Origin: Magnetococcales bacterium
GTDB lineage: Bacteria > Pseudomonadota > Magnetococcia > Magnetococcales > JADFWU01
DNA length: 64,000 nt
Reading direction: 5' to 3'
NCBI GenBank assembly: GCA_015234045.1
Contig: JADFWU010000013.1
Coordinates: 16,685-80,684 of the forward strand
Shown: positions 1 to 64,000 of the stretch, in pieces
How positions within the stretch are numbered: position 1 is the stretch's first letter
Layout of the letters: the number at the start of each line of letters is the position of its first letter
The notes under the pieces: model-generated
Told to the model about the DNA's origin: nothing
Seen by the model: the letters and a program-made list of their open reading frames with translations, nothing else
Databases searched by the model: none
Made by a program: the position numbers and the translations under genes

Positions 1-1279
1 AGGCATCTTCATACCGATGCGCTTCATTCAACAGTTGTAGCTGAAACAGACGGAAATCGGTGTAACGGTAGTTATTGGGATAGCGTGCCAATCCCGCCGT
101 CAACTCATCCAGCATCCAGCCGGTATTTACGTCCATCTGTCGGGCCAGATCAATCTTATACAACTCAACCACTTCCCGATTGATCGTATAGGGAAACACC
201 TCAAGCAGACTATCCAGGATGGCGCGTGCTTTTCTATAGCGCCTATCCTGCTCGGCTTTTTTGGCATTGGCCCAGAAAAACCCTTCATCCACTTCCTGAC
301 CACTCAGGCTGATGGGCTCCTCATTCATGATAAAAACCGGTGTCAGGCGATTGAGCGGCAACGGATGACCGGCTTGAAGACTGCGTTTGCGATATTCGAT
401 AATATTTTCCGCCTCTTCCTGGCGGCCAATACTGTTCTTACCCCGCAATTCGACAATAAAGGTGCCCGCTTCAGGACTGCGATAGAAGTACACCTCCTGC
501 ACTTGAGAATGGATACCCAACTCCATTTCGACCCGTCCATCGGGAAAGGCATAAGCCAAAAGGTGGGCAGCCATACCCTTGGGCGTGATCTTCTCTGCAA
601 GGCCAGCCGGTTTAACCGGACGCCAGCCCGGATCTAACGAAGCACCCGGCCAGGTCAGACGAACCACACGGGCACCGAAATCCACCACAGCACCCATTCC
701 AGGCTGTGGTGCATCCTTGCCTTTTTTATCCATTCGCTGGTCCAGACCATCCACCCAACCGTTACCGGTATAGGAAATTACAACCAGCGTGGCATCTCGT
801 CCAGCCATGGCACGACCTTCCAACAACATGGTCGGCCCTTGTGCAGAAGGCTCAGGATACCGCTCAATTTCCAAACGATATAGACGGCTCTGATTTTTGG
901 TTTTCAAATGGGCCGGACGGTCATTTTTAACAAGATGACCTCGGAAATTAAGATAAGGCTCTTTCAGGGCGATGGTGAGGTGCAATCCCATCTGTGCGCC
1001 TGGGATCTCCTCCATCTTGAAACCACGAATAAATCGCGTACGATCAGGATTAAAATCTTCAAAGGGCAGCGCAAGCAGACCAGGAATCGTAACGCGCAAC
1101 ACAGTCGGACGAATCAGGGTCAGGCGCGGAGTCTCAAACCCTGGTGGCACGTGGAAGGAGAGCACCTCACGGCGGCCCTGCTCTTCGGAGCCATACTCCA
1201 GGGAGGTGAAAAACGCCAAAGCATTTGAACTGCTGGCAAGGAAGAGAAGTACCGCCAACAGAATGTGTCGCAGGAACAT
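1..1279 (-). CDS. Exported TPR-like protein, 3' end beyond the window
   Basis: An open frame runs from an ATG at 1279 to the left edge without a stop (426 codons visible). A strong GGAGG ribosome site lies just before the start. The first 22 residues are a typical signal peptide ending SSSNALA, so the protein is exported. Residues 23-300 are beta-rich and match nothing I recognise; an AMIN-like fold is possible. From about residue 320 the sequence becomes helical with TPR spacing (KAEQDRRYRKARAILDSLL), so a helical repeat region probably continues outside the window. It lies downstream of the sigma-54 activator on the same strand. A related arrangement, an exported TPR protein of unknown role, is found at 51.7-53.4 kb. 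Function unknown. Confidence 0.75.
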   Translation of the reverse strand, partial: MFLRHILLAVLLFLASSSNALAFFTSLEYGSEEQGRREVLSFHVPPGFETPRLTLIRPTVLRVTIPGLLALPFEDFNPDRTRFIRGFKMEEIPGAQMGLHLTIALKEPYLNFRGHLVKNDRPAHLKTKNQSRLYRLEIERYPEPSAQGPTMLLEGRAMAGRDATLVVISYTGNGWVDGLDQRMDKKGKDAPQPGMGAVVDFGARVVRLTWPGASLDPGWRPVKPAGLAEKITPKGMAAHLLAYAFPDGRVEMELGIHSQVQEVYFYRSPEAGTFIVELRGKNSIGRQEEAENIIEYRKRSLQAGHPLPLNRLTPVFIMNEEPISLSGQEVDEGFFWANAKKAEQDRRYRKARAILDSLLEVFPYTINREVVELYKIDLARQMDVNTGWMLDELTAGLARYPNNYRYTDFRLFQLQLLNEAHRYEDA

Positions 1280-1460
1280 CTCACCCCTCCGTGTGTCTCT
1301 GTCTGCGCCAAAGTATTTCACAGCCGTTTAAGAATAGCACAGAATGATCTTCAATTCTCCAACAGCCGTGCTATGCTTTTCGCTGTCCATTGAGGTAGAA
1401 CCGCACTGAGTATACGCCCCACCTCAACAGAAAATATGTGTGACAATCCTGGAACAAGGT

Positions 1461-2459
1461 TTACCGTTTTGAACGGAACTGATCCAGCCCTTTTTTCTTG
1501 ATCTTTTCAACCAGAGTGGTCCGATTAAGTTTCAACAACTGTGCCGCTTTATTCTTGTTCCAGTTAGTCCGATCAAGCGCGTTGAGAATCAGACGATTCT
1601 CAAACTCTTCCACATCCTTGTTAAAATCTGAGGAATCGACATTCTGATTCTTAACGGCAAATGCGGAAGCCGGAATCAGGTGATCACCGGGCGCGGTATG
1701 ATTCTTATTATCCAGAATCTTGGGCGGCAGATCCTCAACCACCACTTCCTCATCGGCGAGGATGGTCAAACGTTCGGTGAGATTTTCAAGCTCACGCACG
1801 TTACCAGGCCATTTATAGCGGCTGAAAATTTTCATAATTTCCACACCAACTTGAATGGGATCGCGCTCCTGGGTTTTAGCATATTTTGCAATAAAATGAT
1901 CAACCAACAGAGACAGATCACGCCCTCTGTCCCGCAATGGCGGTGCAATCAGAGGCACGACGTTGAGGCGGTAGAACAAGTCTTCACGAAACCGTCCTTC
2001 TTCCACCTCGGTTTCAAGATTTTTATGGGTTGCCGCGATGACACGCACGTCCACCTTGAATGATTTTACCGAACCAACCGGTTCAATCACCCGTTCTTGC
2101 AGTACACGCAACATCTTCACTTGCAGTTTTGGACTCATATCACCAATCTCGTCCAGAAACAGCGTACCACCGTTGGCCAGTTCAAACCGTCCGGGCCGCG
2201 TACTGGCCGCACCGGTAAAAGCACCGCGCACATGTCCGAACAGTTCCGACTCCAGAAGGTCTTCAGGAATCGCGCCACAGTTCACAGGAATGAGCGGCTT
2301 ATCCTTCCGTGGTGAAGCCTGGTGTATTGCACGGGCGATCAGCTCTTTACCTGTTCCACTTTCGCCATGTACCAGCACAGTGGAAGGGGTAGCGGCTACC
2401 CGCTTGATCATCTTGAAGAGTTTCTGCATACAGGCAGATTCGCCAATAATACCGTACAC
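1461..2459 (-). CDS. Sigma-54-dependent activator, FleQ/FlrA-like, without sensory domain
   Basis: A 332-residue bacterial enhancer-binding protein. It starts directly with the AAA+ domain: Walker A GESGTGKE near residue 34, the sigma-54 contact loop GAFTGA near 80, Walker [12 protein letters not shown] near 97, and arginine-finger region [11 protein letters not shown]. The C-terminal Fis-type helix-turn-helix contains [13 protein letters not shown], which resembles FleQ/FlrA flagellar regulators. There is no receiver or FleQ N-terminal domain. The frame is closed by a TGA about 45 bases upstream and contains no ATG, so the GTG at 2459 after GAGGGAG is the only plausible start. It would open sigma-54 promoters by ATP hydrolysis. 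A flagellar role is inferred from the HTH sequence and from fliJ/motE elsewhere in the window. Confidence 0.9.
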
Positions 2460-2746
2460 GCGTTCTTCTCCCTCAGCTACAGCGGGGTAATATCCTAGTT
2501 TATAAAGAGGTTTTTTTCAATTTTGTCGAGGGAATATCAGAGTTTGATTCCGTCAAAAAACCAACACAAGATTACGGCAATTCCCTATGGATATGCAATG
2601 CGTTCATATCCAATTTTTCTGGAAAGCGAGCTTGGTTACTGAATCTCAAGGAAAAAAAATTTATCGTCGCTTCCCAGAGATCCTTTGGACACAATAATTG
2701 AATTGTTCAAACCGCCCCTTTTGCTGCACCGAGGAGTTTACATCAT
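2460..2746. other. Divergent intergenic region, AT-rich
   Basis: This 287-base stretch separates the divergent sigma-54 activator and prmB genes and must hold both promoters. It has several A/T tracts. No convincing -35/-10 pair, hairpin or small gene could be chosen with confidence. Confidence 0.4.
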
Positions 2747-3784
2747 ATGGGACACCATATCCCCAAAAAATCACAACAACCAAAAAAAAACGCGCTCCCG
2801 AGAGGTTCTCAGTCAAAAGGAAAACAACCAACAGGAAAAACGCAAGGCCGGACCAAACGGATTGATAATAAAAGAGTTACAACCAGACGGGTTGGTGATT
2901 TCATTCGTGCAACAGCCAAACGATTACGGCAAAACAAGGTGTGTTTGGAAAACGGCATGCAAACCCCACAATGGGAAGCGGAATATCTTATCGCGCATAT
3001 TCTGGACCTGCCTGTGGATAAACTTGACTATCACCGTCACAAGCCTGTGGACGCGCCTTCCGCCGCTCGGATTGAGACCCTCCTTGATTTGCGGATCAAC
3101 GAACACATACCCGCCGCTTACCTCACCAAAGAAGCATATTTCGCAGGCCACCGTTTCTTCGTGGATGAGCGTGTATTGATCCCACGGTCGCGCATCGAAA
3201 ACATCCTTGATGATGAGGATGGATTTCCCGGCCTGATGAACGGCAAACCCATCGAACATATTCTCGATCTGGCAACGGGAAGCGGTTGTCTGGCCATTTC
3301 ACTGGCCTTGGCGTTTCCCTCTGCCCGCGTGGTAGGTTCAGACATCTCTGAGGGTGCGTTGGCGGTAGCCAAAATCAATCGAAAAAAACACCACCTTGAA
3401 AAACGATTAACTCTGGTACACTCGAACCTGTTCCACTCTTTGGCGACAGAGTGTTACGATCTCATTGTGACCAATCCGCCCTATGTGCCCAATGCAGTAG
3501 TGGATAACTTGCCGCCGGAATATCGCAAGGAACCAGATCTGGCCCTGCGGGCTGGCGATGATGGACTCTCTCTGGTGACACCTCTGCTCAAGGCTGCGCC
3601 CGATCATCTCACACCCGGTGGATTACTGGTCTGCGAAGTGGGCGATGAACAGGAAGAGACCATGAAAGAACGCTGGCCCGACTTTCCTGGTTACTGGCTT
3701 CCATTTCATTTTGGTGCCAGCGGCGTATTTGCCATCCATCGGGAAACGCTACAAAACTGGGTAAATGATCACGAATTAGGATAA
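2747..3784 (+). CDS. prmB: 50S ribosomal protein L3 N5-glutamine methyltransferase PrmB
   Basis: SAM-dependent methyltransferase that modifies a glutamine of ribosomal protein L3. The helical N-terminal domain contains AYLTKEAYFAGHRFFVDERV, typical of PrmB. The SAM-binding loop is LDLATGSGCLAI (about residues 167-178). The catalytic glutamine-methylase motif NPPYV lies near residue 242 and is followed by the PrmB-type LPPEYRKEPDLALRAGDDG. Length is 345 residues against about 310 in E. coli; the excess is a lysine/glutamine-rich N-terminus of about 45 residues. The ATG at 2747 is supported by GAGGAG ten bases upstream, so the basic extension is probably translated. PrmC is the alternative, but the LPPEYR segment favours PrmB. 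Confidence 0.9.
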   Translation: MGHHIPKKSQQPKKNALPRGSQSKGKQPTGKTQGRTKRIDNKRVTTRRVGDFIRATAKRLRQNKVCLENGMQTPQWEAEYLIAHILDLPVDKLDYHRHKPVDAPSAARIETLLDLRINEHIPAAYLTKEAYFAGHRFFVDERVLIPRSRIENILDDEDGFPGLMNGKPIEHILDLATGSGCLAISLALAFPSARVVGSDISEGALAVAKINRKKHHLEKRLTLVHSNLFHSLATECYDLIVTNPPYVPNAVVDNLPPEYRKEPDLALRAGDDGLSLVTPLLKAAPDHLTPGGLLVCEVGDEQEETMKERWPDFPGYWLPFHFGASGVFAIHRETLQNWVNDHELG

Positions 3785-3833
3785 TATGTAGCAATGAGAT
3801 TTTCAGATAGACCAAGTAGATAAAAACGATAAC

Positions 3834-4021
3834 AGTGTCATTTCGATCCGAAATTTGACAATGAATCACAACCTGAGTGGAAGCCCTGGTGATGTTTTTG
3901 CGCCGCTTTTGATATGCGAAGCAGATCATCAGAGCAAAAATATCACCAGCAGATCATCAGAGCAAAAATATCACCAGGACTGGAACGACTGACTGTTCAA
4001 ATTTTAGACGAAATCACTATA
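3834..4021 (+). repeat. Inverted-repeat (MITE-like) element, family A, copy 1
   Basis: One of three copies of the same element (others at 26031-26193 and 27341-27511). The ends form imperfect terminal inverted repeats (GTCATTTCGATCC... against ...GACGAAATCACTATA). Inside is a hairpin with arms at 3882-3901 and 3962-3981. All copies share CACAACCTGAGTGGA and CAGATCATCAGAGCAAAAA. This copy carries an extra 28-base tandem duplication (3922-3949 and 3950-3977). No coding capacity is visible. It fills most of the gap between prmB and the diguanylate cyclase gene. Confidence 0.8.
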
Positions 4022-4079
4022 ATAAAAAGTACGCAGTTACCAATTGAACACACAGAACAATGACGACTACTAAAGCGTT

Positions 4080-4098
4080 TTCAACTGCGTAACGCCTA
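4080..4098. repeat. 19-base direct repeat, left copy
   Basis: TTCAACTGCGTAACGCCTA occurs here and again, identically, at 5735-5753. The two copies flank the diguanylate cyclase gene. A shorter form, GTAACGCCTAAT, follows the cyclophilin gene near 34308. Confidence 0.7.
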
Positions 4099-4130
4099 AT
4101 AAAAAACTTTGCCGAACAGACGAGCATGCC

Positions 4131-5576
4131 ATGAAAAAAGAACACCACCCGCTTCAAGTCGCACTGGACTATATCTCTGGCCATAAAAACATCAAACCGG
4201 ACCAGGCTCGCAAAGCGGTTCGCAATGCGATGTTCAAAGAGGCCCTTGGTCCAGGGCCTATGGATGCCTCTCTGGAACGCAGTTTAATCAATCTGCTGGA
4301 TAAAGGCGTGCGCGGCCTGGTCGCCTCCGACAAAAACCGTTCTGAAATCCTGGACCAACTGATTGGTGGACTCAGAAAAGGACGCGGACAGAAAGAGATC
4401 GCCTGGTTGGTTGAAGAACTGCGCCTGGTTGCCGGATGGTTGAGACGCCAATGCGATGAACAGAGTGATCTGCACCGCCGCCTGGAGCACACTCAAGAAG
4501 CATTGAGAACCGCACAGTCCACAGCCCTGGAAGTTCCACCGCCTGTACAGGAACCCAGCCCTGATACCGTTGAACTGCTCTCCAACACCTTGTCGGGCAT
4601 TGCGGCGCTATTGAACGCCATGTCCGTACTCGGCGCCTCCGATCCCTGGATGGTGGAAGAGAGTGAAAAACTGCTCGCCCAGATTCAGGAATCACTCTTT
4701 GACGACCTTGGCGCAAATCTGAACACCTTTGGTCAACGGGCTGAACGTGTTGGAAAAACATTGGCAGAAGAGCGTAAAAAAGAGCGGGAAGCCGTTGCTC
4801 TTCTGGTCAATGATCTCATGGAACGCCTACTCTCCCTGCGCCACTCTACCGGTGGTTTTTCCGACCGCATCAGCGGCTCCATTGATCGAATCAGAGGCAC
4901 CAACAAACTCACTGACCTTGAACAGGTGCGTACCACTCTGATTCGAGAAGCTGAAGGGATTCAGGAAGAGACCCAACTGGTGCGTAGCGAGCTTTCACGC
5001 GCACGTCAGGAGCTACATGATGCCCGCTCCAAGATGGATCAACTCTCCGAAGAACTCAACCAAGCCCGCAGTGAGAGCCTTACCGATGGATTGACCGGTG
5101 TCGCCAACCGCCGTGCGCTGGATAACTACCTTGAACGGGAAGTCGCCCGCAGCATCCGCAATCAGGAGCCACTGTCACTGGTTTTGATCGACCTGGACCA
5201 CTTCAAAAAAGTCAACGACAACTACGGACATCCTGTGGGCGACAAGGTGTTGCAGGTGGTCTCTGACCGGGTCAAACGCAGTCTACGCAAATCCGATTTT
5301 CTAGGCCGTTATGGCGGTGAAGAGTTTGTTCTGGTTCTACCGACAACCAACCTTGAAGATGCGGGCAGTTTTGCCGAAAAAATCCGTCTTGAAATCGCTG
5401 CATTGCGCTTTAAGACCGGTGCCCAAACTCTTCAGGTATCCGCCAGCTTTGGCGTTGGTTGCCTCACCAAGGAGATCAACTCTGTTGTCGCGCTGACCGA
5501 ATACGCCGATGAAGCGCTCTACGCAGCTAAAGAGGGCGGACGCAACCGCGTGGTTCTTGCTTCCAAAACACACTAA
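4131..5576 (+). CDS. Diguanylate cyclase with long coiled-coil N-terminus
   Basis: Makes cyclic di-GMP from two GTP. The C-terminal GGDEF domain (about residues 318-478) starts with DGLTGVANRRALDNYL and has an intact active site YGGEEF near residue 395. An RxxD product-inhibition site (RKSD) lies five residues before it, so feedback inhibition is expected. Residues 1-310 are soluble and mostly helical, with predicted coiled coil at 270-315 (SELSRARQELHDARSKMDQL), suitable for dimerisation; no transmembrane segment or known sensor domain is visible. ATG at 4131 is preceded by only a weak ribosome site. The gene stands alone, between a family A repeat element upstream and a different MITE-like repeat downstream. 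Confidence 0.9.
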   Translation: MKKEHHPLQVALDYISGHKNIKPDQARKAVRNAMFKEALGPGPMDASLERSLINLLDKGVRGLVASDKNRSEILDQLIGGLRKGRGQKEIAWLVEELRLVAGWLRRQCDEQSDLHRRLEHTQEALRTAQSTALEVPPPVQEPSPDTVELLSNTLSGIAALLNAMSVLGASDPWMVEESEKLLAQIQESLFDDLGANLNTFGQRAERVGKTLAEERKKEREAVALLVNDLMERLLSLRHSTGGFSDRISGSIDRIRGTNKLTDLEQVRTTLIREAEGIQEETQLVRSELSRARQELHDARSKMDQLSEELNQARSESLTDGLTGVANRRALDNYLEREVARSIRNQEPLSLVLIDLDHFKKVNDNYGHPVGDKVLQVVSDRVKRSLRKSDFLGRYGGEEFVLVLPTTNLEDAGSFAEKIRLEIAALRFKTGAQTLQVSASFGVGCLTKEINSVVALTEYADEALYAAKEGGRNRVVLASKTH

Positions 5577-5751
5577 ATTGACACACAAGAGATAACTGCC
5601 TTTAGACACACAATAAGAAAACAACATAGTTTCAATATGTTATACATGCAAGCTACACAATTGCCGGTTGAAACAGACATCAAAGCATGTACCCGTCATT
5701 CCCGCTTCTTAGAGAGTGACGGGTACAAAATTCATTCAACTGCGTAACGCC
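5577..5751. other. Intergenic region with a small hairpin
   Basis: Downstream of the cyclase gene. It contains ACCCGTCA...TGACGGGT (about 5690-5724), a palindrome of the common CGTCATTCCCG type. Part of it (tgacgggtacaaaa-cattcaa) recurs at about 45236 downstream of gyrB. It ends in the right copy of the 19-base direct repeat (5735-5753). No gene seen. Confidence 0.5.
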
Positions 5752-5895
5752 TAGGGCGTGTTGACATTCGCCAGATTTCGGTTCCTGGCAAGGCAAATCC
5801 AACGAAAAAGCGGAGCGTACTGGTAGTACGTGAGCATTTTGAGGCGGATTTAACGCCGCCAGAGGCCGAAAGATGGTGAATGTCAACAGGGCCTA
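5752..5895. repeat. MITE-like element, family B
   Basis: A 144-base element bounded by 18-base terminal inverted repeats, TAGGGCGTGTTGACATTC at the left and TAGGCCCTGTTGACATTC (reading inward) at the right, 16 of 18 matching. Internal small palindromes include CGTACTGGTAGTACG and GGCGGATTTAACGCC. It has no coding capacity. Only one copy lies in this window, so its repeat nature elsewhere in the genome is inferred from the terminal inverted repeats. Confidence 0.65.
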
Positions 5896-6102
5896 ATACA
5901 AATGAGACCATTCGGGCCTTGTCTGAAAGAGACGGATGGGATAGTGTGATCTGGTTAGGCAAGTGGGCGCTTAATCATTTGAATGGCCATCGTTCAAATA
6001 GATATTTATCATACATAAGAAATGGTGCTATCCTAAATTACTGGACCTCAATCCACGGCGTGTCATTGTGACATGCCGGCAGCTAGGCTATTGAAAGTCT
6101 GA
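5896..6102. other. Intergenic region upstream of hpnC
   Basis: About 200 bases between the MITE-like element and hpnC. A short open frame over 5880-6071 uses the element end as its start and has no family resemblance, so it is not called. The hpnCD promoter should lie here; no clear consensus was found. Confidence 0.35.
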
Positions 6103-6981
6103 ATGTTTTCAATCGGACCCATACCACCAAATTTGGTGAATGATTTCAATTACTGTCGTCAGGTAGTCCGCAGTCATGCGGAAAACTTTCCGGTGGGCTC
6201 TCGGCTGGCACCGCGCAGTATCCGTCCCTTTTTACATGCTGTTTATGCTTTCTCTCGCCGTGCCGATGATTTCGCAGATGCACCCGGTCGGCAGAATTTC
6301 GAAAAACTCATGCTGTTGGATGACTGGGGCAGACGGCTGGAAAATGCCCGCCTGGGCCATACGGATCACCCGATTTTCCGCGCTCTGGCGTTTACTTTCA
6401 GCAACACCCCGCTCTCCATCGAACACCTTCGCAATCTACTGATTGCCTTCCGCATGGATGTGACCAATAAGCGCTATGACACCTTGGAAGAGTTGGCGGA
6501 ATATTGCCAATACTCGGCCAACCCCATCGGGCGTATTGTGCTCTCGCTTGCCGAAGAAGAGACCCCAGAAAATCTCCACTGGGCTGATGCCATATGCACC
6601 GCCCTTCAGCTTACCAACCATCTTCAGGATCTCGGTGAAGATGTCTGGAAAGGACGGCCTCTCTATCTGCCACGGGAAGAGATGGAACGTTTTGGTGTCA
6701 GTGAGGAGATGATCCTTCAGCGCCGATACACTCCCACTATCGGCTCTCTGGTTATCAGTCTTGTTGAACAGACCCGTGAACTGTTTCTGGTAGGTGAACC
6801 GCTGCTCAAACATGTTCAATGGCCACTCAACCTTGAATTGGCCATCACCTGGGAAGCGGGCATGATCATCCTGGAGCGAATAGAAATGCTGGGCGGAAAC
6901 ACATTCCGAACCCGGCCACGTCTCACAGGCAGGGACAAAGCACACTGCTTCTGGAGAGCAATGGGACAGGTCAATCGATGA
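6103..6981 (+). CDS. hpnC: Squalene synthase HpnC (hydroxysqualene synthase)
   Basis: Trans-isoprenyl diphosphate synthase-type enzyme of the bacterial three-step squalene route; HpnC converts presqualene diphosphate to hydroxysqualene. 292 residues, usual for the family. The N-terminus NYCRQVVRSHAENFPVGSRL matches HpnC rather than HpnD. The first aspartate motif is RRADDFAD near residue 52 and the second is LQDLGEDV near 173, the sites that bind magnesium and diphosphate. The ATG at 6103 has only a weak ribosome site. Its stop overlaps the start of hpnD (ATGA), so the two are translationally coupled. No hpnE or squalene-hopene cyclase gene is found in the window. Confidence 0.88.
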   Translation: MFSIGPIPPNLVNDFNYCRQVVRSHAENFPVGSRLAPRSIRPFLHAVYAFSRRADDFADAPGRQNFEKLMLLDDWGRRLENARLGHTDHPIFRALAFTFSNTPLSIEHLRNLLIAFRMDVTNKRYDTLEELAEYCQYSANPIGRIVLSLAEEETPENLHWADAICTALQLTNHLQDLGEDVWKGRPLYLPREEMERFGVSEEMILQRRYTPTIGSLVISLVEQTRELFLVGEPLLKHVQWPLNLELAITWEAGMIILERIEMLGGNTFRTRPRLTGRDKAHCFWRAMGQVNR

Positions 6982-7871
6982 CATCGGCTGCCTACTGTCG
7001 CAAAAAGACACGTCAGTCTCGCTCATCGTTCTACTATCCCCTTCTGCTGGCCGCGCCAATCCGGCGCGATGCCCTGTTTGCCCTCTACGCCTTTTGCCGG
7101 GAAGTTGATGATCTGGTGGACGGCCCCATGGAATCCATACAGGCACAACAACAGCTTAATGGTTGGCGTAAAGAGATTCAGGACGCTTTTAACGGACAAC
7201 CCAACCATCCAGTAGGCCATGAGATCAATCGGGCGCAACAGCGCTTTAATCTGCCGCAATCACTGTTCAATGACATTCTTGACGGCATGGAGATGGATCT
7301 CAACAACCGGCGCTATCTCACTCTGAACGACCTTCAACACTATTGTCAGCGTGTTTCTGTGGCGGTTGGCCTGCTGGCCATGCGGATTTTTCTCGGACAT
7401 GGTGATGGTCACCCCATTCCAGATCTGATTCTCAAGCAAGGAGAGCGCTTTGCTCATCATCTGGGCATGGCGTTTCAATATACCAATATCCTGCGCGATG
7501 TGCCTGAAGATCTGAACATGGGACGGATCTATCTTCCAGGTGAAATGCTGTTTCAGGCAGGTGTTTCTGAAGAGCAACTGATCACTGGATCAGGCGGTGC
7601 GGGTGTGGCGATTGTAGCCAGCCAGATTGCCGCCTTGGCCCAGGATCATTATCAAAAAGCCGCTGAACTCATCACACCGGAATTACGACCTCGGCTGGTG
7701 CCTGCGGCCATGATGGCCGAGATTTATCAGACCTATTTGCACCGCATCCAACAGCACAATTTTGATGTATTTACCGACTCTATTCGATTTAGCAGAATGG
7801 AAAAGCTGGTGCGGATAATTCGGGTTTGGATTCGGGAAAAAAGGCTGATTTGGATGGCACGCAGGACGTGA
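6978..7871 (+). CDS. hpnD: Presqualene diphosphate synthase HpnD
   Basis: Condenses two farnesyl diphosphates to presqualene diphosphate, the substrate of the HpnC encoded just upstream. 297 residues. Sequence starts YCRKKTRQSRSSFYYPLLLA, with the typical HpnD SSFYY block. The aspartate-rich motifs are CREVDDLVD near residue 43 and NILRDVPEDL near 170. DMNRRYL-type helix (DLNNRRYLTLNDLQHYC) is present. It overlaps hpnC by four bases and is the last gene of the pair; a large stem-loop follows before convergent secA. Together the two enzymes supply squalene-type precursors for hopanoids. Confidence 0.9.
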   Translation: MTSAAYCRKKTRQSRSSFYYPLLLAAPIRRDALFALYAFCREVDDLVDGPMESIQAQQQLNGWRKEIQDAFNGQPNHPVGHEINRAQQRFNLPQSLFNDILDGMEMDLNNRRYLTLNDLQHYCQRVSVAVGLLAMRIFLGHGDGHPIPDLILKQGERFAHHLGMAFQYTNILRDVPEDLNMGRIYLPGEMLFQAGVSEEQLITGSGGAGVAIVASQIAALAQDHYQKAAELITPELRPRLVPAAMMAEIYQTYLHRIQQHNFDVFTDSIRFSRMEKLVRIIRVWIREKRLIWMARRT

Positions 7872-7902
7872 TCACTACAGTAAAGCAGACGCAAAGAACC
7901 AA

Positions 7903-7953
7903 CCCTGATTTTATCGGAAAGCAACTCAACGAGCCTTTCCAACAAAATCAGGG
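7903..7953. terminator. Stem-loop between convergent hpnD and secA
   Basis: CCCTGATTTT (7903-7912) pairs with AAAATCAGGG (7944-7953). An inner stem GGAAAG/CTTTCC lies between them. It sits between the two convergent stop codons, so it could end transcription from both sides. The T-runs are inside the stem rather than after it. Confidence 0.5.
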
Positions 7954-7970
7954 CGATCCATTTGATTCAA

Positions 7971-10646
7971 TCAGGTTATTCTGCCACAGCAGTGCTTGAA
8001 TTTTCTACCGCTACCACAGGTACACGGCGCATTCCGGCCCACTTTCTTTTCGCTTCGCTTGAACGGTGTTCCACTGGGCTCTTCATCATCGCCCTTGGGG
8101 TTATTCATGGTCATACCGCGTTCACGTGCTTGCGCCCGCTCTGCTTCCGCCGCTTCGACCTGCTCCTGCTGCTGAACCTCAACACGAGACAGAAATTCCA
8201 CCGTATCGACTTTAATACGGTCCAACAATCCGGCAAACAGGCTGAAAGCCTCTTGTTTATACTCGTTAAGCGGATCTTTCTGGGCATAGCCGCGTAGATG
8301 AATACCCTCACGGAGATGATCCATGTTCAGAAGATGTTCTTTCCACAGAAAATCCAACATCTGCAACATGATGCTCTTTTCAAGATAGCGCATCAACGGC
8401 GGTGTCAAACGCTCTTCACGGGATTTCAGATAGGCATCAATAGCGGCCAAAGAACGCTCTTTCACCACCAGAGCCGTCACACCCTCTTCCTCTTTCCATT
8501 CATCAGCGGGAAGAGAAATAGCGAACTGTTTCATAATGGAGTCAACGAATTCCTTGGTCTGCCACTCTTCAGGATAAGCCTCTTCAGGAATATATTGCTC
8601 CAGAATGTCGGTGAACAACTCATTACGACACTCGGCCAGATATTCAGAGATATCTTCACTCTCCATCAACTGGCGGCGCTGCTCATAAATGGCCATGCGC
8701 TGATCGTTCATCACATCATCGAACTTCAGAATATTCTTACGAATATCGAAGTTGCGGCCTTCGACCTTTTTCTGTGCTGATTCAATGGCTTTATTGATCC
8801 AAGGATGGACAATGGCCTCACCCTCTTCCAAGCCTAATTTCTGCAACATGCCATCCATGCGATCAGATCCGAAGATCCGCATCAGATCATCTTGCAAAGA
8901 GAGGAAGAAACGACTGGAACCCGGATCACCCTGACGACCAGCACGACCACGTAACTGATTGTCAATGCGTCGGGATTCATGCCGCTCTGTGCCGATGATG
9001 TGCAATCCGCCAGCGGCAAGAACGGCTCTGCGCTCGGCGTTTGTCTCAGCTCGGATAGCCGCGATACGTTGTTGTTTTTCTGCCTCATCCAGACCTTCAG
9101 GCACTTCCGCTTTGATACGCATCTCGACATTACCGCCAAGCTGAATATCCGTACCACGACCCGCCATATTGGTGGCGATGGTTACCGCGTCTTTACGACC
9201 CGCTTGTGAGACAATTTCCGCTTCCATTTCGTGGAATTTAGCATTGAGCACTTTATGCGGTATTTTTAATTTTTTCAGAGCTTTGGCCAGCTCTTCAGAC
9301 TTTTCAATGGAGACGGTACCAACCAGCGTTGGTTGACCGCGTTTGTAGCAATCCTGCACATCGGTCAGGATGGCGTTCACCTTCTCGGCATGGGTGCGGT
9401 ACACCTCGTCATCATTATCCACACGCACCAGATCCTGGTTGGATGGGATGATGATCACTTCCAGATCATAGATGGATTCAAATTCCGTTGCCTCGGTATC
9501 CGCCGTGCCGGTCATGCCAGACAGAGTGTCATACATGCGGAACAGATTCTGGAATGTGATGGATGCCAGGGTTTGGGATTCGTTCTGAATCACCACCTGT
9601 TCTTTGGCTTCCAACGCTTGGTGCAGACCATCGGAGTAGCGCCGACCCGGCATCATACGTCCGGTGAACTCATCAATAATGACCACTTCGCCCTCTTTGA
9701 CGATGTAATCCTTATCATGTTCAAACAGCGCATGCGCTTTCAGGGCCTGGTTGAGATGATGGACTTTCTCAACATTGCGGACATCGTACAGATCGCCATC
9801 TTCGAGCAATCCGCGTTCACGCAACAGTTTTTCGCCATGCTCATTACCCTCTTCGGTAAGCACCACAGTACGGGCTTTTTCATCCACAGTGTAGTGCACA
9901 TCCCGCTCTAACAACGGAATGATGGCATTGATTGTATAATATTTATCGGTATTGTCTTCAGTAGGACCGGAGATAATCAACGGCGTTCTGGCTTCATCAA
10001 TCAAAATGGAGTCCACCTCATCGACGATGGCGTAGTGCAACGGCCTTTGCACCATCTCTTCCAAGGTAAACTTCATGTTGTCGCGCAGGAAATCGAAACC
10101 AAATTCGTTATTGGTGCCGTACGTGATATCCGCCTGATAGGCTGCCTGGCGCTGCACATCATCCTGACCATGCACGATCACACCAACCGTCAAACCGAGA
10201 AATTGATAGATCTGCCCCATCCATTCGGAGTCACGTTTGGCCAGATAGTCATTGACGGTCACCAAATGGGCACCCTTGCCCTCCAGGGCATTGAGATAAA
10301 GCGGCAACGTTGCCACCAGGGTTTTACCCTCACCGGTGCCCATCTCCGTAATCTTACCGTGATGCAACACCATACCTCCGACAAGCTGGACATCAAAATG
10401 TCGCATACCGGTCACCCGGCGACTGGCTTCCCGCACCGTGGCAAACGCCTCGGGCAGCAGATCGTCCAGGGTTTCGCCATCGGCCAGACGCTGACGGAAA
10501 AGCACCGTCTGACCGCGCAAGGCGGCATCGTCCAGTGTCTTCAAGCCCTCTTCCAGATCATTGATCTTCTGGACGATGGGATTGAGGCGTTTGAGGTATC
10601 GTGTATTACGGGTTCCGAAAAATTTCCGGGCCAGTGCTGAAAACAT
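7971..10646 (-). CDS. secA: Preprotein translocase ATPase SecA
   Basis: The motor that drives unfolded proteins through SecYEG. 891 residues, normal length. Walker [12 protein letters not shown] is near residue 103, the DEAD-type Walker B is [16 protein letters not shown], and the helicase motifs [13 protein letters not shown] and [13 protein letters not shown] are intact. The C-terminal zinc and SecB-binding tail [14 protein letters not shown] is complete. The start at 10646 ([20 protein letters not shown]) is chosen because it gives the family N-terminus and has an AAGGA site; an in-frame GTG/ATG 63 codons upstream would add a non-conserved leader. It is monocistronic and convergent with hpnD. 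Confidence 0.97.
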
Positions 10647-10867
10647 GTCGCTTTGATTCCTTCGGAGCAGGCCTGAACGGACATCCCAGCCTGATATTCC
10701 ATGCGGGACAGAGCCTATTCCATCCTTAATTTCACAAAATAAAAAACCAGAAATCTGAAACAAATCGAGTGCACACCTGAGGTGGGTACGCACCGATGGC
10801 GAAGCAAGCCTACCTTTTGTCGCCCAAGCAATCAAAGGCTAACCGTACTTTAAGTCACTTTTTCACC

Positions 10868-10889
10868 AAAAAAAGCCCCTCAACCGGGC
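10868..10889 (-). terminator. Rho-independent terminator overlapping the stop codon of the ATPase-TPR gene
   Basis: Read on the minus strand: a short GCCC/GGGC stem followed by seven T residues. The stem includes the TGA stop of the upstream gene. The stem is only 4-5 pairs, so strength is uncertain. Confidence 0.5.
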
Positions 10890-13800
10890 ATTTCAAACGG
10901 CGGCTCCTCTTTATTCCAAAACAGAGGCAAATCTTTGGGATCACCACAGCCATAGCTTTTGCCTTCTATGAAGGGCTTGTAGCGGTCCAGCATTTTCTGG
11001 GGTTTGGGGACATCTTTGAAGGTGTCCCGTTTTTCCTGAGGTAGCGTGCAGAGTGCGGTGACCAATTGACGAAGAGGCTCTCTCAAATCAGAGCGGCAGC
11101 CTGCCAGGAGATAACCATCATTTATAATATCCAAACGCTCTTCGTGATTGGATACTCTATTAACTATCGACTGAAAATCAGTGGCCTCAGTTTGACCTGA
11201 AGAGTTGGATATCTTAATTAACCAATCAATAAACTGCACAGCAACATCTTTGGTTTTTCTTCTTAGCCATGTTTCAGACAACTCAACTATTTCATCAAAT
11301 TGTTTTTCAAGAGCTAATGTCAATATAGTTTGATTAACAAACTCAGAAACCCCTTTCCCTTGCTGCATGATTAAAAGAGACTTCTCAAAATGCTCTCTTG
11401 CCAAATCTGTTTCATTGAGATGTTGATATAATGAGCCTAAATTTCTATGTATATAAGCCCTACCTGCTTCATCCTCAGAAACAGTTAACCCCTTCTTAAA
11501 AACAGACTTGGCTATGCTGAAATAGCCATTACGATAATAAGATAATAATCCGAGACCATTCCATGCATGCGCAAACTTTGGATCCAGATCTATCGCTTTT
11601 CGATACGATGACTCCGAGTCTTCATAACGATCCATATAATTTTGATACAAATTGCCCAACTCTTGCCATGGATGCGCTAATTTTGGATCCAGTTCTATCG
11701 CTTTTCGGTATGATGACTCCGAGTCTTCATAACGCTCCATATGATTTTGATACAAATTACCCAATCCATGCCATGGAGGCGCATACTTTGGATCCAGTTC
11801 TATCGCTTTTCGGTACGATGACTCCGATTCTTCATAACGCTCCATATGATATTGATACAAATTGCCCAATTCATTCCATGAAATCGCAACCTTTGGCTCC
11901 AGTTCTATCGCTTTTCGATACGATGACTCCGAGTCTTCATAACGCCCCATGTTATATTGATACAAATTGCCTAATTCATACCATGAACCTGCAAACTTTG
12001 AATCCAGATCTATCGCTTTTCGATACGATGACTCTGAGTCTTCATAACGCCCCATGTTATATTGATACAAATTGCCCAATCCATACCATGGATCTGCAAA
12101 CTTTGAATCCCGTTCTATTGCTTTATTATAATACAACTCAGCGTTTTTATAATTCTCCATACAATTATGATATAAATCTCCCAAAGCGGCACATACCCGA
12201 GCATCTTCTGGATCAATATCAGCAGCTTTTTTATAACATCTCTCAGCTTCAGGACATTCACCCTGTTCACCAAAAGAATCCCCAACTCGTCCCCAAATAC
12301 TTAAAACATCTTCTTCCACCGATTCAACACCTTGATAAATCAACTCTCTCAGTTCAGTATTCTTTCCAGCTTCCTGCCAAAGCTCATACCAATATTGCCC
12401 CCACTGCTCCCAAGCTGGGAACGGATGATTGCCTTTTTCGAAACCTTTTAACAGAGCAGGAACTATTGAATTATCTTCATTGAGAACAATGTGTTCTACC
12501 CACTCTTTTTGATGCTTAAAATAGTGGGAAATCAAATTAGGAATAAATTCACCATCCAGCATAGAAAGCTTTTGTCGTTCCTCATTAAACACCCCAACCA
12601 ACTCATTGATTTGAGCAGCACTCAACGTGTCAAAATCGTCCAACAATTGCTTCTTATTTTCCCAAGACATGGACGTAAAGCCGGATAACCAGTCCAAAAA
12701 TTCATCATGGCTGACCTTAACGCCCTCCGGCATTGGTTTAGAGCCAATGAGTTCTTCTCTGACAGAATCAATTGTGCGCCCTTCTTCTGGCATCAGGTCC
12801 AAAGGCCAATACCAGTGAGGCAAACGCAACAGAGGAATAAAATCCTCGCTCCGATGTTTTTTTGGCAATGAATCATCGAGAAGAAAGTGTTCTCTTTGCT
12901 GATTATCTGATTTTTTACTTTTCTGACTATCTGGTTTTCTATCCGCAGAGATACCGGTAGTGCGGGAGATTTTTTCTTGGATTTCCCGCTCCTGTTTTTC
13001 CAGAAGCTGCCCATCAATGTCTTCGGCTATATTGATTACAGATTGTACATAGGGGTGCTCACGATTTTTCAAAGCCAGAGGTAGATCTGAAACAGCGAGA
13101 TGTGGCGTATAGGGCAGCGTATATATTACAGGAACGACCTCATCCTGTTCACCTTCAGAAACATGCAGGCGTTCATCTTTCAACAACTGTTTACCCTGAT
13201 TCAATGCCTGCATGGCAAAAGGATCATCATGGATATGGGCTGGAATCGGTGAGAACACCACTTTCAGGTCTTTTGCATAACACCCCAAAGGCACGCGCTC
13301 TTTTCGAAGTGCTTTAAGGGTTAAACTAAGACCTGTTAAATTCTGCTCATTAAGTCCAGATATCAAAACGATTTCATCAGCTAAATAGCCCAGCGTCATA
13401 TTCAACAGTTCTGGAAATCCTGTACGGCAATCAATCAGAACATAGTCGAATTTTTTCTTACAATCAGGGAGGACAAACTGGGAAAAATCTTCTCTCAATT
13501 TGAATGAAAAGCCCCTTAACGCCTTGTCAAAAGGATTTTTCGACGCGCCGTTCGAACTGGGAATAGTTTGAATTTCACCATCAATGATAGTTGGCGACTG
13601 AAAACGTACCTTACCTGCGCCCATGGCCATAATTCGACCATTCCGCCCCCAAACCATCCCCTTTGGAGGAAACATTTCCCGAAACAGTCTACCGGCTGGA
13701 TAGTAGCCAAAATGATCGGGATTCTCTTTATGTTTTTCGTAGAAAATTGTCAGCAGATCACTAAATCCTCGACCTTCAAGAGAAGGATCACTCCAGGGTG

Positions 13801-13960
13801 AATTTTTCAGCATGGGAGAATAGGTCAGCCCAGGAGCCGCCAGATCCATATCCACCAAGCCAATCACTTTACCCAAAGAAGCCCAGTAGGTAGCCAGATT
13901 CATCATCAAAGAGGTTCTGCCAACACCACCTTTAAATGAGAAGAACGCTATAATTTTCAT
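10880..13960 (-). CDS. ParA/MinD-like ATPase fused to a TPR array (accessory block, paralogue 2)
   Basis: 1026 residues. Residues 1-320 are a deviant-Walker ATPase: FSFKGGVGRTSL near residue 7, Walker A' VDMDLAAPGL near 37, and switch II-like VLIDCRTGFP near 175. The P-loop lysine is replaced by arginine (GRT, not GKT). Residues about 370-540 are an unrecognised linker domain. About 560-870 hold eight or nine TPR units of 35 residues (WYGLGNLYQYNMGRYEDSES type), encoded by nearly identical 105-base repeats. The C-terminal 150 residues are conserved with the paralogue at 16.0-19.4 kb and end in SYGCGDPKD...MPG. Its ATG overlaps the stop of the preceding gene (ATGA). Cytosolic; function unknown. 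This architecture recalls conflict/defence NTPases, by inference only. Confidence 0.85.
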   Translation of the reverse strand: MKIIAFFSFKGGVGRTSLMMNLATYWASLGKVIGLVDMDLAAPGLTYSPMLKNSPWSDPSLEGRGFSDLLTIFYEKHKENPDHFGYYPAGRLFREMFPPKGMVWGRNGRIMAMGAGKVRFQSPTIIDGEIQTIPSSNGASKNPFDKALRGFSFKLREDFSQFVLPDCKKKFDYVLIDCRTGFPELLNMTLGYLADEIVLISGLNEQNLTGLSLTLKALRKERVPLGCYAKDLKVVFSPIPAHIHDDPFAMQALNQGKQLLKDERLHVSEGEQDEVVPVIYTLPYTPHLAVSDLPLALKNREHPYVQSVINIAEDIDGQLLEKQEREIQEKISRTTGISADRKPDSQKSKKSDNQQREHFLLDDSLPKKHRSEDFIPLLRLPHWYWPLDLMPEEGRTIDSVREELIGSKPMPEGVKVSHDEFLDWLSGFTSMSWENKKQLLDDFDTLSAAQINELVGVFNEERQKLSMLDGEFIPNLISHYFKHQKEWVEHIVLNEDNSIVPALLKGFEKGNHPFPAWEQWGQYWYELWQEAGKNTELRELIYQGVESVEEDVLSIWGRVGDSFGEQGECPEAERCYKKAADIDPEDARVCAALGDLYHNCMENYKNAELYYNKAIERDSKFADPWYGLGNLYQYNMGRYEDSESSYRKAIDLDSKFAGSWYELGNLYQYNMGRYEDSESSYRKAIELEPKVAISWNELGNLYQYHMERYEESESSYRKAIELDPKYAPPWHGLGNLYQNHMERYEDSESSYRKAIELDPKLAHPWQELGNLYQNYMDRYEDSESSYRKAIDLDPKFAHAWNGLGLLSYYRNGYFSIAKSVFKKGLTVSEDEAGRAYIHRNLGSLYQHLNETDLAREHFEKSLLIMQQGKGVSEFVNQTILTLALEKQFDEIVELSETWLRRKTKDVAVQFIDWLIKISNSSGQTEATDFQSIVNRVSNHEERLDIINDGYLLAGCRSDLREPLRQLVTALCTLPQEKRDTFKDVPKPQKMLDRYKPFIEGKSYGCGDPKDLPLFWNKEEPPFEMPG
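11560..12190 (-). repeat. Tandem 105-base repeats coding for TPR units
   Basis: The block GATGACTCCGAGTCTTCATA recurs with small changes every 105 bases (about 11604, 11709, 11814, 11919, 12024). Each unit codes for one 35-residue TPR. The nucleotide similarity is higher than protein conservation would need, which suggests recent duplication or gene conversion. Confidence 0.8.
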
Positions 13961-14946
13961 GCCACATACTCTTCACTACTAAAAGACTCTCCTGGCATTG
14001 TATTAATAGCTTCAATTACACATTCATCTAAACCTCCATCAACCAAATCGAATGTAACGCTCTTTGATTCTGAAAGTGGTATTTCAGAATCTTCTAATTC
14101 ACCCTCTCTCTCTGACGGTTCAAGAATTTTATCTTCATCTTTCTTTGCCAGCACAGAAACTCCACTACTACGAATCATTTCAACCTGATCCGACCAAATT
14201 TTATTCACCCGCCTTGCCGCAGCCTCATATTTTTCATAGGAACAGTTCTCAAAAAATGGCTGCACTTTCCCTTCATAAATAATCGGTAAAACTTCCAACG
14301 CTTTCGGCATCAGGCGAGTAACCGCTGCACGACGAACCATAAAACTCCAAAGCAGATCCTCATGCTGACTATCAACACATAGCTCGCCTATATCAGTCCA
14401 CACCTCTATTTGTTTCAATGACTCAATAGACAGTTCACCTTGATTATCAATCATTCCCTGCAAAATCTTCTGTGGAATCTTTATATCAAGACGATCTAAC
14501 AATTTATTTCCAGCAGCTCTTCTCATCTGCTTGATGTCATCATGCGTGGCAAACATCAATTTCTTTGTCCCACACATCCACTTTCCTGACAGCGGCGGCA
14601 AGAATTGTGATCGAGATTTTGCTTCGGTGTTTTCAACAAACCTGGGAAAGGAACCGGCCAACGCTTCATACTCTTTTAAAAATTCAGAATCCATATAAAA
14701 AGCACGGATATTTCTTCCTACGAACTTTTTTTCAACAACCGGACAGAGCAACCCTGTTTCTGAATACTCTTCAAAATCAGATCGGCTGATAATTTTTGTA
14801 ATATCTTCCAGAATATCATCCAACAACCCCAATTTATCCGGCTCTTGTGTGCTATGTACAATCACAGCCTCCTCACCACAGCCATCTGCGAGACTTCTGT
14901 TGACAGCTTCAACAATTACTTTTTGATTGTCTGTCGTCTCAGTCAT
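13957..14946 (-). CDS. Unrecognised 329-residue protein, middle gene of the ATPase-TPR operon
   Basis: Not recognised. The start at 14946 (MTETTDNQKVIVEAVNR) is chosen because it overlaps the upstream stop as ATGA; an alternative start lies ten codons earlier. The protein is soluble and acidic with no signal peptide or membrane segment. It begins with a helix and the stretch GCGEEAVIVHSTQEPDKLG. The centre has MRRAAGNKLLDRLDIKIPQK and a helical region around VRRAAVTRLMPKALEVLP. The tail (about 265-329) is low-complexity and rich in Glu and Ser. Its stop overlaps the start of the ATPase-TPR gene, so both are co-translated. This suggests that it works with that ATPase, perhaps as an effector or adaptor (inference). 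Confidence 0.75.
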   Translation of the reverse strand: MTETTDNQKVIVEAVNRSLADGCGEEAVIVHSTQEPDKLGLLDDILEDITKIISRSDFEEYSETGLLCPVVEKKFVGRNIRAFYMDSEFLKEYEALAGSFPRFVENTEAKSRSQFLPPLSGKWMCGTKKLMFATHDDIKQMRRAAGNKLLDRLDIKIPQKILQGMIDNQGELSIESLKQIEVWTDIGELCVDSQHEDLLWSFMVRRAAVTRLMPKALEVLPIIYEGKVQPFFENCSYEKYEAAARRVNKIWSDQVEMIRSSGVSVLAKKDEDKILEPSEREGELEDSEIPLSESKSVTFDLVDGGLDECVIEAINTMPGESFSSEEYVA

Positions 14947-15830
14947 CTCATACCGCCCTGCTTTTTCTCTATCCAATTTTTCATAAAATCACGCACGCCT
15001 TGTTCCGGGTCAGCGCCATAATCCAGAAAACCATCTGGCAATTCGGGAGGTTCCGACACCCCTTCCTCACCTCTGACATAGGCTTCTTTCCATAGAGCCA
15101 ACGCGCCAAGAACCTTTCGATAAGTTTCCTTTGGCATTGCCCAGCCTAACAATGCATCAGTAACAGAAATAGGTTTTGGTCCGGTTAATCGCACTTCCCA
15201 AGTCCAAGAGGCCCAGTCATCAGACAACTTGTCCACATAGCGAACGGGAAGATCACAATGATCCCAACAAGCATCTTTCAATTCTGGGCAACTTGCAGGT
15301 TTGTCACCATCCATATAATTTTGCCACTCAGAACCATAGAAGGACCACAAATATTCATGGAAGCCAGCACGCCACTGATCCAATTCCATCCGTGTTTCCT
15401 GTAAAAATTTTACAGCCTTAAACCGCTCTTTATCCTCAGATTCAACAGGAAACGGCTTGCAATTTCCTGTGAACACACCACCGCTGTCACACGGCGTTGC
15501 ACAACCATCCTTTTCGCGCTCTATCTCCGGATGATAACACAGCATAATTAGCTCACCATAAACCTCATCTCGACCAATTGCTCTTTTTTCAGCCTTATTT
15601 CGGTCAGGCCGCCCAGCTTTTCCAGCATACATGTAAACAGCAGGCATCCAACCGCATTTTTCCTGCACGTCCCAACAACGACTGCCTTTTTTGGACACAT
15701 GATAGAAAAGAGAGTCCTGGTTTTTATCTTTAAAGGCATCAAAAATCCAATCAACAGGTGTCGTATGCACCAACGGCATCCAAGATGCGGGTGATTTACC
15801 TTCCCGAAACACTTGTTCAATCATGGCCAT
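14943..15830 (-). CDS. Unrecognised Cys/Trp-rich protein, first gene of the ATPase-TPR operon
   Basis: Not recognised. 295 residues from the ATG at 15830, supported by GGAG seven bases upstream; an in-frame ATG 21 codons earlier would add a hydrophobic, non-conserved-looking leader. The sequence is unusually rich in Trp and Cys (CWDVQEKCGWMPAVYMY, CATPCDSGGVFTGNC, CPELKDACWDHCD). Several Cys pairs could bind metal, but no known zinc-finger spacing fits. Near the C-terminus is GALALWKEAYVRGEEGV. It opens a three-gene operon that is coupled by ATGA overlaps to the 329-residue protein and the ATPase-TPR protein. Confidence 0.72.
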   Translation of the reverse strand: MAMIEQVFREGKSPASWMPLVHTTPVDWIFDAFKDKNQDSLFYHVSKKGSRCWDVQEKCGWMPAVYMYAGKAGRPDRNKAEKRAIGRDEVYGELIMLCYHPEIEREKDGCATPCDSGGVFTGNCKPFPVESEDKERFKAVKFLQETRMELDQWRAGFHEYLWSFYGSEWQNYMDGDKPASCPELKDACWDHCDLPVRYVDKLSDDWASWTWEVRLTGPKPISVTDALLGWAMPKETYRKVLGALALWKEAYVRGEEGVSEPPELPDGFLDYGADPEQGVRDFMKNWIEKKQGGMR

Positions 15831-15941
15831 ATACAACTCCAGTAAGTACGCATATCCACAACTCAAAAAACATAATCGCTTACAGTTGTTCAACGCAATC
15901 CTGAAGATACTATATGATATTTATTCTTTGTTAAAGATTTG
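15831..15941 (-). promoter_or_regulatory. Likely promoter region of the three-gene ATPase-TPR operon
   Basis: An AT-rich stretch directly upstream of the first gene and after the hairpin that closes the preceding transcript. It has TATA-like sequences (TATCATATAGT on the minus strand). No unambiguous -35 element. Confidence 0.35.
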
Positions 15942-15968
15942 ACCGGGCTTCAAGGAGGGAAGCCCGGT
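15942..15968 (-). terminator. Hairpin terminator of the larger ATPase-TPR gene
   Basis: ACCGGGCTTC (15942-15951) and GAAGCCCGGT (15959-15968) form a perfect 10-pair stem with a 7-base loop, just past the stop codon at 15984. The T-tract is TTTTGTT on the plus strand and weaker on the minus strand. Confidence 0.65.
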
Positions 15969-15983
15969 TTTGTTGAGAAGACC

Positions 15984-18900
15984 TCAGCCAGGCATATCCA
16001 ACACCGGTTCGTCCTCTTTGAAGAACCGGTTCATATCATTCGGATCGCCACAACCAATGCTTAATCGTGCAACAAATGGTTTGTAGCGGTCCAAAATCTC
16101 TTTTGGAAGAGCTACATCTTTAAAGGTTTCCAGCTTTTCAGCAGGCAATCCATAGAGCTTATTGGCAAAGCGGCGTAATGGTAGGCGCAGATCTGCCCGG
16201 AAGCCGGATATCCGATAACAAGCCGTGAGTATTTCGAACCGTGTGTAGTGGCTGGAGAGCGTATCTATGACCGATTGCGTGTTCATGGCATCCAGTGGTG
16301 TTTTTTGGAGCCAGGCGGCAAAATGTAGATTAGCGTCTTTTGGGAATTTTATTAGCCAATCATTCAGAATATCCGCTGATTGATCGCCCTTTTTGTTCAG
16401 GCAGGCTTCCAAAATGATCTGAATATGGCAATGATGGCGGTATAGATCGGGCCTGAGACCGGATAAGGATTGATCCAAGTGCGCGATGGCCATACCGTTT
16501 TCATCGGCATGCTGGTAAAGAAAACCAAGATCCCGTTGCAGGGTTGCATTGATATTTTCATCATCAGCCAGTGACAAACCTTTTTCAATCAATTTCTTGG
16601 CGGCGCTGTAATGGCCTCGGTGCATCCAATAAAGCAAGCCCATACCATGCCAGGGATAGGCATATCTTGGATCAAGCTCAATGGACTTACGATAAGCCGC
16701 TTCCGCTTCATCAAGACGACCCAGATGATCTTGCAACAGATTGCCCAACCCATTCCACGCAGAGGCATAACTCGGCTTTAAAGTCAGTGCATGTTGATAG
16801 GCTGATTCCGACTCGGCATAGCGTGCGAAGTGATTTTTCAGCAGGTTGCCCAGCTTGTTCCAGGGATCAACCTCTGAGGCATCAAGCTCAATCGATTTCC
16901 GATAAGCGGCTTCCGCCTCTTCCGGTCTACCCAATTTATATTGATACAGATTGCCCAGACCATGCCAAGGCGCGGCCAGAGAGCCATCCGCTTCGATAAT
17001 CTTGATGTACGCCTCTTCCGAAGCGTCTGGCCGGTGCAGCTTGTACTGATACAAATTGCCCAACGTATACCAGGGATGGGCATAATTGGGATCAAGCTCA
17101 ATAGCCTTTTTGAATACAGCCTCTGAATCTTCTGGACGGTCCAGTTTATTTTGATACAACTTGCCCAGACCATGCCACGCATCGGCGTATTTTGGATCAA
17201 GTTCCAACGCCTGTTGATAGGCCGCTTCCGAAGCCTCAGGCCTGTCCAGTACATGTTGATAAAGATTGGCCAACCCTTGGTGATAATTGGGCAGACGCGG
17301 TTCCAACTCAATGGCGGTCTGATAAGCGGCTTCAGACTCCTCTGCGCGGTCGAGTTTATAGTGCAACAGCTTGGCTAGTCCGTACCACGGATACGCCAGC
17401 GAACCATCCAAGGCAATGGCCTTACGGTACGCCTTTTCAGACTCTTCATAGCGATTGAGATGGTTTTTGAGCAGATTACCCAGACCATGCCAAGTATCGG
17501 CGTTGTTGGGATCACTCTCCAACGCTTTCCGATAGGCCGACTCAGCCTGTTCTGGACGATTGAGCGTATATTGATACAGATTACCAAGCCCTTGCCAGGC
17601 ATTGGCCAGCGACTCATCCAGCGCCAGCGCCTGACGGTACACTTTTTCCGCATCGGAGGGACGGTCAAGGCGTTCATGCAACAGCCGACCAAAGTTTGAC
17701 CACGCTTCAGGATCATTCCGATCCTGGTCAATACTCTTGATAAATGCACCCGCCGCTTGATCATACTCTCCAGAAGCGGCAAGACGGATGCCTAAACGAT
17801 TCCAAGCTGAAGCATCTTCGGTATCCATTTTAAACGCCTCCTGCATAGCCTGTTCATAACGTGGGGGGTCATTGCGAAACAGTTCTGCCAACGCAACCCA
17901 AAAAATCGGTAGATCTTCCCAGCTTGGGAATGATCCTTTGCGTTGAGCCGCCTGATCCATAAGCGGCTTGATGATCTTACCGGGCTGATTCAGAATCACG
18001 CGATCTGCCCAGGCAATCTGATGGTGCAGATAGAACACCATGCGTGAGGTCGGGTCTGAGCCATCCGGCACAGCGTGTCTTTGCCGTTCCCTATCCAATA
18101 TATCAATCAGCGCGTTGAGTTGCGACTGTGACAGATCCGGCATAAGAGCTAAAATACGTTTTTTCTCACCCACTGAAAAAGCCACCGAACCGGCCAGCAG
18201 GTCCAAAATTCCATCTTTATCCGCAATCACACCCTGCGGCAACGTGCCAATCAATCCCGCGCGAACCTCTGCGATACGATCCTTTTGACCTGTTGCCAAG
18301 AGCGGCCAGTACCAACGCGGCAGAATCAATTGAAATTCCGTAGATTCAGCCCTACTATCAGCGCTATCCAGATATTTCTTGGACGATTTCACCAGCCCTG
18401 CCACAGCCGCATCGTCACCAGTGAAGGACACCCCAACACACCGACCCATCGCATACTGGGTCTTTTGGATTGTGTGTTGCACGGTTGCCCCATCAATCTG
18501 TTCAGCAATCGCCATCACGGTCCGCACATAGGGCAGATCCTGACGATTCAACAGCAACGGCAGATCCGATCCGGCAAGCCGAGCATCATAGGGCATAACG
18601 AAACACGCTGGCGTGGTTTCGACTTGAATATCTTCAGGCGGCACCAAAGCATACGCAGAAGACAAACGCACCCCTTTTTCCAACGCCTGCATGGCCAGCG
18701 GACAGATATTGATCTGACTCTGCAACGGCGACAACGCCACCACCACGTCACGAGCATACGCACCAAACGGAATCGCCTCTTCACGCAACGTTTGGAGCGT
18801 TTCAGCAAAAACGGATAAATTTTGACTGGTCAAACCGGACATCAACACGATCTGATCCGCCATATTACCCAGCATCAGAGCCAGTAGATCAGGGTATCCC

Positions 18901-19424
18901 GTCCGAAAATCCACCAACACATAATCAAACGCCCGCCCACTGTCTGGCAAAACGTAATTTTTTACTCTCTTTCTAAAATCACGATAAAAAGCCTGCACTT
19001 GTTCACTATCAAGCTCTTCAGCAAGTGGTAAACAGATCTCACCACTACGCACGGAACCCGCACCCAAGGCCCACACCTGACCAGTGCGCCCCCACTTCTG
19101 TCCGTTGGGTAGCGTCACTTCTCTGAACAGGGCGGAGAGCGGCAACGCTTCAGCCTCTTCAGACGTATCAATCGCATTAAAATAGGCGATTAAATCACTT
19201 ACGCCACACCCTTCAAATGCCGGATCAGGCCACGCAAGATCGTTGATAAGCGGCAAACCGGTCAAACCCGGTGCTGCCAGATCCATATCAACCAAACCAA
19301 CCACGTTGCCAAGTGAGGCCCAATAGGCGGCCAACTCAGTGATCAGAGCAGTGCGACCAACACCGGCCTGACACGAAAAGAATGCAATGATTTTCATGAT
19401 GCTAATAGTGTCAGTTTTACTCAA
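15984..19424 (-). CDS. ParA/MinD-like ATPase fused to a long TPR array (accessory block, paralogue 1)
   Basis: About 1146 residues; paralogue of the 10.9-14.0 kb protein along its whole length. The N-terminal ATPase has Walker A' VDMDLAAPGLTGLP and switch II-like VDFRTGYPDLL. The P-loop reads SCQAGVGRTAL: the KGG signature lysine is changed to Gln and the P-loop Lys to Arg, so ATP hydrolysis may be lost. Residues about 350-560 form an unrecognised domain. At least twelve TPR units (WHGLGNLYQYKLGRPEEAEA type) follow. The C-terminal tail ends in SIGCGDPND...MPG as in the paralogue. Two starts are possible: TTG at 19424 after GGAAAAGA, or ATG at 19397 (MKIIAFFS) with a poor ribosome site. Divergent from dnaA. 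Function unknown. Confidence 0.85.
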   Translation of the reverse strand: MSKTDTISIMKIIAFFSCQAGVGRTALITELAAYWASLGNVVGLVDMDLAAPGLTGLPLINDLAWPDPAFEGCGVSDLIAYFNAIDTSEEAEALPLSALFREVTLPNGQKWGRTGQVWALGAGSVRSGEICLPLAEELDSEQVQAFYRDFRKRVKNYVLPDSGRAFDYVLVDFRTGYPDLLALMLGNMADQIVLMSGLTSQNLSVFAETLQTLREEAIPFGAYARDVVVALSPLQSQINICPLAMQALEKGVRLSSAYALVPPEDIQVETTPACFVMPYDARLAGSDLPLLLNRQDLPYVRTVMAIAEQIDGATVQHTIQKTQYAMGRCVGVSFTGDDAAVAGLVKSSKKYLDSADSRAESTEFQLILPRWYWPLLATGQKDRIAEVRAGLIGTLPQGVIADKDGILDLLAGSVAFSVGEKKRILALMPDLSQSQLNALIDILDRERQRHAVPDGSDPTSRMVFYLHHQIAWADRVILNQPGKIIKPLMDQAAQRKGSFPSWEDLPIFWVALAELFRNDPPRYEQAMQEAFKMDTEDASAWNRLGIRLAASGEYDQAAGAFIKSIDQDRNDPEAWSNFGRLLHERLDRPSDAEKVYRQALALDESLANAWQGLGNLYQYTLNRPEQAESAYRKALESDPNNADTWHGLGNLLKNHLNRYEESEKAYRKAIALDGSLAYPWYGLAKLLHYKLDRAEESEAAYQTAIELEPRLPNYHQGLANLYQHVLDRPEASEAAYQQALELDPKYADAWHGLGKLYQNKLDRPEDSEAVFKKAIELDPNYAHPWYTLGNLYQYKLHRPDASEEAYIKIIEADGSLAAPWHGLGNLYQYKLGRPEEAEAAYRKSIELDASEVDPWNKLGNLLKNHFARYAESESAYQHALTLKPSYASAWNGLGNLLQDHLGRLDEAEAAYRKSIELDPRYAYPWHGMGLLYWMHRGHYSAAKKLIEKGLSLADDENINATLQRDLGFLYQHADENGMAIAHLDQSLSGLRPDLYRHHCHIQIILEACLNKKGDQSADILNDWLIKFPKDANLHFAAWLQKTPLDAMNTQSVIDTLSSHYTRFEILTACYRISGFRADLRLPLRRFANKLYGLPAEKLETFKDVALPKEILDRYKPFVARLSIGCGDPNDMNRFFKEDEPVLDMPG
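16640..17800 (-). repeat. TPR-coding repeat array of paralogue 1
   Basis: Twelve or more 35-residue units with the Trp-x-Gly-Leu-Gly-Asn-Leu signature. They are more diverged at DNA level than the units of paralogue 2, so this array is probably older. Confidence 0.65.
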
Positions 19425-19789
19425 TCTTTTCCAGGTATTCTAGGGCTGTACCAAACAAAAAGTGCTTTCATGACACATTTGTTCCGAAGCCCGCAAAACC
19501 TAATTCCAGCATAGCACAAACCCGGTTGGCTGATTCCCTGTTTCACGCTACATATTGCCGCTGACCAATCACCTGCGCTATTATCATGCACTGGCGCGTG
19601 GGGATGCGCTCTCCCGATCAACAAAAAGAACCTTGAATCTTCCCGACGGGAACACCTGAAAAGGGTGGGCCAAGCGCTTTTTTTTGCCCTCTTTTTCTCG
19701 TTCAGAACCTTTCCCCGCACCCTTTGTTAGTCTGTTCAATTGAAAACAGATCGTTATCCTCGCCTGACCATCTAAATAAAAAAACAGTC
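19425..19789. other. Divergent region between the ATPase-TPR gene and dnaA
   Basis: This 365-base stretch carries the promoters of dnaA and of the ATPase-TPR gene. I searched it by eye for DnaA boxes (TTATNCACA) and found none clear; the nearest is TTATCCTCG near 19754. There is an A/T tract just before dnaA and a T-run near 19677-19685. No gene is supported here. Confidence 0.4.
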
Positions 19790-21178
19790 ATGGAAATTTG
19801 GGACAAAGTACTGGATGCATTAAAAGAGCAGGTTTCCGAGCAAGTATTCAGTGCCTGGATATCTCCACTACGCCCGGCTGGTCCCATTCGGGGCAGTGAG
19901 TTGGAAATTCTGGTGGGCAATGACTTTTCCCTTGATTGGGTGAAAAGTCGCTATGACTCGCTACTGACCGCTTCATTCTCTGCCGAAGCGGGTCGCGCCA
20001 TCACCATTGTCTACACAATAGACACCAACGCCCCAATCAAGCCCGCCCAAGAAGATAATGCAAAATCCGCAGAGCAAAAAGACACCCCCGAAACACCAAA
20101 ACAAGCCGCGAAACCAAAACAAGCCGATCCTTCTGATGAATCCACCACCCTGCCCCGTGAAAGCGGGTTAGACCCGCGCTACACCTTTGACTCATTCGTG
20201 GTCGGTGGCTGTAATCAGTTTGTCCATGCCGCTTCCGAACGCGTAGCGGAAGCCCCGGCAACCGCTTACAACCCGCTGTTTATCTACGGCGGTGTCGGTC
20301 TGGGTAAAACGCATTTGATGCATGCTATCGGACATAAAGTGCTTGAAGATCGCCCCGATGCGCGGGTGCTCTATATCTCCTCGGAAAAATTCATGACCGA
20401 GTTGATCAACTCATTGCGCTTTAAACGGGTATTCAATTTTAAAGAGGAATTCCGGTCAGTCGATCTACTATTGATTGATGATATTCAGTTCATCGCTGGA
20501 AAGAAGGCCACTCAGGAAGAGTTTTTTCACACCTTCAACGCCCTGTTCGAAGCCAATAAGCAGATCATCATGACCTCAGATCGGTTTCCCAATGAGATCG
20601 ACAATCTGGAAGAGCGCCTGCGCTCTCGCTTCGGCTGGGGCTTGGTGGCGGATATTCAACCGCCTGAGCTGGAAACCCGTGTGGCAATTCTGAAGAAAAA
20701 AGCCAGCATGGAAGGCTTGGAACTGCAAGATGATGTGGCTTTTTTCCTCGCCAACGCCATTCAAACCAACGTCCGGGAACTGGAAGGCGCTTTGGTGCGT
20801 GTTTCAGCCTTCTCGTCACTCACCAGACAGCCGGTGACCATGGAGTTGGTCAAAGAGTCGTTGCGGGATATCGTCAAAGGCCAGGAGCGCCAGATTACCA
20901 TTGAAGGCATTCAGAAAACCGTCTGCGCCTTCTATAAAATCCGCCCACAGGATATGCGTTCAAACAAACGCTCACGCCTGTTTGCCCATCCGCGACAGAT
21001 TGCCATGTACCTCTGCAAACAACTGACCCGCCACTCCTACCCGGAAGTAGGTCATCAGTTTGGTGGACGCGACCACACCACGGTTCTTTATGCCGTCCGC
21101 AGCATTGATAAAAAAATGAAAAGCGATGGCAATTTGGCCGAAGAGGTTGAGACACTCAAGAACATGATTACCAAGTAA
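19790..21178 (+). CDS. dnaA: Chromosomal replication initiator DnaA
   Basis: Binds DnaA boxes, unwinds oriC and loads the helicase. 462 residues from ATG 19790 (MEIWDKVLDALKEQVSEQVF), the family N-terminus; a TTG 22 codons upstream is less likely. Domain I is residues 1-75, a Pro/Lys/Gln-rich linker spans 80-125, and the AAA+ domain has Walker A GGVGLGKTHL near 167 and Walker B LLIDDIQF. The domain IV signature HPRQIAMYLCKQLTR and GGRDHTTVLYAV is intact. dnaN does not follow; instead the gene is convergent with, and overlaps by 11 bases, a decayed restriction gene. recF and gyrB lie 20 kb away. Confidence 0.97.
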   Translation: MEIWDKVLDALKEQVSEQVFSAWISPLRPAGPIRGSELEILVGNDFSLDWVKSRYDSLLTASFSAEAGRAITIVYTIDTNAPIKPAQEDNAKSAEQKDTPETPKQAAKPKQADPSDESTTLPRESGLDPRYTFDSFVVGGCNQFVHAASERVAEAPATAYNPLFIYGGVGLGKTHLMHAIGHKVLEDRPDARVLYISSEKFMTELINSLRFKRVFNFKEEFRSVDLLLIDDIQFIAGKKATQEEFFHTFNALFEANKQIIMTSDRFPNEIDNLEERLRSRFGWGLVADIQPPELETRVAILKKKASMEGLELQDDVAFFLANAIQTNVRELEGALVRVSAFSSLTRQPVTMELVKESLRDIVKGQERQITIEGIQKTVCAFYKIRPQDMRSNKRSRLFAHPRQIAMYLCKQLTRHSYPEVGHQFGGRDHTTVLYAVRSIDKKMKSDGNLAEEVETLKNMITK

Positions 21179-21668
21179 AGCCATAGAAAGGACTTAAATT
21201 GACGGGAAGCAACCGCCGTTTACGCTCCTTAGCATACTTAGCTGAACGCGTTGTTTGTTCAGCAAGATAAGCGACAAGTTGAGCGTCCCAGGAAGGCGAA
21301 CCAAAGTTTTTAAGGAGACTAAGAGTCTCTGGTTCAATTTGATACACAGCTTTGGGACTATTAACTGGGCGATCTGGCTCATCTGGATTATATAAGGCAA
21401 TACCAGCATCTACAAACTGATGCATTGTTTGCCGACGAAAAGTCTCACGAGTGTTGGGTGCATACGCCTTTCCATAGTGATCTCGACTGAAATCCATCAT
21501 GGGCGTAATGCCTTTCAGTGGACTTTCGGCTTGTATCCAGCTTTTCTCAGGAGAAAGATCCAACAGTGCAAGAAGACAAAGTGCTGAACGCTCATTCTGC
21601 TGAGCACGAGGCATTTCAAGCGCATCAAGAATAACGATAGCTTCTGTAATGTTGCGATGAAGACTCAT
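21168..21668 (-). pseudogene. BsuBI/PstI-type restriction endonuclease, C-terminal catalytic part lost
   Basis: 166 residues matching the N-terminal helical/HTH domain of BsuBI/PstI restriction enzymes (MSLHRNITEAIVILDALEMP, FRRQTMHQFVDAGIALYNPD). The frame ends soon after KYAKERKRRLLPVNLSP, the point where the family normally goes on into the catalytic domain. It then reads FYGFTW and stops inside the dnaA 3' end. So the nuclease half appears to be deleted. Its start overlaps the end of the methylase remnant as ATGA, the usual M-R operon arrangement. Family assignment is from recognition of the N-terminal sequence; the truncation is seen directly. Confidence 0.7.
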
Positions 21669-22481
21669 GCAATGCTTTCAATTTTTTGATCAATATTTTG
21701 TTGAGAAAAAGGACTGTCAACTTTTTTAACCCACTGCCCAATCTTGATAAGAGTATCACGATTTGGATACATCATGCGACGAAGGTCTGTCACATTGACT
21801 TGAGTATGACCACTGAAGCAACGAAAGTGCCGATCAACTGCTGATGAATTTCCTAAACGACCGATAATAAGGACCATTACAAAAACTCCGCGGGATAATG
21901 GCCACGAGTTGCCCTAGTGGTTCCAATAATGCAAGCGATAGAGATAGAAATGCAGAGTATAAATTTACTGTTTCAATACCCACTGATCTCAGAATTTTTC
22001 GATAGTGCGAAGTATTCTTAATCTTATGATAGGGCGGATTCAGGATTGCGTGAGTAAAACGCTGGCCACTTCCATCTCGCAGATTTAAAACAGCATCATC
22101 AACAAAATCAGTCGTGATAATTCGCGATCTCAGAGAGCTCTGTCCCCTCAACAAATGCAGGGTTTGCCTTAAAGAGTCGATGAGGTTCTCATCAATTTCA
22201 TAAGCGGTAAGATCAATACGGCTGTTTTCTCCGTGACGACGGAGAAAAGCGTGTAATAGCGCTCCTCTTCCAGCCCCAGCATCAAGAAGACGGATTGTTT
22301 CCCCTCTTCTAGGAAGAAACAACAAACTCATAAAATCAGCAATGGTTGTTGGCGTTACAAATTGGCAGAGAGAAGATTTTCTTTCAGAACATGCAGGCGG
22401 CACAAGTGCAAAAGGCTCCTCAAAATCCCGAAGAGAATCAAGCCGATGCGTTTGTAAAAAACTGCTTTTTTCAAGACTCAT
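21665..22481 (-). pseudogene. BsuBI/PstI-type adenine methyltransferase with internal deletion and frameshift
   Basis: The upstream part (start at 22481, MSLEKSSFLQTHRLD) has the SAM motif LLDAGAGRGALLHAF and the catalytic adenine-methylase motif NPPYHKI, then SFCNGPYYRSFRKF. It stops at 21834. The family's C-terminal segment (HFRCFSGHTQVNVTDLRRMMYP) follows at once in another frame and ends at 21665. The roughly 200 residues that normally lie between these parts are missing. A deletion with frame change is therefore evident and the enzyme should be inactive. It is followed by the equally truncated endonuclease gene. Confidence 0.75.
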
Positions 22482-22574
22482 TGAAAGACCGCCGCTACTA
22501 AGCAAGATAAAAGATCAGGACCATGTAAAAAGCATAGCTAATGGGTATCAAACAAGCTTCTATCCTGCACAACT

Positions 22575-22603
22575 GGGACGATTATTTTTTTCGTGGCCCT
22601 TAA
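22575..22603 (-). repeat. Post-stop motif D, copy 1
   Basis: A 29-base motif around TTTTTTTCGTGGCCCT, found next to the stop codon of the rhodanese gene. Similar copies are at 31830-31858, 37132-37157 and, inverted, at about 26017-26035. All lie shortly after a stop codon. Role unknown. Confidence 0.55.
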
Positions 22604-23046
22604 CCCGCTCGTTTATGAACAACAGCCCCCTCGGCTGAATCAATGGCATACCCCTGCCGTTTCCACTCCATCACACCGCCGATCAATTCACACGCTTCCA
22701 GCTCCTGTTCAAGAAACACCTCGACCGCAATCTCCGTGCGCGGGCCAGAACGGCAGATCAGAATGTACTGAGAATCCTTTGAAAAAAGTGATGCATCAAA
22801 CTGTTTTCCAAACGATTCACTGAATATGCTGGTGTCCTGTCGGTTTTCCAAATTATGTGCACAGGGAAACAGCTGAGCACCAGGAATGATGCCCTCTTTA
22901 TGCTCCATATCGGTTCGTATATCGAGAATCACCACATTGTCCGGCCTCAGTGCGACAATTCGATCCAGCTGTTCCGCTGAGATCATCTCATTGAACAGCG
23001 CCTTTTCCATAATCTCTTCGGCTTCGTTACGTTCACTTGGTTCCAT
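22600..23046 (-). CDS. Rhodanese-domain protein
   Basis: 148 residues with one rhodanese domain (about 22-135). The conserved DIR motif VVILDIRTDMEHKEGIIPGA and the active-site loop ICRSGPRTEIAVE, with the catalytic Cys near residue 103, are intact. The CRSGxR loop is the type used for sulfur transfer in sulfurtransferases. The C-terminal half ends GGVMEWKRQGYAI, typical of the family. No signal peptide, so cytosolic. The physiological sulfur acceptor cannot be told from the sequence. Hemerythrin lies upstream on the same strand. Confidence 0.88.
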   Translation of the reverse strand: MEPSERNEAEEIMEKALFNEMISAEQLDRIVALRPDNVVILDIRTDMEHKEGIIPGAQLFPCAHNLENRQDTSIFSESFGKQFDASLFSKDSQYILICRSGPRTEIAVEVFLEQELEACELIGGVMEWKRQGYAIDSAEGAVVHKRAG

Positions 23047-23093
23047 TATCTATCACCCGAATAACACGTACACTCAATAGGAGTAAAAGCAGT

Positions 23094-23513
23094 CTAATCC
23101 ACCTTTTTTTCCTTAAAGAAATCCCGATATTTCAGGTCATGACCATTGATATGATTTCGCAACCAGTCCAGCAGAAAGCTTTTGATATCTGCAATATAGC
23201 GAGCATCCTGAGCTTTGACCTTTTTCTTGAGCTCTGCCAAAGCATCAATCAATGCGTGATGCTGTTTCAGGTGCTCCTCATAGAGTGGGTAACCCTGTTC
23301 CACCATGAGTGTTTCTTCAGCCTTGAAATGTACTTTGGTATATTTATCCAACCGCTTAAACAAAATTCTGATCTGATCCCATTCATCTTCAAAAGGTTCG
23401 CGTTCCTGGAACCGTACAACCAATCGGTTGAACTCAACGATATAAAACAGCAAACGCTGATGGTCTTTGTTGAACTGTTTAACACCAACATCAGCAAGAG
23501 AAAGCTCAGACAT
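23094..23513 (-). CDS. Bacteriohemerythrin
   Basis: 139-residue single-domain hemerythrin, a di-iron oxygen carrier or sensor. The ligand pattern is complete: His in KDHQRL (near 18), HFKAEE (near 63), HLKQHH (near 80) and HINGHDLKY (near 123). Cytosolic, no signal. It lies upstream of the rhodanese gene on the same strand with a gap of about 50 bases and may share its transcript. Such proteins are common in motile, microaerophilic bacteria, where they supply or sense oxygen. Confidence 0.92.
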   Translation of the reverse strand: MSELSLADVGVKQFNKDHQRLLFYIVEFNRLVVRFQEREPFEDEWDQIRILFKRLDKYTKVHFKAEETLMVEQGYPLYEEHLKQHHALIDALAELKKKVKAQDARYIADIKSFLLDWLRNHINGHDLKYRDFFKEKKVD

Positions 23514-23751
23514 AACGACCTCAGTTCAGATATCACGGATGAAAACAGCGCACTATCCACATCCACGATGCTTTAGGAGAAATCAGAATAATTGATTGTG
23601 GCGAAATCGGCAAAATGTGTCAATTCATACTGGTGGCCAGCTATTTTGCCACGATGGGATCATGTGTGGTATTTTTAAAATTGTCATCCAGATTTCCAAT
23701 CCATGACAAAACAATTTGACCTCAACAGCCCTGAAGTTAAGGAAACAGTCC

Positions 23752-24153
23752 ATGGTGACAACGTTCCAGATTCAGACTCAAGCACCGCAAACATTTGTCG
23801 AAATCACCGACAAAGTGGTGGAGATTGTCCGACAGTCTGGCATCACTTCCGGCACCTGCACACTTTTTATTCCACACACCACAGCAGGCATCACGATCAA
23901 TGAAAACTGCGATCCTGATGTTGTCCATGACATGATTCACGCCCTGAATGGCCTGATTCCCGTTCACGGCCCTTACCGCCATGCCGAAGGTAACAGTCAT
24001 GCACATATCAAAGCCAGCATGATGGGATCGAGCGTGACCATTCCGATCACCGGAAACGCGCTGGCGTTTGGCACTTGGCAGGGTATTTTCTTCACAGAAT
24101 TTGACGGCCCTCGAACACGTAAAGTACGTGTCGCTGTTCAAAACGACGCTTAA
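23752..24153 (+). CDS. YjbQ/UPF0047 family protein
   Basis: 133 residues from ATG 23752, chosen for the AAGGAA site ten bases upstream and because it gives the family N-terminus (VTTFQIQTQAPQTFVEITD). The UPF0047 signature is clear: GTCTLFIPHTTAGITINEN and HAHIKASMMGSSVTIPI, and the end LAFGTWQGIFFTEFDGPRTRKV. The conserved His/Asp/Glu cluster forms the presumed metal site. E. coli YjbQ has weak thiamine-phosphate synthase activity in vitro; the cellular role is not settled. The SLC13-type permease gene starts 17 bases downstream, so the two are probably cotranscribed. Confidence 0.9.
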   Translation: MVTTFQIQTQAPQTFVEITDKVVEIVRQSGITSGTCTLFIPHTTAGITINENCDPDVVHDMIHALNGLIPVHGPYRHAEGNSHAHIKASMMGSSVTIPITGNALAFGTWQGIFFTEFDGPRTRKVRVAVQNDA

Positions 24154-24170
24154 CAGGCCGCATAATAATT

Positions 24171-26009
24171 ATGAATGCTCTCCCTGCGCTTACCGACCCT
24201 CAAGTACTGGCCACCTTGGCGATTTTGGTTCTCGCCACATTTTTCTTCGCACGGGGTCGAATTTCAATTGCCCTGGTCTCAGCCGGACTGCTCGTAGCCC
24301 TGATGGCCACCTACCAGATCATACCGGTGATCGACCCGGATAGCGGTGAAAACCTTCTCCATCCAACCCAGCTCCTGTTAGGCTTCGCCAATCCCGCTTT
24401 GGCCACTGTCATTGCACTCTTGGTGGTAGGTGAAGGCGTTTCCCGTACGGGTGCGTTAGCCATATTGGCACAGTGGATTCAAAAAATCGCCGTGGGCAAC
24501 TGGCGCATGGCCATGGCGCTTTCTTTGACCGTTGTTGCCATCTCCAGCGCATTTCTCAACAATGCGCCTATTGTGGTGATCTTTCTGCCTATTCTGGTGA
24601 CAGTGGCCAAGGAGATGTCCATATCTCCGTCAAAACTGTTAATGCCGCTCTCCTTTGCCTCTATTCTCGGCGGCTCCTGTACATTGATCGGCAGTTCTAC
24701 GAATATTCTGGTCGCAGATTTTGCCAACAAATCCCAAGTGATGCAGGTAGAGATGTTCACCTTTTCCAGTTTGGGACTGGTCATCCTGGTAGTGGGCTTG
24801 ATCTATTTGATCTTCATCGCGCCAAGACTGCTTCCCGACATCGACAACACCGGTCAAGGTGAACGAGATGCACCATTTCTGGTACAAATGGAAATTCTTG
24901 TCAATTCACCTTTGGTGGGCCAGCGCCCCAACGATCTGTCTAACGAATTATTTAAAAATGTTGAGGTTCACCGCGTCATCCGAGGCAACCGCAATTTTGT
25001 TGGGGTTTTCAGAAATGTTTCTCTGAAAGAGGGTGACACCCTGGTAATGACCGGTGCTATGCGGGATCTGAAAAAATTGGAGTGGGATGCCCGTGGAAAT
25101 TTGATACCCGGACTACCCGGAACCCCGCCGCCAGATCCAAAAGAACAGAAAAACCAAATGTTGGCTGAAGTGGTCATCACACCGAACAGCCCCTTTGTTG
25201 GTCAAACGCTCTCTGACATCCGATTTCGTGAAAACTTTGGCGGCCCTGCGGTCATCGGCCTGCAACGCTTTCGACAACGCGTCTACCGACGTATCACCCA
25301 GATCCCGCTTCGCGGTGGTGATCTATTGATGATTCATGGTGAAGAGAAAGCGATCAAAAATTTGATGGATCGCAGTGAGTTCATCCTGTTCTCTGGCGCT
25401 CAAGAGACCATAGGAAACCCACAAAAAGCCCGCGTTGCACTGGGCATCTTGCTGGGCATCATCACCCTTGCGGTGACACCTCTGTCCAATATGCTCATTT
25501 TGTCATTTATGGGGGCCTTTGCCATGCTGGCATCCGGCTGTCTGCGACTGGAGCAGGGCTATCGGGCTGTACCGCCAGAACTGATCCTACTCATTGGATC
25601 AACGCTGGCTCTAGGCAATGCCATGGAACTCACCGGCACAGCCCATGTATTGGCCCATGAACTGGTTCAAATAACCGCTGGAGGTTCGCCCTGGATGGTA
25701 CTTTCACTGTTTATGATGCTGGTGATGATCTTTACCAACATCATATCCAACAACGCCACAGCGATTCTATTCGCACCCATCGCTGTTGGTGCGGCCAATA
25801 TGCTTAACGTCAGCGCAGTGCCCTTTTTGATGGCAGTTATTTTTGGTGCTAACGCCGCTTTTGCTTCACCCATTGGCTATAAAACCAACTTGCTGGTACT
25901 CAAAGCTGGCGGCTACAGCTTCGCGGACTTCTTCCGAACCGGCCTTCCGCTGAACCTGCTCTCCTGGCTGTTGGCCAGTCTGTTGATTCCCTGGTTCTGG
26001 CCGCTCTGA
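24171..26009 (+). CDS. SLC13-type (divalent anion/Na+ symporter-like) permease with two TrkA-C domains
   Basis: 612-residue inner-membrane transporter. Residues 5-220 and 415-612 are strings of hydrophobic helices. The two halves carry the repeated SNNAP-type motifs AFLNNAPIVVIFLPI and NIISNNATAILFAPI of the SLC13/ArsB superfamily. Between them are two TrkA-C (RCK_C) regulatory domains, one from about 235 (NSPLVGQRPNDL) and one from about 335 (NSPFVGQTLSDIRF), which usually bind a ligand in the cytosol. Substrate cannot be predicted; sulfate, dicarboxylate or other anions are possible. Encoded directly after yjbQ-like gene. A copy of motif D and family A element copy 2 follow the stop. Confidence 0.85.
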   Translation: MNALPALTDPQVLATLAILVLATFFFARGRISIALVSAGLLVALMATYQIIPVIDPDSGENLLHPTQLLLGFANPALATVIALLVVGEGVSRTGALAILAQWIQKIAVGNWRMAMALSLTVVAISSAFLNNAPIVVIFLPILVTVAKEMSISPSKLLMPLSFASILGGSCTLIGSSTNILVADFANKSQVMQVEMFTFSSLGLVILVVGLIYLIFIAPRLLPDIDNTGQGERDAPFLVQMEILVNSPLVGQRPNDLSNELFKNVEVHRVIRGNRNFVGVFRNVSLKEGDTLVMTGAMRDLKKLEWDARGNLIPGLPGTPPPDPKEQKNQMLAEVVITPNSPFVGQTLSDIRFRENFGGPAVIGLQRFRQRVYRRITQIPLRGGDLLMIHGEEKAIKNLMDRSEFILFSGAQETIGNPQKARVALGILLGIITLAVTPLSNMLILSFMGAFAMLASGCLRLEQGYRAVPPELILLIGSTLALGNAMELTGTAHVLAHELVQITAGGSPWMVLSLFMMLVMIFTNIISNNATAILFAPIAVGAANMLNVSAVPFLMAVIFGANAAFASPIGYKTNLLVLKAGGYSFADFFRTGLPLNLLSWLLASLLIPWFWPL

Positions 26010-26016
26010 TTTCTGA

Positions 26017-26035
26017 GGACCACGGAAAAATTATA
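26017..26035 (+). repeat. Post-stop motif D, divergent copy
   Basis: GAGGACCACGGAAAAATTAT, 7 bases after the permease stop codon. Read on the coding strand it matches the same-sense form of motif D (GGCCACGGAAAAAATTAAT) found after other genes. Confidence 0.4.
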
Positions 26036-26193
26036 GTGATTTCGATCCAAAACGTGACACTAAATCACAACCTGAGTGGAAGCTCTGGTGATATTTTTGC
26101 GCCGCTTTATGATATGCAAGGCAGATCATCAGAGCAAAAACATCACCAGGGATGGCACGGCTGACTGTTCAAATTTTAGACGAAACCATTATA
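26031..26193 (+). repeat. Inverted-repeat (MITE-like) element, family A, copy 2
   Basis: 163 bases. The ends are TTATAGTGATTTCG and CGAAACCATTATA, an imperfect inverted repeat. The internal hairpin arms are at 26081-26100 and 26134-26153. It lies between convergent genes, and its right end provides the TAA stop (26189-26191) of the HD-GYP gene. Confidence 0.85.
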
Positions 26194-27280
26194 CCCTATC
26201 AAACAACTTCGGCTGCGGCATAAAGTCGCGTGGAGTCAGCCCCCAACGCGTGGATGACTCCCGCCCCAGGATCTTGTAACCATGGAGGCCCTCTTCCTTA
26301 CAAACCAACAGGTCAACTATTTCTGGCTCGACTTTCTGTTTTATATTCGTGTCATACACCACCTTGACCACAGGATGCAGCACGCTTTCGGTGGTATTGG
26401 TGATCACCACAGCCAACAAGCCATTCTCCAGTTTAACCAATGATCCAGTTGGATATATGCCTACGCATTGGACAAACTTATGGAACAAGTCAACATTGAA
26501 ATCCCGTTCACTCCACTGCAACATGCGCTGAAGCGCCACATGTGGATCGTTTCCTTTGTGATAACACCGATCCGATGTGATGGCATCATAGACATCAACA
26601 ATAGCCGCCATCTGACCGAACAGGCTGATTTCATCGCCTTTCAGCTTGTTCATATAACCGGTGCCATTGTAGCGCTCGTGGTGCTCTGCACAGATACTGA
26701 TGGCGGTTTGGGAAATGCCAGGGCTGCGTGACAAAATTTCAACGCCGCGCGGCACATGCCCTTTCATGATGCCATACTCTTCGTCAGTCAGTTTACCTTC
26801 CTTATTAAGCACTTCCGGCGGTGTCCGCATTTTGCCGATATCATGCAACATACCACCTATACCGACTTCTACCAGCTGATCAGAATCCATGCCCAAAGTC
26901 TGATGAAACGACATCAAAAACACACCAACATTCACCGAATGCATAAAGGTGTATTCATCATGTTGCTTCAACTGCGCCAGAGTAAGCAGCGCATCCCGAT
27001 TGGTAAACATGGACTCAGCCATGACCTTTACCGTTTCACGAATAGGCCCAACGTTGATCTGCTGTCCCATCCGCACATCTTCGAACATGCTGCCGATGAT
27101 CTTACGGGCTCTGGCTTTGGTTTCCGTGGCATGAGGAAGCTCTTCAGCAAGATTATCCACCTGCGCCATACCCTGGTGGATGGCTTCGTTACTACCACCA
27201 CGAGCTGGTGCCGGGTCCAAATCATCCATCTGAGCACGAAGCAGTTCCAGTGCATCTTCTTCCGTAGCGTGTTTTGACAT
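26189..27280 (-). CDS. HD-GYP domain protein with degenerate GYP motif
   Basis: 363 residues. The HD-GYP domain (about 105-290) has the metal site HSVNVGVF, MLHDIGKMRTP and HHERYNGTGYMNKLKG. In active c-di-GMP phosphodiesterases the last motif is GYP; here it is GYM, so activity may be reduced or altered. The N-terminus lacks the DUF3391 domain found in the paralogue at 27.6-28.8 kb. The last 60 residues resemble that paralogue (RWGLTPRDFMPQPKLFD). The stop codon is formed by the end of a family A repeat element. Direct copies of that element flank the gene on both sides. Confidence 0.88.
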   Translation of the reverse strand: MSKHATEEDALELLRAQMDDLDPAPARGGSNEAIHQGMAQVDNLAEELPHATETKARARKIIGSMFEDVRMGQQINVGPIRETVKVMAESMFTNRDALLTLAQLKQHDEYTFMHSVNVGVFLMSFHQTLGMDSDQLVEVGIGGMLHDIGKMRTPPEVLNKEGKLTDEEYGIMKGHVPRGVEILSRSPGISQTAISICAEHHERYNGTGYMNKLKGDEISLFGQMAAIVDVYDAITSDRCYHKGNDPHVALQRMLQWSERDFNVDLFHKFVQCVGIYPTGSLVKLENGLLAVVITNTTESVLHPVVKVVYDTNIKQKVEPEIVDLLVCKEEGLHGYKILGRESSTRWGLTPRDFMPQPKLFDRV

Positions 27281-27340
27281 GATGATCTATTCCTGGCTTA
27301 TCATGAGTGGAGAAGAGCTCTCACAGCATATTACTGATTT

Positions 27341-27511
27341 TTACAGTTATTTCGATCAGAAATTAGACAATGAATCACAACCTGAGTGGAGCCATGGTGA
27401 TATTTTTGCACCGCTTTTGATATGAGAAACAGATCATCAGAGCAAAAATATCACCATGGCTGAAATGGCTGAAACGGCTGAATGTTCAAATTTTAGACGA
27501 AACACCGATAC
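27341..27511 (+). repeat. Inverted-repeat (MITE-like) element, family A, copy 3
   Basis: 171 bases between the two HD-GYP genes. The internal hairpin is perfect over 20 pairs (27390-27409 with 27442-27461). It reads CCATGG where copies 1 and 2 read CCTGG/CCAGG, and both arms have changed together. The same outer blocks (CACAACCTGAGTGGA, TTCAAATTTTAGACGAAA) are present. Confidence 0.85.
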
Positions 27512-27575
27512 ATCAGAATATCTTATTCGAACAGCGCTTCCGTTTCGAGACAATTATCACAACATAGTGACCATA

Positions 27576-28817
27576 CTACTGAAAAAGTTCAGGCTTGGGC
27601 ATGAAAGCCTTGGGATCGATTTTCCAGCGAGCCGGCGACTCTTCATGGCGAATCTTATATCCACTCCCCTTTTCCCGATACTCCAGAAGATCCATAATCT
27701 CCGGTGTCAGTGGACGATTTTTAGCCGTATCATAGATCACATTAACGATGGGATGAAGCAGGCTCTCTTGATTGGACTGAATCACCACACCCATCAGACC
27801 ATTTTCCATCACCACCAGCGTACCGATGGGATAAATACCCACACAGCGAACAAAACTGTGATAGAGGTTCAGATCAAAATGGTGTTTACTCCACTCCAAC
27901 ATCTTCCGCAACGCCACATGAGGCGGCATCCCTTTGTGATAACAGCGATCTGAAGTGATGGCATCATAGACATCCACCAAGGCAGACATCTGACCAAACA
28001 AACTGATCTGATCCCCTTTCAATTTATGCGGATAACCACTGCCATCATATCGTTCATGATGCTGACCCGCCACATCCAACGCCTCTTGTGACACGCCTTC
28101 TGTCTCGGACAGAATGTCATGACTGAACTCTACATGCTTTCGCATGATCATAAACTCATCATCACTCAGTTTACCGGGTTTGTTGAGCACTTCCTGAGGC
28201 GTTCTCATCTTGCCGATATCATGCAGAAGCGCCCCCACTCCCACATCAATGATGGTCTCTTCATCCATCTGAAGACCGCGACAAAAGGACATCAGAAACA
28301 CACCGACATTGACCGAATGCAAGAAGGTGTACTCATCCCGTTGTTTGAGTTGGCCCAAACTGAGCATGGCGTTTTGGTTGCTGAACATGGATTCCACCAT
28401 GCCTTCAACAACGTTACGCACCGGACCGATGGCGACCTGTTTACCCAGCCTGGCATCTTCCAAGACATTGCCAACCAGTTTCCTGGCATGTTTTTTCACC
28501 TCAGCAGCGCGGGTGAGCTCCTTTTCCATGGATGAAAATTTTGCCGGCGGCGGCGGTGCGGGCGCGTCACCCAACTCCATGATCTGGGCCGCAAGATCTG
28601 CATGCACCTCTTGGGCTGTGGGCGCATTCGGCACATCCAACCCTTTGGCTGTATCAATATAGAGCTCTTTTAAACCCTGTTGGCGAATATAGGAGATCTG
28701 AGTACTTTTTTTGAGCAACAACTGTTTGGGAAAGGGATTATCATCACGCCAAGCGCAATTGAAATCATGGATGAACATCCCCGGTTTGAGGGCTGAGACA
28801 GGGACTTTTTTGATCAC
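27576..28817 (-). CDS. HD-GYP cyclic-di-GMP phosphodiesterase with DUF3391 domain
   Basis: 413 residues. The N-terminal 65 residues (KKVPVSALKPGMFIHDFNCAW) are a DUF3391 domain. The HD-GYP domain follows (about 155-340): HSVNVGVF, LLHDIGKMRTPQE and HHERYDGSGYPHKLKGD, all with canonical residues, so it should cleave c-di-GMP. No membrane segment. The C-terminal tail RWKIDPKAFMPKPELF is shared with the paralogue downstream. It is the first of two tandem HD-GYP genes, which are separated by repeat element copy 3. The paralogue is probably a duplicate that lost the N-terminal domain. Confidence 0.92.
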   Translation of the reverse strand: MIKKVPVSALKPGMFIHDFNCAWRDDNPFPKQLLLKKSTQISYIRQQGLKELYIDTAKGLDVPNAPTAQEVHADLAAQIMELGDAPAPPPPAKFSSMEKELTRAAEVKKHARKLVGNVLEDARLGKQVAIGPVRNVVEGMVESMFSNQNAMLSLGQLKQRDEYTFLHSVNVGVFLMSFCRGLQMDEETIIDVGVGALLHDIGKMRTPQEVLNKPGKLSDDEFMIMRKHVEFSHDILSETEGVSQEALDVAGQHHERYDGSGYPHKLKGDQISLFGQMSALVDVYDAITSDRCYHKGMPPHVALRKMLEWSKHHFDLNLYHSFVRCVGIYPIGTLVVMENGLMGVVIQSNQESLLHPIVNVIYDTAKNRPLTPEIMDLLEYREKGSGYKIRHEESPARWKIDPKAFMPKPELFQ

Positions 28818-29106
28818 GTTGTGACCTCTTGAGGTATCTTTTATCAGTGGTTTTTATCAATAACACAAAATTTTGTTGCATCTTGCGTCATTTAAAGAGT
28901 AGGCGATTCCCGCCGTGAGGAAAAGGGAATTTTACTGATGACAATCACATTGAGCACTCATCACCTCTGGGCTCGCAGACCGACCAATACATCACACAAT
29001 GGCAACGATTCAACTTTTCCCTATCCCATATTTATAAAAATAGTTAAAAAATCGGCACTAAGGGCTTTTCAACCAGCGCTGAGAACGTTACGATAGCATC
29101 GAGAGC

Positions 29107-29802
29107 ATGTCTATCTTATGGGATCTATCAATGAACAAAAAAATGCGCCGAACCCTCAGTCGTATCAAACACCGACAAGAGGTTCTGGACCGTTCCTGGG
29201 ATGAAAACGGCAACAAAGAGTTGCTGCGCTTTTTCGTGGATATCGTCCCCAGACTGGTCAACGCCGAACGGTGTAGTATCTTTATCAGTGATCCCTCTGG
29301 TGATCGCGTTTGGCTGGAGTGTGGGACAGGATTGGGCGAACGCAACGTTGCCATACCCAAACGGGGCTGCATCGTTGGTGAGGTCATCTCTTCAGGACGG
29401 TTCCGCATTGAAGAGGATTTAGAGACGCGTAGCGGCTTTCACAAACAGATGGATGATGCGACAAACTTTGTCACAAAAAACGTCCTGTGCGTGCCGGTTA
29501 AAAGCCTGAACGGCGACCAGATCACCGGTGCCATCCAAATACTCAATAAAAAAGACGGTACGCCCTTTAGTACCGAAGATCGCCTCACCGTGGAACGCGT
29601 AGCCTACCACCTTGAACTGGCTATCGAAAACCTGTTCCACTCCCAAACATTGGTAGATATCTCCGATCAACTGAGCCGCAAAGTGGATTTTGCCGAGTTC
29701 ATCATCAAGGTATGGGTCGGCTTCATCGCCGCCATCATCCTCGCGGTGGTGGGTGTGGTATTCTACTTCACGCCGATTGTAATGGAAGTTTTTACCAGAT
29801 AG
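29107..29802 (+). CDS. GAF-domain protein with C-terminal membrane anchor
   Basis: 231 residues. A GAF domain fills about residues 30-185 (LLRFFVDIVPRLVNAERCSIFISD, then VLCVPVKSLNGDQITGAIQILNKK). A hydrophobic segment near the C-terminus (VWVGFIAAIILAVVGVVFYF) anchors it in the membrane with the GAF domain in the cytosol. GAF domains bind small molecules such as cyclic nucleotides; the ligand is unknown. No output domain is attached, so it may act on a partner. A second ATG eight codons downstream is possible. It stands next to HD-GYP genes, which makes a signalling role plausible. Confidence 0.8.
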   Translation: MSILWDLSMNKKMRRTLSRIKHRQEVLDRSWDENGNKELLRFFVDIVPRLVNAERCSIFISDPSGDRVWLECGTGLGERNVAIPKRGCIVGEVISSGRFRIEEDLETRSGFHKQMDDATNFVTKNVLCVPVKSLNGDQITGAIQILNKKDGTPFSTEDRLTVERVAYHLELAIENLFHSQTLVDISDQLSRKVDFAEFIIKVWVGFIAAIILAVVGVVFYFTPIVMEVFTR

Positions 29803-29803
29803 A

Positions 29804-30742
29804 TCAACTATCTTCTTTTTTATCTACCGTATCCTCTGTCTCTGCGGACTGGGTTTGATTCTGTTTTTCATTCAGTGTCCGATAGAGGTATTGAATCATA
29901 CCATCACCCAACCCTACCTGAGGCACGTAGAGCTTACTGATACCGGCCCATTTCATCACTGAAAGAAACAGCTGACCCGCTGGGACGATCACATCCGCTC
30001 GATCTGGACGCAACCCCAGTCGCACCATACGCTCATCATAGGTGAGAAACTCCAATGCAGAATGAATCTCACGCAACTTCTCGAAGGAGAGAGGCTTGTC
30101 CTGTCTTTTTCGAGTCAGTTTGAAAATCTTGTTGATATTGCCACCCGCACCAACACCACTTAATGGCCGATAGCCCACCGTATTGCGTCGAATCCACGCT
30201 TTCATTGCCGCCCACTCTTCATCAGCAATACCGCCATTCTGGATACGCACAATTCCGATGGGAAAAGATTCCGCCGCCACCAACTGACCATTGGCCAACA
30301 GCGCCAAATCAGTAGAGCCGCCCCCTACATCAATATAGAGACAAGCACAGGCATGGAAACGGCGATCCATCCGGTTTAGTCCCAATAACTGAGCCACCTC
30401 AGCACCATCAAGCAACTGAAGATCTATTCCGGTTCGACGTTTGATGTCTTTGATAATTTGCGGCGCGTTATCGGCATTTCGCAGTGCAGAAGTAGCGCAC
30501 GCCATGTGACTCTCTACTTTACAGACATCCATCAAATTACGAAAAGCCAACAGGGTTTTTTCCAGATCTTTGATTTTTTCAGGCGAGATTCTTTTACTGA
30601 CAAAGGCATCTTCCCCGAGCCGCAACGGCACGCGGTAGAGATTGGCTTTTTTTATGGCGGGCTGCCAGTCACCCACATCATAAACATTTGAAATTAATAA
30701 TTTAGAAGAACTTGAACCAATGTCAATGGCAGCGAGTTTCAT
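29804..30742 (-). CDS. Ppx/GppA-family phosphatase
   Basis: 312 residues, the short form of the family without the C-terminal HD domain. The ASKHA fold is clear: first phosphate loop AAIDIGSSSSKLLIS at the start, second loop YIDVGGGSTDLALL near residue 138, and GVGAGGNINKIF near 200. Family members remove phosphate from polyphosphate or pppGpp. The final 20 residues are charged and variable. It is convergent with the GAF gene with almost no gap. Substrate cannot be decided from the sequence. Confidence 0.88.
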   Translation of the reverse strand: MKLAAIDIGSSSSKLLISNVYDVGDWQPAIKKANLYRVPLRLGEDAFVSKRISPEKIKDLEKTLLAFRNLMDVCKVESHMACATSALRNADNAPQIIKDIKRRTGIDLQLLDGAEVAQLLGLNRMDRRFHACACLYIDVGGGSTDLALLANGQLVAAESFPIGIVRIQNGGIADEEWAAMKAWIRRNTVGYRPLSGVGAGGNINKIFKLTRKRQDKPLSFEKLREIHSALEFLTYDERMVRLGLRPDRADVIVPAGQLFLSVMKWAGISKLYVPQVGLGDGMIQYLYRTLNEKQNQTQSAETEDTVDKKEDS

Positions 30743-31128
30743 GCCTTGCTCCTAAACGGCATCGCTGAGGCACCATCCCTATCCCTTTGAGGTGGGCAGA
30801 GAGGCCGATTGTAGAGTGTAATGGATAATTTAAAGAACAATCAGAACCATTCATTGATTCTGATTGTTCATTGTTACCGGATTTCCAGTAAAAAATCACC
30901 GATTAATCCTGGAACAGATACTTTTTTTATCTACGACAATGCGATACTATACACAGAGATCCATAATTGAGACTCATTTCAACAATCACACTCTGGTTAA
31001 GTTGGCCACTGAACGACCACCTGCAAAATCGAGAGGGTCGTATGGCGGACTGAAAGTCTGGATACCGGCCAAAGCCGGTGTTTTGAACCTTCGCATGGAT
31101 AATCAACAAACAGGTTTGAGAGATAAGC
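30743..31128. other. Intergenic region with two stem-loops
   Basis: 386 bases without a supported gene. GAACAATCAGAA (30835-30846) pairs perfectly with TTCTGATTGTTC (30858-30869). A second hairpin CCGGC-CAAA-GCCGG lies near 31074-31087 and is followed by TGTTTT on the plus strand. A small plus-strand frame at 30864-31175 shows no family resemblance. Confidence 0.45.
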
Positions 31129-31455
31129 TCACTCTCTGTACGCATCCCCCTGTTCTTGCTTCACCAACTCCTTGAACTCACAACGACGACAGCGCTCTTC
31201 CTTGAAAGAGAACCCACCACGTGGCTCACGACCACCAGCCTCTTTGATTGCTGACTCTTCACAAATTGAACCGGGCATCTGCCAACAGTAACGCCCCGCG
31301 TTTGTACCGTCATTTTTTCCATTATGACAGGTTGTTATACTGACATTACAGACTGGACCTTTGGGATGGCCACTGAAGATATCTCGACCACACTCAAAAA
31401 AATCCCAGCAATTTTTCTTCTCTACATTGGATACATGCACATTTTTTCCTCTCAA
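31129..31455 (-). CDS. Small Cys-rich protein of the two-CW type
   Basis: 108 residues with two matching blocks: NCWDFFECGRD near residue 15 and GRYCWQMPGSICE near 54. These Cys-Trp blocks resemble the two-CW domain of small bacterial proteins. Further cysteines follow in ERCRRCEF. In all, ten cysteines suggest metal or redox chemistry. No signal peptide is evident. Neighbours do not indicate a pathway. The function is not known for this group. Confidence 0.7.
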   Translation of the reverse strand: MRGKNVHVSNVEKKNCWDFFECGRDIFSGHPKGPVCNVSITTCHNGKNDGTNAGRYCWQMPGSICEESAIKEAGGREPRGGFSFKEERCRRCEFKELVKQEQGDAYRE

Positions 31456-31829
31456 TCAACAAGACATAGAATATAGGGGGTAGTATCCACGCCACAAATG
31501 GCTTGGATCCGGCACTCTACGACAGATGAAAATCAGGAAAGGTGGGAATGATATAGGAATAGTCAGACGTATCAAAAATATGATGACTTTTTTGACAGTA
31601 TTGTTGAAATTTTATGCAGGATCAAGGAATTTTTGTGGACAGAGTTCAATCTACTCCTGGTAGTGTCACACAGTTAGTGGGGAACACAGCGCCCCTTCCC
31701 ACTCATGAACAAAGGAGAGCACCTGGCGACTTACGGGTCACCAGGTGCTGTTTAAAGGCTCAACTTTCTTAAAAAAAGGCCGAAAATCGTCAAAGATCAA
31801 CCATTTTGAATGGGTGGAGCGTGTTACCT
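31456..31829. other. Intergenic region with a terminator-like hairpin
   Basis: About 370 bases with no gene I can support. AGCACCTGG (31718-31726) pairs with CCAGGTGCT (31741-31749), followed by GTTTAAA; it resembles a terminator on the plus strand, although no plus-strand gene precedes it closely. The 3' end holds motif D copy 2. Confidence 0.4.
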
Positions 31830-31858
31830 GGGATGATTAATTTTTTCCGTGGCCCTAA
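31830..31858 (-). repeat. Post-stop motif D, copy 2
   Basis: A 29-base stretch that matches the copy at 22575-22603 in about 25 positions (core TTTTTTCCGTGGCCCT). As there, it lies directly after the stop codon of a minus-strand gene. Confidence 0.6.
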
Positions 31859-31861
31859 GCG

Positions 31862-32140
31862 TCACTCCTGCTTAAACCAACTGGCAAAGGCCAGAGAAAG
31901 CAGCACCCCCAAACGCATGGTCAGTTCGACCTCTTCTTGCGTACGACCACCATCTTCCACCAAACGACGGGCAACCTCTTTGCGAAATTCCATGTCAAAA
32001 ACTGGATTCAGATCATCCATATCCTCTGGCTGCATCTGATCCAGCGGCTTTGACAGTCGCTCTTCGAGCGCCTCTTTGAGCCACATACCACTTTCCATAA
32101 ACCGCTCTTCTTCCTCATTCATGACCATGACTGCCAACAT
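31862..32140 (-). CDS. Small acidic protein, unrecognised
   Basis: 92 residues. Not recognised. It is acidic and helical (EEEERFMESGMWLKEALEER, then FRKEVARRLVEDGGRTQEEV) and ends in a hydrophobic stretch LGVLLSLAFASWFKQE. GGAG six bases upstream of the ATG at 32140 supports that start; an ATG six codons later is also possible. No neighbour suggests a function. Coding is supported by the ribosome site and reasonable composition only. Confidence 0.55.
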   Translation of the reverse strand: MLAVMVMNEEEERFMESGMWLKEALEERLSKPLDQMQPEDMDDLNPVFDMEFRKEVARRLVEDGGRTQEEVELTMRLGVLLSLAFASWFKQE

Positions 32141-32474
32141 CGCCGTCTCCTATGAATCCATCCTGCAACAGAAAAAAAGGGGCACAGGACACCCCTTCCA
32201 CCTCAACCATGAAAATCATTTGGTGATTTTGCACGGCAAGAAATCAGTCCAATTAATCCATATATCGGAAAAATGTGGGCAGACTTGACCGGTTTTAGCA
32301 GGAAAAACCGAACTTTTTCTGGTGGTGCGGCGTTACCCACCATTCCGGCATCATAGCCTGCTGCACTGGCTTATGCCATGGCAGAGGCTGTTTTCATATG
32401 ATATTCTAGGTGTTGGGCTTTTCCTGGCAGCAAGCACTTTAAAGCTAGGGGCAACGTTGTTTTATGGATAAATT
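32141..32474. other. Intergenic region with one hairpin
   Basis: 334 bases between divergent genes. CGGTTTT (32290-32296) pairs with AAAACCG (32304-32310), followed by AACTTTTT, so it resembles a weak plus-strand terminator. No gene is seen. Confidence 0.4.
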
Positions 32475-33236
32475 ATGCAGGAAGATCCGGCAAGGAAGCT
32501 GTCTGCGGTCATACATCGTTTAAGGGAGATTCCAATTGGAGCACCCTACAGCGAAGTCGCCCTACAGCGAGACCGTAAAGAAATTGAGGCACTGATTGAT
32601 CAGTTCCCTGCGCGTGCCCATAGTGTTTTGGGGATCATTGCCACGATTTTAGGCAATGAGGAAGTGATGCGGCGGCACTTTGAGGCAGCCCGTGAAATTG
32701 AACCGGACTCCACCTATATTCGTATTAATTATATCGTTGGCCTTCAAGGATTTGGCTGTTTTTCGGAAGCGCTTTTGGAAATTCGGGACGCGTGCAAAGA
32801 CCATAGCAAAGACCCTGACCTGCTGGGTGAGGCGGTATTTGCCTCTGTTCATGCGGGCCGGTTTCAAGAAGCAGAGAAATGGCTGCAAGCCCGAGAACGT
32901 GTCGCGCCCAATGCGGAACCGCTTGTCGGTATGGAAGGCATTGTTGCCTGTTGTCGGTTTCTGCGTGAAAAACGCATCTCTGATCAAGAAGTTGAGTCAC
33001 TCCAACTCCAGGTCGCCGCCCTGCTGCGTGAGAACCATATTCTAGGGCCAGTCATTGAATATGATCTACGTGAGGATGAAGTAGATCGCTGGCTGAGTTT
33101 TCGCTTTAGGTTACGCCAAAGCGTGGAAGAGGTGGTGCGGCTGGAATGGCTGCTGGCTGACCGATTGGCCGACTCTGACATCTCACCCAACGCCCTGCTT
33201 AATCTGGTGGCTGGCTTTCTGTCTGGGGAGCGATAA
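32475..33236 (+). CDS. TPR-like protein, first gene of a TPR/HEPN pair
   Basis: 253 residues, fully helical and soluble. Residues 45-145 have TPR-like spacing (HSVLGIIATILGNEEVMRRHFEAAREIEPDS, then GLQGFGCFSEALLEIRDACK and GRFQEAEKWLQARERVAPNA). The last 100 residues are helical without a known family. Its TAA stop is directly followed by the ATG of the HEPN-like gene (TAAATG), so the two are coupled. Such tight pairing is common in toxin-antitoxin and other two-protein systems, but no toxin activity can be shown from the sequence. Confidence 0.7.
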   Translation: MQEDPARKLSAVIHRLREIPIGAPYSEVALQRDRKEIEALIDQFPARAHSVLGIIATILGNEEVMRRHFEAAREIEPDSTYIRINYIVGLQGFGCFSEALLEIRDACKDHSKDPDLLGEAVFASVHAGRFQEAEKWLQARERVAPNAEPLVGMEGIVACCRFLREKRISDQEVESLQLQVAALLRENHILGPVIEYDLREDEVDRWLSFRFRLRQSVEEVVRLEWLLADRLADSDISPNALLNLVAGFLSGER

Positions 33237-33683
33237 ATGACGGTTTCTCCGGTTGATTTTCTGCGTTCAGCGCAAATCATGATGAACCATCATGAAGAGA
33301 TTGATCACCGCAATGCTGCAAGCCGCGCTTATATGGGTGCCTATCATGCTTGCCGTTTTTTGCGTGATGCGTTGGAATTGGGACCACTTCCGAGCATTCT
33401 CAAGGTTGAAGGTAGTCACAGAAAATTGATCCGAACCCTGCAACAAGCGCCAGTACCGCTGAAAAAAGGCGCTGTCTGGGCACATGCGCGTCGAATTAGA
33501 CAGTTGGGACAACAGCTTAAAAGTTTGCGTGATCTACAAAATGCCGCAGAGTATCGCATTAGTCGTAATTTTTCCCGCAATGATGCCCGTCAGGTAGTTG
33601 CTGCCAGTCGGGAAATCATCCGGGTCGTGGATATGATTCTCCGAGAAGAGGGGGATGAAGGTGACAAAACAGATGCAACCTGA
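33237..33683 (+). CDS. HEPN-like protein (UPF0332-type)
   Basis: 148 residues, all helical. The spacing [18 protein letters not shown], then [10 protein letters not shown], then [21 protein letters not shown] is what UPF0332/HEPN proteins show. The R-x4-6-H ribonuclease motif of HEPN toxins is not obvious, so it may be a non-catalytic member. Start ATG follows the upstream stop without a gap. The gene overlaps the start of the cyclophilin gene by about ten bases. Confidence 0.65.
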
Positions 33684-34311
33684 TAAAAACTTGGCTCTAT
33701 CTTATTTCCGAAGCACTCAAGCTGCTGTCCTTCGGACCCTTACCGTCATCACATTTTTGGCGATGGCAACCGTATCACTTTTGCAACCCGGCGAAGCCTG
33801 GGCCAACGACAAAGGAGAACGATTCATGATGGTGGTGTTTTCTACAACCCTGGGCGATATTACTTTGGAACTTGATGCTGAAAAAGCACCTATTTCGGTG
33901 GATAACTTTTTGGCCTATGTGGATTCCAAATTCTTTGATGGAACCATCTTTCACCGGGTAATCCCGGGCTTCATGGCCCAAGGCGGCGGCATGACACCTG
34001 ACATGAAAGAGAAACCCACACGCGCCCCCATCAAAAATGAAGCTGACAATGGTCTCACCAATGATCGTGGCACTATCTCCATGGCGCGCACCAGTGATGT
34101 CAACAGTGCAACCTCCCAGTTCTTTCTCAATGTCAATGACAACACCTTCTTAAATCACGGCTCCCGTGATTTTGGTTATGCCGTTTTCGGACGTGTTGTT
34201 GAAGGAATGGACGTGCTGGATAAAATCGTTGCCACGCCGACCGGCAATCAGGGGTTCCATCAGGATGTACCCAAAACGCCCATCTTGATCAATACCGCAA
34301 CACGCAAGTAA
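33673..34311 (+). CDS. Peptidyl-prolyl cis-trans isomerase, cyclophilin type
   Basis: Catalyses proline isomerisation during folding. The cyclophilin domain has [27 protein letters not shown] and [19 protein letters not shown], with the catalytic Arg in FHRV. The ATG at 33673, after GAAGG, gives a 44-residue leader with a hydrophobic core ([16 protein letters not shown]) and cleavage site EAWA, so a periplasmic enzyme. A second ATG at 33826, with a strong AAAGGAG site, starts exactly at the domain ([17 protein letters not shown]) and would give a cytosolic form. Another ATG at 33655 lies inside the HEPN gene. Which start is used is open. Confidence 0.88.
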
Positions 34312-34350
34312 CGCCTAATCCTGTTGTTTTAATGGATTTCAATTCTTTTC

Positions 34351-34409
34351 AGTGATACTGTTATCGTGACATCCTCAAATTGTAGGATCATAACGATAAC
34401 AGTATCGCT
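34351..34409. repeat. 59-base palindrome
   Basis: AGTGATACTGTTATCGT (34351-34367) pairs with ACGATAACAGTATCGCT (34393-34409), 16 of 17. An inner stem ATCCT/AGGAT lies in the loop. It sits between the cyclophilin and retropepsin genes. The half-site ACGATAACAGT also occurs at the left edge of family A copy 1 (about 3826). Confidence 0.65.
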
Positions 34410-34463
34410 GTCAGGGAGTGACAAACCTGCATCTGCTGCCTATTCCTCAAAGCCACAAGGCAA

Positions 34464-35627
34464 TTGGCCGTGTTCCATCGCTTTTCACTTACCCTTCTGA
34501 TCTCTTTCCTGATCACCATTCCGGCCTACGCCTCGGATCTGGTCCGCTGTCGCGATGCGTCAGGCGTAACGGTATTCCGCAATGCGCCCTGTGAAAACGG
34601 TGAGAATCTGGAACATATCTATCGTGAACTGGACTGGAACGATGAAATCCCGTTTGAAAACAGCAATCGGGCAGGTCAATACTGGATTAAAGGCAAACTC
34701 AACGGCAATCAACCGATCCAGTTTCTTATCGACACCGGTGCTAACGTTGTTTTAGTACCCAAAGATATTTTTGACAAACTCAAAGAAGCAGGCACCGTAA
34801 CACAATCGGATCTAAAAGGATTTGGCTACGCCACCGTTGCTGATGGCTCGCGCTCACGCCGACAAATTTTCACCCTACGCACGCTTCAAGTGGGCAAACA
34901 TACCCTGAAAAACATCCGGGCCATTGTTGGCAATCCGGGCGTACCTGCACTGCTTGGCACCTCCGTACTTGAACGGTTGGGCAACTGGCGTATTGATCAC
35001 CGCAATCGACGTCTTGTATTGAAGAACCGGCCCGATCCATCTGGCACCATGCGCCAAATGGCACGGGTCAGCTATCTGGCCAATGATCTGCCCGACAAAC
35101 GTAAAAAAAGTGTCAAAACGGCTTTGGATGTCAGTGATCACCTGTTGATGGGACAGGTTTTGGAAGAGTCTGGCCAGCACGAACAAGCAGCGCTGGCCTA
35201 TCGTGAAGCCCTGAGAAACAATCCGTTGTCTGACACCGCAGCCCTGAGACTGGCTCAATTACTGATCCGCTACGGCGAACCAGCCACCGACCTTCAAGAA
35301 GCCCTTCAGTGGGTGCAACGCTTTGAAAACGATACAAATCCAGCGCGCCTGGATATTTTGGGTCAGGTCTATTTTCATATGGGTTGGATGAACCGGGCTG
35401 TAACCGTTTTGGAAAAAGCGGTCGCACATGGCACAGGTATTGGCGTGATTCACTATCACCTGGCCCAGGCCTATCTGAAAAAGGGGTTCAAAGAAAAAGG
35501 CCACACCCAGCTGGAGTTATCTCTCAGCGGCGGCGGCATCTTTATCGAACGCGCTCACGCTGAGGCCCTGTATGAAAAATTGGGTGGCCCTACCCTGATC
35601 AAGAATGCCTCCATTGCGTTCCCCTGA
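34464..35627 (+). CDS. Retropepsin-like aspartic protease with TPR domain, exosortase cluster
   Basis: 387 residues. An N-terminal signal peptide (LTLLISFLITIPAYASDL) precedes a retropepsin-like domain: active-site FLIDTGANVVLVP near residue 88, the flap region ATVADGSRSRRQ, and the closing LLGTSVLERLGNWRID near 165. These match the DTGA clan of bacterial single-domain proteases. Residues 215-375 are TPRs (LLMGQVLEESGQHEQAALAYREAL). The start is TTG 34464 or GTG 34470, after AAGG. It overlaps the exosortase gene by 23 bases. Periplasmic; its substrate may be a component of the polysaccharide or PEP-CTERM machinery (inference). Confidence 0.85.
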   Translation: MAVFHRFSLTLLISFLITIPAYASDLVRCRDASGVTVFRNAPCENGENLEHIYRELDWNDEIPFENSNRAGQYWIKGKLNGNQPIQFLIDTGANVVLVPKDIFDKLKEAGTVTQSDLKGFGYATVADGSRSRRQIFTLRTLQVGKHTLKNIRAIVGNPGVPALLGTSVLERLGNWRIDHRNRRLVLKNRPDPSGTMRQMARVSYLANDLPDKRKKSVKTALDVSDHLLMGQVLEESGQHEQAALAYREALRNNPLSDTAALRLAQLLIRYGEPATDLQEALQWVQRFENDTNPARLDILGQVYFHMGWMNRAVTVLEKAVAHGTGIGVIHYHLAQAYLKKGFKEKGHTQLELSLSGGGIFIERAHAEALYEKLGGPTLIKNASIAFP

Positions 35628-37098
35628 GAAAACAATCTGGCTGGTTGCTTTTTTTCTGATACTGTCGGGCGGATATGCTGAACTGGTTGAACTGGGTCAA
35701 CAGTGGCTGACACGGGATACCTTTGGATATGGACTAGTGCTCGGCCCGGTTGCCGTTTGGCTCATAGCAACCACATGGCCTGCCTTGAATCGTTGCGGAT
35801 TTGACGCGCCACGCACCGGTATCGGCGTACTCCTATTTTCCGGCCTACTGGTCATCCTGGGCCGCGAAAGCGCCACAGCGGCACTGGTTCAATATGGACT
35901 GATGGGACAACTCGCCGGGTTGGCACTGCTCCGCTGGGGTTGGTGCGGTTTATCACTGTTATTGCGCCCTTTTTTACTTTTTATCCTGACTATTCCGCCA
36001 CCGTACCTGCTTGAAACTGGATTAAATCACTTACTGTTGAATGCATCCACAGAGTTGGGTGTTATTCTGATTCGCCTGATTGATCTGCCGGTTCATCTCT
36101 CCGGCGACATCCTTGATTTAGGTGCATTTCAACTTCGAGTGGTTGAAGCGTGTGGTGGTCTGAACAGCTTTTTTCCACTGACCGCTGTCGCCCTGCTACT
36201 CACCCAATTTACCAATAACCGACTTGCTCAGGTGGGCATTCTGTTTTCAGCACTGCCTGTCACAGTACTGACCAATGGGGGACGACTGGCACTTACCGCC
36301 GCTTTATTCAACCTGTCTGACAACGAAACCGTGAGGACAGTCAGTCATGACACAGGTGGCTGGCTCTCTCTGGGCATGGGCATTGTCATATTGGTTGCTG
36401 AAACGCATATTATTAATAAATTTTGGCCGGTTCGACGCAGTTTGCGTAACAGTGCCAGCAAAAAAAATCGCCACTCCTTTGGTACGCGACATGCGGGCGT
36501 GGCCTTACTGCTGATAACTGTTTTTGTGGGTATGTCTCTGACGCTGCGACAACAGACGATTAGAACGCCATCCCGACAGTCTTTAGCCACACTGCCACAA
36601 AAACTGTCCGTCTGGTGGGGCGAAGATGTTCCAGTGGACAGGATTATGATGGCAAAGCTCAACCCTGATGAATGGATCAATCGGCGCTATCTCTCCGATC
36701 AAGGAGATATCATTCATCTGTATGGCATCTATGCTTCTGATTTAAGACAGGCAACGGCTGTTCATTCGCCCCGCCACTGCTTACCGGCAGGCGGCTGGTC
36801 CATTATTGAGCACCAGCAAAAACAGTTGGGCATCGGTGCAGGTTTAACGGTCAACCGAACGATTGTTCAACAAGGAATGCATCGCCAATTGGTTTATTAC
36901 TGGTTTATCGGTCGTGGTCGAAGCATCGCTGGTGATATCATCATGAAGTGGTCTCTTTTCCAGGATGTACTGTTGCGCGGTCGTGCCGAAGGCGGATTGA
37001 TCCGTATCATTACCGATGCAAATGATCAAGCCGATGATCTCATTTTGGATTTTATTGGGCACCTGGAACCCACACTGTCTAACCATTTCCCCAATTAA
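35605..37098 (+). CDS. Exosortase fused to an EpsI-type domain
   Basis: Transpeptidase-like membrane enzyme that processes PEP-CTERM proteins during exopolysaccharide-linked sorting. 497 residues. Residues 10-275 form about eight membrane helices with the catalytic triad region: Cys in RVVEACGGLNSFFPLTA (near 194), Arg in NGGRLALTA (near 231) and His in VSHDTGGW (near 250). After a further helix at 295-312, residues 315-497 are a periplasmic EpsI-type domain with HSPRHCLPAGGW. No PEP-CTERM target protein was recognised in the window. Subfamily (XrtA, XrtD or other) not decided. Coupled with the retropepsin gene upstream. Confidence 0.88.
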   Translation: MPPLRSPEKTIWLVAFFLILSGGYAELVELGQQWLTRDTFGYGLVLGPVAVWLIATTWPALNRCGFDAPRTGIGVLLFSGLLVILGRESATAALVQYGLMGQLAGLALLRWGWCGLSLLLRPFLLFILTIPPPYLLETGLNHLLLNASTELGVILIRLIDLPVHLSGDILDLGAFQLRVVEACGGLNSFFPLTAVALLLTQFTNNRLAQVGILFSALPVTVLTNGGRLALTAALFNLSDNETVRTVSHDTGGWLSLGMGIVILVAETHIINKFWPVRRSLRNSASKKNRHSFGTRHAGVALLLITVFVGMSLTLRQQTIRTPSRQSLATLPQKLSVWWGEDVPVDRIMMAKLNPDEWINRRYLSDQGDIIHLYGIYASDLRQATAVHSPRHCLPAGGWSIIEHQQKQLGIGAGLTVNRTIVQQGMHRQLVYYWFIGRGRSIAGDIIMKWSLFQDVLLRGRAEGGLIRIITDANDQADDLILDFIGHLEPTLSNHFPN

Positions 37099-37131
37099 GG
37101 GCCTTGGTAAAAACCACTATTCTGCGTGAAT

Positions 37132-37157
37132 GGGATAATTGTTTTTTCGTGGTTCTA
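37132..37157 (+). repeat. Post-stop motif D, weaker copy
   Basis: GGGATAATTGTTTTTTCGTGG lies 34 bases after the exosortase stop. It is the same motif as at 22575 and 31830, in the opposite orientation relative to its gene. Confidence 0.4.
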
Positions 37158-37191
37158 CCTGTACTTCTACACCTGTTGAGAGGACGTTGCA

Positions 37192-40125
37192 GTGGCAAAG
37201 GCGTTTGACAAGCCGCGTTATCATCTTGAAGAACGCTCTTTGTTCGATGGATACATCACGCCGCAAAACGGTCCTGAACCTGAGAAGTTTCTTCTCTTGG
37301 TCATCGAAGCCGATGAAACCCACCCATTTCAACTCTCCGTTGGAAAAGGACGCTCCTGTGATGTGGTTATCAATGAACCAGGCATATCAACATTTCACCT
37401 GATTCTGGAAGGACGGCAAACCCAGGTAACTGTGCGGGATGAGCCCGTGCTGGGTGAAGATGCATGGCAGGATGCGCTGCGTGATGCCAAGCGGTCCGGA
37501 AAAGCACCACCTGAAAAAATGCACGCCACCACTGAAGAGCACACCCTCTATCGACTCCGTGTCACACCGCACCCAAAACGTATTGATCCTATCTATGTGG
37601 ATGGCACCCCACTGCAATCCCATTACACCATACGAGGCGGTGAACGGCTTCAAATAGGCAAAACACTGCTTGCCATTCACATAACACCCTATCGTCCCAT
37701 ATGGAAAAAAAATTGGTTCTGGTTTGTACTGATAGCGCTTCTGTGTCTATCTATTGGACTCACCACATGGTATCTGCGCCGCCCTGATGTACGGCGTGAT
37801 CGATTCCTTGACCAAGGCATTTCCGCCTTTCAACAGGATGATATGGAATCCGCGCGACTCGCGTTCCGTAACGCCATACAGCTCGACAACCAGAATATCC
37901 AAGGACATCACTATTTAGGACTGATCGCAGAGAAACAAGGCAATGCCCGTAAAGAATTAATCTACTTCCTGCGCACATTGGAGCTCGACCCGCACCATGT
38001 TTCCGCTCTGGAAAAACTGGCGCGTATCTATTTCCTTGGCGGCAATCTAAAACGCGCCAACGCCTTTGTGGATCGTCTGTTAGCCGTCAGCCCCAACAAT
38101 AGTGAAGGATTGATGGTTCGGGCAGGCATTCTGGCTCGCATGGGTCAGGAAGAACGCGCCAGCCAACTGGCAAAACGCGTCCTGGCCATGGATTCCACCC
38201 AAACCGATGCCCTGATCATCATCTCCCATTATCATGAAAAACAGGGTGAACTGGTTGAAGCACGCCGATTGCTGGAAGAAGGACTGAAAACACGCCCCTT
38301 TGGCATCAGTGGCGCGTTACGACTGCGCTTGGCTGGTCTCTACCGACGTACTGGTGATCCAGAAAAAGCGGAGGAAATGCTCAGGTGGCTTCTGGCGCGC
38401 AAACCTGATGTGCTGCTCTACTGGCGTGCCCTGGCGGCATTTCACGCCTATGAAGGTAATGTTCTCGAAGCTGAACGGGTTCTGCGTGAAGCCATTCGAC
38501 TGCGTCCAAACGATACGCGGCGCTATCTGCTTTTGGCAGATTTTGCCGCGCGTCGATTGGGATTGGAACAGGCTGAACGCATTCTGAAAGGGTTCATCAC
38601 TTCCCATGAATCCGACCCGGTATTCCGGTTTGCCCTGGGCGAATTTTATGAAAAAACGGACCGCCTTGAAGAAGCGCGAAAAGTGTATCTAAAAATAGCA
38701 CTCATGGCTCATGGCATGGAAGCCAGCGACACAGCCCGCCGCAAATTGGCCGCCATGTCCGCCACCGAGAGCAATACCGGAGAAGCGTACCAGCAGATTC
38801 AAGCTGTACTTAAAGAGATGAGAGGCCGTTCACTGGGAAACCAGGATCGAGATCTACCTCTACTAAAAGGCATATCCGCCCTATTGCGCGGGGATGCCGC
38901 TCAGGCAATTCGAGAACTGTCTGTCGCCCTTCGGACCCGACCAGGCATGACCTCCGCACATCGCTTGCTCGCTTGGGCGCACTATCTCAATGGCAGCCCA
39001 AAACAGGCCCGAATTGTACTGACCAAATTGGTAGACATGAGCGATGGCGCCATCCGAGACCGAGTCGCATTGGGTCGTCTCCTGGCCCAAATGGGTAAGT
39101 TCAAAGAGGCTGAAGCCCAATTTCTAGCCGCCTTGGAAGAATCACCGAATCACCCTGCTCTGTTAAAAAGCGTACTCCAAACTCAATTAGCCCGCCGTTT
39201 GTGGCCAGAGGCCAAAGAGACCCTTTATAAACTGAACAACGTGGTAAAAGATCCAGCGGTAAAACAGTATATTTGGGCCATCTACCATCGCGCGCGCGGG
39301 GATGTCGAAGCGACAATTTCAGCCCTTCAGCAGGTGGTTAAACTCAAGCCAAACACCATTAAACCGCTGACAGAATTGGTCCGCGCTCTGGTACTTGACA
39401 ACCAGTTTGGCACAGCAAAAATATGGCTCAAAAAGGTATTGAGAAAACACCCAGATCATGCGCCTGCTCTGAACCTTATGGGAGAGATTCAGCTGGCAGA
39501 AGGCCACTATCAAGAGGCTATTTCCACTTTTGAGCAAGTCACAACTCTGCGTCCAGATTGGGACAAATCCCACATGAATCTCACCAGCGCCTTACTGGCC
39601 AAAGGTGATTTTCAATCCGCTGCTAAAGCACTTTGGCACAGTAGCACAACAGATCCCAAACGGGTCGATCTGGTTCTATTGCTGGCTTCCGCCTATGAAC
39701 GGGCTGAAGATGTGGACCGGGCAATCACGAGCTATGAAGTCGTTCTGGACAGGGACCCTAAAAACGGTGTTGCCGCTAATAATCTGGCGATGCTTCTGGC
39801 CGATCACCGATGGGACACCCAAGATCTGGGTCGTGCGGCCTCATTGATGGCACCGTTCGAAAACACCAACAATCCAGGTGCGTTGGATACTCTGGGTTGG
39901 GTCCGCTATCGACAAGGCCGCCTTTCGTCTGCCAAAGAACTACTGGAAAGAGCACTGAAGTCTGCACCCAATGAACCCGGTATTCAATACCATCTGGGCA
40001 TGGTTTATCGGGATCTGGGTAATGAAGAAAAGGGTCGAGCACTTTTGATCAAAGCGGTATCGTCCCAGGAAACCTTCACAGGCAAGAACGAGGCAAAGAG
40101 GATCATCACCGGCGTAGCACAGTGA
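37192..40125 (+). CDS. FHA-TM-TPR giant protein, PrsT-like, of the exosortase cluster
   Basis: 977 residues. Residues 30-165 are FHA-like: LSVGKGRSCDVVINEPGISTFHLIL, then a second strand set IYVDGTPLQSHYTIRGGERLQIG. A single membrane helix (WFWFVLIALLCLSIGLTTWY, about 182-201) follows. From 210 to the end the protein is an array of some twenty TPRs similar to the PEP-CTERM system TPR lipoprotein PrsT. The FHA part would face the cytosol and the TPR part the periplasm, so a phosphothreonine signal could be passed across the membrane (inference). GTG start at 37192 after GAGAGGA. PrsT proteins are normally lipoproteins; this fusion is unusual. Confidence 0.85.
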   Translation: MAKAFDKPRYHLEERSLFDGYITPQNGPEPEKFLLLVIEADETHPFQLSVGKGRSCDVVINEPGISTFHLILEGRQTQVTVRDEPVLGEDAWQDALRDAKRSGKAPPEKMHATTEEHTLYRLRVTPHPKRIDPIYVDGTPLQSHYTIRGGERLQIGKTLLAIHITPYRPIWKKNWFWFVLIALLCLSIGLTTWYLRRPDVRRDRFLDQGISAFQQDDMESARLAFRNAIQLDNQNIQGHHYLGLIAEKQGNARKELIYFLRTLELDPHHVSALEKLARIYFLGGNLKRANAFVDRLLAVSPNNSEGLMVRAGILARMGQEERASQLAKRVLAMDSTQTDALIIISHYHEKQGELVEARRLLEEGLKTRPFGISGALRLRLAGLYRRTGDPEKAEEMLRWLLARKPDVLLYWRALAAFHAYEGNVLEAERVLREAIRLRPNDTRRYLLLADFAARRLGLEQAERILKGFITSHESDPVFRFALGEFYEKTDRLEEARKVYLKIALMAHGMEASDTARRKLAAMSATESNTGEAYQQIQAVLKEMRGRSLGNQDRDLPLLKGISALLRGDAAQAIRELSVALRTRPGMTSAHRLLAWAHYLNGSPKQARIVLTKLVDMSDGAIRDRVALGRLLAQMGKFKEAEAQFLAALEESPNHPALLKSVLQTQLARRLWPEAKETLYKLNNVVKDPAVKQYIWAIYHRARGDVEATISALQQVVKLKPNTIKPLTELVRALVLDNQFGTAKIWLKKVLRKHPDHAPALNLMGEIQLAEGHYQEAISTFEQVTTLRPDWDKSHMNLTSALLAKGDFQSAAKALWHSSTTDPKRVDLVLLLASAYERAEDVDRAITSYEVVLDRDPKNGVAANNLAMLLADHRWDTQDLGRAASLMAPFENTNNPGALDTLGWVRYRQGRLSSAKELLERALKSAPNEPGIQYHLGMVYRDLGNEEKGRALLIKAVSSQETFTGKNEAKRIITGVAQ

Positions 40126-40278
40126 ATTTACACATGAATAGCTCTGAAACCCCCTATTTTCATATGAGATTCAGAGCTATTCCAAACAAAGTGAACGATG
40201 CTCAAGGAGAGGTCACCTTTTCACAACAAATCTGCCGCCGTAGTGACACCCCAACCCTCTATCGTTCTCACTCAAGCA

Positions 40279-40488
40279 TCAGTAATAATCTCGGAAATGA
40301 GCAGGCCGCGAGCGATCATTGGGAATTTCAATTTCATAATCCCCTGTTCCCCAGCAACTCTGACAAACCTCTTTCTTTTGACCATCACATACTGGACAAA
40401 CTTCAACACCACAGTACCCGGTTCCTCCACAGTGATCACAAACATCCATCCCCGTGCCAGAACACCTTTCACAAGCAATAATTTTCAT
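40279..40488 (-). CDS. Small DnaJ-type zinc-finger protein
   Basis: 69 residues consisting almost only of four CxxCxGxG-like repeats: CERCSGTG, CDHCGGTG, CPVCDGQ and CQSCWGTG. This is the arrangement of the central zinc-binding domain of DnaJ, without the J domain or the C-terminal substrate-binding part. GGAG seven bases before the ATG supports translation. It should fold around two zinc ions and may bind unfolded protein or act as a disulfide reductase-like module (inference). It is convergent with the FHA-TPR gene and stands alone. Confidence 0.75.
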   Translation of the reverse strand: MKIIACERCSGTGMDVCDHCGGTGYCGVEVCPVCDGQKKEVCQSCWGTGDYEIEIPNDRSRPAHFRDYY

Positions 40489-40961
40489 TTTCCTGCTCCA
40501 GTATCGGACAAATATACACCTGATTCATGAATACTTCCGATTGGGATGAGATGTAAAATTTATTATTTTAATAGGATTGATTGATTTTTTTGACCATTCA
40601 ATGGGCCTGTAATGGATCGTTGGAAATAGAGTCTGCCTGACACAGCATGCCCCGCACTTTCGTGTACATAATGCGTGCATTCAACAGCCTGTTTTTTTGA
40701 TTTTATGGATTTTTTTTTAGAAATAGCAGTCCAATATTAATGAGTGTCCGTCACATCGGTGAGAAGGGCGAGTCTTCGTTTTTCCTGCGTTGAAGATCAA
40801 TCACATAGTGGATCATCATCACGACCAACCTGTTGAAGGTTTCTCTTATTTTGGTGATTAAATTCCAGCCCTCCGTCACCCCTCTGATGCACTCATTTAA
40901 TTCTGATCCAAACAGAGTTTTTGGGGTCCGCGAAACCGTACCAACTTAACAGGGGGACATC
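40489..40961. other. Intergenic region, AT-rich
   Basis: 473 bases between divergent genes. It has T-tracts near 40690-40720 and an AGGGGG ribosome site just before 40962. No DnaA boxes, RNA gene or coding frame was found. Confidence 0.4.
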
Positions 40962-41348
40962 ATGAAAAACTCAATTTTTCTAATCACTCTTCTCAGCGTA
41001 TGCATCGCACCCAATCTGTACGCCAATGATTCAGAGCATTGTGGAGCCATGTGTCATCTGCCCATGGCTTGGCAGAACAATGACAGCTGTATTGAGATGA
41101 GCTATCGAGGCCCCACTTCAAAACAAGGCACCTTCAGCAATATGAAACAACGCCTTGGCATTCAGCCTGACCACGAACAGGCATGGGATGAATTTTCCAA
41201 AGCGGTTTTAACGGGTTCTCCTGAGTTCAACAACACCCAGAGAAATAATAATATTCGCCAAGCATTCACTATGTTAAAACATGTTGTTTCCGATCAACAA
41301 CGGGCTCAGATTGCCTGTCATTTTGGTTCTTGTGGGCAGATATTTTAA
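40962..41348 (+). CDS. Small exported protein, Spy/CpxP-like
   Basis: 128 residues. A clear signal peptide (MKNSIFLITLLSVCIAPNLYA) targets it to the periplasm. The mature part has a Cys pair at CGAMC, another at CHFGSC near the end, and a helical LTxxQ-like region MKQRLGIQPDHEQAWDEFSKAV that resembles Spy/CpxP-type periplasmic proteins. A strong AGGGGGAC site precedes the ATG. The role could be stress or metal sensing, by analogy only. It stands between the zinc-finger gene and recF. Confidence 0.7.
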   Translation: MKNSIFLITLLSVCIAPNLYANDSEHCGAMCHLPMAWQNNDSCIEMSYRGPTSKQGTFSNMKQRLGIQPDHEQAWDEFSKAVLTGSPEFNNTQRNNNIRQAFTMLKHVVSDQQRAQIACHFGSCGQIF

Positions 41349-41522
41349 CGAGGAATCCCACATTCCAAACAGTTTATTCGTGTCTTTGTTTTTTTTACTG
41401 TCAAGACACTGAATAATGATGTACCATGTTGAAAGTTAATGACTTTCACTGCCACAGTGTGCACTTCAAACCACGGCCAAAACAACGGCCTTTTTCGGGT
41501 TTCTGAGCAACATCAAGCACTC

Positions 41523-45118
<3,596 letters not shown>

Positions 45119-45139
45119 AACAGAAGAGTAGCGTGGAAA

Positions 45140-45165
45140 GCTGGGAAGGTTCACGCCTTCCCAGC
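45140..45165 (+). terminator. Rho-independent terminator after gyrB
   Basis: GCTGGGAAGG and CCTTCCCAGC form a perfect 10-pair stem with a 6-base loop, 21 bases after the gyrB stop, followed by GATTGATTATTT. Confidence 0.75.
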
Positions 45166-45178
45166 GATTGATTATTTA

Positions 45179-45252
45179 GTGATTCCGGCTCAATTTAGTG
45201 ATTCCGGCTCAAACTCAGAGATCAAAGCGGGAATGACGGGTACAAAATGCAT
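45179..45252. repeat. Short tandem and dispersed repeats after gyrB
   Basis: TTTAGTGATTCCGGCTCAA occurs twice in tandem (about 45175-45213). It is followed by GCGGGAATGACGGGTACAAA, which is also present in part near 5715-5730 after the diguanylate cyclase gene. This is the common CGTCATTCCCG repeat type. Confidence 0.6.
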
Positions 45253-45546
45253 TCAAACGATTTCAAACCGCTTACCAATTTCCTCACGAAACGCACTGGA
45301 AACTGCCCACCAATCCAGCACATCAACCTTGATCGGCAGATCAGACAGAGCAAACGCCTCTTCCAAACGGCTTAACCGTTCCCTATCGATTTTCTTTTTT
45401 CCCTTCAGCGCCAAATCCAGATCAGAATAGGGATGATGATCTGTTCCTCGAACCCTGGATCCGAAGGCGCGCGCTTCACACTCTGGCAGATACTCAGCCA
45501 GAATTGCGCGGATTATCACTAGATGATCTGGCTCGAGATCAATCAT
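45253..45546 (-). CDS. MNT-type nucleotidyltransferase (HEPN/MNT pair 1)
   Basis: 97 residues from ATG 45546 (MIDLEPDHLVIIRAILAEY); longer upstream readings run through the HEPN gene. Nucleotidyltransferase motif GSRVRGTDHHPYSDLDLAL, with the Asp pair for metal binding, near residue 29. In HEPN/MNT systems the MNT protein is the antitoxin and adds nucleotides to the HEPN toxin. Its start overlaps the end of the HEPN gene by 8 bases. Known pairs have this same tight organisation. Confidence 0.88.
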   Translation of the reverse strand: MIDLEPDHLVIIRAILAEYLPECEARAFGSRVRGTDHHPYSDLDLALKGKKKIDRERLSRLEEAFALSDLPIKVDVLDWWAVSSAFREEIGKRFEIV

Positions 45547-45955
45547 TTCGCTTATCAATTTCGACCATGAGAAAATCAACGTCCGCCACCATGGCAATGG
45601 CGGCTTGAAAGGCCTCCTCAGCGTTGACCTCTTTGTAGGTATGGGCTGAAACATTGCGTGCTTTGTGGTAACCAAACCAGCGTTCTGGATCAGCAATCAG
45701 GCCATTTCGCGCAGCAACGCGGAACAACTCCTTGCGGGTATAGATGGGAGCGGAGGAATGAGAACTGACATTGTCTGCAACCCAACGCTGCATCAAAGTC
45801 CAAGCAAGACCATAGGTGTATTCAAAACGCTTGATCACCGAATCACGCAACGCCAGTGCAAGCTCTTCATCCTCGTCTTTTCTCTGATCATAGAGCCGAA
45901 TGGCAGATTTCAGAGTGTTCAACGCGCTTCCAAGGGTATCCAATTGCAAAGCCAT
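45539..45955 (-). CDS. HEPN toxin-like protein (HEPN/MNT pair 1)
   Basis: 138 residues of the nucleotidyltransferase substrate-binding (HI0074-like) family. All-helical. The HEPN ribonuclease motif R-x4-H is present as ARNVSAHTYKE near residue 100, with RFEYTYGLAWTLMQRW at 43-58 as the helix typical of the family. The gene precedes and overlaps the MNT gene. A toxin-antitoxin role is known for such pairs; here it is inferred from sequence and organisation. Confidence 0.88.
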   Translation of the reverse strand: MALQLDTLGSALNTLKSAIRLYDQRKDEDEELALALRDSVIKRFEYTYGLAWTLMQRWVADNVSSHSSAPIYTRKELFRVAARNGLIADPERWFGYHKARNVSAHTYKEVNAEEAFQAAIAMVADVDFLMVEIDKRND

Positions 45956-45995
45956 TACATATTTCCACTAATCTTATTTATTGAAATCCATAGAC

Positions 45996-46568
45996 TTATC
46001 GCCCTCTCCTTCTGCGCTCTGCCAAACTGATACCCAACTCATCCGCCAATGAAGCGGCTTCTACTGCGTCCATTTTACCAAGAATTTTGGAAGCCACCTT
46101 TTCACGCATCACCTTCAATACTTTAACCGCTGTACGGCGATCCATATTCTTAAATTGACCAGCTGCCTCTTTGGCCTTCATACTGCTGTAGATCTTAGCC
46201 AGTCGAGCGATATTGGCATCGTCCATGGCTTTCTCTTTGGCACGCTCTTCCCGAATGGATTCACGCAAGGATTTCAACGCTTCAATACGCTTACCCAACA
46301 CATCAACCAATGTATTGAGCTCTTTTTCCTGATCATCAAGTTGACGGCCTCGCGCCTCGAGCTCCAAGCGTTGTGTTTCCAACTCTTCAAGAAGGTGCAA
46401 GGGATCGCGCAATGGGTTGTCAGCGGCGACAGGTAAACGCTTTTTCTTCACGCCATCCCCAGCTGCCACAGAATCCGCTGCATAACCATGTGTGGCAAAC
46501 CCAATGGGTCCGACACTCACCATGGTCAACGCCAGGACAGTTGCTAAGAACAGGGAACGAATGGTCAC
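45996..46568 (-). CDS. MotE-like flagellar protein
   Basis: 190 residues. A signal or anchor segment (SLFLATVLALTMVSVGPIGFA) leads to a long coiled coil (LLEELETQRLELEARGRQLDDQEKELNTL, about 55-110) and a C-terminal MgtE-N-like domain (KIYSSMKAKEAAGQFKNMDRRTAVKVLKVM). This order is that of MotE, a periplasmic chaperone of the stator. Residues in the last helix set (SKILGKMDAVEAASLADEL) also fit. It follows fliJ with a 10-base gap, which supports a flagellar role. Confidence 0.85.
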   Translation of the reverse strand: MTIRSLFLATVLALTMVSVGPIGFATHGYAADSVAAGDGVKKKRLPVAADNPLRDPLHLLEELETQRLELEARGRQLDDQEKELNTLVDVLGKRIEALKSLRESIREERAKEKAMDDANIARLAKIYSSMKAKEAAGQFKNMDRRTAVKVLKVMREKVASKILGKMDAVEAASLADELGISLAERRRRGR

Positions 46569-46578
46569 AAAACCTCTC

Positions 46579-47028
46579 CTATCTGCTTGTCATCGTGTTC
46601 TGATGGTGTCGAATAACGCCAATCCGGTCCAATTCCCGATACTCTTGACGCCGCGCCTCTTGTTGAATCACGACATCCGCCTTTTCCTCCAGCTTTTCGG
46701 CCTGCTGAAGAGATTTGCGCGTCTCCAACCACTTCTGTTTGACCGACTCTGCGGCCTTCTGCACTTCTTCGATCTCTTTCTGAGTCTGCGCCTTGCGTAC
46801 ATCCTGGCCGCGATAAAAATCCAAATACAAATTGGATGGCAACCGAGTACTAACATCACCGAGTGTTTCAGCCATTTCAACTCTGGCCATCTCGGTCTCT
46901 TCGTCAAGATCCAGCAATCGTTGCTTACGCAGACCTATTTCACCCAAAGCCTCTTTATATGCCGCTGCCGCCGCCTCCTCTCGGATTCGACGCAACTCGA
47001 CAAGCCGACTGAATCGATTTACCGCCAT
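46579..47028 (-). CDS. fliJ: Flagellar protein FliJ
   Basis: 149 residues from ATG 47028 (MAVNRFSRLVELRRIREE); an earlier in-frame start adds a 24-residue basic leader with no family similarity. The whole protein is a long antiparallel coiled coil with regular Lys/Glu/Arg heptads (KQRLLDLDEETEMARVEMAE, then KWLETRKSLQQAEKLEEKAD). FliJ couples the export ATPase FliI to the gate FlhA and recycles chaperones. fliI is not adjacent: a divergent M48 gene lies upstream. The next gene downstream is the MotE-like gene. Confidence 0.8.
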   Translation of the reverse strand: MAVNRFSRLVELRRIREEAAAAAYKEALGEIGLRKQRLLDLDEETEMARVEMAETLGDVSTRLPSNLYLDFYRGQDVRKAQTQKEIEEVQKAAESVKQKWLETRKSLQQAEKLEEKADVVIQQEARRQEYRELDRIGVIRHHQNTMTSR

Positions 47029-47157
47029 CAGATCACTCGCAATTTCACGGCGTTTACGCCACACTAACCGGCAGGAAGCAAGAAACTTCCAACACCTCAT
47101 TATTAAGAATAGACTGATTCATTCTATTTGCAAACCCCGGTCCATACGGAACTTTCA

Positions 47158-48537
47158 ATGCGGATTTTTTTCGTTTTCTTTGTATTTACACTCTTGATCG
47201 GGCAACTGCCCCTACCGGTTGAAAGCAGATCCAACAAAGATCCACGACAAAACACCATCCGATTGGTCACAGACCCAGAAACGCTTGATCTTCTTAAACA
47301 GATTGGAAACCCTATACTCAATGCCGCAAACCTTTCGCCAGACAGAGTTCAGTTTCACGTGGTTCTTGATAGTCAAATCAATGCGTTCGCACTGTTAGGC
47401 AATAAAATAATTTTTAACAGCGGTCTCTTATTGGCCGTGGATAAAGCGGATGAGTTCGCCGGTGTCATGGCCCATGAAGTTGCCCATCTGACTGCGGGCC
47501 ACCATATTCAACTTCAATCCGAAGCGGAAAGTCTATCCATCAAAACACTGATCACCATAGCCGCCGGAATCGCTGCGGGATTGGCATCACAAAATGAAGA
47601 TCTGGCCATGGCCATCTACACCGGCGGTCAGGCTGCGGCTAAAAGCGCCATTTTGGAAAGTATCCGTCAAAAAGAGACCCAAGCTGACCGCATGGCAATC
47701 CGATACCTGGCCAAAGCCGGTTACGCGCCTGAAGGATTGCCCGGATTTCTGGAAAAAATCGAACAAGCCAACCGACTGGTCAATCAGCCCGCGCCCTATC
47801 TCATCACCCATCCGATTACCGACCAACGCATTCTTGAGTCCCGTGAAATAGCATCCACCTTGCCCCGTCACTTCAAAAAACATCCGATTGATGACATCGC
47901 GCTGCAAAGAGTTCGTCTTAAACTGATCGCAGGCACGACAACAGACCCAAACCGCATCGCCGCGCTTTGGCAGGAAAAACTAAAAAATCCCGACCTGACC
48001 ACCGATCAAAAAGCAATCCTGGCCTATGGCATCGCCCTGGCCTTCCGCTATGCCGGTCTTCTACCTGAATCCATAAGGATCCTGGATCAACTCGATACAG
48101 AATGGCCCAACGATGCCTATCTGCTTAGAGAACGCGGACTAACCCACCTTGAAAACGGTAACACACAACAAGCCATCAACAATCTGAACGCCGCTCTCAC
48201 ACAGAAACCCAACCACCCCGACTTACGTTACCATCTGGCCTTTGCTCACAAGGAGTCCAACAACCTGGAGACCGCCGCCAACCTGCTCAGAAAAATCACT
48301 GTAGAAAATCCCGAACAGGCGCGCGCCTTTTACATGCTCGGTGTGGTTGAAGGCCAAAGAAAAAAAATGGGCCAGAGTCATCTGGCTCTGGCCCGGTACA
48401 ATAAACGAATCGCCCAACCGCAATCCGCAATCTGGCACTATAAACAAGCCCTTTTGCAGTTTGGCACCGGCTCGATTGAATTTCCCATCATTCAATCAGA
48501 AATGAAACGACTCAAAGAGCCGCTTAAGGCAAAATAG
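47158..48537 (+). CDS. Periplasmic M48 metalloprotease with TPR domain (BepA-like)
   Basis: 459 residues from ATG 47158 (MRIFFVFFVFTLLIGQLPLP), which gives a good signal peptide; an ATG 10 codons earlier is possible. The zinc protease motif is MAHEVAHLTAGHH near residue 107, with the third ligand in QADRMAIRYLAKAGY near 180. From about 260 the protein is made of TPRs (LLRERGLTHLENGNTQQAINNLNAAL). The M48-TPR order is that of BepA, which assists and polices outer-membrane protein assembly. It is divergent from fliJ and convergent with the patatin gene. Confidence 0.9.
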   Translation: MRIFFVFFVFTLLIGQLPLPVESRSNKDPRQNTIRLVTDPETLDLLKQIGNPILNAANLSPDRVQFHVVLDSQINAFALLGNKIIFNSGLLLAVDKADEFAGVMAHEVAHLTAGHHIQLQSEAESLSIKTLITIAAGIAAGLASQNEDLAMAIYTGGQAAAKSAILESIRQKETQADRMAIRYLAKAGYAPEGLPGFLEKIEQANRLVNQPAPYLITHPITDQRILESREIASTLPRHFKKHPIDDIALQRVRLKLIAGTTTDPNRIAALWQEKLKNPDLTTDQKAILAYGIALAFRYAGLLPESIRILDQLDTEWPNDAYLLRERGLTHLENGNTQQAINNLNAALTQKPNHPDLRYHLAFAHKESNNLETAANLLRKITVENPEQARAFYMLGVVEGQRKKMGQSHLALARYNKRIAQPQSAIWHYKQALLQFGTGSIEFPIIQSEMKRLKEPLKAK

Positions 48538-48561
48538 GCACGTCCTTATTGCTGTGCAGGT

Positions 48562-50730
48562 TTAGTTTTCTTCCGTGTTTTCACTGTCAGAAACAACTTT
48601 GGCAACGCCGTCTTTATCTGCACATTCATCTGGTTTTTCATAACACGCGACCACTTTCTGACCAATTTCATTCCCCAGTTGGCGATACGCTTCAAACTGT
48701 GCCCGATCAAAAAACTGATCCATGGTACTTTGGTCTGGAAAATCTGGATTCTGACGTTTATAGATCTCTATGGATTCATCCTTCAGATCTTTGGGCATGG
48801 TCGTCTTTACATAAATCAGCACGCCGTCCTTTGGCTCACCGCTGCTCGAATCAGCATTGATATAACGAATCTTTCCACGGATCACCGGCAATGGCGAGCG
48901 ACCACGTTCATCTGGAGAGATCAAATCCAGATCCAGATCGGTAATTTCAGCAAGACAATCCTCTTCAAGAAGTTCAATCAAATTACCCAGATCTTCGAAT
49001 TTCCATTCAGAGTCCATTCCAGCATCACTGACAATGATGGTGTCACATTGACGCCGAATCAATTCATACACGCCAAGGTTTTCAAAATGTCCGCCATCGG
49101 TCAATTTGACATGCCAACTATTCTCACTAAATCCCAGGCCGGTCATCTCTTTGAGCGCACAAACGATTGGATTGGCTCGGATGGCTTTTTGAAAGTTTGT
49201 TGATCCCGTCTTATTGGCAAACGGATTTCTTGTCCAATATCCAAGACGAATGTTGAACACCGACATCAGGAATGCGATTGGACGATATTGAGTCAACGCC
49301 AAAGTATTTGACCCAACCGCCGCGCCAGATATCGAATACGCTGTGGCCAAATCCATTGACCCTTTAGTCCATTTGGCGGAATCAGCATATCCTGTAGACG
49401 GTGCACCACAATATTCCGGCGAGATAACAAAACTATCACCGCCCCGACTTTTCAGCCGATCACACTTGGATGAGACCGTCACCATATTGGTATTTATGAG
49501 ATGAAAAGGCGCTTCAGTTTGGCCTATTTTATCCATATGACACGCATTGGATGCATGAAGATCAAGCGGAGACCTGCCTGCCAGCACGTCATCCACGTTG
49601 GCTGGCGGCATATACGCTTCCAACAAACGATCACGATAGTATCGATGCAGCGAATAACGATTGATATTGGAAAAAATACTGCCGACAACCGACACACCAA
49701 CCAAGCTGAAGATCATCCCGCCTGGAAGATCAACAGAGATTCGGTAAAGATGAACCAATCCCAGATATACCACGAGAAACAAACCAATGCCGACAATGAT
49801 TTGTTTCACTACGGATGCGTTATTGTCATCGCTGCTAGTGAACAAGGGACTGACGATAGCAGACAAGCCGCCTAAACCTTGGACAATCTGCGCCACAACT
49901 GAGTCAGATTCTTTATGAAATGCAGCGAGCTCTGGAATCAACCCAGCAACTATGCATGAGAGCGAAACCCATAACATCATGCCCATATATCGAAAAATCC
50001 GCGCCCTTCCCTTGAACGGAAAAGCATGGACCAACCCAGAAAAAACCCCATACAGGATCATGAAACCAATCAATCCTGCCAGCATCACGAGACCAGATCG
50101 AAATAAGAACTGAAAAAACGACAACGCCGGTATGAGAGGATCTACCTTTAGAAATGGAAAGAGATCCACAGTAGAAGACATAAATGGCGGTATCCAATTC
50201 AGCCCGCCTAACCAAAGAAAAGCCATCAACACCGGCACAATGATTGCCAAATTGACAACAGAACCTAACAAAATTGCTGCCACAAATGACCACTTGCCAC
50301 CGCTTATGCCATCGACCAAATAGCTGCCATGTTTCCGCAACCATTCAACCATTTTTTTCGGTGTACCATCACTGTTTTCAGAACTATTTTCAACGAAACA
50401 CAAACGTCCTTCTTCAAACGGAAACCCCTTATTAAGCTTGGAGGCAAACCAAGTATAGGAACCACCAAGATACCCCCCTCCTGAAACCGTTGAAAGGTAA
50501 TCGACCTTATTTAACAGACCGGATTTATTCAGCTTCTGAATCACACCGAGATTAAAAGTCGCCGAGCGGATGCCGCCTCCAGAAAAGGCCAGCCCTACCA
50601 GGTTTTCCGGTCTACCTTCTGTCTTATCCTCATGCTGATCTGCTAATTTTCTACGTTGATGAACTCTTTTCCACTCCGCATCAAGCACATCATCAAACGC
50701 ACTCGTTATTGCTTTTCTGCCCTCAGACAT
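48562..50730 (-). CDS. Patatin-like phospholipase with central membrane domain
   Basis: 722 residues. The N-terminal patatin part has the oxyanion loop GLAFSGGGIRSATFNLGVIQ near residue 47 and the nucleophile Ser in YLSTVSGGGYLGGSY near 82. The elbow lacks the first Gly of the usual GxSxG. About five to seven hydrophobic helices follow (about 147-355). The catalytic Asp motif LTDGGHFENLGVYELI lies near 530, so the active site is split by the membrane domain. C-terminus is soluble and acidic. It should be a membrane-bound lipid hydrolase. No close neighbour gives a pathway. Starts at ATG 50730; monocistronic. Confidence 0.85.
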   Translation of the reverse strand: MSEGRKAITSAFDDVLDAEWKRVHQRRKLADQHEDKTEGRPENLVGLAFSGGGIRSATFNLGVIQKLNKSGLLNKVDYLSTVSGGGYLGGSYTWFASKLNKGFPFEEGRLCFVENSSENSDGTPKKMVEWLRKHGSYLVDGISGGKWSFVAAILLGSVVNLAIIVPVLMAFLWLGGLNWIPPFMSSTVDLFPFLKVDPLIPALSFFQFLFRSGLVMLAGLIGFMILYGVFSGLVHAFPFKGRARIFRYMGMMLWVSLSCIVAGLIPELAAFHKESDSVVAQIVQGLGGLSAIVSPLFTSSDDNNASVVKQIIVGIGLFLVVYLGLVHLYRISVDLPGGMIFSLVGVSVVGSIFSNINRYSLHRYYRDRLLEAYMPPANVDDVLAGRSPLDLHASNACHMDKIGQTEAPFHLINTNMVTVSSKCDRLKSRGGDSFVISPEYCGAPSTGYADSAKWTKGSMDLATAYSISGAAVGSNTLALTQYRPIAFLMSVFNIRLGYWTRNPFANKTGSTNFQKAIRANPIVCALKEMTGLGFSENSWHVKLTDGGHFENLGVYELIRRQCDTIIVSDAGMDSEWKFEDLGNLIELLEEDCLAEITDLDLDLISPDERGRSPLPVIRGKIRYINADSSSGEPKDGVLIYVKTTMPKDLKDESIEIYKRQNPDFPDQSTMDQFFDRAQFEAYRQLGNEIGQKVVACYEKPDECADKDGVAKVVSDSENTEEN

Positions 50731-50870
50731 GTAACACCCCTAACAATGACATCATTCATTCGAACCCACCAAAACTAATCAATGAATGGTATCAGGCATG
50801 TTATATTATGACAACAATTATAGAAAAATACAGTGATTACTGAATAAACAGATATAAAGAATATGAACTG

Positions 50871-51254
50871 TTAAGAGGAAAAGTATCCCAACTCTCTCAA
50901 CTGCTGAATAACAACCCTGTCAATATCAGGATCAGGCGCTACGGTAGGAGCATCTCGTTGGTAGAGCGGCACACCTACCCGTTTTATGTGTTCAATCAAA
51001 GGAGGGTAAGTGAGGGAATCATAGGCTTTAACATCAAAATGATATGGTAGAGGTAGGGAGTCCAATACCTCTGAAACCAGCTCGGCCAGCAAATCATCAC
51101 CGACACCGACTAATGCTAAATCAATATCAGAATCAGGACGGTAAACGCCCTTTGCACGCGAACCAAACAGAAGAACCTTCTGAATCTGGGCAACATGATG
51201 GAACACCGTACAGAGCTGATTCAACACCTCTACTGAAAGCCCTGTTGCCGTCAT
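50871..51254 (-). CDS. MNT-type nucleotidyltransferase (HEPN/MNT pair 2)
   Basis: 127 residues. Nucleotidyltransferase motif LLFGSRAKGVYRPDSDIDLALVG near residue 29, with both Asp ligands. The C-terminal 15 residues after DIDRVVIQQLRELGYF are variable. The start overlaps the stop of the HEPN gene (ATGA). It belongs to the MNT antitoxin type but is not closely similar to pair 1, so the two pairs are probably independent acquisitions. Confidence 0.85.
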   Translation of the reverse strand: MTATGLSVEVLNQLCTVFHHVAQIQKVLLFGSRAKGVYRPDSDIDLALVGVGDDLLAELVSEVLDSLPLPYHFDVKAYDSLTYPPLIEHIKRVGVPLYQRDAPTVAPDPDIDRVVIQQLRELGYFSS

Positions 51255-51664
51255 TCGTTGTCAATCCGTTCAAGGAAAAACGCATGCAGGATAACAAACG
51301 CATCAAAATAACGATCAACGACCGCCTGCAAAACAGTTTCAAAGGTCGCATTATTGTAGGTATGTGAAAGAAGGTTCCGATGCAACATCATATCAATCCA
51401 AATCTGAGCATCGTCCAGAATTTGCGCTTGGAACGCCTGTTTGATGATTTGGCGTGGTGATACAGGCTGAATGAGGATGCCCTGTTCTTCCAGATAGTCT
51501 TTAAGCGTTTTCCAGGCCAGTTCAAAAGCGATACTGAAACGTTGTACAGCGCCTTCTTTTTCCAGTTGAGAAAGAGTGTCCAATCCACGCTCTTGGACTT
51601 CACGCAAAAGAACAACCGCTCTATCAAAATTATCAAAACGTTGCTTCCAACGAATATCTGTCAT
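51251..51664 (-). CDS. HEPN toxin-like protein (HEPN/MNT pair 2)
   Basis: 137 residues from ATG 51664 (MTDIRWKQRFDNFDRAVVLL). HI0074-like nucleotidyltransferase substrate-binding family. The HEPN motif is present as MLHRNLLSHTYNNAT (R-x4-H) near residue 98, with FSIAFELAWKTLKDYLEEQG at 46-65. Longer readings extend into the neighbouring TPR gene and are not likely. It overlaps its MNT partner by four bases. Confidence 0.87.
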   Translation of the reverse strand: MTDIRWKQRFDNFDRAVVLLREVQERGLDTLSQLEKEGAVQRFSIAFELAWKTLKDYLEEQGILIQPVSPRQIIKQAFQAQILDDAQIWIDMMLHRNLLSHTYNNATFETVLQAVVDRYFDAFVILHAFFLERIDNE

Positions 51665-51704
51665 ACCCGTTCGCTCTCCGCTATTCTCAGTGCCAAAGAA
51701 AAAA

Positions 51705-53390
51705 TCATTCAGCCGCACTACTCCCCATCCGGCGAAGATCATCCGCATCGCCAGAGAACCCTTCCGCTTCCAACATGCGGGCAGCGGCAAGGCGTGGCTG
51801 TTCGGGATAAAACGAACCGTCCAACCCCTCGATAGGATCAAGATAGAGCGCGAGATAGATCATTCGAGCCTCGGCAAACACTTTCTCCGCTTCCAGATAC
51901 CGTGCCTCAAAAAAGCGTGACGCGCCTCGAATCGCGGGCGTATCTCCACGTGCTTTCAGCCAGTCAGACAACACCCGACCGTCAGACCAGAGACCACGCT
52001 CTTGAAGCCGAAACAACGCGGTTATTGCCTTTTTTGCCATCCCTTCAGACACTTTTTCAACGCTGTCCAAACGAGCAACAATATCAACCATCGTCTCACC
52101 CGGTTGAACGATGCCGCGTGAGAAAAGCAATAAACGAATACCATCCGCTTGCACACCGACCAACCCATCCAGCCACGCCAATGATGCCCGATTCAAGCCC
52201 ATATTTTGGCTATAACGGGCATAATAGAGCCGCCACTTTGGATCTAATGGTAGAGGCAACCCCAATTGTTCAGGCTGTAACAGGCCGCCAGGAGCCAGCA
52301 AACCCAGCTTTGATTGATTGGTATTTTTAAACAGCGTATAGAGCGCATCAACCCGCGCATCCATTTTCAAAGTACCGTCCAGCACGCGATGAATCAGATC
52401 ATTGCGCTCTTTCAGACGTTGAATAAGCTGTTTATAGGATTTTTTATCTGCTTTGGATGTTTTAGAAGTGGACTTTTTATCCTGCAACACCTGCCAAGCG
52501 CGAAACAAACGCCTGTGAATCTGACGGTCTGAACGTCCTCCGCCCTCTTTAAGCAGAGACTCAGCCTGATATAACGCCCGTAAAAGCGTGCCACGCGCTT
52601 CGAGAAGCCGAATCACAATACGCCGACTCCAGCGCCGGGAAACGGGATCAGCAACGCCATCAATCACATGATCGGTCAATTGCGCCAGAAACGTATCAGC
52701 ATACTCTTTCTGTTCCTGTTGCTCGGCCAGCGCAGCCTGTGCGGCGATCAATAGCGGATCATTGGTCGGTCGTCCAGGAGCGCCTTCGTAGAGTTCCAAC
52801 TGAATGGCAGCTTCAGCCAGTGAACCAGACTCCAACGCACACAGCCCGACACCAAGCTGGGCTTTATAACGGTCCGGCCCTTGATGGTGCGCCAACAAAA
52901 AACGACCATAGCGCTTTTTTGCCTCAGAAAAACGACCGGACTCAGCCAAGCCATCGGCAAACATCAAATAGAGATGCGGCATCTCTTCAAGCATGGACTC
53001 CGGCAACGACTCCAACGCCTGAGTCACTTCATCAAAACGACCTAACTGAAGGTGTGCCGCCACTTTAACAGGCATCCAAGCGCGTACCGTTGCGGGCACC
53101 CGATTGGGTCCCAACGCTTGATCAGCCAAGCGCAGTGCCAAGGCAGGCACATCACCTTCAAGAAGTTTTTTTACGCCATCAGCACTCAGGCTAAAAGTAT
53201 CACCACGCTGCAACGGCTCAGTGATGACCACCTCTTCCACCAATTGGCGATTGACCACAACGGGCTCATCCTCAACTGATGCGAAGAGAGGAAATGAGGC
53301 CAAAACAGTCGTCAGACACACTAAAAAAGGCAGAAACAGCGACTCGCTCTCTGAATTACGGCGAATGCTCAGAGCATATCCGGTCATCAC
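51705..53390 (-). CDS. Exported helical-repeat protein, unrecognised
   Basis: 561 residues. An N-terminal signal segment (FLPFLVCLTTVLASFPLFAS) is followed by a fully helical protein with TPR-like units (PHLYLMFADGLAESGRFSEAKKRYGRFL, LGVGLCALESGSLAEAAIQLEL). Central Lys-rich stretch DKKSTSKTSKADKKSYKQL. The C-terminal part again has TPR-type helices. The function is unknown. Start is GTG 53390 or ATG 53387, overlapping the stop of the small membrane protein upstream. It resembles in design, though not clearly in sequence, the exported protein at the left end of the window. Confidence 0.75.
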   Translation of the reverse strand: MMTGYALSIRRNSESESLFLPFLVCLTTVLASFPLFASVEDEPVVVNRQLVEEVVITEPLQRGDTFSLSADGVKKLLEGDVPALALRLADQALGPNRVPATVRAWMPVKVAAHLQLGRFDEVTQALESLPESMLEEMPHLYLMFADGLAESGRFSEAKKRYGRFLLAHHQGPDRYKAQLGVGLCALESGSLAEAAIQLELYEGAPGRPTNDPLLIAAQAALAEQQEQKEYADTFLAQLTDHVIDGVADPVSRRWSRRIVIRLLEARGTLLRALYQAESLLKEGGGRSDRQIHRRLFRAWQVLQDKKSTSKTSKADKKSYKQLIQRLKERNDLIHRVLDGTLKMDARVDALYTLFKNTNQSKLGLLAPGGLLQPEQLGLPLPLDPKWRLYYARYSQNMGLNRASLAWLDGLVGVQADGIRLLLFSRGIVQPGETMVDIVARLDSVEKVSEGMAKKAITALFRLQERGLWSDGRVLSDWLKARGDTPAIRGASRFFEARYLEAEKVFAEARMIYLALYLDPIEGLDGSFYPEQPRLAAARMLEAEGFSGDADDLRRMGSSAAE

Positions 53391-53626
53391 ATGCCAGGCG
53401 GTGTCAGCTGTTCATAGCGGATTGTAGGCTCGATGGGTTTCATATCTCCACAGCTCTTCAGTCCAGCCAGCAGAACGGCGGCCACAATGAAGATCAGCAG
53501 AAACAGTTTCATCCGCCGAGAGAAAAATGACGGTGCCGAAGGCTCCTGAAGGTCAAACCGATTGGAACGGCTGGACCGATTCGGGCGCGACGGACGAGAT
53601 GGACGATGAAGATTCATGGTCGGCAA
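53387..53626 (-). CDS. Small membrane protein with Arg/Ser/Pro-rich N-terminus
   Basis: 79 residues. The first 35 are low-complexity (RPSRPSRPNRSSRSNR) and cytosolic; one membrane helix follows (MKLFLLIFIVAAVLLAGLKSC, about 39-59); the remaining 20 residues would be periplasmic. No family recognised. The stop overlaps the start of the exported helical-repeat gene, so they are likely to be produced together and may interact. Confidence 0.65.
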   Translation of the reverse strand: MPTMNLHRPSRPSRPNRSSRSNRFDLQEPSAPSFFSRRMKLFLLIFIVAAVLLAGLKSCGDMKPIEPTIRYEQLTPPGM

Positions 53627-53691
53627 AGACTCTATTCAGTTATCCATAGAATTGCTTACAGGCCCGATGACCTAGTATCATTCAACGGATT

Positions 53692-54555
53692 TTATCTTGC
53701 CTCGTCAAGGGAAAGCCGCATGTTATCTATCAATCGTGCAGAGCCAACCCGTGCAGCAATGAGCAATACCGGGTCATGATCACACGAATGCCAAGCCTTG
53801 AGCGTTTCGGCATCCCGAATGGAAACATAGTCAATGTTATCAATTCCCGCCGAGGTCAACACCGCCCGCGCTCGCTGTTCCAGCGTATCCGCATCACAAA
53901 CGCCTTCCCTACGCGCATCACGTGCTGCACAAAGACCGTTATAAAGCGCCAGCGCCTGTTTTCTATCGCTTTCCGAGAGGTAACGGTTACGACTGGACAG
54001 CGCCAAACCATCGGGCTCTCGAATGGTCGGCATACCGATTACCGTTACTGGCAGGTGTAAATCACAGCTCATCTGTTTGATCACATGTAGCTGCTGATAA
54101 TCCTTACTGCCAAAGTAAGCCCGGTCCGGCCCGACCAGATTGAACAGAATCGCAACCACTGTGGTCACGCCCTTGAAATGACCAGGGCGACACTTGCCGC
54201 ACAGATCATCATCACAACCAGACACAACAACTGACGTTGCATGCCCCACCGGATACACCGCGTCCGACTCTGGACAGAACAGCACATCACACCCAGCAGA
54301 GGCTAATAGTCGCGCATCTGTTTCCAGTTGACGTGGATAGCTGGAAAAATCTTCGTTGGGACCAAATTGTGTCGGATTGACAAAGATGGAGGCCACCACC
54401 AAATCATTCTCCTGTCGCGCTTGACGGATCAGGGAAAGATGCCCTTCGTGCAGTGCGCCCATTGTCGGCACAAAGCCGATGGAGCGCCCTTGATGGCGGG
54501 ATCGCCATTCGCGCAGAGAGTGGATGGTTTTCAGTTTGAGAACAGATTCAGTCAT
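53692..54555 (-). CDS. panC: Pantothenate synthetase
   Basis: Joins pantoate and beta-alanine with ATP, the last step of pantothenate synthesis. 287 residues from ATG 54555 (MTESVLKLKTIHSLREW); an upstream start adds 25 residues that lie partly in the panB end. Motifs: GFVPTMGALHEGHLSLI near 28, SIFVNPTQFGPNEDF near 60, YFGSKDYQQLHVI near 150 and SSRNRYLSESDR near 186. All key residues, including the two ATP-binding His, are present. It follows panB by 19 bases. Confidence 0.96.
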   Translation of the reverse strand: MTESVLKLKTIHSLREWRSRHQGRSIGFVPTMGALHEGHLSLIRQARQENDLVVASIFVNPTQFGPNEDFSSYPRQLETDARLLASAGCDVLFCPESDAVYPVGHATSVVVSGCDDDLCGKCRPGHFKGVTTVVAILFNLVGPDRAYFGSKDYQQLHVIKQMSCDLHLPVTVIGMPTIREPDGLALSSRNRYLSESDRKQALALYNGLCAARDARREGVCDADTLEQRARAVLTSAGIDNIDYVSIRDAETLKAWHSCDHDPVLLIAARVGSARLIDNMRLSLDEAR

Positions 54556-54574
54556 GGGAATACTCGGAACAAAT

Positions 54575-55441
54575 CTACTTAAACTGGTGCTCTGGTGCCG
54601 GAAACACGCCGCTTCTGACTTCTGTGGCATAGTCCGTCAATGCCTGACGAATCCCTTCCGCACCATCCAGATAGCGTTTGACAAAACGCGGCTGCACCTC
54701 GCCATACAGTCCCAACAGATCATAAAGCACCAACACCTGACCATCACAGCCAGCACCCGCTCCGATTCCAATGGTAGGGATGGTGATGGATTCGGTAATC
54801 CGTGCGGCAAGTTCAGAGGGCATCCCCTCCAAAACCAGCAAACATGCGCCGGATTCAGCCGCAATACGGGCATCTTCCATTACTTTATCACCCGCTTCTC
54901 CACGTCCTTGCACTTTAAATCCACCAAACGCATGAACCGATTGAGGTGTCAAACCCACATGCGCCACCACCGGAATATCACGGGCTACCAAATGTTCGAT
55001 AGTCTCCGCCATGATCCGCCCCCCTTCGATCTTCACCGCCTGTGCGCCAGACTCTTTCAACACCCTGACAGCACTCTGCAACGCCTGCTGCGGCCCCCCT
55101 TGAAAAGCGCCAAACGGCAAATCACACACCACCATGGCCCGATCCACGCCACGAGACACACAGCGGGCGTGATAGATCATCTCATCCAGCGTCACCGGCA
55201 AAGTGGTATCATGTCCCTGGACAACCATGCCCAGAGAATCCCCCACCAAAATCAGATCCACACCCGACTCATCCAACAGACGGGCAAAGGTGTAATCATA
55301 GGCTGTAACGGAAACGATGCGGCGTTCATCCCGCTTCATGCGATGTAGAACAGGTATGGTAATACGGCCCCGATGACCATCGGACCCATAGGAAACAGTC
55401 CCTCCAGTGCCTTTGCCTGGAGCAATTTTATCAGTGCTCAT
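54575..55441 (-). CDS. panB: 3-methyl-2-oxobutanoate hydroxymethyltransferase
   Basis: Makes ketopantoate from 2-oxoisovalerate and methylene-tetrahydrofolate. 288 residues. Motifs: VSVTAYDYTFARLLDESGVD near 43, LVGDSLGMVVQGHDTTLPVT near 65 with the metal Asp, KIEGG near 138 and IPTIGIGAGAGCDGQVLV near 210. The N-terminal 25 residues are Gly/Thr-rich and extra to the family. It is part of the folK-panB-panC order known from E. coli. Confidence 0.96.
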   Translation of the reverse strand: MSTDKIAPGKGTGGTVSYGSDGHRGRITIPVLHRMKRDERRIVSVTAYDYTFARLLDESGVDLILVGDSLGMVVQGHDTTLPVTLDEMIYHARCVSRGVDRAMVVCDLPFGAFQGGPQQALQSAVRVLKESGAQAVKIEGGRIMAETIEHLVARDIPVVAHVGLTPQSVHAFGGFKVQGRGEAGDKVMEDARIAAESGACLLVLEGMPSELAARITESITIPTIGIGAGAGCDGQVLVLYDLLGLYGEVQPRFVKRYLDGAEGIRQALTDYATEVRSGVFPAPEHQFK

Positions 55442-55526
55442 TGCGTCATGTCCCGGCCTGTCAGAAAACAGGTCCCGGCATCCCCAATAGGTGAATTCCC
55501 TTGCCGAACAGGTTCACTTTGATTGG

Positions 55527-56027
55527 TCACGCCTTCCCCAGGGAAGTGAATGCCAACGCAGAACAACGTTCGACCCGTGACGGATCATTCACCGCATTCA
55601 ACAACATGTCAACGGTTTGATCCAAGAGAGGATGACACCAATTCGGTGCAATATCCGCCATAGGCTGAAGGACAAAACGCCTTTGCGCCATACGCGGATG
55701 CGGCAGTATCAACGTTGGCGTATCCAGGACAACATCATCAAAAGCAATAAGATCCAGATCAATACACCGCTCACCCCAACGCTGTTCCAGATCCCGATTG
55801 CGCCCTAATTGCGCTTCGATTTCCAACAATCGATCCAGTAGGGATTGCGGTGTCAAAATTGTTTTAACAGAGATGATACCATTGATGTAATCGGGTTGAT
55901 TCTGAGGTCCAACAGGTTGGGTTTTGTACAGCGAAGAGAGGGCGAAAAGCTGGATAGAAGAAACAGACAACAGCAGATCAACAGCACGACAAAAGCCGCC
56001 AATCACATCACCTTGGTTACCGCCCAA
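55527..56027 (-). CDS. folK: 2-amino-4-hydroxy-6-hydroxymethyldihydropteridine diphosphokinase
   Basis: Transfers pyrophosphate to the pterin in folate synthesis. 166 residues as given from TTG 56027. Motifs: GGNQGD at the start, SSLYKTQPVGPQNQPDYIN near 32, LGRNRDLEQRWGERCIDLDL near 76 and LPHPRMAQRRFVLQPMADIAP near 108. The first family strand (AFVGL) is encoded just upstream of this TTG. Between the stop of the preceding gene at 56097 and this TTG the frame is open but has no ATG, GTG or TTG. So the true start may be ATT, ATC or another rare codon about 15-20 codons upstream. Confidence 0.88.
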   Translation of the reverse strand: MGGNQGDVIGGFCRAVDLLLSVSSIQLFALSSLYKTQPVGPQNQPDYINGIISVKTILTPQSLLDRLLEIEAQLGRNRDLEQRWGERCIDLDLIAFDDVVLDTPTLILPHPRMAQRRFVLQPMADIAPNWCHPLLDQTVDMLLNAVNDPSRVERCSALAFTSLGKA

Positions 56028-56096
56028 ACCGACAAATGCGGTATGCGCGTCAGGATTTGGATCAATAGGTACGATGATAGAACGCCAGACAGCCGA

Positions 56097-56978
56097 TCAA
56101 ACACCAGGCACTTTGACATGCCAAGGTTCGAAACGCACACCAAGATTATTGTCACGAGGGTAGCGCAGGCGAATATAGCCCAGCTCGTTTAGACGTTTAA
56201 ACACCGGTGTCTGGACAAAATCTTCGGTGAAATTGCGTTCACCATACCCCACTTGTCCGACATCAAAGTCACCGACACCATGGAAAGAGTATCCAGGAGG
56301 TGCCAAAGAGCGCGAAGCCAACGACAGATTACCATTAGCACGCAACGCCTTGTCTAAAAACAGCAAAAATTGTTTGATAACGCTACGCACACCAGAGGTG
56401 AGAATCACCTTTTCTCCCACAGCGTCCTGAATGGCTTTATACGTCTCTTCCGGCTTACCCTTGTAGAGGAAGTTACCGGTATGAGGCACCTTGGTCACTC
56501 TACGACGCTGAATACGATCAGTGAGGTTCTTCAGCGGTTTCTCACCAAAAAATCCGTAGGTCGATGCGGATGAATAGAATATTTTTTCTAGAAACTCAAT
56601 CTCGTATTTGGAAAAGGAACCAACACTTGTATAGCTACGAGAGAGCCGCAATGCGTCATCGAAGCTGAGCAGATAGAAATTGGCATGTCCAACCAAATTC
56701 TGAAGACGTTTAAAACGGTCTACAGAAGTGATCAACAAGTTAAAATCCGCCTGACTCAGATAGAGATCATCAGAATGCGCCCTATTGAAATTATGGATCT
56801 TTTCCAGGTAACGCGCATACTCCTCTTCGCTCATCTCCGTTTCAACTGCCGGCTTGATTGCGGCATGGGCACCCCAAGGCATGCCGGCGACAACAACACC
56901 GCTGGCTGCTAAGAGAGTTATTCGTTTCAAAAGTTGGCGACGATCCATTTTTTTTCCGACCATGACGATAGAATCCAT
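56097..56978 (-). CDS. D,D-carboxypeptidase of the VanY/peptidase M15 type, Tat-exported
   Basis: 293 residues. The N-terminus MDRRQLLKRITLLAASGVVV is a twin-arginine-type signal, preceded by ten residues if the first ATG is used; starts at 56948 (MDRRQ) or 56978 are both possible. The M15 zinc site is seen in SRSLAPPGYSFHGVGDFDVG (S-x-H-x6-D, near 236) and FEPWHVKVPG (E-x2-H) at the C-terminus. It should trim D-Ala ends of peptidoglycan stem peptides. It is the first gene of a row with folK, panB and panC. Confidence 0.82.
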   Translation of the reverse strand: MDSIVMVGKKMDRRQLLKRITLLAASGVVVAGMPWGAHAAIKPAVETEMSEEEYARYLEKIHNFNRAHSDDLYLSQADFNLLITSVDRFKRLQNLVGHANFYLLSFDDALRLSRSYTSVGSFSKYEIEFLEKIFYSSASTYGFFGEKPLKNLTDRIQRRRVTKVPHTGNFLYKGKPEETYKAIQDAVGEKVILTSGVRSVIKQFLLFLDKALRANGNLSLASRSLAPPGYSFHGVGDFDVGQVGYGERNFTEDFVQTPVFKRLNELGYIRLRYPRDNNLGVRFEPWHVKVPGV

Positions 56979-57424
56979 TACTCGGTTCGGTCTTAATCCT
57001 ACCTACTCTACGCTACATCTTAAAAAAAAACAATCCAGTTTTCCTTTATTCAAACCCGGTTTTGAATGCATTGAGCAACCGGAAGATAAAAAACGGATTT
57101 GACGAACCGTTGTCTGTAAAGTAAAACCACTTTCACATTCCTATTTTTGTTACGATTCATCATGGAGTGAGAATCGTAGAGGATTTATGATTTCGGCCTG
57201 ACCAAAAACAGACCACCGTCAAACACGCTTTGCCATTTTTCGGTGACCATGATGATGTCGGCCAATATAGAATGCAAAAGACGGACCTCACTGTTAACAT
57301 AACTGCGAACAATTAAAATTCGCGGCCATGGGAACGCATTCTACCAGGTCAATTGTAAAACTGGACTCAGGGGGGGAGTACCCGGAGCCTTTCCAGTCCT
57401 ATCGTAACGCCGACGAGGTTGCGA
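56979..57424. other. Divergent intergenic region
   Basis: 446 bases between the divergent vanY-like and M14 genes. It contains a small palindrome TACGATTC...GAATCGTA (about 57149-57177) that could be an operator or a terminator without a T-run. Just before the M14 gene is a G-rich tract (GGGGGGGAG). No gene recognised. Confidence 0.4.
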
Positions 57425-58348
57425 ATGAGAACAGCGCTTCTTCTTGCCGGTCTGGCTCTGATCCTGGCTTCAGGCCCAGTTCAGGTTCATGCAGACTATC
57501 CGCTACCCCGATTTACCGCTCAAGAGACCTGCCAGAAGATCGGCAATAAACTTGGCAGTGTATCGGTAAAAAGTTGCCTTGCCCAAGCCCTTCGCTTTGT
57601 CGAAGGAGTCTCGGTGCGCGGCCTTCCCATTTTGGAGAAGGAATACCCTCCCCTGCCAACACGTCAACCCCAGGCCCGTGTTTTGCTGCTCGGTGGAATC
57701 CATGGTGACGAATACTCTTCGGTCAGCATCATGTTTCGGTGGATGCAAATCCTGGACCAGTATCATTCGGGACTCTTCCATTGGAAAGTGGTTCCCGTGG
57801 TCAATCCTGACGGCTTGTTGAGACCCAAATCCCATCGGATGAATCATCGTGGTGTTGATTTAAATCGCAACTTCCCTACGCCGAACTGGAAAAAGGATAG
57901 CCGCGATTATTGGGTACGCAGAACAGGTCGTGACCCACGGCGCTTTCCTGGTCCCAGCGCTTTAAGCGAACCGGAATCCCGTTGGATTTCACAGCTTATC
58001 GATGAATTTCAACCCCATGTCATCGTCTCAGTCCACGCACCTTATGGCCTGCTGGACTTTGACGGAGGCCCCCAAAAGCCACCGGATAAATTAGGCAATC
58101 TCTACCTGTCACTATTGGGCACCTATCCCGGCTCTTTGGGACGCTATGCGGGCACGGAGAAGAAAATTCCGGTCATAACCATTGAGTTACCCTACGCGGG
58201 CATCATGCCTACAAGTAAAGAGATCAGTAAAATATGGGTTGATTTGGTGCGTTGGCTCTCCAAAAACACCAGAGCAAACGATACACTTGTCGAGCCAACC
58301 AACAAAAGTGTGGCCCAGGCAGAAACATCTACGGAACCAATACCATGA
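57425..58348 (+). CDS. M14-family zinc carboxypeptidase (MpaA-like)
   Basis: 307 residues from ATG 57425, six bases after GAGG. A signal peptide (TALLLAGLALILASGPVQVHA) exports it. The zinc site is LLGGIHGDEYSSV (H-x2-E, near 93) and VSVHAP (third ligand, near 200); VNPDGLLR, LNRNFPTPNW and the catalytic Glu in ITIELPYAG near 262 complete the fold. It resembles murein-peptide amidases such as MpaA. Its stop overlaps the dapC start (ATGA). The following genes make the diaminopimelate found in its likely substrate. Confidence 0.86.
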   Translation: MRTALLLAGLALILASGPVQVHADYPLPRFTAQETCQKIGNKLGSVSVKSCLAQALRFVEGVSVRGLPILEKEYPPLPTRQPQARVLLLGGIHGDEYSSVSIMFRWMQILDQYHSGLFHWKVVPVVNPDGLLRPKSHRMNHRGVDLNRNFPTPNWKKDSRDYWVRRTGRDPRRFPGPSALSEPESRWISQLIDEFQPHVIVSVHAPYGLLDFDGGPQKPPDKLGNLYLSLLGTYPGSLGRYAGTEKKIPVITIELPYAGIMPTSKEISKIWVDLVRWLSKNTRANDTLVEPTNKSVAQAETSTEPIP

Positions 58349-59577
58349 ACCCGGATCTTGATACGCTAAACCCCTACCCCTTTGAAAAGTTGGCACTTCT
58401 TTTTAAAGACATCCAACCACCTGCCTCGGTCAGTCCCATCAATATTTCCATCGGCGAGCCAAAACACGCCGTGCCTGCGCTGGTCAAACAAGCGATGACC
58501 GAAGCGATGGATCTGATCGGAAAATATCCTGGCACCCGTGGTGAATTGCCGCTACGCCAGGCGATTTCAGGATGGTTGGAGCGGCGTTTTGCGTTGGGAA
58601 ACGGATCGGTTGATCCAGAACGCCATGTTTTGACGGCCAACGGCACCCGCGAGGCACTTTTCTCCATTGCACCTGCCGTTATTGACCGTTATGTCAAAAA
58701 GCCGGCAGTGTTAATGCCCAACCCCTTTTACCAGATTTACGAAGGCGCGGCACTCATGTCTGGTGCGGAACCCATTCCCGTGGATGCCGTAGCAGAGAAT
58801 GGCTTCATTCCCGATTTCGAATCCTTGCCCGAAGAGGTTCTGAACCGTACACAACTGGCCTATATCTGCACACCGTCCAATCCGACCGGCTCCACCTATA
58901 CCATGGATCGGTTGAAAAAAGCGTTGGATCTGGCAGAGCGCTATAATTTCGTACTGACTTCCGATGAGTGCTATTCAGAGATCTGGTACGACACTCCGCC
59001 AGCAGGTCTACTTCAAGCTGCCAAAGAATCGGGGCGGGATAATTTTGAAAACTGCCTGGTGTTCCACTCTCTGTCCAAACGCTCCAACATGCCAGGCGCA
59101 CGTACCGGTTTTGTTGCGGGTGATGCACATATTATTGAACGCTATTTCCGTCTGCGTACCTACACCGGCGGTGCCACGCCACCCTTTATTCAACAAGCGG
59201 CTATTACCGCCTGGAACGATGAGCAACATGTGGCCGAAAACCGCGCGGCCTATGCTGAAAAATTAGACGACGCGGTTCGGATTCTGGAACCGGTTCTACC
59301 GGTGGTTCGACCAGATGCTGGTTTTTATCTCTGGCTGCGCGTACCTGATGGCGGAGCGGCATTTGCTCAGAAGCTTTTGAGAAACTATAATGTGACCGTA
59401 CTGCCTGGAGAGTTTTTAGGCCGCCCCTCCCGTTTTGGTCCTAACGGCCAACCTGGAAACGGTCAAACAAATCCTGGCGCACCATTCATACGCATCGCCC
59501 TGGTGGCCACTCCGGAACAGAACCGGGAAGCCATGCAGCGCATCGCCATGTGTGCCTCTTCCAGTTGCAGCGTATAA
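58345..59577 (+). CDS. dapC: N-succinyldiaminopimelate aminotransferase DapC
   Basis: PLP enzyme of the succinylase lysine/diaminopimelate pathway. 410 residues from ATG 58345 (MNPDLDTLNPYPFEKLALLF), the family N-terminus. Motifs: INISIGEPKHAVPALV near 35, YICTPSNPTGSTY near 172, SDECYSEIWY near 210 with the PLP Asp, and SLSKRSNMPGARTGFVAG near 245 with the PLP Lys. The C-terminal Arg region ends FIRIALVATPEQNREAM. It overlaps the M14 gene by four bases and precedes dapD by 50 bases. Confidence 0.93.
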   Translation: MNPDLDTLNPYPFEKLALLFKDIQPPASVSPINISIGEPKHAVPALVKQAMTEAMDLIGKYPGTRGELPLRQAISGWLERRFALGNGSVDPERHVLTANGTREALFSIAPAVIDRYVKKPAVLMPNPFYQIYEGAALMSGAEPIPVDAVAENGFIPDFESLPEEVLNRTQLAYICTPSNPTGSTYTMDRLKKALDLAERYNFVLTSDECYSEIWYDTPPAGLLQAAKESGRDNFENCLVFHSLSKRSNMPGARTGFVAGDAHIIERYFRLRTYTGGATPPFIQQAAITAWNDEQHVAENRAAYAEKLDDAVRILEPVLPVVRPDAGFYLWLRVPDGGAAFAQKLLRNYNVTVLPGEFLGRPSRFGPNGQPGNGQTNPGAPFIRIALVATPEQNREAMQRIAMCASSSCSV

Positions 59578-59627
59578 TCCTTGTTTATATCTTTTCGCCC
59601 CTACTCTTGTAAGGACTTCACTGAACA

Positions 59628-60479
59628 ATGGCCACGACTCGGGAAATCATCGAAAACGCCTGGGAAAACAGGGACAACGTCAATCCCGACACACAGGGCG
59701 AAATCCGCAACGCCGTTCTTGAGACCGTTGAAGCATTGGATGCTGGCGCACTCCGGGTTGCAGAGAAAAACCCAGACCATGCCGAAGCCACCCATGGTTG
59801 GATTGTCAACCAGTGGGCAAAAAAAGCGGTTCTGCTCTATTTTAAATTACACAACAACACACTGATCTCCAGCGGTGCCAACAACTACTACGACAAAGTG
59901 CCACTGAAAACCGCTGGCTGGGATGCCGAACGCTTCCAGAAAGCCGGTTTTCGTGCCGTACCACCCGCCACAGTGCGCAAAGGCAGCTTCATCGCGCCTG
60001 GCGTGGTATTGATGCCATCCTATGTCAATATCGGTGCCTATGTAGACAGCGGTGCCATGATCGACACATGGGCCACAGTCGGCTCCTGCGCCCAGATCGG
60101 CAAGAACGTACACATCTCCGGCGGCGCTGGCATTGGTGGCGTTCTTGAACCTCTACAGGCCAACCCGGTCGTTATCGAAGACAACTGTTTCATCGGTGCC
60201 CGCGCTGAAGTGGCTGAAGGTGTCATCGTTGGCGAAGGCTCTGTGCTCTCCATGGGTGTCTACATCGCCTCCTCCACCCGAATCGTTGACCGCAACACCG
60301 GCGAAATCCATTACGGCCATGTACCACCCTACTCCGTAGTCGTATCCGGCACCATGCCGGGCAAACCGTTCCCAGACGGCACTCCCGGACCTGGATTGTA
60401 CTGCGCGGTAATCGTCAAAACTGTCGATGCACGCACACGCTCAAAGACCGGTATCAATCAGCTGTTGCGGGAGTTTTAA
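59628..60479 (+). CDS. dapD: Tetrahydrodipicolinate N-succinyltransferase DapD
   Basis: Succinylates tetrahydrodipicolinate, the step before DapC. 283 residues. The N-terminal helical domain is followed by a left-handed beta-helix of hexapeptide repeats ([33 protein letters not shown], broken here at the family loop) and the conserved [21 protein letters not shown] near 162. C-terminal [20 protein letters not shown] is intact. It is the last gene of the operon, followed by a very strong terminator. Confidence 0.96.
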
Positions 60480-60540
60480 GTAACGTGCTTTTCCGCAAGG
60501 ATGCACCTGACTGGTTATAGAGTAAAACAAACATCCGCTG

Positions 60541-60589
60541 AAACAAGAAAACCCCGAAGGCTCTTTGAGCTTTCGGGGTTTTCTTGTTT
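60541..60589. terminator. Strong bidirectional terminator
   Basis: AAACAAGAAAACCCCGAA pairs perfectly with TTCGGGGTTTTCTTGTTT, with an inner GGCTC/GAGCT stem. The A-run on one side and T-run on the other make it work for both dapD (plus) and ubiB (minus). Confidence 0.9.
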
Positions 60590-60628
60590 ATCCTACCCAA
60601 CATCGCGCAATCCATCAGGATTGATTGA

Positions 60629-62269
60629 TCAGTTCGAACGCACCATCAAAAATCCTTTGATCATATTGATCGTACCAAAGAACAGCGCGGGCACATACCA
60701 GAAAGGTGAGGCATCTGCGGCAATAAGAATAGCCGCAGCAATGAAGAACGCACTGCCAGCAATGGAGAGCGACTGGCGGTGAAAACCTGATTGGATGTTG
60801 CGTTCCAGATTTTCCAGGAAATCGGGATGCAGGCGCATTTGCATGCGGTCATGAACCAGACGTTCCAGACCGGTGTGCAGCAAACGCGGCAGATAGCCTA
60901 CCGCATGGGTGAGATCCTGAATATCACGATTTAAGGACTTCAACTTACCTTTTGGCCCCATGTACTCCTTCATCCACTCCCGAACCAGAGGTTCGGTAAG
61001 CAACCACATATTCAGCTCGGGATTGATCTCCCGGCCCACACCTTCCAGGGTGAACATGGTTTTTTGCAGAAGCAGCAGCTGAGGTTGAACTTCCATCTGA
61101 AACCGTGCGGTCACTTTGAACATCTGCGCCAACAGACGAGCGATGGAAATCTCTTTCAACGGACGACCAAAGACCGGCTCACCCACCTGTCGGCAAGCCT
61201 CTTCGAACGCTTCCATATCGGTGTCTGAAGGGACATAACCGGCATCCAGGTGAATCTGTGCCACCTTGCGATAGTCACGCAGCAAAAAGCCCTTCATCAT
61301 CTCAGCCAACCAAAGACGGGTTTGAAGGGTGACCTGCCCGACAATACCGAAATCCACAATGGCAATACCGCCATCAGGCTGAACAAAGATGTTACCGGGA
61401 TGCAGATCAGCATGGAAATAACCGTCTCTGAACACCTGATGGAAAAACATGGTGATCAGATTTCGCGCAACCAGCGCAGGGTCAGGACCGTTGCTCTTAT
61501 CACGCAGGTATTCACTCACCGGCGTACCGTCAATCCACTCCAGCGTGAGAATCTGACGACCGGTCTGTGGCCACATCACTTCCGGCACCCAAAGGGTGGC
61601 ATCATCTTCAAAATTCTTATGAAGCTGTTGAGCGTGGGCCGCCTCGACCTGAAAATCCATCTCTTTGCGAATGGTTTCAGCAAACTCATCTACCACACTG
61701 CTGACTTTGAACCGCTTCCACTCTGGCACATATTCATTAACAATCCGCGCCAATGAAAGCAGAATACTGATATCCTTCTCCACCACTGAAGCGGCATTGG
61801 GACGCATTACCTTAACCGCGACCACGCGACCATCCAGACTCAACGCCTTATGTACCTGAGCGATGGAGGCCGAAGCCACCGGCGTTTCGTTGAACTCAGC
61901 ATAAAACGACTCCACAGGACCGCCAAGACTGCTCTGAATGGCTGCACGCACCTCCTCTATGGGGAAAGGCGGCACAGAGTCCTGAAGTTTTTTCATCTCC
62001 TTGCCGATATTTTCCGGCAATGCGTCCATACGTGTGGAAAGCATCTGACCGAATTTTACAAAAGTCGGCCCAAGCTCCTCCAACGCCATACGCAGACGCG
62101 CAGCTTCATCATGTTCCCGCCAGTGGCGCCGAATTGAAGGGCGCAGCCCAATAACCCAGGCCATAAGACGGAACATAAAGAATCGATCAACCAAAGCCGG
62201 GATTCTATGACGAACCAGAATACCCAGGATTTCCGCCAAGCGGAGTAAATTTCTATAGGTGGACAACAT
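60629..62269 (-). CDS. ubiB: UbiB, ABC1-family kinase-like ubiquinone biosynthesis protein
   Basis: 546 residues, exactly the E. coli length. The atypical kinase fold has the KxGQ motif in TFVKFGQMLSTRMDALP near 69, the Ala-rich loop VASASIAQVH near 130, the Lys in VVAVKVMRPN near 150 and the catalytic ADLHPGNIFVQPDGGIAIVDFGI near 286. Two hydrophobic helices at the C-terminus (SLSIAGSAFFIAAAILIAAD and FWYVPALFFGTINMIKGFLM) anchor it in the membrane. It supports the methylation and hydroxylation steps of ubiquinone synthesis. Last gene of ubiE-ubiJ-ubiB. Confidence 0.95.
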   Translation of the reverse strand: MLSTYRNLLRLAEILGILVRHRIPALVDRFFMFRLMAWVIGLRPSIRRHWREHDEAARLRMALEELGPTFVKFGQMLSTRMDALPENIGKEMKKLQDSVPPFPIEEVRAAIQSSLGGPVESFYAEFNETPVASASIAQVHKALSLDGRVVAVKVMRPNAASVVEKDISILLSLARIVNEYVPEWKRFKVSSVVDEFAETIRKEMDFQVEAAHAQQLHKNFEDDATLWVPEVMWPQTGRQILTLEWIDGTPVSEYLRDKSNGPDPALVARNLITMFFHQVFRDGYFHADLHPGNIFVQPDGGIAIVDFGIVGQVTLQTRLWLAEMMKGFLLRDYRKVAQIHLDAGYVPSDTDMEAFEEACRQVGEPVFGRPLKEISIARLLAQMFKVTARFQMEVQPQLLLLQKTMFTLEGVGREINPELNMWLLTEPLVREWMKEYMGPKGKLKSLNRDIQDLTHAVGYLPRLLHTGLERLVHDRMQMRLHPDFLENLERNIQSGFHRQSLSIAGSAFFIAAAILIAADASPFWYVPALFFGTINMIKGFLMVRSN

Positions 62270-62272
62270 CGA

Positions 62273-63034
62273 TTACGACTGCCCGACGTCCCTGTCGCCG
62301 GCCTCCGATTTGCTTTGTGAAGCATCTGAGCCGCTGGCATCATCGGCCTCATCAACCGCGTCTTGCACACTCTCCGCGCGTTCAACAGCCAGCTTATTAC
62401 CAACGCGGGTTACCCGGCGTTCCAGCTTATCAGCAGCGTCGGCCAATGCTTCAGCCTGCTTTTGGATATCTGCCATAGTGCCCCGGCGCGGCACCTCCTG
62501 GGAATCAATCCAGGCTTCCATCCGCTCTTCAGTCTTCTCTTTACTGGCATTTTTCACCGATTGCGCCTTGCGGAGCATCCTGGCCAACACCCCCCCCATA
62601 AGCGGCGTAAAAACCTGTTTCAGCTCCTTATCCCAGTCAATATCGACATTATCCAAAATATTTTTGAACAATAGCCCGGTATCGGTCTCACCGGAAAGCT
62701 CTAACTTGCGGGAGAAAAAGAGCGAATCAGGATCTTCGGTCTGAAACAGCAGGGCTATGAATGCATCACTTTTGCCTGCCATGGTGACGTTGGGCATGGA
62801 ATCAGAATAGGTGTGGATACGCACCGCACCATCATGGTCCACCAACATATAGTAGTCCTGTTCCAGGTCAAACACGTCAAACTGGAACACTTTGTCTGCC
62901 AATTCGGACATCCGCTCCATAAGATCGGGATTGTGTTTGAAAAAGACGTTGAGAATAATACCCAGGGAGACAGCAGTCATCGGCTGGGGAATAATCTTCA
63001 GTGGCGTCGTCAAGCTGGAGAGAAACATGCTCAC
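62273..63034 (-). CDS. ubiJ: SCP2-domain ubiquinone biosynthesis factor UbiJ
   Basis: 253 residues. An SCP2 lipid-binding domain (about 55-140: DYYMLVDHDGAVRIHTYSD, then AFIALLF and KLELSGETDTGLLFKNIL) and a C-terminal coiled coil (MADIQKQAEALADAADKLER) followed by an acidic tail. UbiJ holds the isoprenoid intermediates for the Ubi complex. It lies between ubiE and ubiB as in E. coli, which supports the name over UbiT. GTG 63034 overlaps the ubiE stop (GTGA); ATG 63028 after AAGG is an alternative start. Confidence 0.85.
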   Translation of the reverse strand: MSMFLSSLTTPLKIIPQPMTAVSLGIILNVFFKHNPDLMERMSELADKVFQFDVFDLEQDYYMLVDHDGAVRIHTYSDSMPNVTMAGKSDAFIALLFQTEDPDSLFFSRKLELSGETDTGLLFKNILDNVDIDWDKELKQVFTPLMGGVLARMLRKAQSVKNASKEKTEERMEAWIDSQEVPRRGTMADIQKQAEALADAADKLERRVTRVGNKLAVERAESVQDAVDEADDASGSDASQSKSEAGDRDVGQS

Positions 63035-63783
63035 ACCTTGTAACCCATATGGATGGCGGCGATGCCACCCGAGAGATTGAAATATTGAACGTTATACAGG
63101 CCGCAATCTTCCAAAAGCTTCTTGTAAGACTCCTGGTTGGGAAAGCGGCGAATGGATTCTACCAGGTATTGATAGGCATCCCGGTCCTTGGCCACATAGT
63201 GACCGATCTCCGGCAACACCTTGAAGGAATAGGTATCGTAGATACTTCTAAACAGAGGCAGAACCACCTGTGAGAACTCAAGGCAAAGGAACTGCCCGCC
63301 CGGTCTCAAGGTGCGTACCATCTCTTTAACGGCTTCATCAATGCGCGTAACATTGCGAATACCAAAGCCAATGGTCACCGCTTGGAAACTGTTATCGGCA
63401 AAAGGCAGCACTTCCGCATTACCTTGTACCCATGACGCACCTTCAAGCAATCCCTTGTTGATGAGCCGCTCCCGACCTTGAACCAACATCGGCTCATTGA
63501 TGTCGAACAAGCAGACATGACCATCACGACCAACCTTGTCACTGAGCAGTTGCGACAGATCGCCGGTTCCCGCGGCGACATCCAGCACGCGGTCACCTTT
63601 GTGCAAGTTTAACTTATGTACGGCATACCATTTCCAGAAGCGATGCACGCCCATGGACATCAGGTCGTTCATCAGATCATAATTTCCGGCCACAGAATCA
63701 AACACTCTGCGCACCTCACTGACCTTGTCGCCAATGGGAATATCCCGGAAACCAAAATGGGTGGTTGAAGATCCTTTACTCAT
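63031..63783 (-). CDS. ubiE: Ubiquinone/menaquinone C-methyltransferase UbiE
   Basis: 250 residues from ATG 63783 (MSKGSSTTHFGFRDI), ten bases after GGAG; a longer reading adds 21 unrelated residues. Motifs: VFDSVAGNYDLMNDLMSMGVHRFWK near 28-52, the SAM loop VLDVAAGTGDLSQLL near 67, GNAEVLPFADNSFQAVTIGFGIRN near 118, EFSQVVLPLFRSIYD near 168, and RRFPNQESYKKLLEDCG near 215. It methylates the demethylated quinone ring. First gene of the ubi operon. Confidence 0.95.
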   Translation of the reverse strand: MSKGSSTTHFGFRDIPIGDKVSEVRRVFDSVAGNYDLMNDLMSMGVHRFWKWYAVHKLNLHKGDRVLDVAAGTGDLSQLLSDKVGRDGHVCLFDINEPMLVQGRERLINKGLLEGASWVQGNAEVLPFADNSFQAVTIGFGIRNVTRIDEAVKEMVRTLRPGGQFLCLEFSQVVLPLFRSIYDTYSFKVLPEIGHYVAKDRDAYQYLVESIRRFPNQESYKKLLEDCGLYNVQYFNLSGGIAAIHMGYKV

Positions 63784-64000
63784 GAGGCTTTTGCTCCTGC
63801 AATACGTTCTGATACCAGCAAACTGAGAGTGTACCCAATCCTGCACCTAACAGGAAAGCATTGCCGCGTTTTCTACCATTTATTTTTAGAGATCCGGGCA
63901 ACAAAACCGGGCTTTGAAAAAATTTACAAAAAAATTATCTGACTATCGCAGTCAGTTGATCCAACTGGAACTTTTTGCAAAACTCCACGCTCAAAGCATG
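63784..64000. other. Region upstream of ubiE, right edge
   Basis: 217 bases to the right edge. It should contain the ubi operon promoter. The last 66-87 bases are open on both strands and may be the edge of a neighbouring gene, but direction cannot be decided. Confidence 0.3.

Follow-up and report, generated by a model that had tools for sequence, protein, structure and literature searches.

Three consecutive genes, U1, U2, and B, recur as a unit across Magnetococcales genomes, and comparative sequence data support them as one conserved module that encodes two small proteins of no assignable family and a large KGGVGR ATPase-TPR protein. They were found in a 64,000-nucleotide stretch of DNA from a Magnetococcales bacterium, referred to below as the window. 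Our main reading, to which we assign a probability of about one half, is that the three genes of U1-U2-B make up a conflict module that moves horizontally and is probably directed against phage; every biochemical role in it, as well as its trigger and the defense outcome, is what we infer from the comparisons described below.

The four genes and their setting

The first-pass annotation had described four genes at 10880-19424 as a single module. All four ORFs are present at this place in the ORF list, and every one is on the minus strand; the genes A, U1, U2, and B lie consecutively between secA (7971-10835, minus strand) and dnaA (19724-21178, plus strand). The features of the region are as follows:

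10880..13960, minus strand: B, a KGGVGR ParA/MinD-type ATPase with a middle domain, a TPR array, and a conserved tail (1026 aa); gene 3 of the conserved unit
12827..13960, minus strand: KGGVGR ATPase domain of B plus linker, with the KGGVGRT P-loop, DMDLAAPGL, and DYVLIDCRTG (NF047398, 99.7 bits; alignments)
12332..12826, minus strand: middle domain of B, LPxWxWP...FLxxLS...EKxxxL...ERQK...HQKxW...W
11557..12124, minus strand: tandem repeat coding for TPRs of B, 105-nt unit, 5.4 copies, 88% match (Pfam TPR matches)
13957..14946, minus strand: U2, gene 2 of the unit, with a predicted beta-rich N-terminal domain and a helical bundle; ATGA overlaps on both sides
14943..15893, minus strand: U1, gene 1 of the unit, with the enzyme-like invariant residues Y87, G91, E125, D136, G138, R175, W232, and E233
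15942..15968, minus strand: hairpin between A and U1, with the stem CCGGGCTTC; terminator-like, with a poor T tail
15984..19424, minus strand: A, 1146 aa, a degenerate paralogue of B with the P-loop QAGVGRT, which adjoins the module and lies outside the conserved unit

The ORF starts are those of the longest frame, which for U2 is a TTG at 14976 (13957-14976). Taking the ATG at 14946 as the start of U2 instead gives ATGA at both the U1/U2 and the U2/B junctions, and the overlaps reported in the first-pass annotation are then present. For U1, translation more likely begins at an ATG at 15830 than at the start of the longest frame. The 1146 residues of A are counted from a TTG, and its ATG at 19397 lines up with the start of B. 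The hairpin between A and U1 lies in an 82-nt stretch that folds at -21.7 kcal/mol (z -4.5), and it is absent from the listing of a separate scan. On the plus strand, a 306-aa antisense ORF at 11563-12483 arises from the 105-nt repeats of B and is very likely not a gene.

Beyond dnaA, Pfam detected the N-terminal domain alone of a BsuBI/PstI endonuclease (21168-21668) and a fragment of an Eco57I-type methylase (21834-22505). Judged by these domains, 21168-22505 holds the remnants of a BsuBI/PstI-type restriction-modification system, and the decayed system named earlier is therefore real. We found no support for it as a component of the module; it is a neighbor only.

Recurrence of the unit and the position of gene A

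The order U1-U2-ATPase, on one strand and with genes that mostly overlap or lie close together, was found in 13 Magnetococcales loci; this count takes in one locus at a contig end where the ATPase breaks off after its first residues (L038) and one where U1 was found by a separate search (L033). In a sample of the phylum, rather than all public genomes, and with loci near contig ends incomplete, U1 was identified in 14 of the 48 genomes of the class, and none of some 350 genomes from outside it carried U1. A scan of genome contigs with U1 returned only four loci, all from Magnetococcales, and neither one scan of viral contigs with a U1 homologue nor a search of plasmids with U1 yielded a relative. 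The divergences of U1, U2, and the ATPase are strongly correlated (Mantel r of 0.90, 0.92, and 0.97). The neighborhood survey also ran in favor of the module, as homologues of the small proteins do not occur mainly without the ATPase; the pair U1-U2 clearly lacks it in a single case (locus L039 of genome G042).

Placement of the unit varies. Apart from a few short tblastx matches, the surroundings of four loci from one genus have no synteny in common; flanks are shared in two locus pairs of other genera, and mobility is therefore not universal. The repeats vary as well: among ATPases that are 76-78% identical over their first 540 aa, the numbers of recognized TPR units, by a simple motif count, are 0, 6, and 9. 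In one relative (L028, 5945-7969) the P-loop and the middle domain are present and most of the ATPase domain between them is missing, with no frameshift. Two U1-U2-ATPase modules (L025, 6282-16106; L027, 3-6353) lie immediately downstream of very large genes, and the large gene next to the module in L025/L070 encodes a TPS (hemagglutinin-type) secretion domain.

The single module proposed earlier thus held for U1-U2-B, with its 13 loci and correlated divergence, and not for A, for which the related loci offer no counterpart and which has a native GC3 and is set apart by the strong hairpin. GC3 is 0.51 in A, compared with a window background of 0.526 (sd 0.053), and 0.35-0.41 in U1, U2, and B, which resemble the restriction-modification remnants (0.335 and 0.339) in this respect. 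Foreign GC3 in the module, together with the remnants, upholds the view of the region as accessory.

The paralogy of A and B is confirmed: the two proteins share the ParA-like N-terminus (48% identity), the middle domain (32%), the tail (39%), and TPRs. They are mutual closest relatives within our sample, and A is sister to B in the ATPase tree (99/98), on a branch of 1.62 compared with a median of 0.36. A recent duplication of B as the source of A was rejected on GC3 (0.51 versus 0.38) and on an identity of only ~38%. On composition, a common origin of A and U1-U2-B nearby in time appears unlikely.

Two working ATPases in one module are likewise not supported: A scores 80.1 bits on the NF047398 model (below its 90-bit cut-off) and has lost both P-loop lysines (QAGVGRT), including the signature lysine, so that the KGGVGR motif is not retained. 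Of the 38 near-invariant ATPase positions, 8 are altered in A (K10Q and G11A among them), compared with 0-4 in other relatives. Tentatively, we take A to be a pseudo-enzyme that was resident first and U1-U2-B to have arrived later; A may still serve as a scaffold or decoy, or it may be decaying.

The ATPase, its partners, and its relatives

The N-terminal domain of B matches the NCBIfam model NF047398, "KGGVGR-motif variant AAA ATPase", above its curated cut-off (99.7 versus 90 bits). The KGGVGR motif is intact (KGGVGRT), and B retains 37 of the 38 near-invariant ATPase residues. The Walker P-loop lysine is arginine in B and in every aligned relative, and the signature lysine is kept in all proteins except A; B does not have the both-lysine deviant Walker A (KGGxxK) of active ParA/MinD ATPases. 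A search of 398 genomes drawn from the phylum gave matches to the middle domain of B in Magnetococcales only. One protein that lacks the ATPase (L115, 8086-10773) also contains the core of this domain, together with TPRs and an FGE-sulfatase (formylglycine-type) domain. The TPR array of B carries the 105-nt DNA tandem repeat, and no such repeat was reported in A.

Neither A nor B has a Pfam match to a STAND NTPase domain (NB-ARC/NACHT) at E values up to 1 among the best 25 families, and vWA and MoxR domains are absent from all four proteins in Pfam and NCBIfam searches. PADLOC returned no full match of the four proteins to a known anti-phage system protein set. Its candidate family PDC-M28B partially matches B and A, with the match confined to the ParA/ATPase domain, and its PrimPol model matches A over the TPRs.

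The two partner proteins were described earlier as unassignable, and they remain so: searches of Pfam, NCBIfam, and PADLOC with U1 and U2 came back empty, and those of PHROGs gave nothing above noise (E values of 0.15-0.28). When all homologues of both proteins were scanned against Pfam at E 10, only isolated chance matches appeared, and the sequence profiles of U1 and U2 (built on shallow families of 15 and 12 sequences) matched no PDB chain with an E value below 0.5. Both proteins are full length and carry all invariant residues of their families. In U1 these are Y87, A90, G91, E125, P134, D136, G138, P147, W174, R175, Y193, W230, W232, and E233, a set that looks like that of an enzyme. An AlphaFold2 model of U1 from five sequences was unusable (pLDDT 38), and its reading as an effector enzyme therefore relies on conserved residues and gene position. 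The predicted model of U2 (pLDDT 70) starts with a small beta-rich domain and continues as a helical bundle. It has no Foldseek match at E <= 0.001 in PDB or BFVD, and its best Z in VIA is 7.2, to designed helical repeats, which is within the noise for helical models. The TPR, 14-3-3, and translin entries in the match list were dismissed as typical helical background, a rejection that covers only folds in that list. Pfam scans recognized no DNA-binding domain in U2. Of the profile and structure searches proposed for this region, then, those with the B N-terminus led to a family (NF047398) and those with U1 and U2 led to none, nor did the U2 fold find a match above noise.

Searches with the middle and ATPase domains identified other clades of the same ATPase. 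Two co-directional genes lie directly upstream of almost every ATPase with a viewable contig (the exceptions are L108, L110, and gene A), and the families of these genes differ. Besides U1-U2 (type I), we distinguish type II, with the pair X1-X2 (10 loci in all, one of which, L152, has only X2 recognized); type III, with the pair Y1-Y2 (4 loci); type IV, with the partner Z (2 loci), which is related to type III in the ATPase tree; and a distant ATPase type (L153 and L154). X1, the product of gene 1 in type II, matches carbon-nitrogen hydrolase above the Pfam cut-off, with the nitrilase triad of Glu, Lys, and Cys intact in 7 of 7 rows, and X2, encoded by gene 2, contains a winged helix (wHTH) of MarR-like type. 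One such type II module, with the hydrolase, the winged-HTH protein, and the KGGVGR ATPase-TPR protein, occupies 6135-11515 of L101, in a single-contig genome. In hhalign comparisons, no homology was detected between the partner families of one type and those of another, except for a weak match between Y2 and Z, and U1 and U2 have no detectable homology to any other partner family. U1 also lacks a CN_hydrolase match and hhalign similarity to X1, and we found no indication that it is a nitrilase-type hydrolase. Partner type changes 5 times on the ATPase tree, which is the minimum; shuffled labels gave a mean of 13.3 changes, and none of 200 shuffles was that low. Because the other clades have different gene pairs and the tree follows partner type, the ATPase-TPR protein is the constant component, and the pair varies by clade.

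Possible function and comparison with known systems

In the conflict-module reading, B would be a nucleotide-binding sensor or scaffold with a ParA/MinD fold and an arginine for the P-loop lysine, in which the variable TPR array recognizes the trigger and the Arg-P-loop domain acts as a nucleotide-dependent switch or dimer. U1 would be the effector, a predicted enzyme acting on a cellular substrate, and U2 an adaptor or restraint that links B to U1. Binding of a trigger to the TPRs might shift the nucleotide-dependent state of B, with U1 then released or activated through U2, although the direction of these events is a guess. The related ATPases would have the same layout with other pairs, such as the nitrilase-type hydrolase and the winged-HTH protein, and the pair could be exchangeable between clades.

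The earlier idea of a sensor or scaffold with effectors fits the comparative data. As is usual for conflict systems, the repeats vary, the placement is patchy, and the partners are swapped; a role in defense would fit. In genome G042, U1-U2 pairs lie next to TIR-CHAT-NTPase-TPR genes (L037, 123-4577; L039, 1-8194) whose mutual identity is 75%. G034 has a truncated U1 after a CHAT-NTPase-TPR gene, and in G045, U1 adjoins the remnant of one. On the other hand, the neighbors of several loci are ordinary genes (topoisomerase, PilY1, Lnt, and secretin) rather than clear defense islands, and the PADLOC match is only partial, to a candidate family and in the ParA domain; both observations count against the conflict reading.

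The two small overlapping genes ahead of the ATPase are also what one would expect of a toxin-antidote style unit, in which U1 is the toxin, U2 the antidote and possibly a repressor, and B the regulatory ATPase of their complex; such a unit would persist by addiction, and its response would be to stress and not to phage in particular. The wHTH in gene 2 of type II agrees with this, as does an MqsA antitoxin-like gene that, together with a 120-aa ORF, precedes the ATPase in the sole relative found outside the class (G293; L149, 1915-4730). However, a classical toxin-antitoxin pair would usually be smaller than U1 and U2, no DNA-binding domain was recognized in U2, and the TPR array and conserved middle domain imply more than autoregulation; we consider this explanation unlikely. 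Less probable again is a ParA/MinD-like role without any defense function, in which B positions or assembles U1-U2 as cargo, for example at the membrane or in a secretion system. The fold, the common use of TPR scaffolds in assembly, and the two type I loci downstream of large genes (one of them, L025, with the TPS secretion domain) are in its favor; nevertheless, the arginine at the P-loop lysine position in all relatives, the patchy distribution of U1 in the class, the mostly different flanks, and the change of partner pairs by clade all argue against it. We are most doubtful that the region is a fading genomic island of no current function, with A already a pseudo-enzyme and U1-U2-B heading the same way: the adjoining restriction-modification remnants, the P-loop residues lost in A, and the missing ATPase core in L028 speak for decay, but the near-complete set of ATPase residues in B and the full-length U1 and U2 with their invariant residues speak against it.

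The conflict-module reading can be extended, with considerably less confidence, to a new modular class of conflict systems in Magnetococcales. Such a class would possess a constant KGGVGR-ATPase-TPR sensor and exchangeable, clade-specific effector-adaptor pairs (U1-U2, nitrilase-wHTH, and two further families), with U1 as an effector enzyme whose fold is new and with U1-U2 alternatively wired to a TIR-CHAT-NTPase-TPR protein. If this proves true, an Arg-P-loop protein of the ParA/MinD type fills the sensor role that is usual for STAND NTPases and does so with interchangeable effector pairs, and two uncharacterized protein families gain a role that can be put to the test. Work could start directly from the type II modules, as the catalytic triad of their predicted effector is recognizable. 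Among the papers searched, none contained "KGGVGR" and none joined ParA/MinD, nitrilase, and phage defense.

Several known systems resemble parts of this arrangement. By its curated cut-off, the N-terminal domain of B is a member of NF047398; that model spans the ATPase domain only, and the middle domain, the TPRs, and the U1-U2 pair are outside its scope. Similarly, the ATPase domain of B and A fits part of PDC-M28B, but the ParA portion alone matches, and the remaining architecture is unlike, as far as the match shows. The TIR/CHAT-STAND-TPR proteins that adjoin U1(-U2) in three genomes are alike in their layout of an NTPase and a TPR sensor; however, their NTPase is of another class, and their effector domains are fused in one chain, whereas here they are separate genes. 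In VMAP-ternary and peptide-processing conflict systems, SIMIBI MinD/ParA-like domains predicted to be inactive occur with AP-ATPase and TPRs (Kaur et al. 2020, PMC7159879). Because the KGGVGR domain is already known from conflict systems (PMC7159879), only the arrangement and the partners look new. In contrast to those systems, the ATPase-TPR protein is the constant component here, and the four proteins lack vWA, MoxR, VMAP, metallopeptidase, and AP-ATPase domains. Finally, classical ParA/MinD partition ATPases have the fold and the positions of Walker A' (DMDL) and Walker B (LIDCRTG) in common with B, whereas B and every one of its relatives have arginine in place of the P-loop lysine, and B bears TPRs and is encoded with U1-U2.

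Follow-up and report, generated by a model that had tools for sequence, protein, structure and literature searches.

The usual TPR partner of an exosortase is a lipoprotein. PrsT was described with a lipoprotein signal (Haft 2006, PMC1569441), and in Aquincola, the one case known, prsT is needed for floc formation, a mutant defect that can be complemented (PMC9850573), which points to a role of the TPR arm in the surface matrix. For comparison we assembled 80 loci with XrtD-like exosortases, most of them from Gammaproteobacteria. At 56 a TPR protein is encoded, and every one of these 56 has a lipoprotein-type N-terminus, defined here by a relaxed pattern of our own rather than by SignalP (a hydrophobic stretch, then Gly/Ala/Ser-Cys). 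In agreement with the published description, the ordinary partner is therefore a lipoprotein, as the initial annotation of the DNA studied here had stated. To our knowledge, the means by which an exosortase system communicates with the cytosol has yet to be established, and little work has addressed what PrsT does, so a protein of the PrsT type that also has a domain in the cytosol would provide a handle on that communication. The second relevant precedent is the FHA fold of PrgH, in which the phosphothreonine residues are poorly conserved; mutating the corresponding positions leaves secretion unaffected, and its authors concluded that phosphothreonine binding is unlikely (PMC3635987).

The locus described here lies in a stretch of 64,000 nucleotides, which we call the window. 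A GTG-initiated gene at 37192..40125 (+ strand) encodes a protein of 977 amino acids, the PrsT-type partner of the adjoining exosortase. A gap of 93 nt separates its start codon from an exosortase-EpsI gene upstream, and GAGAGG (37178..37183, +), which from the letters alone is probably the ribosome-binding site, stands 8 nt before that codon. The ORF consists of an FHA-fold domain (residues 1-167; 37192..37692, +), a single transmembrane helix (residues 175-195; 37714..37776, +) and a PrsT-type TPR solenoid (residues 198-976; 37783..40122, +) of 22 helical hairpins and a C-terminal helix. We regard this layout as confirmed, and likewise that a membrane helix and an FHA fold replace the lipid anchor of the PrsT-like TPR protein. 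Indeed, no ORF at any of the 80 XrtD-like loci gave a match to the FHA model, and the arrangement recurs in three other genomes, which bears out the anchor replacement proposed in the initial annotation. An assembly artefact was ruled out as the source of the architecture, because the layout recurs in those three genomes.

The assignment of the N-terminal part to the FHA fold draws on several kinds of evidence. The first 169 residues score 28.3 bits against Pfam FHA (PF00498, cut-off 20.7), and in the whole-genome scan the protein scores 23.3 bits, also above the cut-off. The match spans only positions 2-37 of the 67 in the profile. The same 169 residues reach 28.8 bits against the YscD cytoplasmic domain (PF16697), below its cut-off of 33.2. 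A profile built from four orthologous N-termini has the solved FHA domain of Dun1 as its top match (E 2.9e-5). Modeled from a four-sequence alignment, residues 1-206 form a beta sandwich followed by one long helix, at a mean pLDDT of only 65. A fold search with this model returned FHA domains nearly throughout its top rows, the best match being modest (Z 8.6 over 96 residues). A long insert, at approximately residues 85-133, separates the early strands from the last ones. Because the Pfam match, the profile matches to solved FHA domains and the fold search agree, we call the fold FHA, and the model suggests that the N-terminal part does fold in the way initially proposed.

The C-terminal part is modeled with greater confidence. 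In a full-length model made from 31 sequences (mean pLDDT 86, the FHA part being of low confidence), residues 198-956 form 44 helices, i.e., 22 TPR hairpins, with pLDDT mostly above 90. A fold search with the solenoid returned other TPR superhelices, among them O-GlcNAc transferase, which give no clue to function. Of the two domain assignments in the initial annotation, FHA is thus recovered by its Pfam profile; PrsT (TIGR02917) is the best NCBIfam family, yet its score of 275.8 bits stays below the equivalog cut-off of 312.2. The membrane helix spans residues 170-196 or 175-195, depending on which of the two models is read. Neither a lipoprotein signal nor a signal peptide is present at the N-terminus; the protein begins with the FHA fold, and the membrane helix comes only at residue ~175. 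Positive charge is greater before the helix than after it in three of the four FHA-bearing orthologues. The window protein is the exception, with three positive residues on the N side and five on the C side, and this counts against the orientation that we prefer. Nonetheless, we favor a topology with the FHA domain inside and the TPR region outside, because there is no N-terminal signal, because three of the four orthologues show the charge bias and because the related TPR regions are those of exported lipoproteins.

The gene directly upstream (35605..37098, +) was identified by profile matches as an XrtD-like exosortase fused to an EpsI domain. Its Cys183, Arg227 and His248 are invariant in a six-sequence alignment. 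Its score against XrtD (TIGR04152) is 302.1 bits, below the cut-off of 400, which the exosortase loci of two related genomes exceed. The exosortase start is overlapped by 23 nt by a further gene (34464..35627, +) encoding a secreted clan AA aspartic protease-like protein with DUF4124 and retropepsin-like domains, followed at the C-terminus by TPRs similar to the final PrsT unit; given the overlap, the two genes are probably co-transcribed. The protease part of this protein is present in 20 of the 48 genomes of the class, and among the loci compared for it only the window's has such a gene beside the exosortase. No polysaccharide genes were found among the neighboring genes tested. The suggested link to extracellular polysaccharide finds no support in these genes; sorting machinery is represented by the adjoining exosortase, a pairing that recurs. 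Elsewhere in the window, a TPR array is encoded at 10880-13960 (-), of which the first ~45 residues match only the start of a ParA-like AAA domain, and two adjoining HD_5 (HD-GYP-like) genes lie at 26189-28817 (-).

A PrsT-type protein is expected to belong to an exosortase system, and besides the exosortase-EpsI gene directly upstream the genome encodes a probable substrate. This is an NF038122 metalloprotease on contig C49 (L052:2032-3165, -), with a CTERM-like tail made up of a short Pro-containing motif (LPDSAG), a hydrophobic stretch and a basic end. It is the only match to PF07589 in its own genome, at 18.8 bits, under the cut-off, and a search of the same genome for VPLPA-CTERM returned nothing at E 1. 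The NF038122 family is also present at the exosortase locus in two of the related genomes, G023 and G017. Small secreted proteins (L052:1322-2035, -; L046:3235-3975, +; L049:1413-1934, +), similar to one another on visual inspection, are encoded near metalloprotease or TPR genes in three genomes and may be a further part of the system; the first of them has no Pfam match.

How far does the FHA-helix form extend? In a set of 48 genomes of the class, all from one order, an exosortase is present in seven. The FHA-helix N-terminus occurs in four of these seven and in none of the 41 others, each time at the exosortase-EpsI locus. A search of the 48 genomes with an FHA-helix profile gave strong matches in exactly four, the remaining 44 yielding none at E 1e-8; as the profile was built from those same four N-termini, only its absence elsewhere is independent evidence. 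The FHA-helix-TPR gene at this locus is complete in two of the related genomes, G023 and G022, and in G017 it breaks off after the first TPRs. The three remaining exosortase genomes differ: G018 has a helix-TPR gene without FHA, the product of the TPR gene at the exosortase-EpsI locus of G009 opens with hydrophobic residues, perhaps a lipoprotein signal, and G001, with a short exosortase, has no TPR partner gene within the 18 kb inspected. In a search with the window protein, the top four full-length matches fall in G023, G022, G018 and G009 (E 6e-56 to 4e-39), and the best match in genomes without an exosortase is far weaker (7e-19). Trees of the exosortases and of the TPR regions placed the window without support. 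The contig of G022 that carries locus L048 (C164) holds a second, long PrsT-like TPR gene without a proper N-terminus, adjoining a short transposase-like ORF on the opposite strand.

Beyond the class, the N-terminal profile found strong matches in the same four genomes only among 398 sampled genomes of the phylum, and the weak matches inspected are other FHA proteins. Wide spread of the fusion, which would have undermined the initial annotation, was thus not found in this sample. A limited literature search yielded no paper joining exosortase with the FHA domain or PEP-CTERM with forkhead. Up to now, a single class has yielded this variant with FHA and helix.

The phosphothreonine site of FHA domains is formed by an Arg, a Ser and an Asn (Arg70, Ser85 and Asn107 in Rad53). 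We read these positions after aligning the four domains with five further FHA sequences. They are occupied by Lys, Ser and an insert in the window protein, by Arg, Ala and an insert in G023, by Gln, Glu and Glu in G022, and by Arg, Ala and Asp in G017. None of the four therefore has the complete set of a phosphothreonine-binding FHA domain. In contrast, Arg, Ser and Asn are all present in the other FHA domain of the window's genome, which is part of a nucleotide cyclase fusion on contig C117. The His of the FHA motif is kept in all four diverged loci and the Ser is lost in three; the window domain keeps both (ISTFH), with Lys in place of Arg. From these residues, the FHA fold of the window protein probably does not read phosphothreonine. 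Phosphothreonine signaling was accordingly rejected as the default reading, the set being incomplete in all four domains, and the link to such signaling made in the initial annotation is not upheld.

On balance we lean toward the view that the protein is a PrsT-type TPR partner of the XrtD-like exosortase, anchored in the inner membrane by its helix, with the FHA fold as a cytosolic docking surface. One helix, in place of a lipid, would hold the TPR protein in the inner membrane beside the exosortase. The FHA fold would then be cytosolic and the 22-hairpin solenoid periplasmic, where it may collect the substrates of the exosortase and partners in the envelope, or pass them on. By analogy with SctD/PrgH, the FHA fold would most likely dock an unmodified cytosolic protein rather than read phosphothreonine. 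Besides the charge distribution around the window's helix, two observations weigh on the other side. The Ser and His retained in the window domain, with Lys for Arg, might allow weak phosphopeptide binding, contrary to a role in docking only. Further, the orthologous FHA-bearing N-termini share just 22-23% identity with that of the window, so that on sequence comparison a single origin of the fusion is not proven.

The same divergence would also suit an FHA domain that has no partner at all and is a mere folded cap or oligomerization module, acquired with a swapped N-terminus; what counts would then be the helix, by which the TPR solenoid stays at the inner membrane. The TPR protein of G018 speaks for this: it has a single helix and no FHA, is encoded beside an exosortase, and scores 345 bits against TIGR02917; because it passes the PrsT cut-off in this state, the FHA domain is dispensable in the family. 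We nevertheless consider a mere cap unlikely, since four loci that have diverged still share the fold and the motif His, a sign of selection for some role.

A cytosolic docking surface is also to be set against a signaling role, in which a partner in the cytosol or membrane is phosphorylated by a Hanks-type kinase and then bound by the FHA domain, a signal that would gate sorting by the exosortase via the TPR arm. The genome does encode two strong Hanks-type kinases (contigs C105 and C29), and around the Ser/His motif, where both residues are kept, the window domain resembles the phospho-binding FHA domain of Dun1. However, the Arg-Ser-Asn set is complete in no orthologue, with Ser lost in three, and neither kinase is near the FHA-helix-TPR locus. 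Both are on other contigs, appear from their sequences to be fused to a formylglycine-enzyme-like domain, and have unrelated neighbors (an RTX-like protein, a TRAP transporter). The 64-kb window itself contains no Hanks-type kinase, as initially observed; the one weak match (60629-62269) is an ABC1/UbiB protein. Kinase-dependent gating is thus quite improbable, and we doubt even more that the transmembrane FHA-TPR protein passes a cytosolic phosphorylation signal to the exosortase and so places surface sorting under Ser/Thr kinase control. In G023, an APH-type phosphotransferase, by family not a protein kinase, lies ~4 kb from the exosortase.

That the protein has no functional tie to the exosortase and adjoins it incidentally is highly improbable: the window locus does lie outside any polysaccharide cluster, and the likely substrate gene is on a different contig, but the pairing is found in all four genomes with the FHA form, in two others of the class whose TPR protein lacks FHA, and at 56 loci elsewhere.

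Several described systems share parts of this design. GltG of the Myxococcus gliding machinery combines an FHA domain at its N-terminus with a predicted transmembrane domain (PMC3169522), but ends in a TonB domain and has neither a TPR array nor an exosortase. SctD/YscD/PrgH is alike in having a cytosolic FHA fold with poorly conserved phosphothreonine residues, one membrane helix and a large periplasmic part (PMC3635987). The periplasmic part differs, being TPR in the window protein and composed of ring-building domains in SctD, and the window protein scores 19.9 bits against SctD (TIGR02500), below the cut-off of 86. With XrtD (TIGR04152) loci the window shares an exosortase-EpsI fusion and an adjoining TPR gene, in the same order and with the same exosortase type, although its exosortase reaches 302 against 400 bits and its TPR partner is of the FHA-helix form where theirs is a lipoprotein. 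Finally, PrsT (TIGR02917) has in common with the window protein the long TPR solenoid, the gene adjoining the exosortase and the C-terminal unit. At 276 bits against the required 312.2, the window protein departs from it in carrying one helix and a presumably cytosolic FHA domain where PrsT has a lipoprotein signal. The lipid anchor of PrsT is thus replaceable, which is relevant to the position that the TPR arm has to take.
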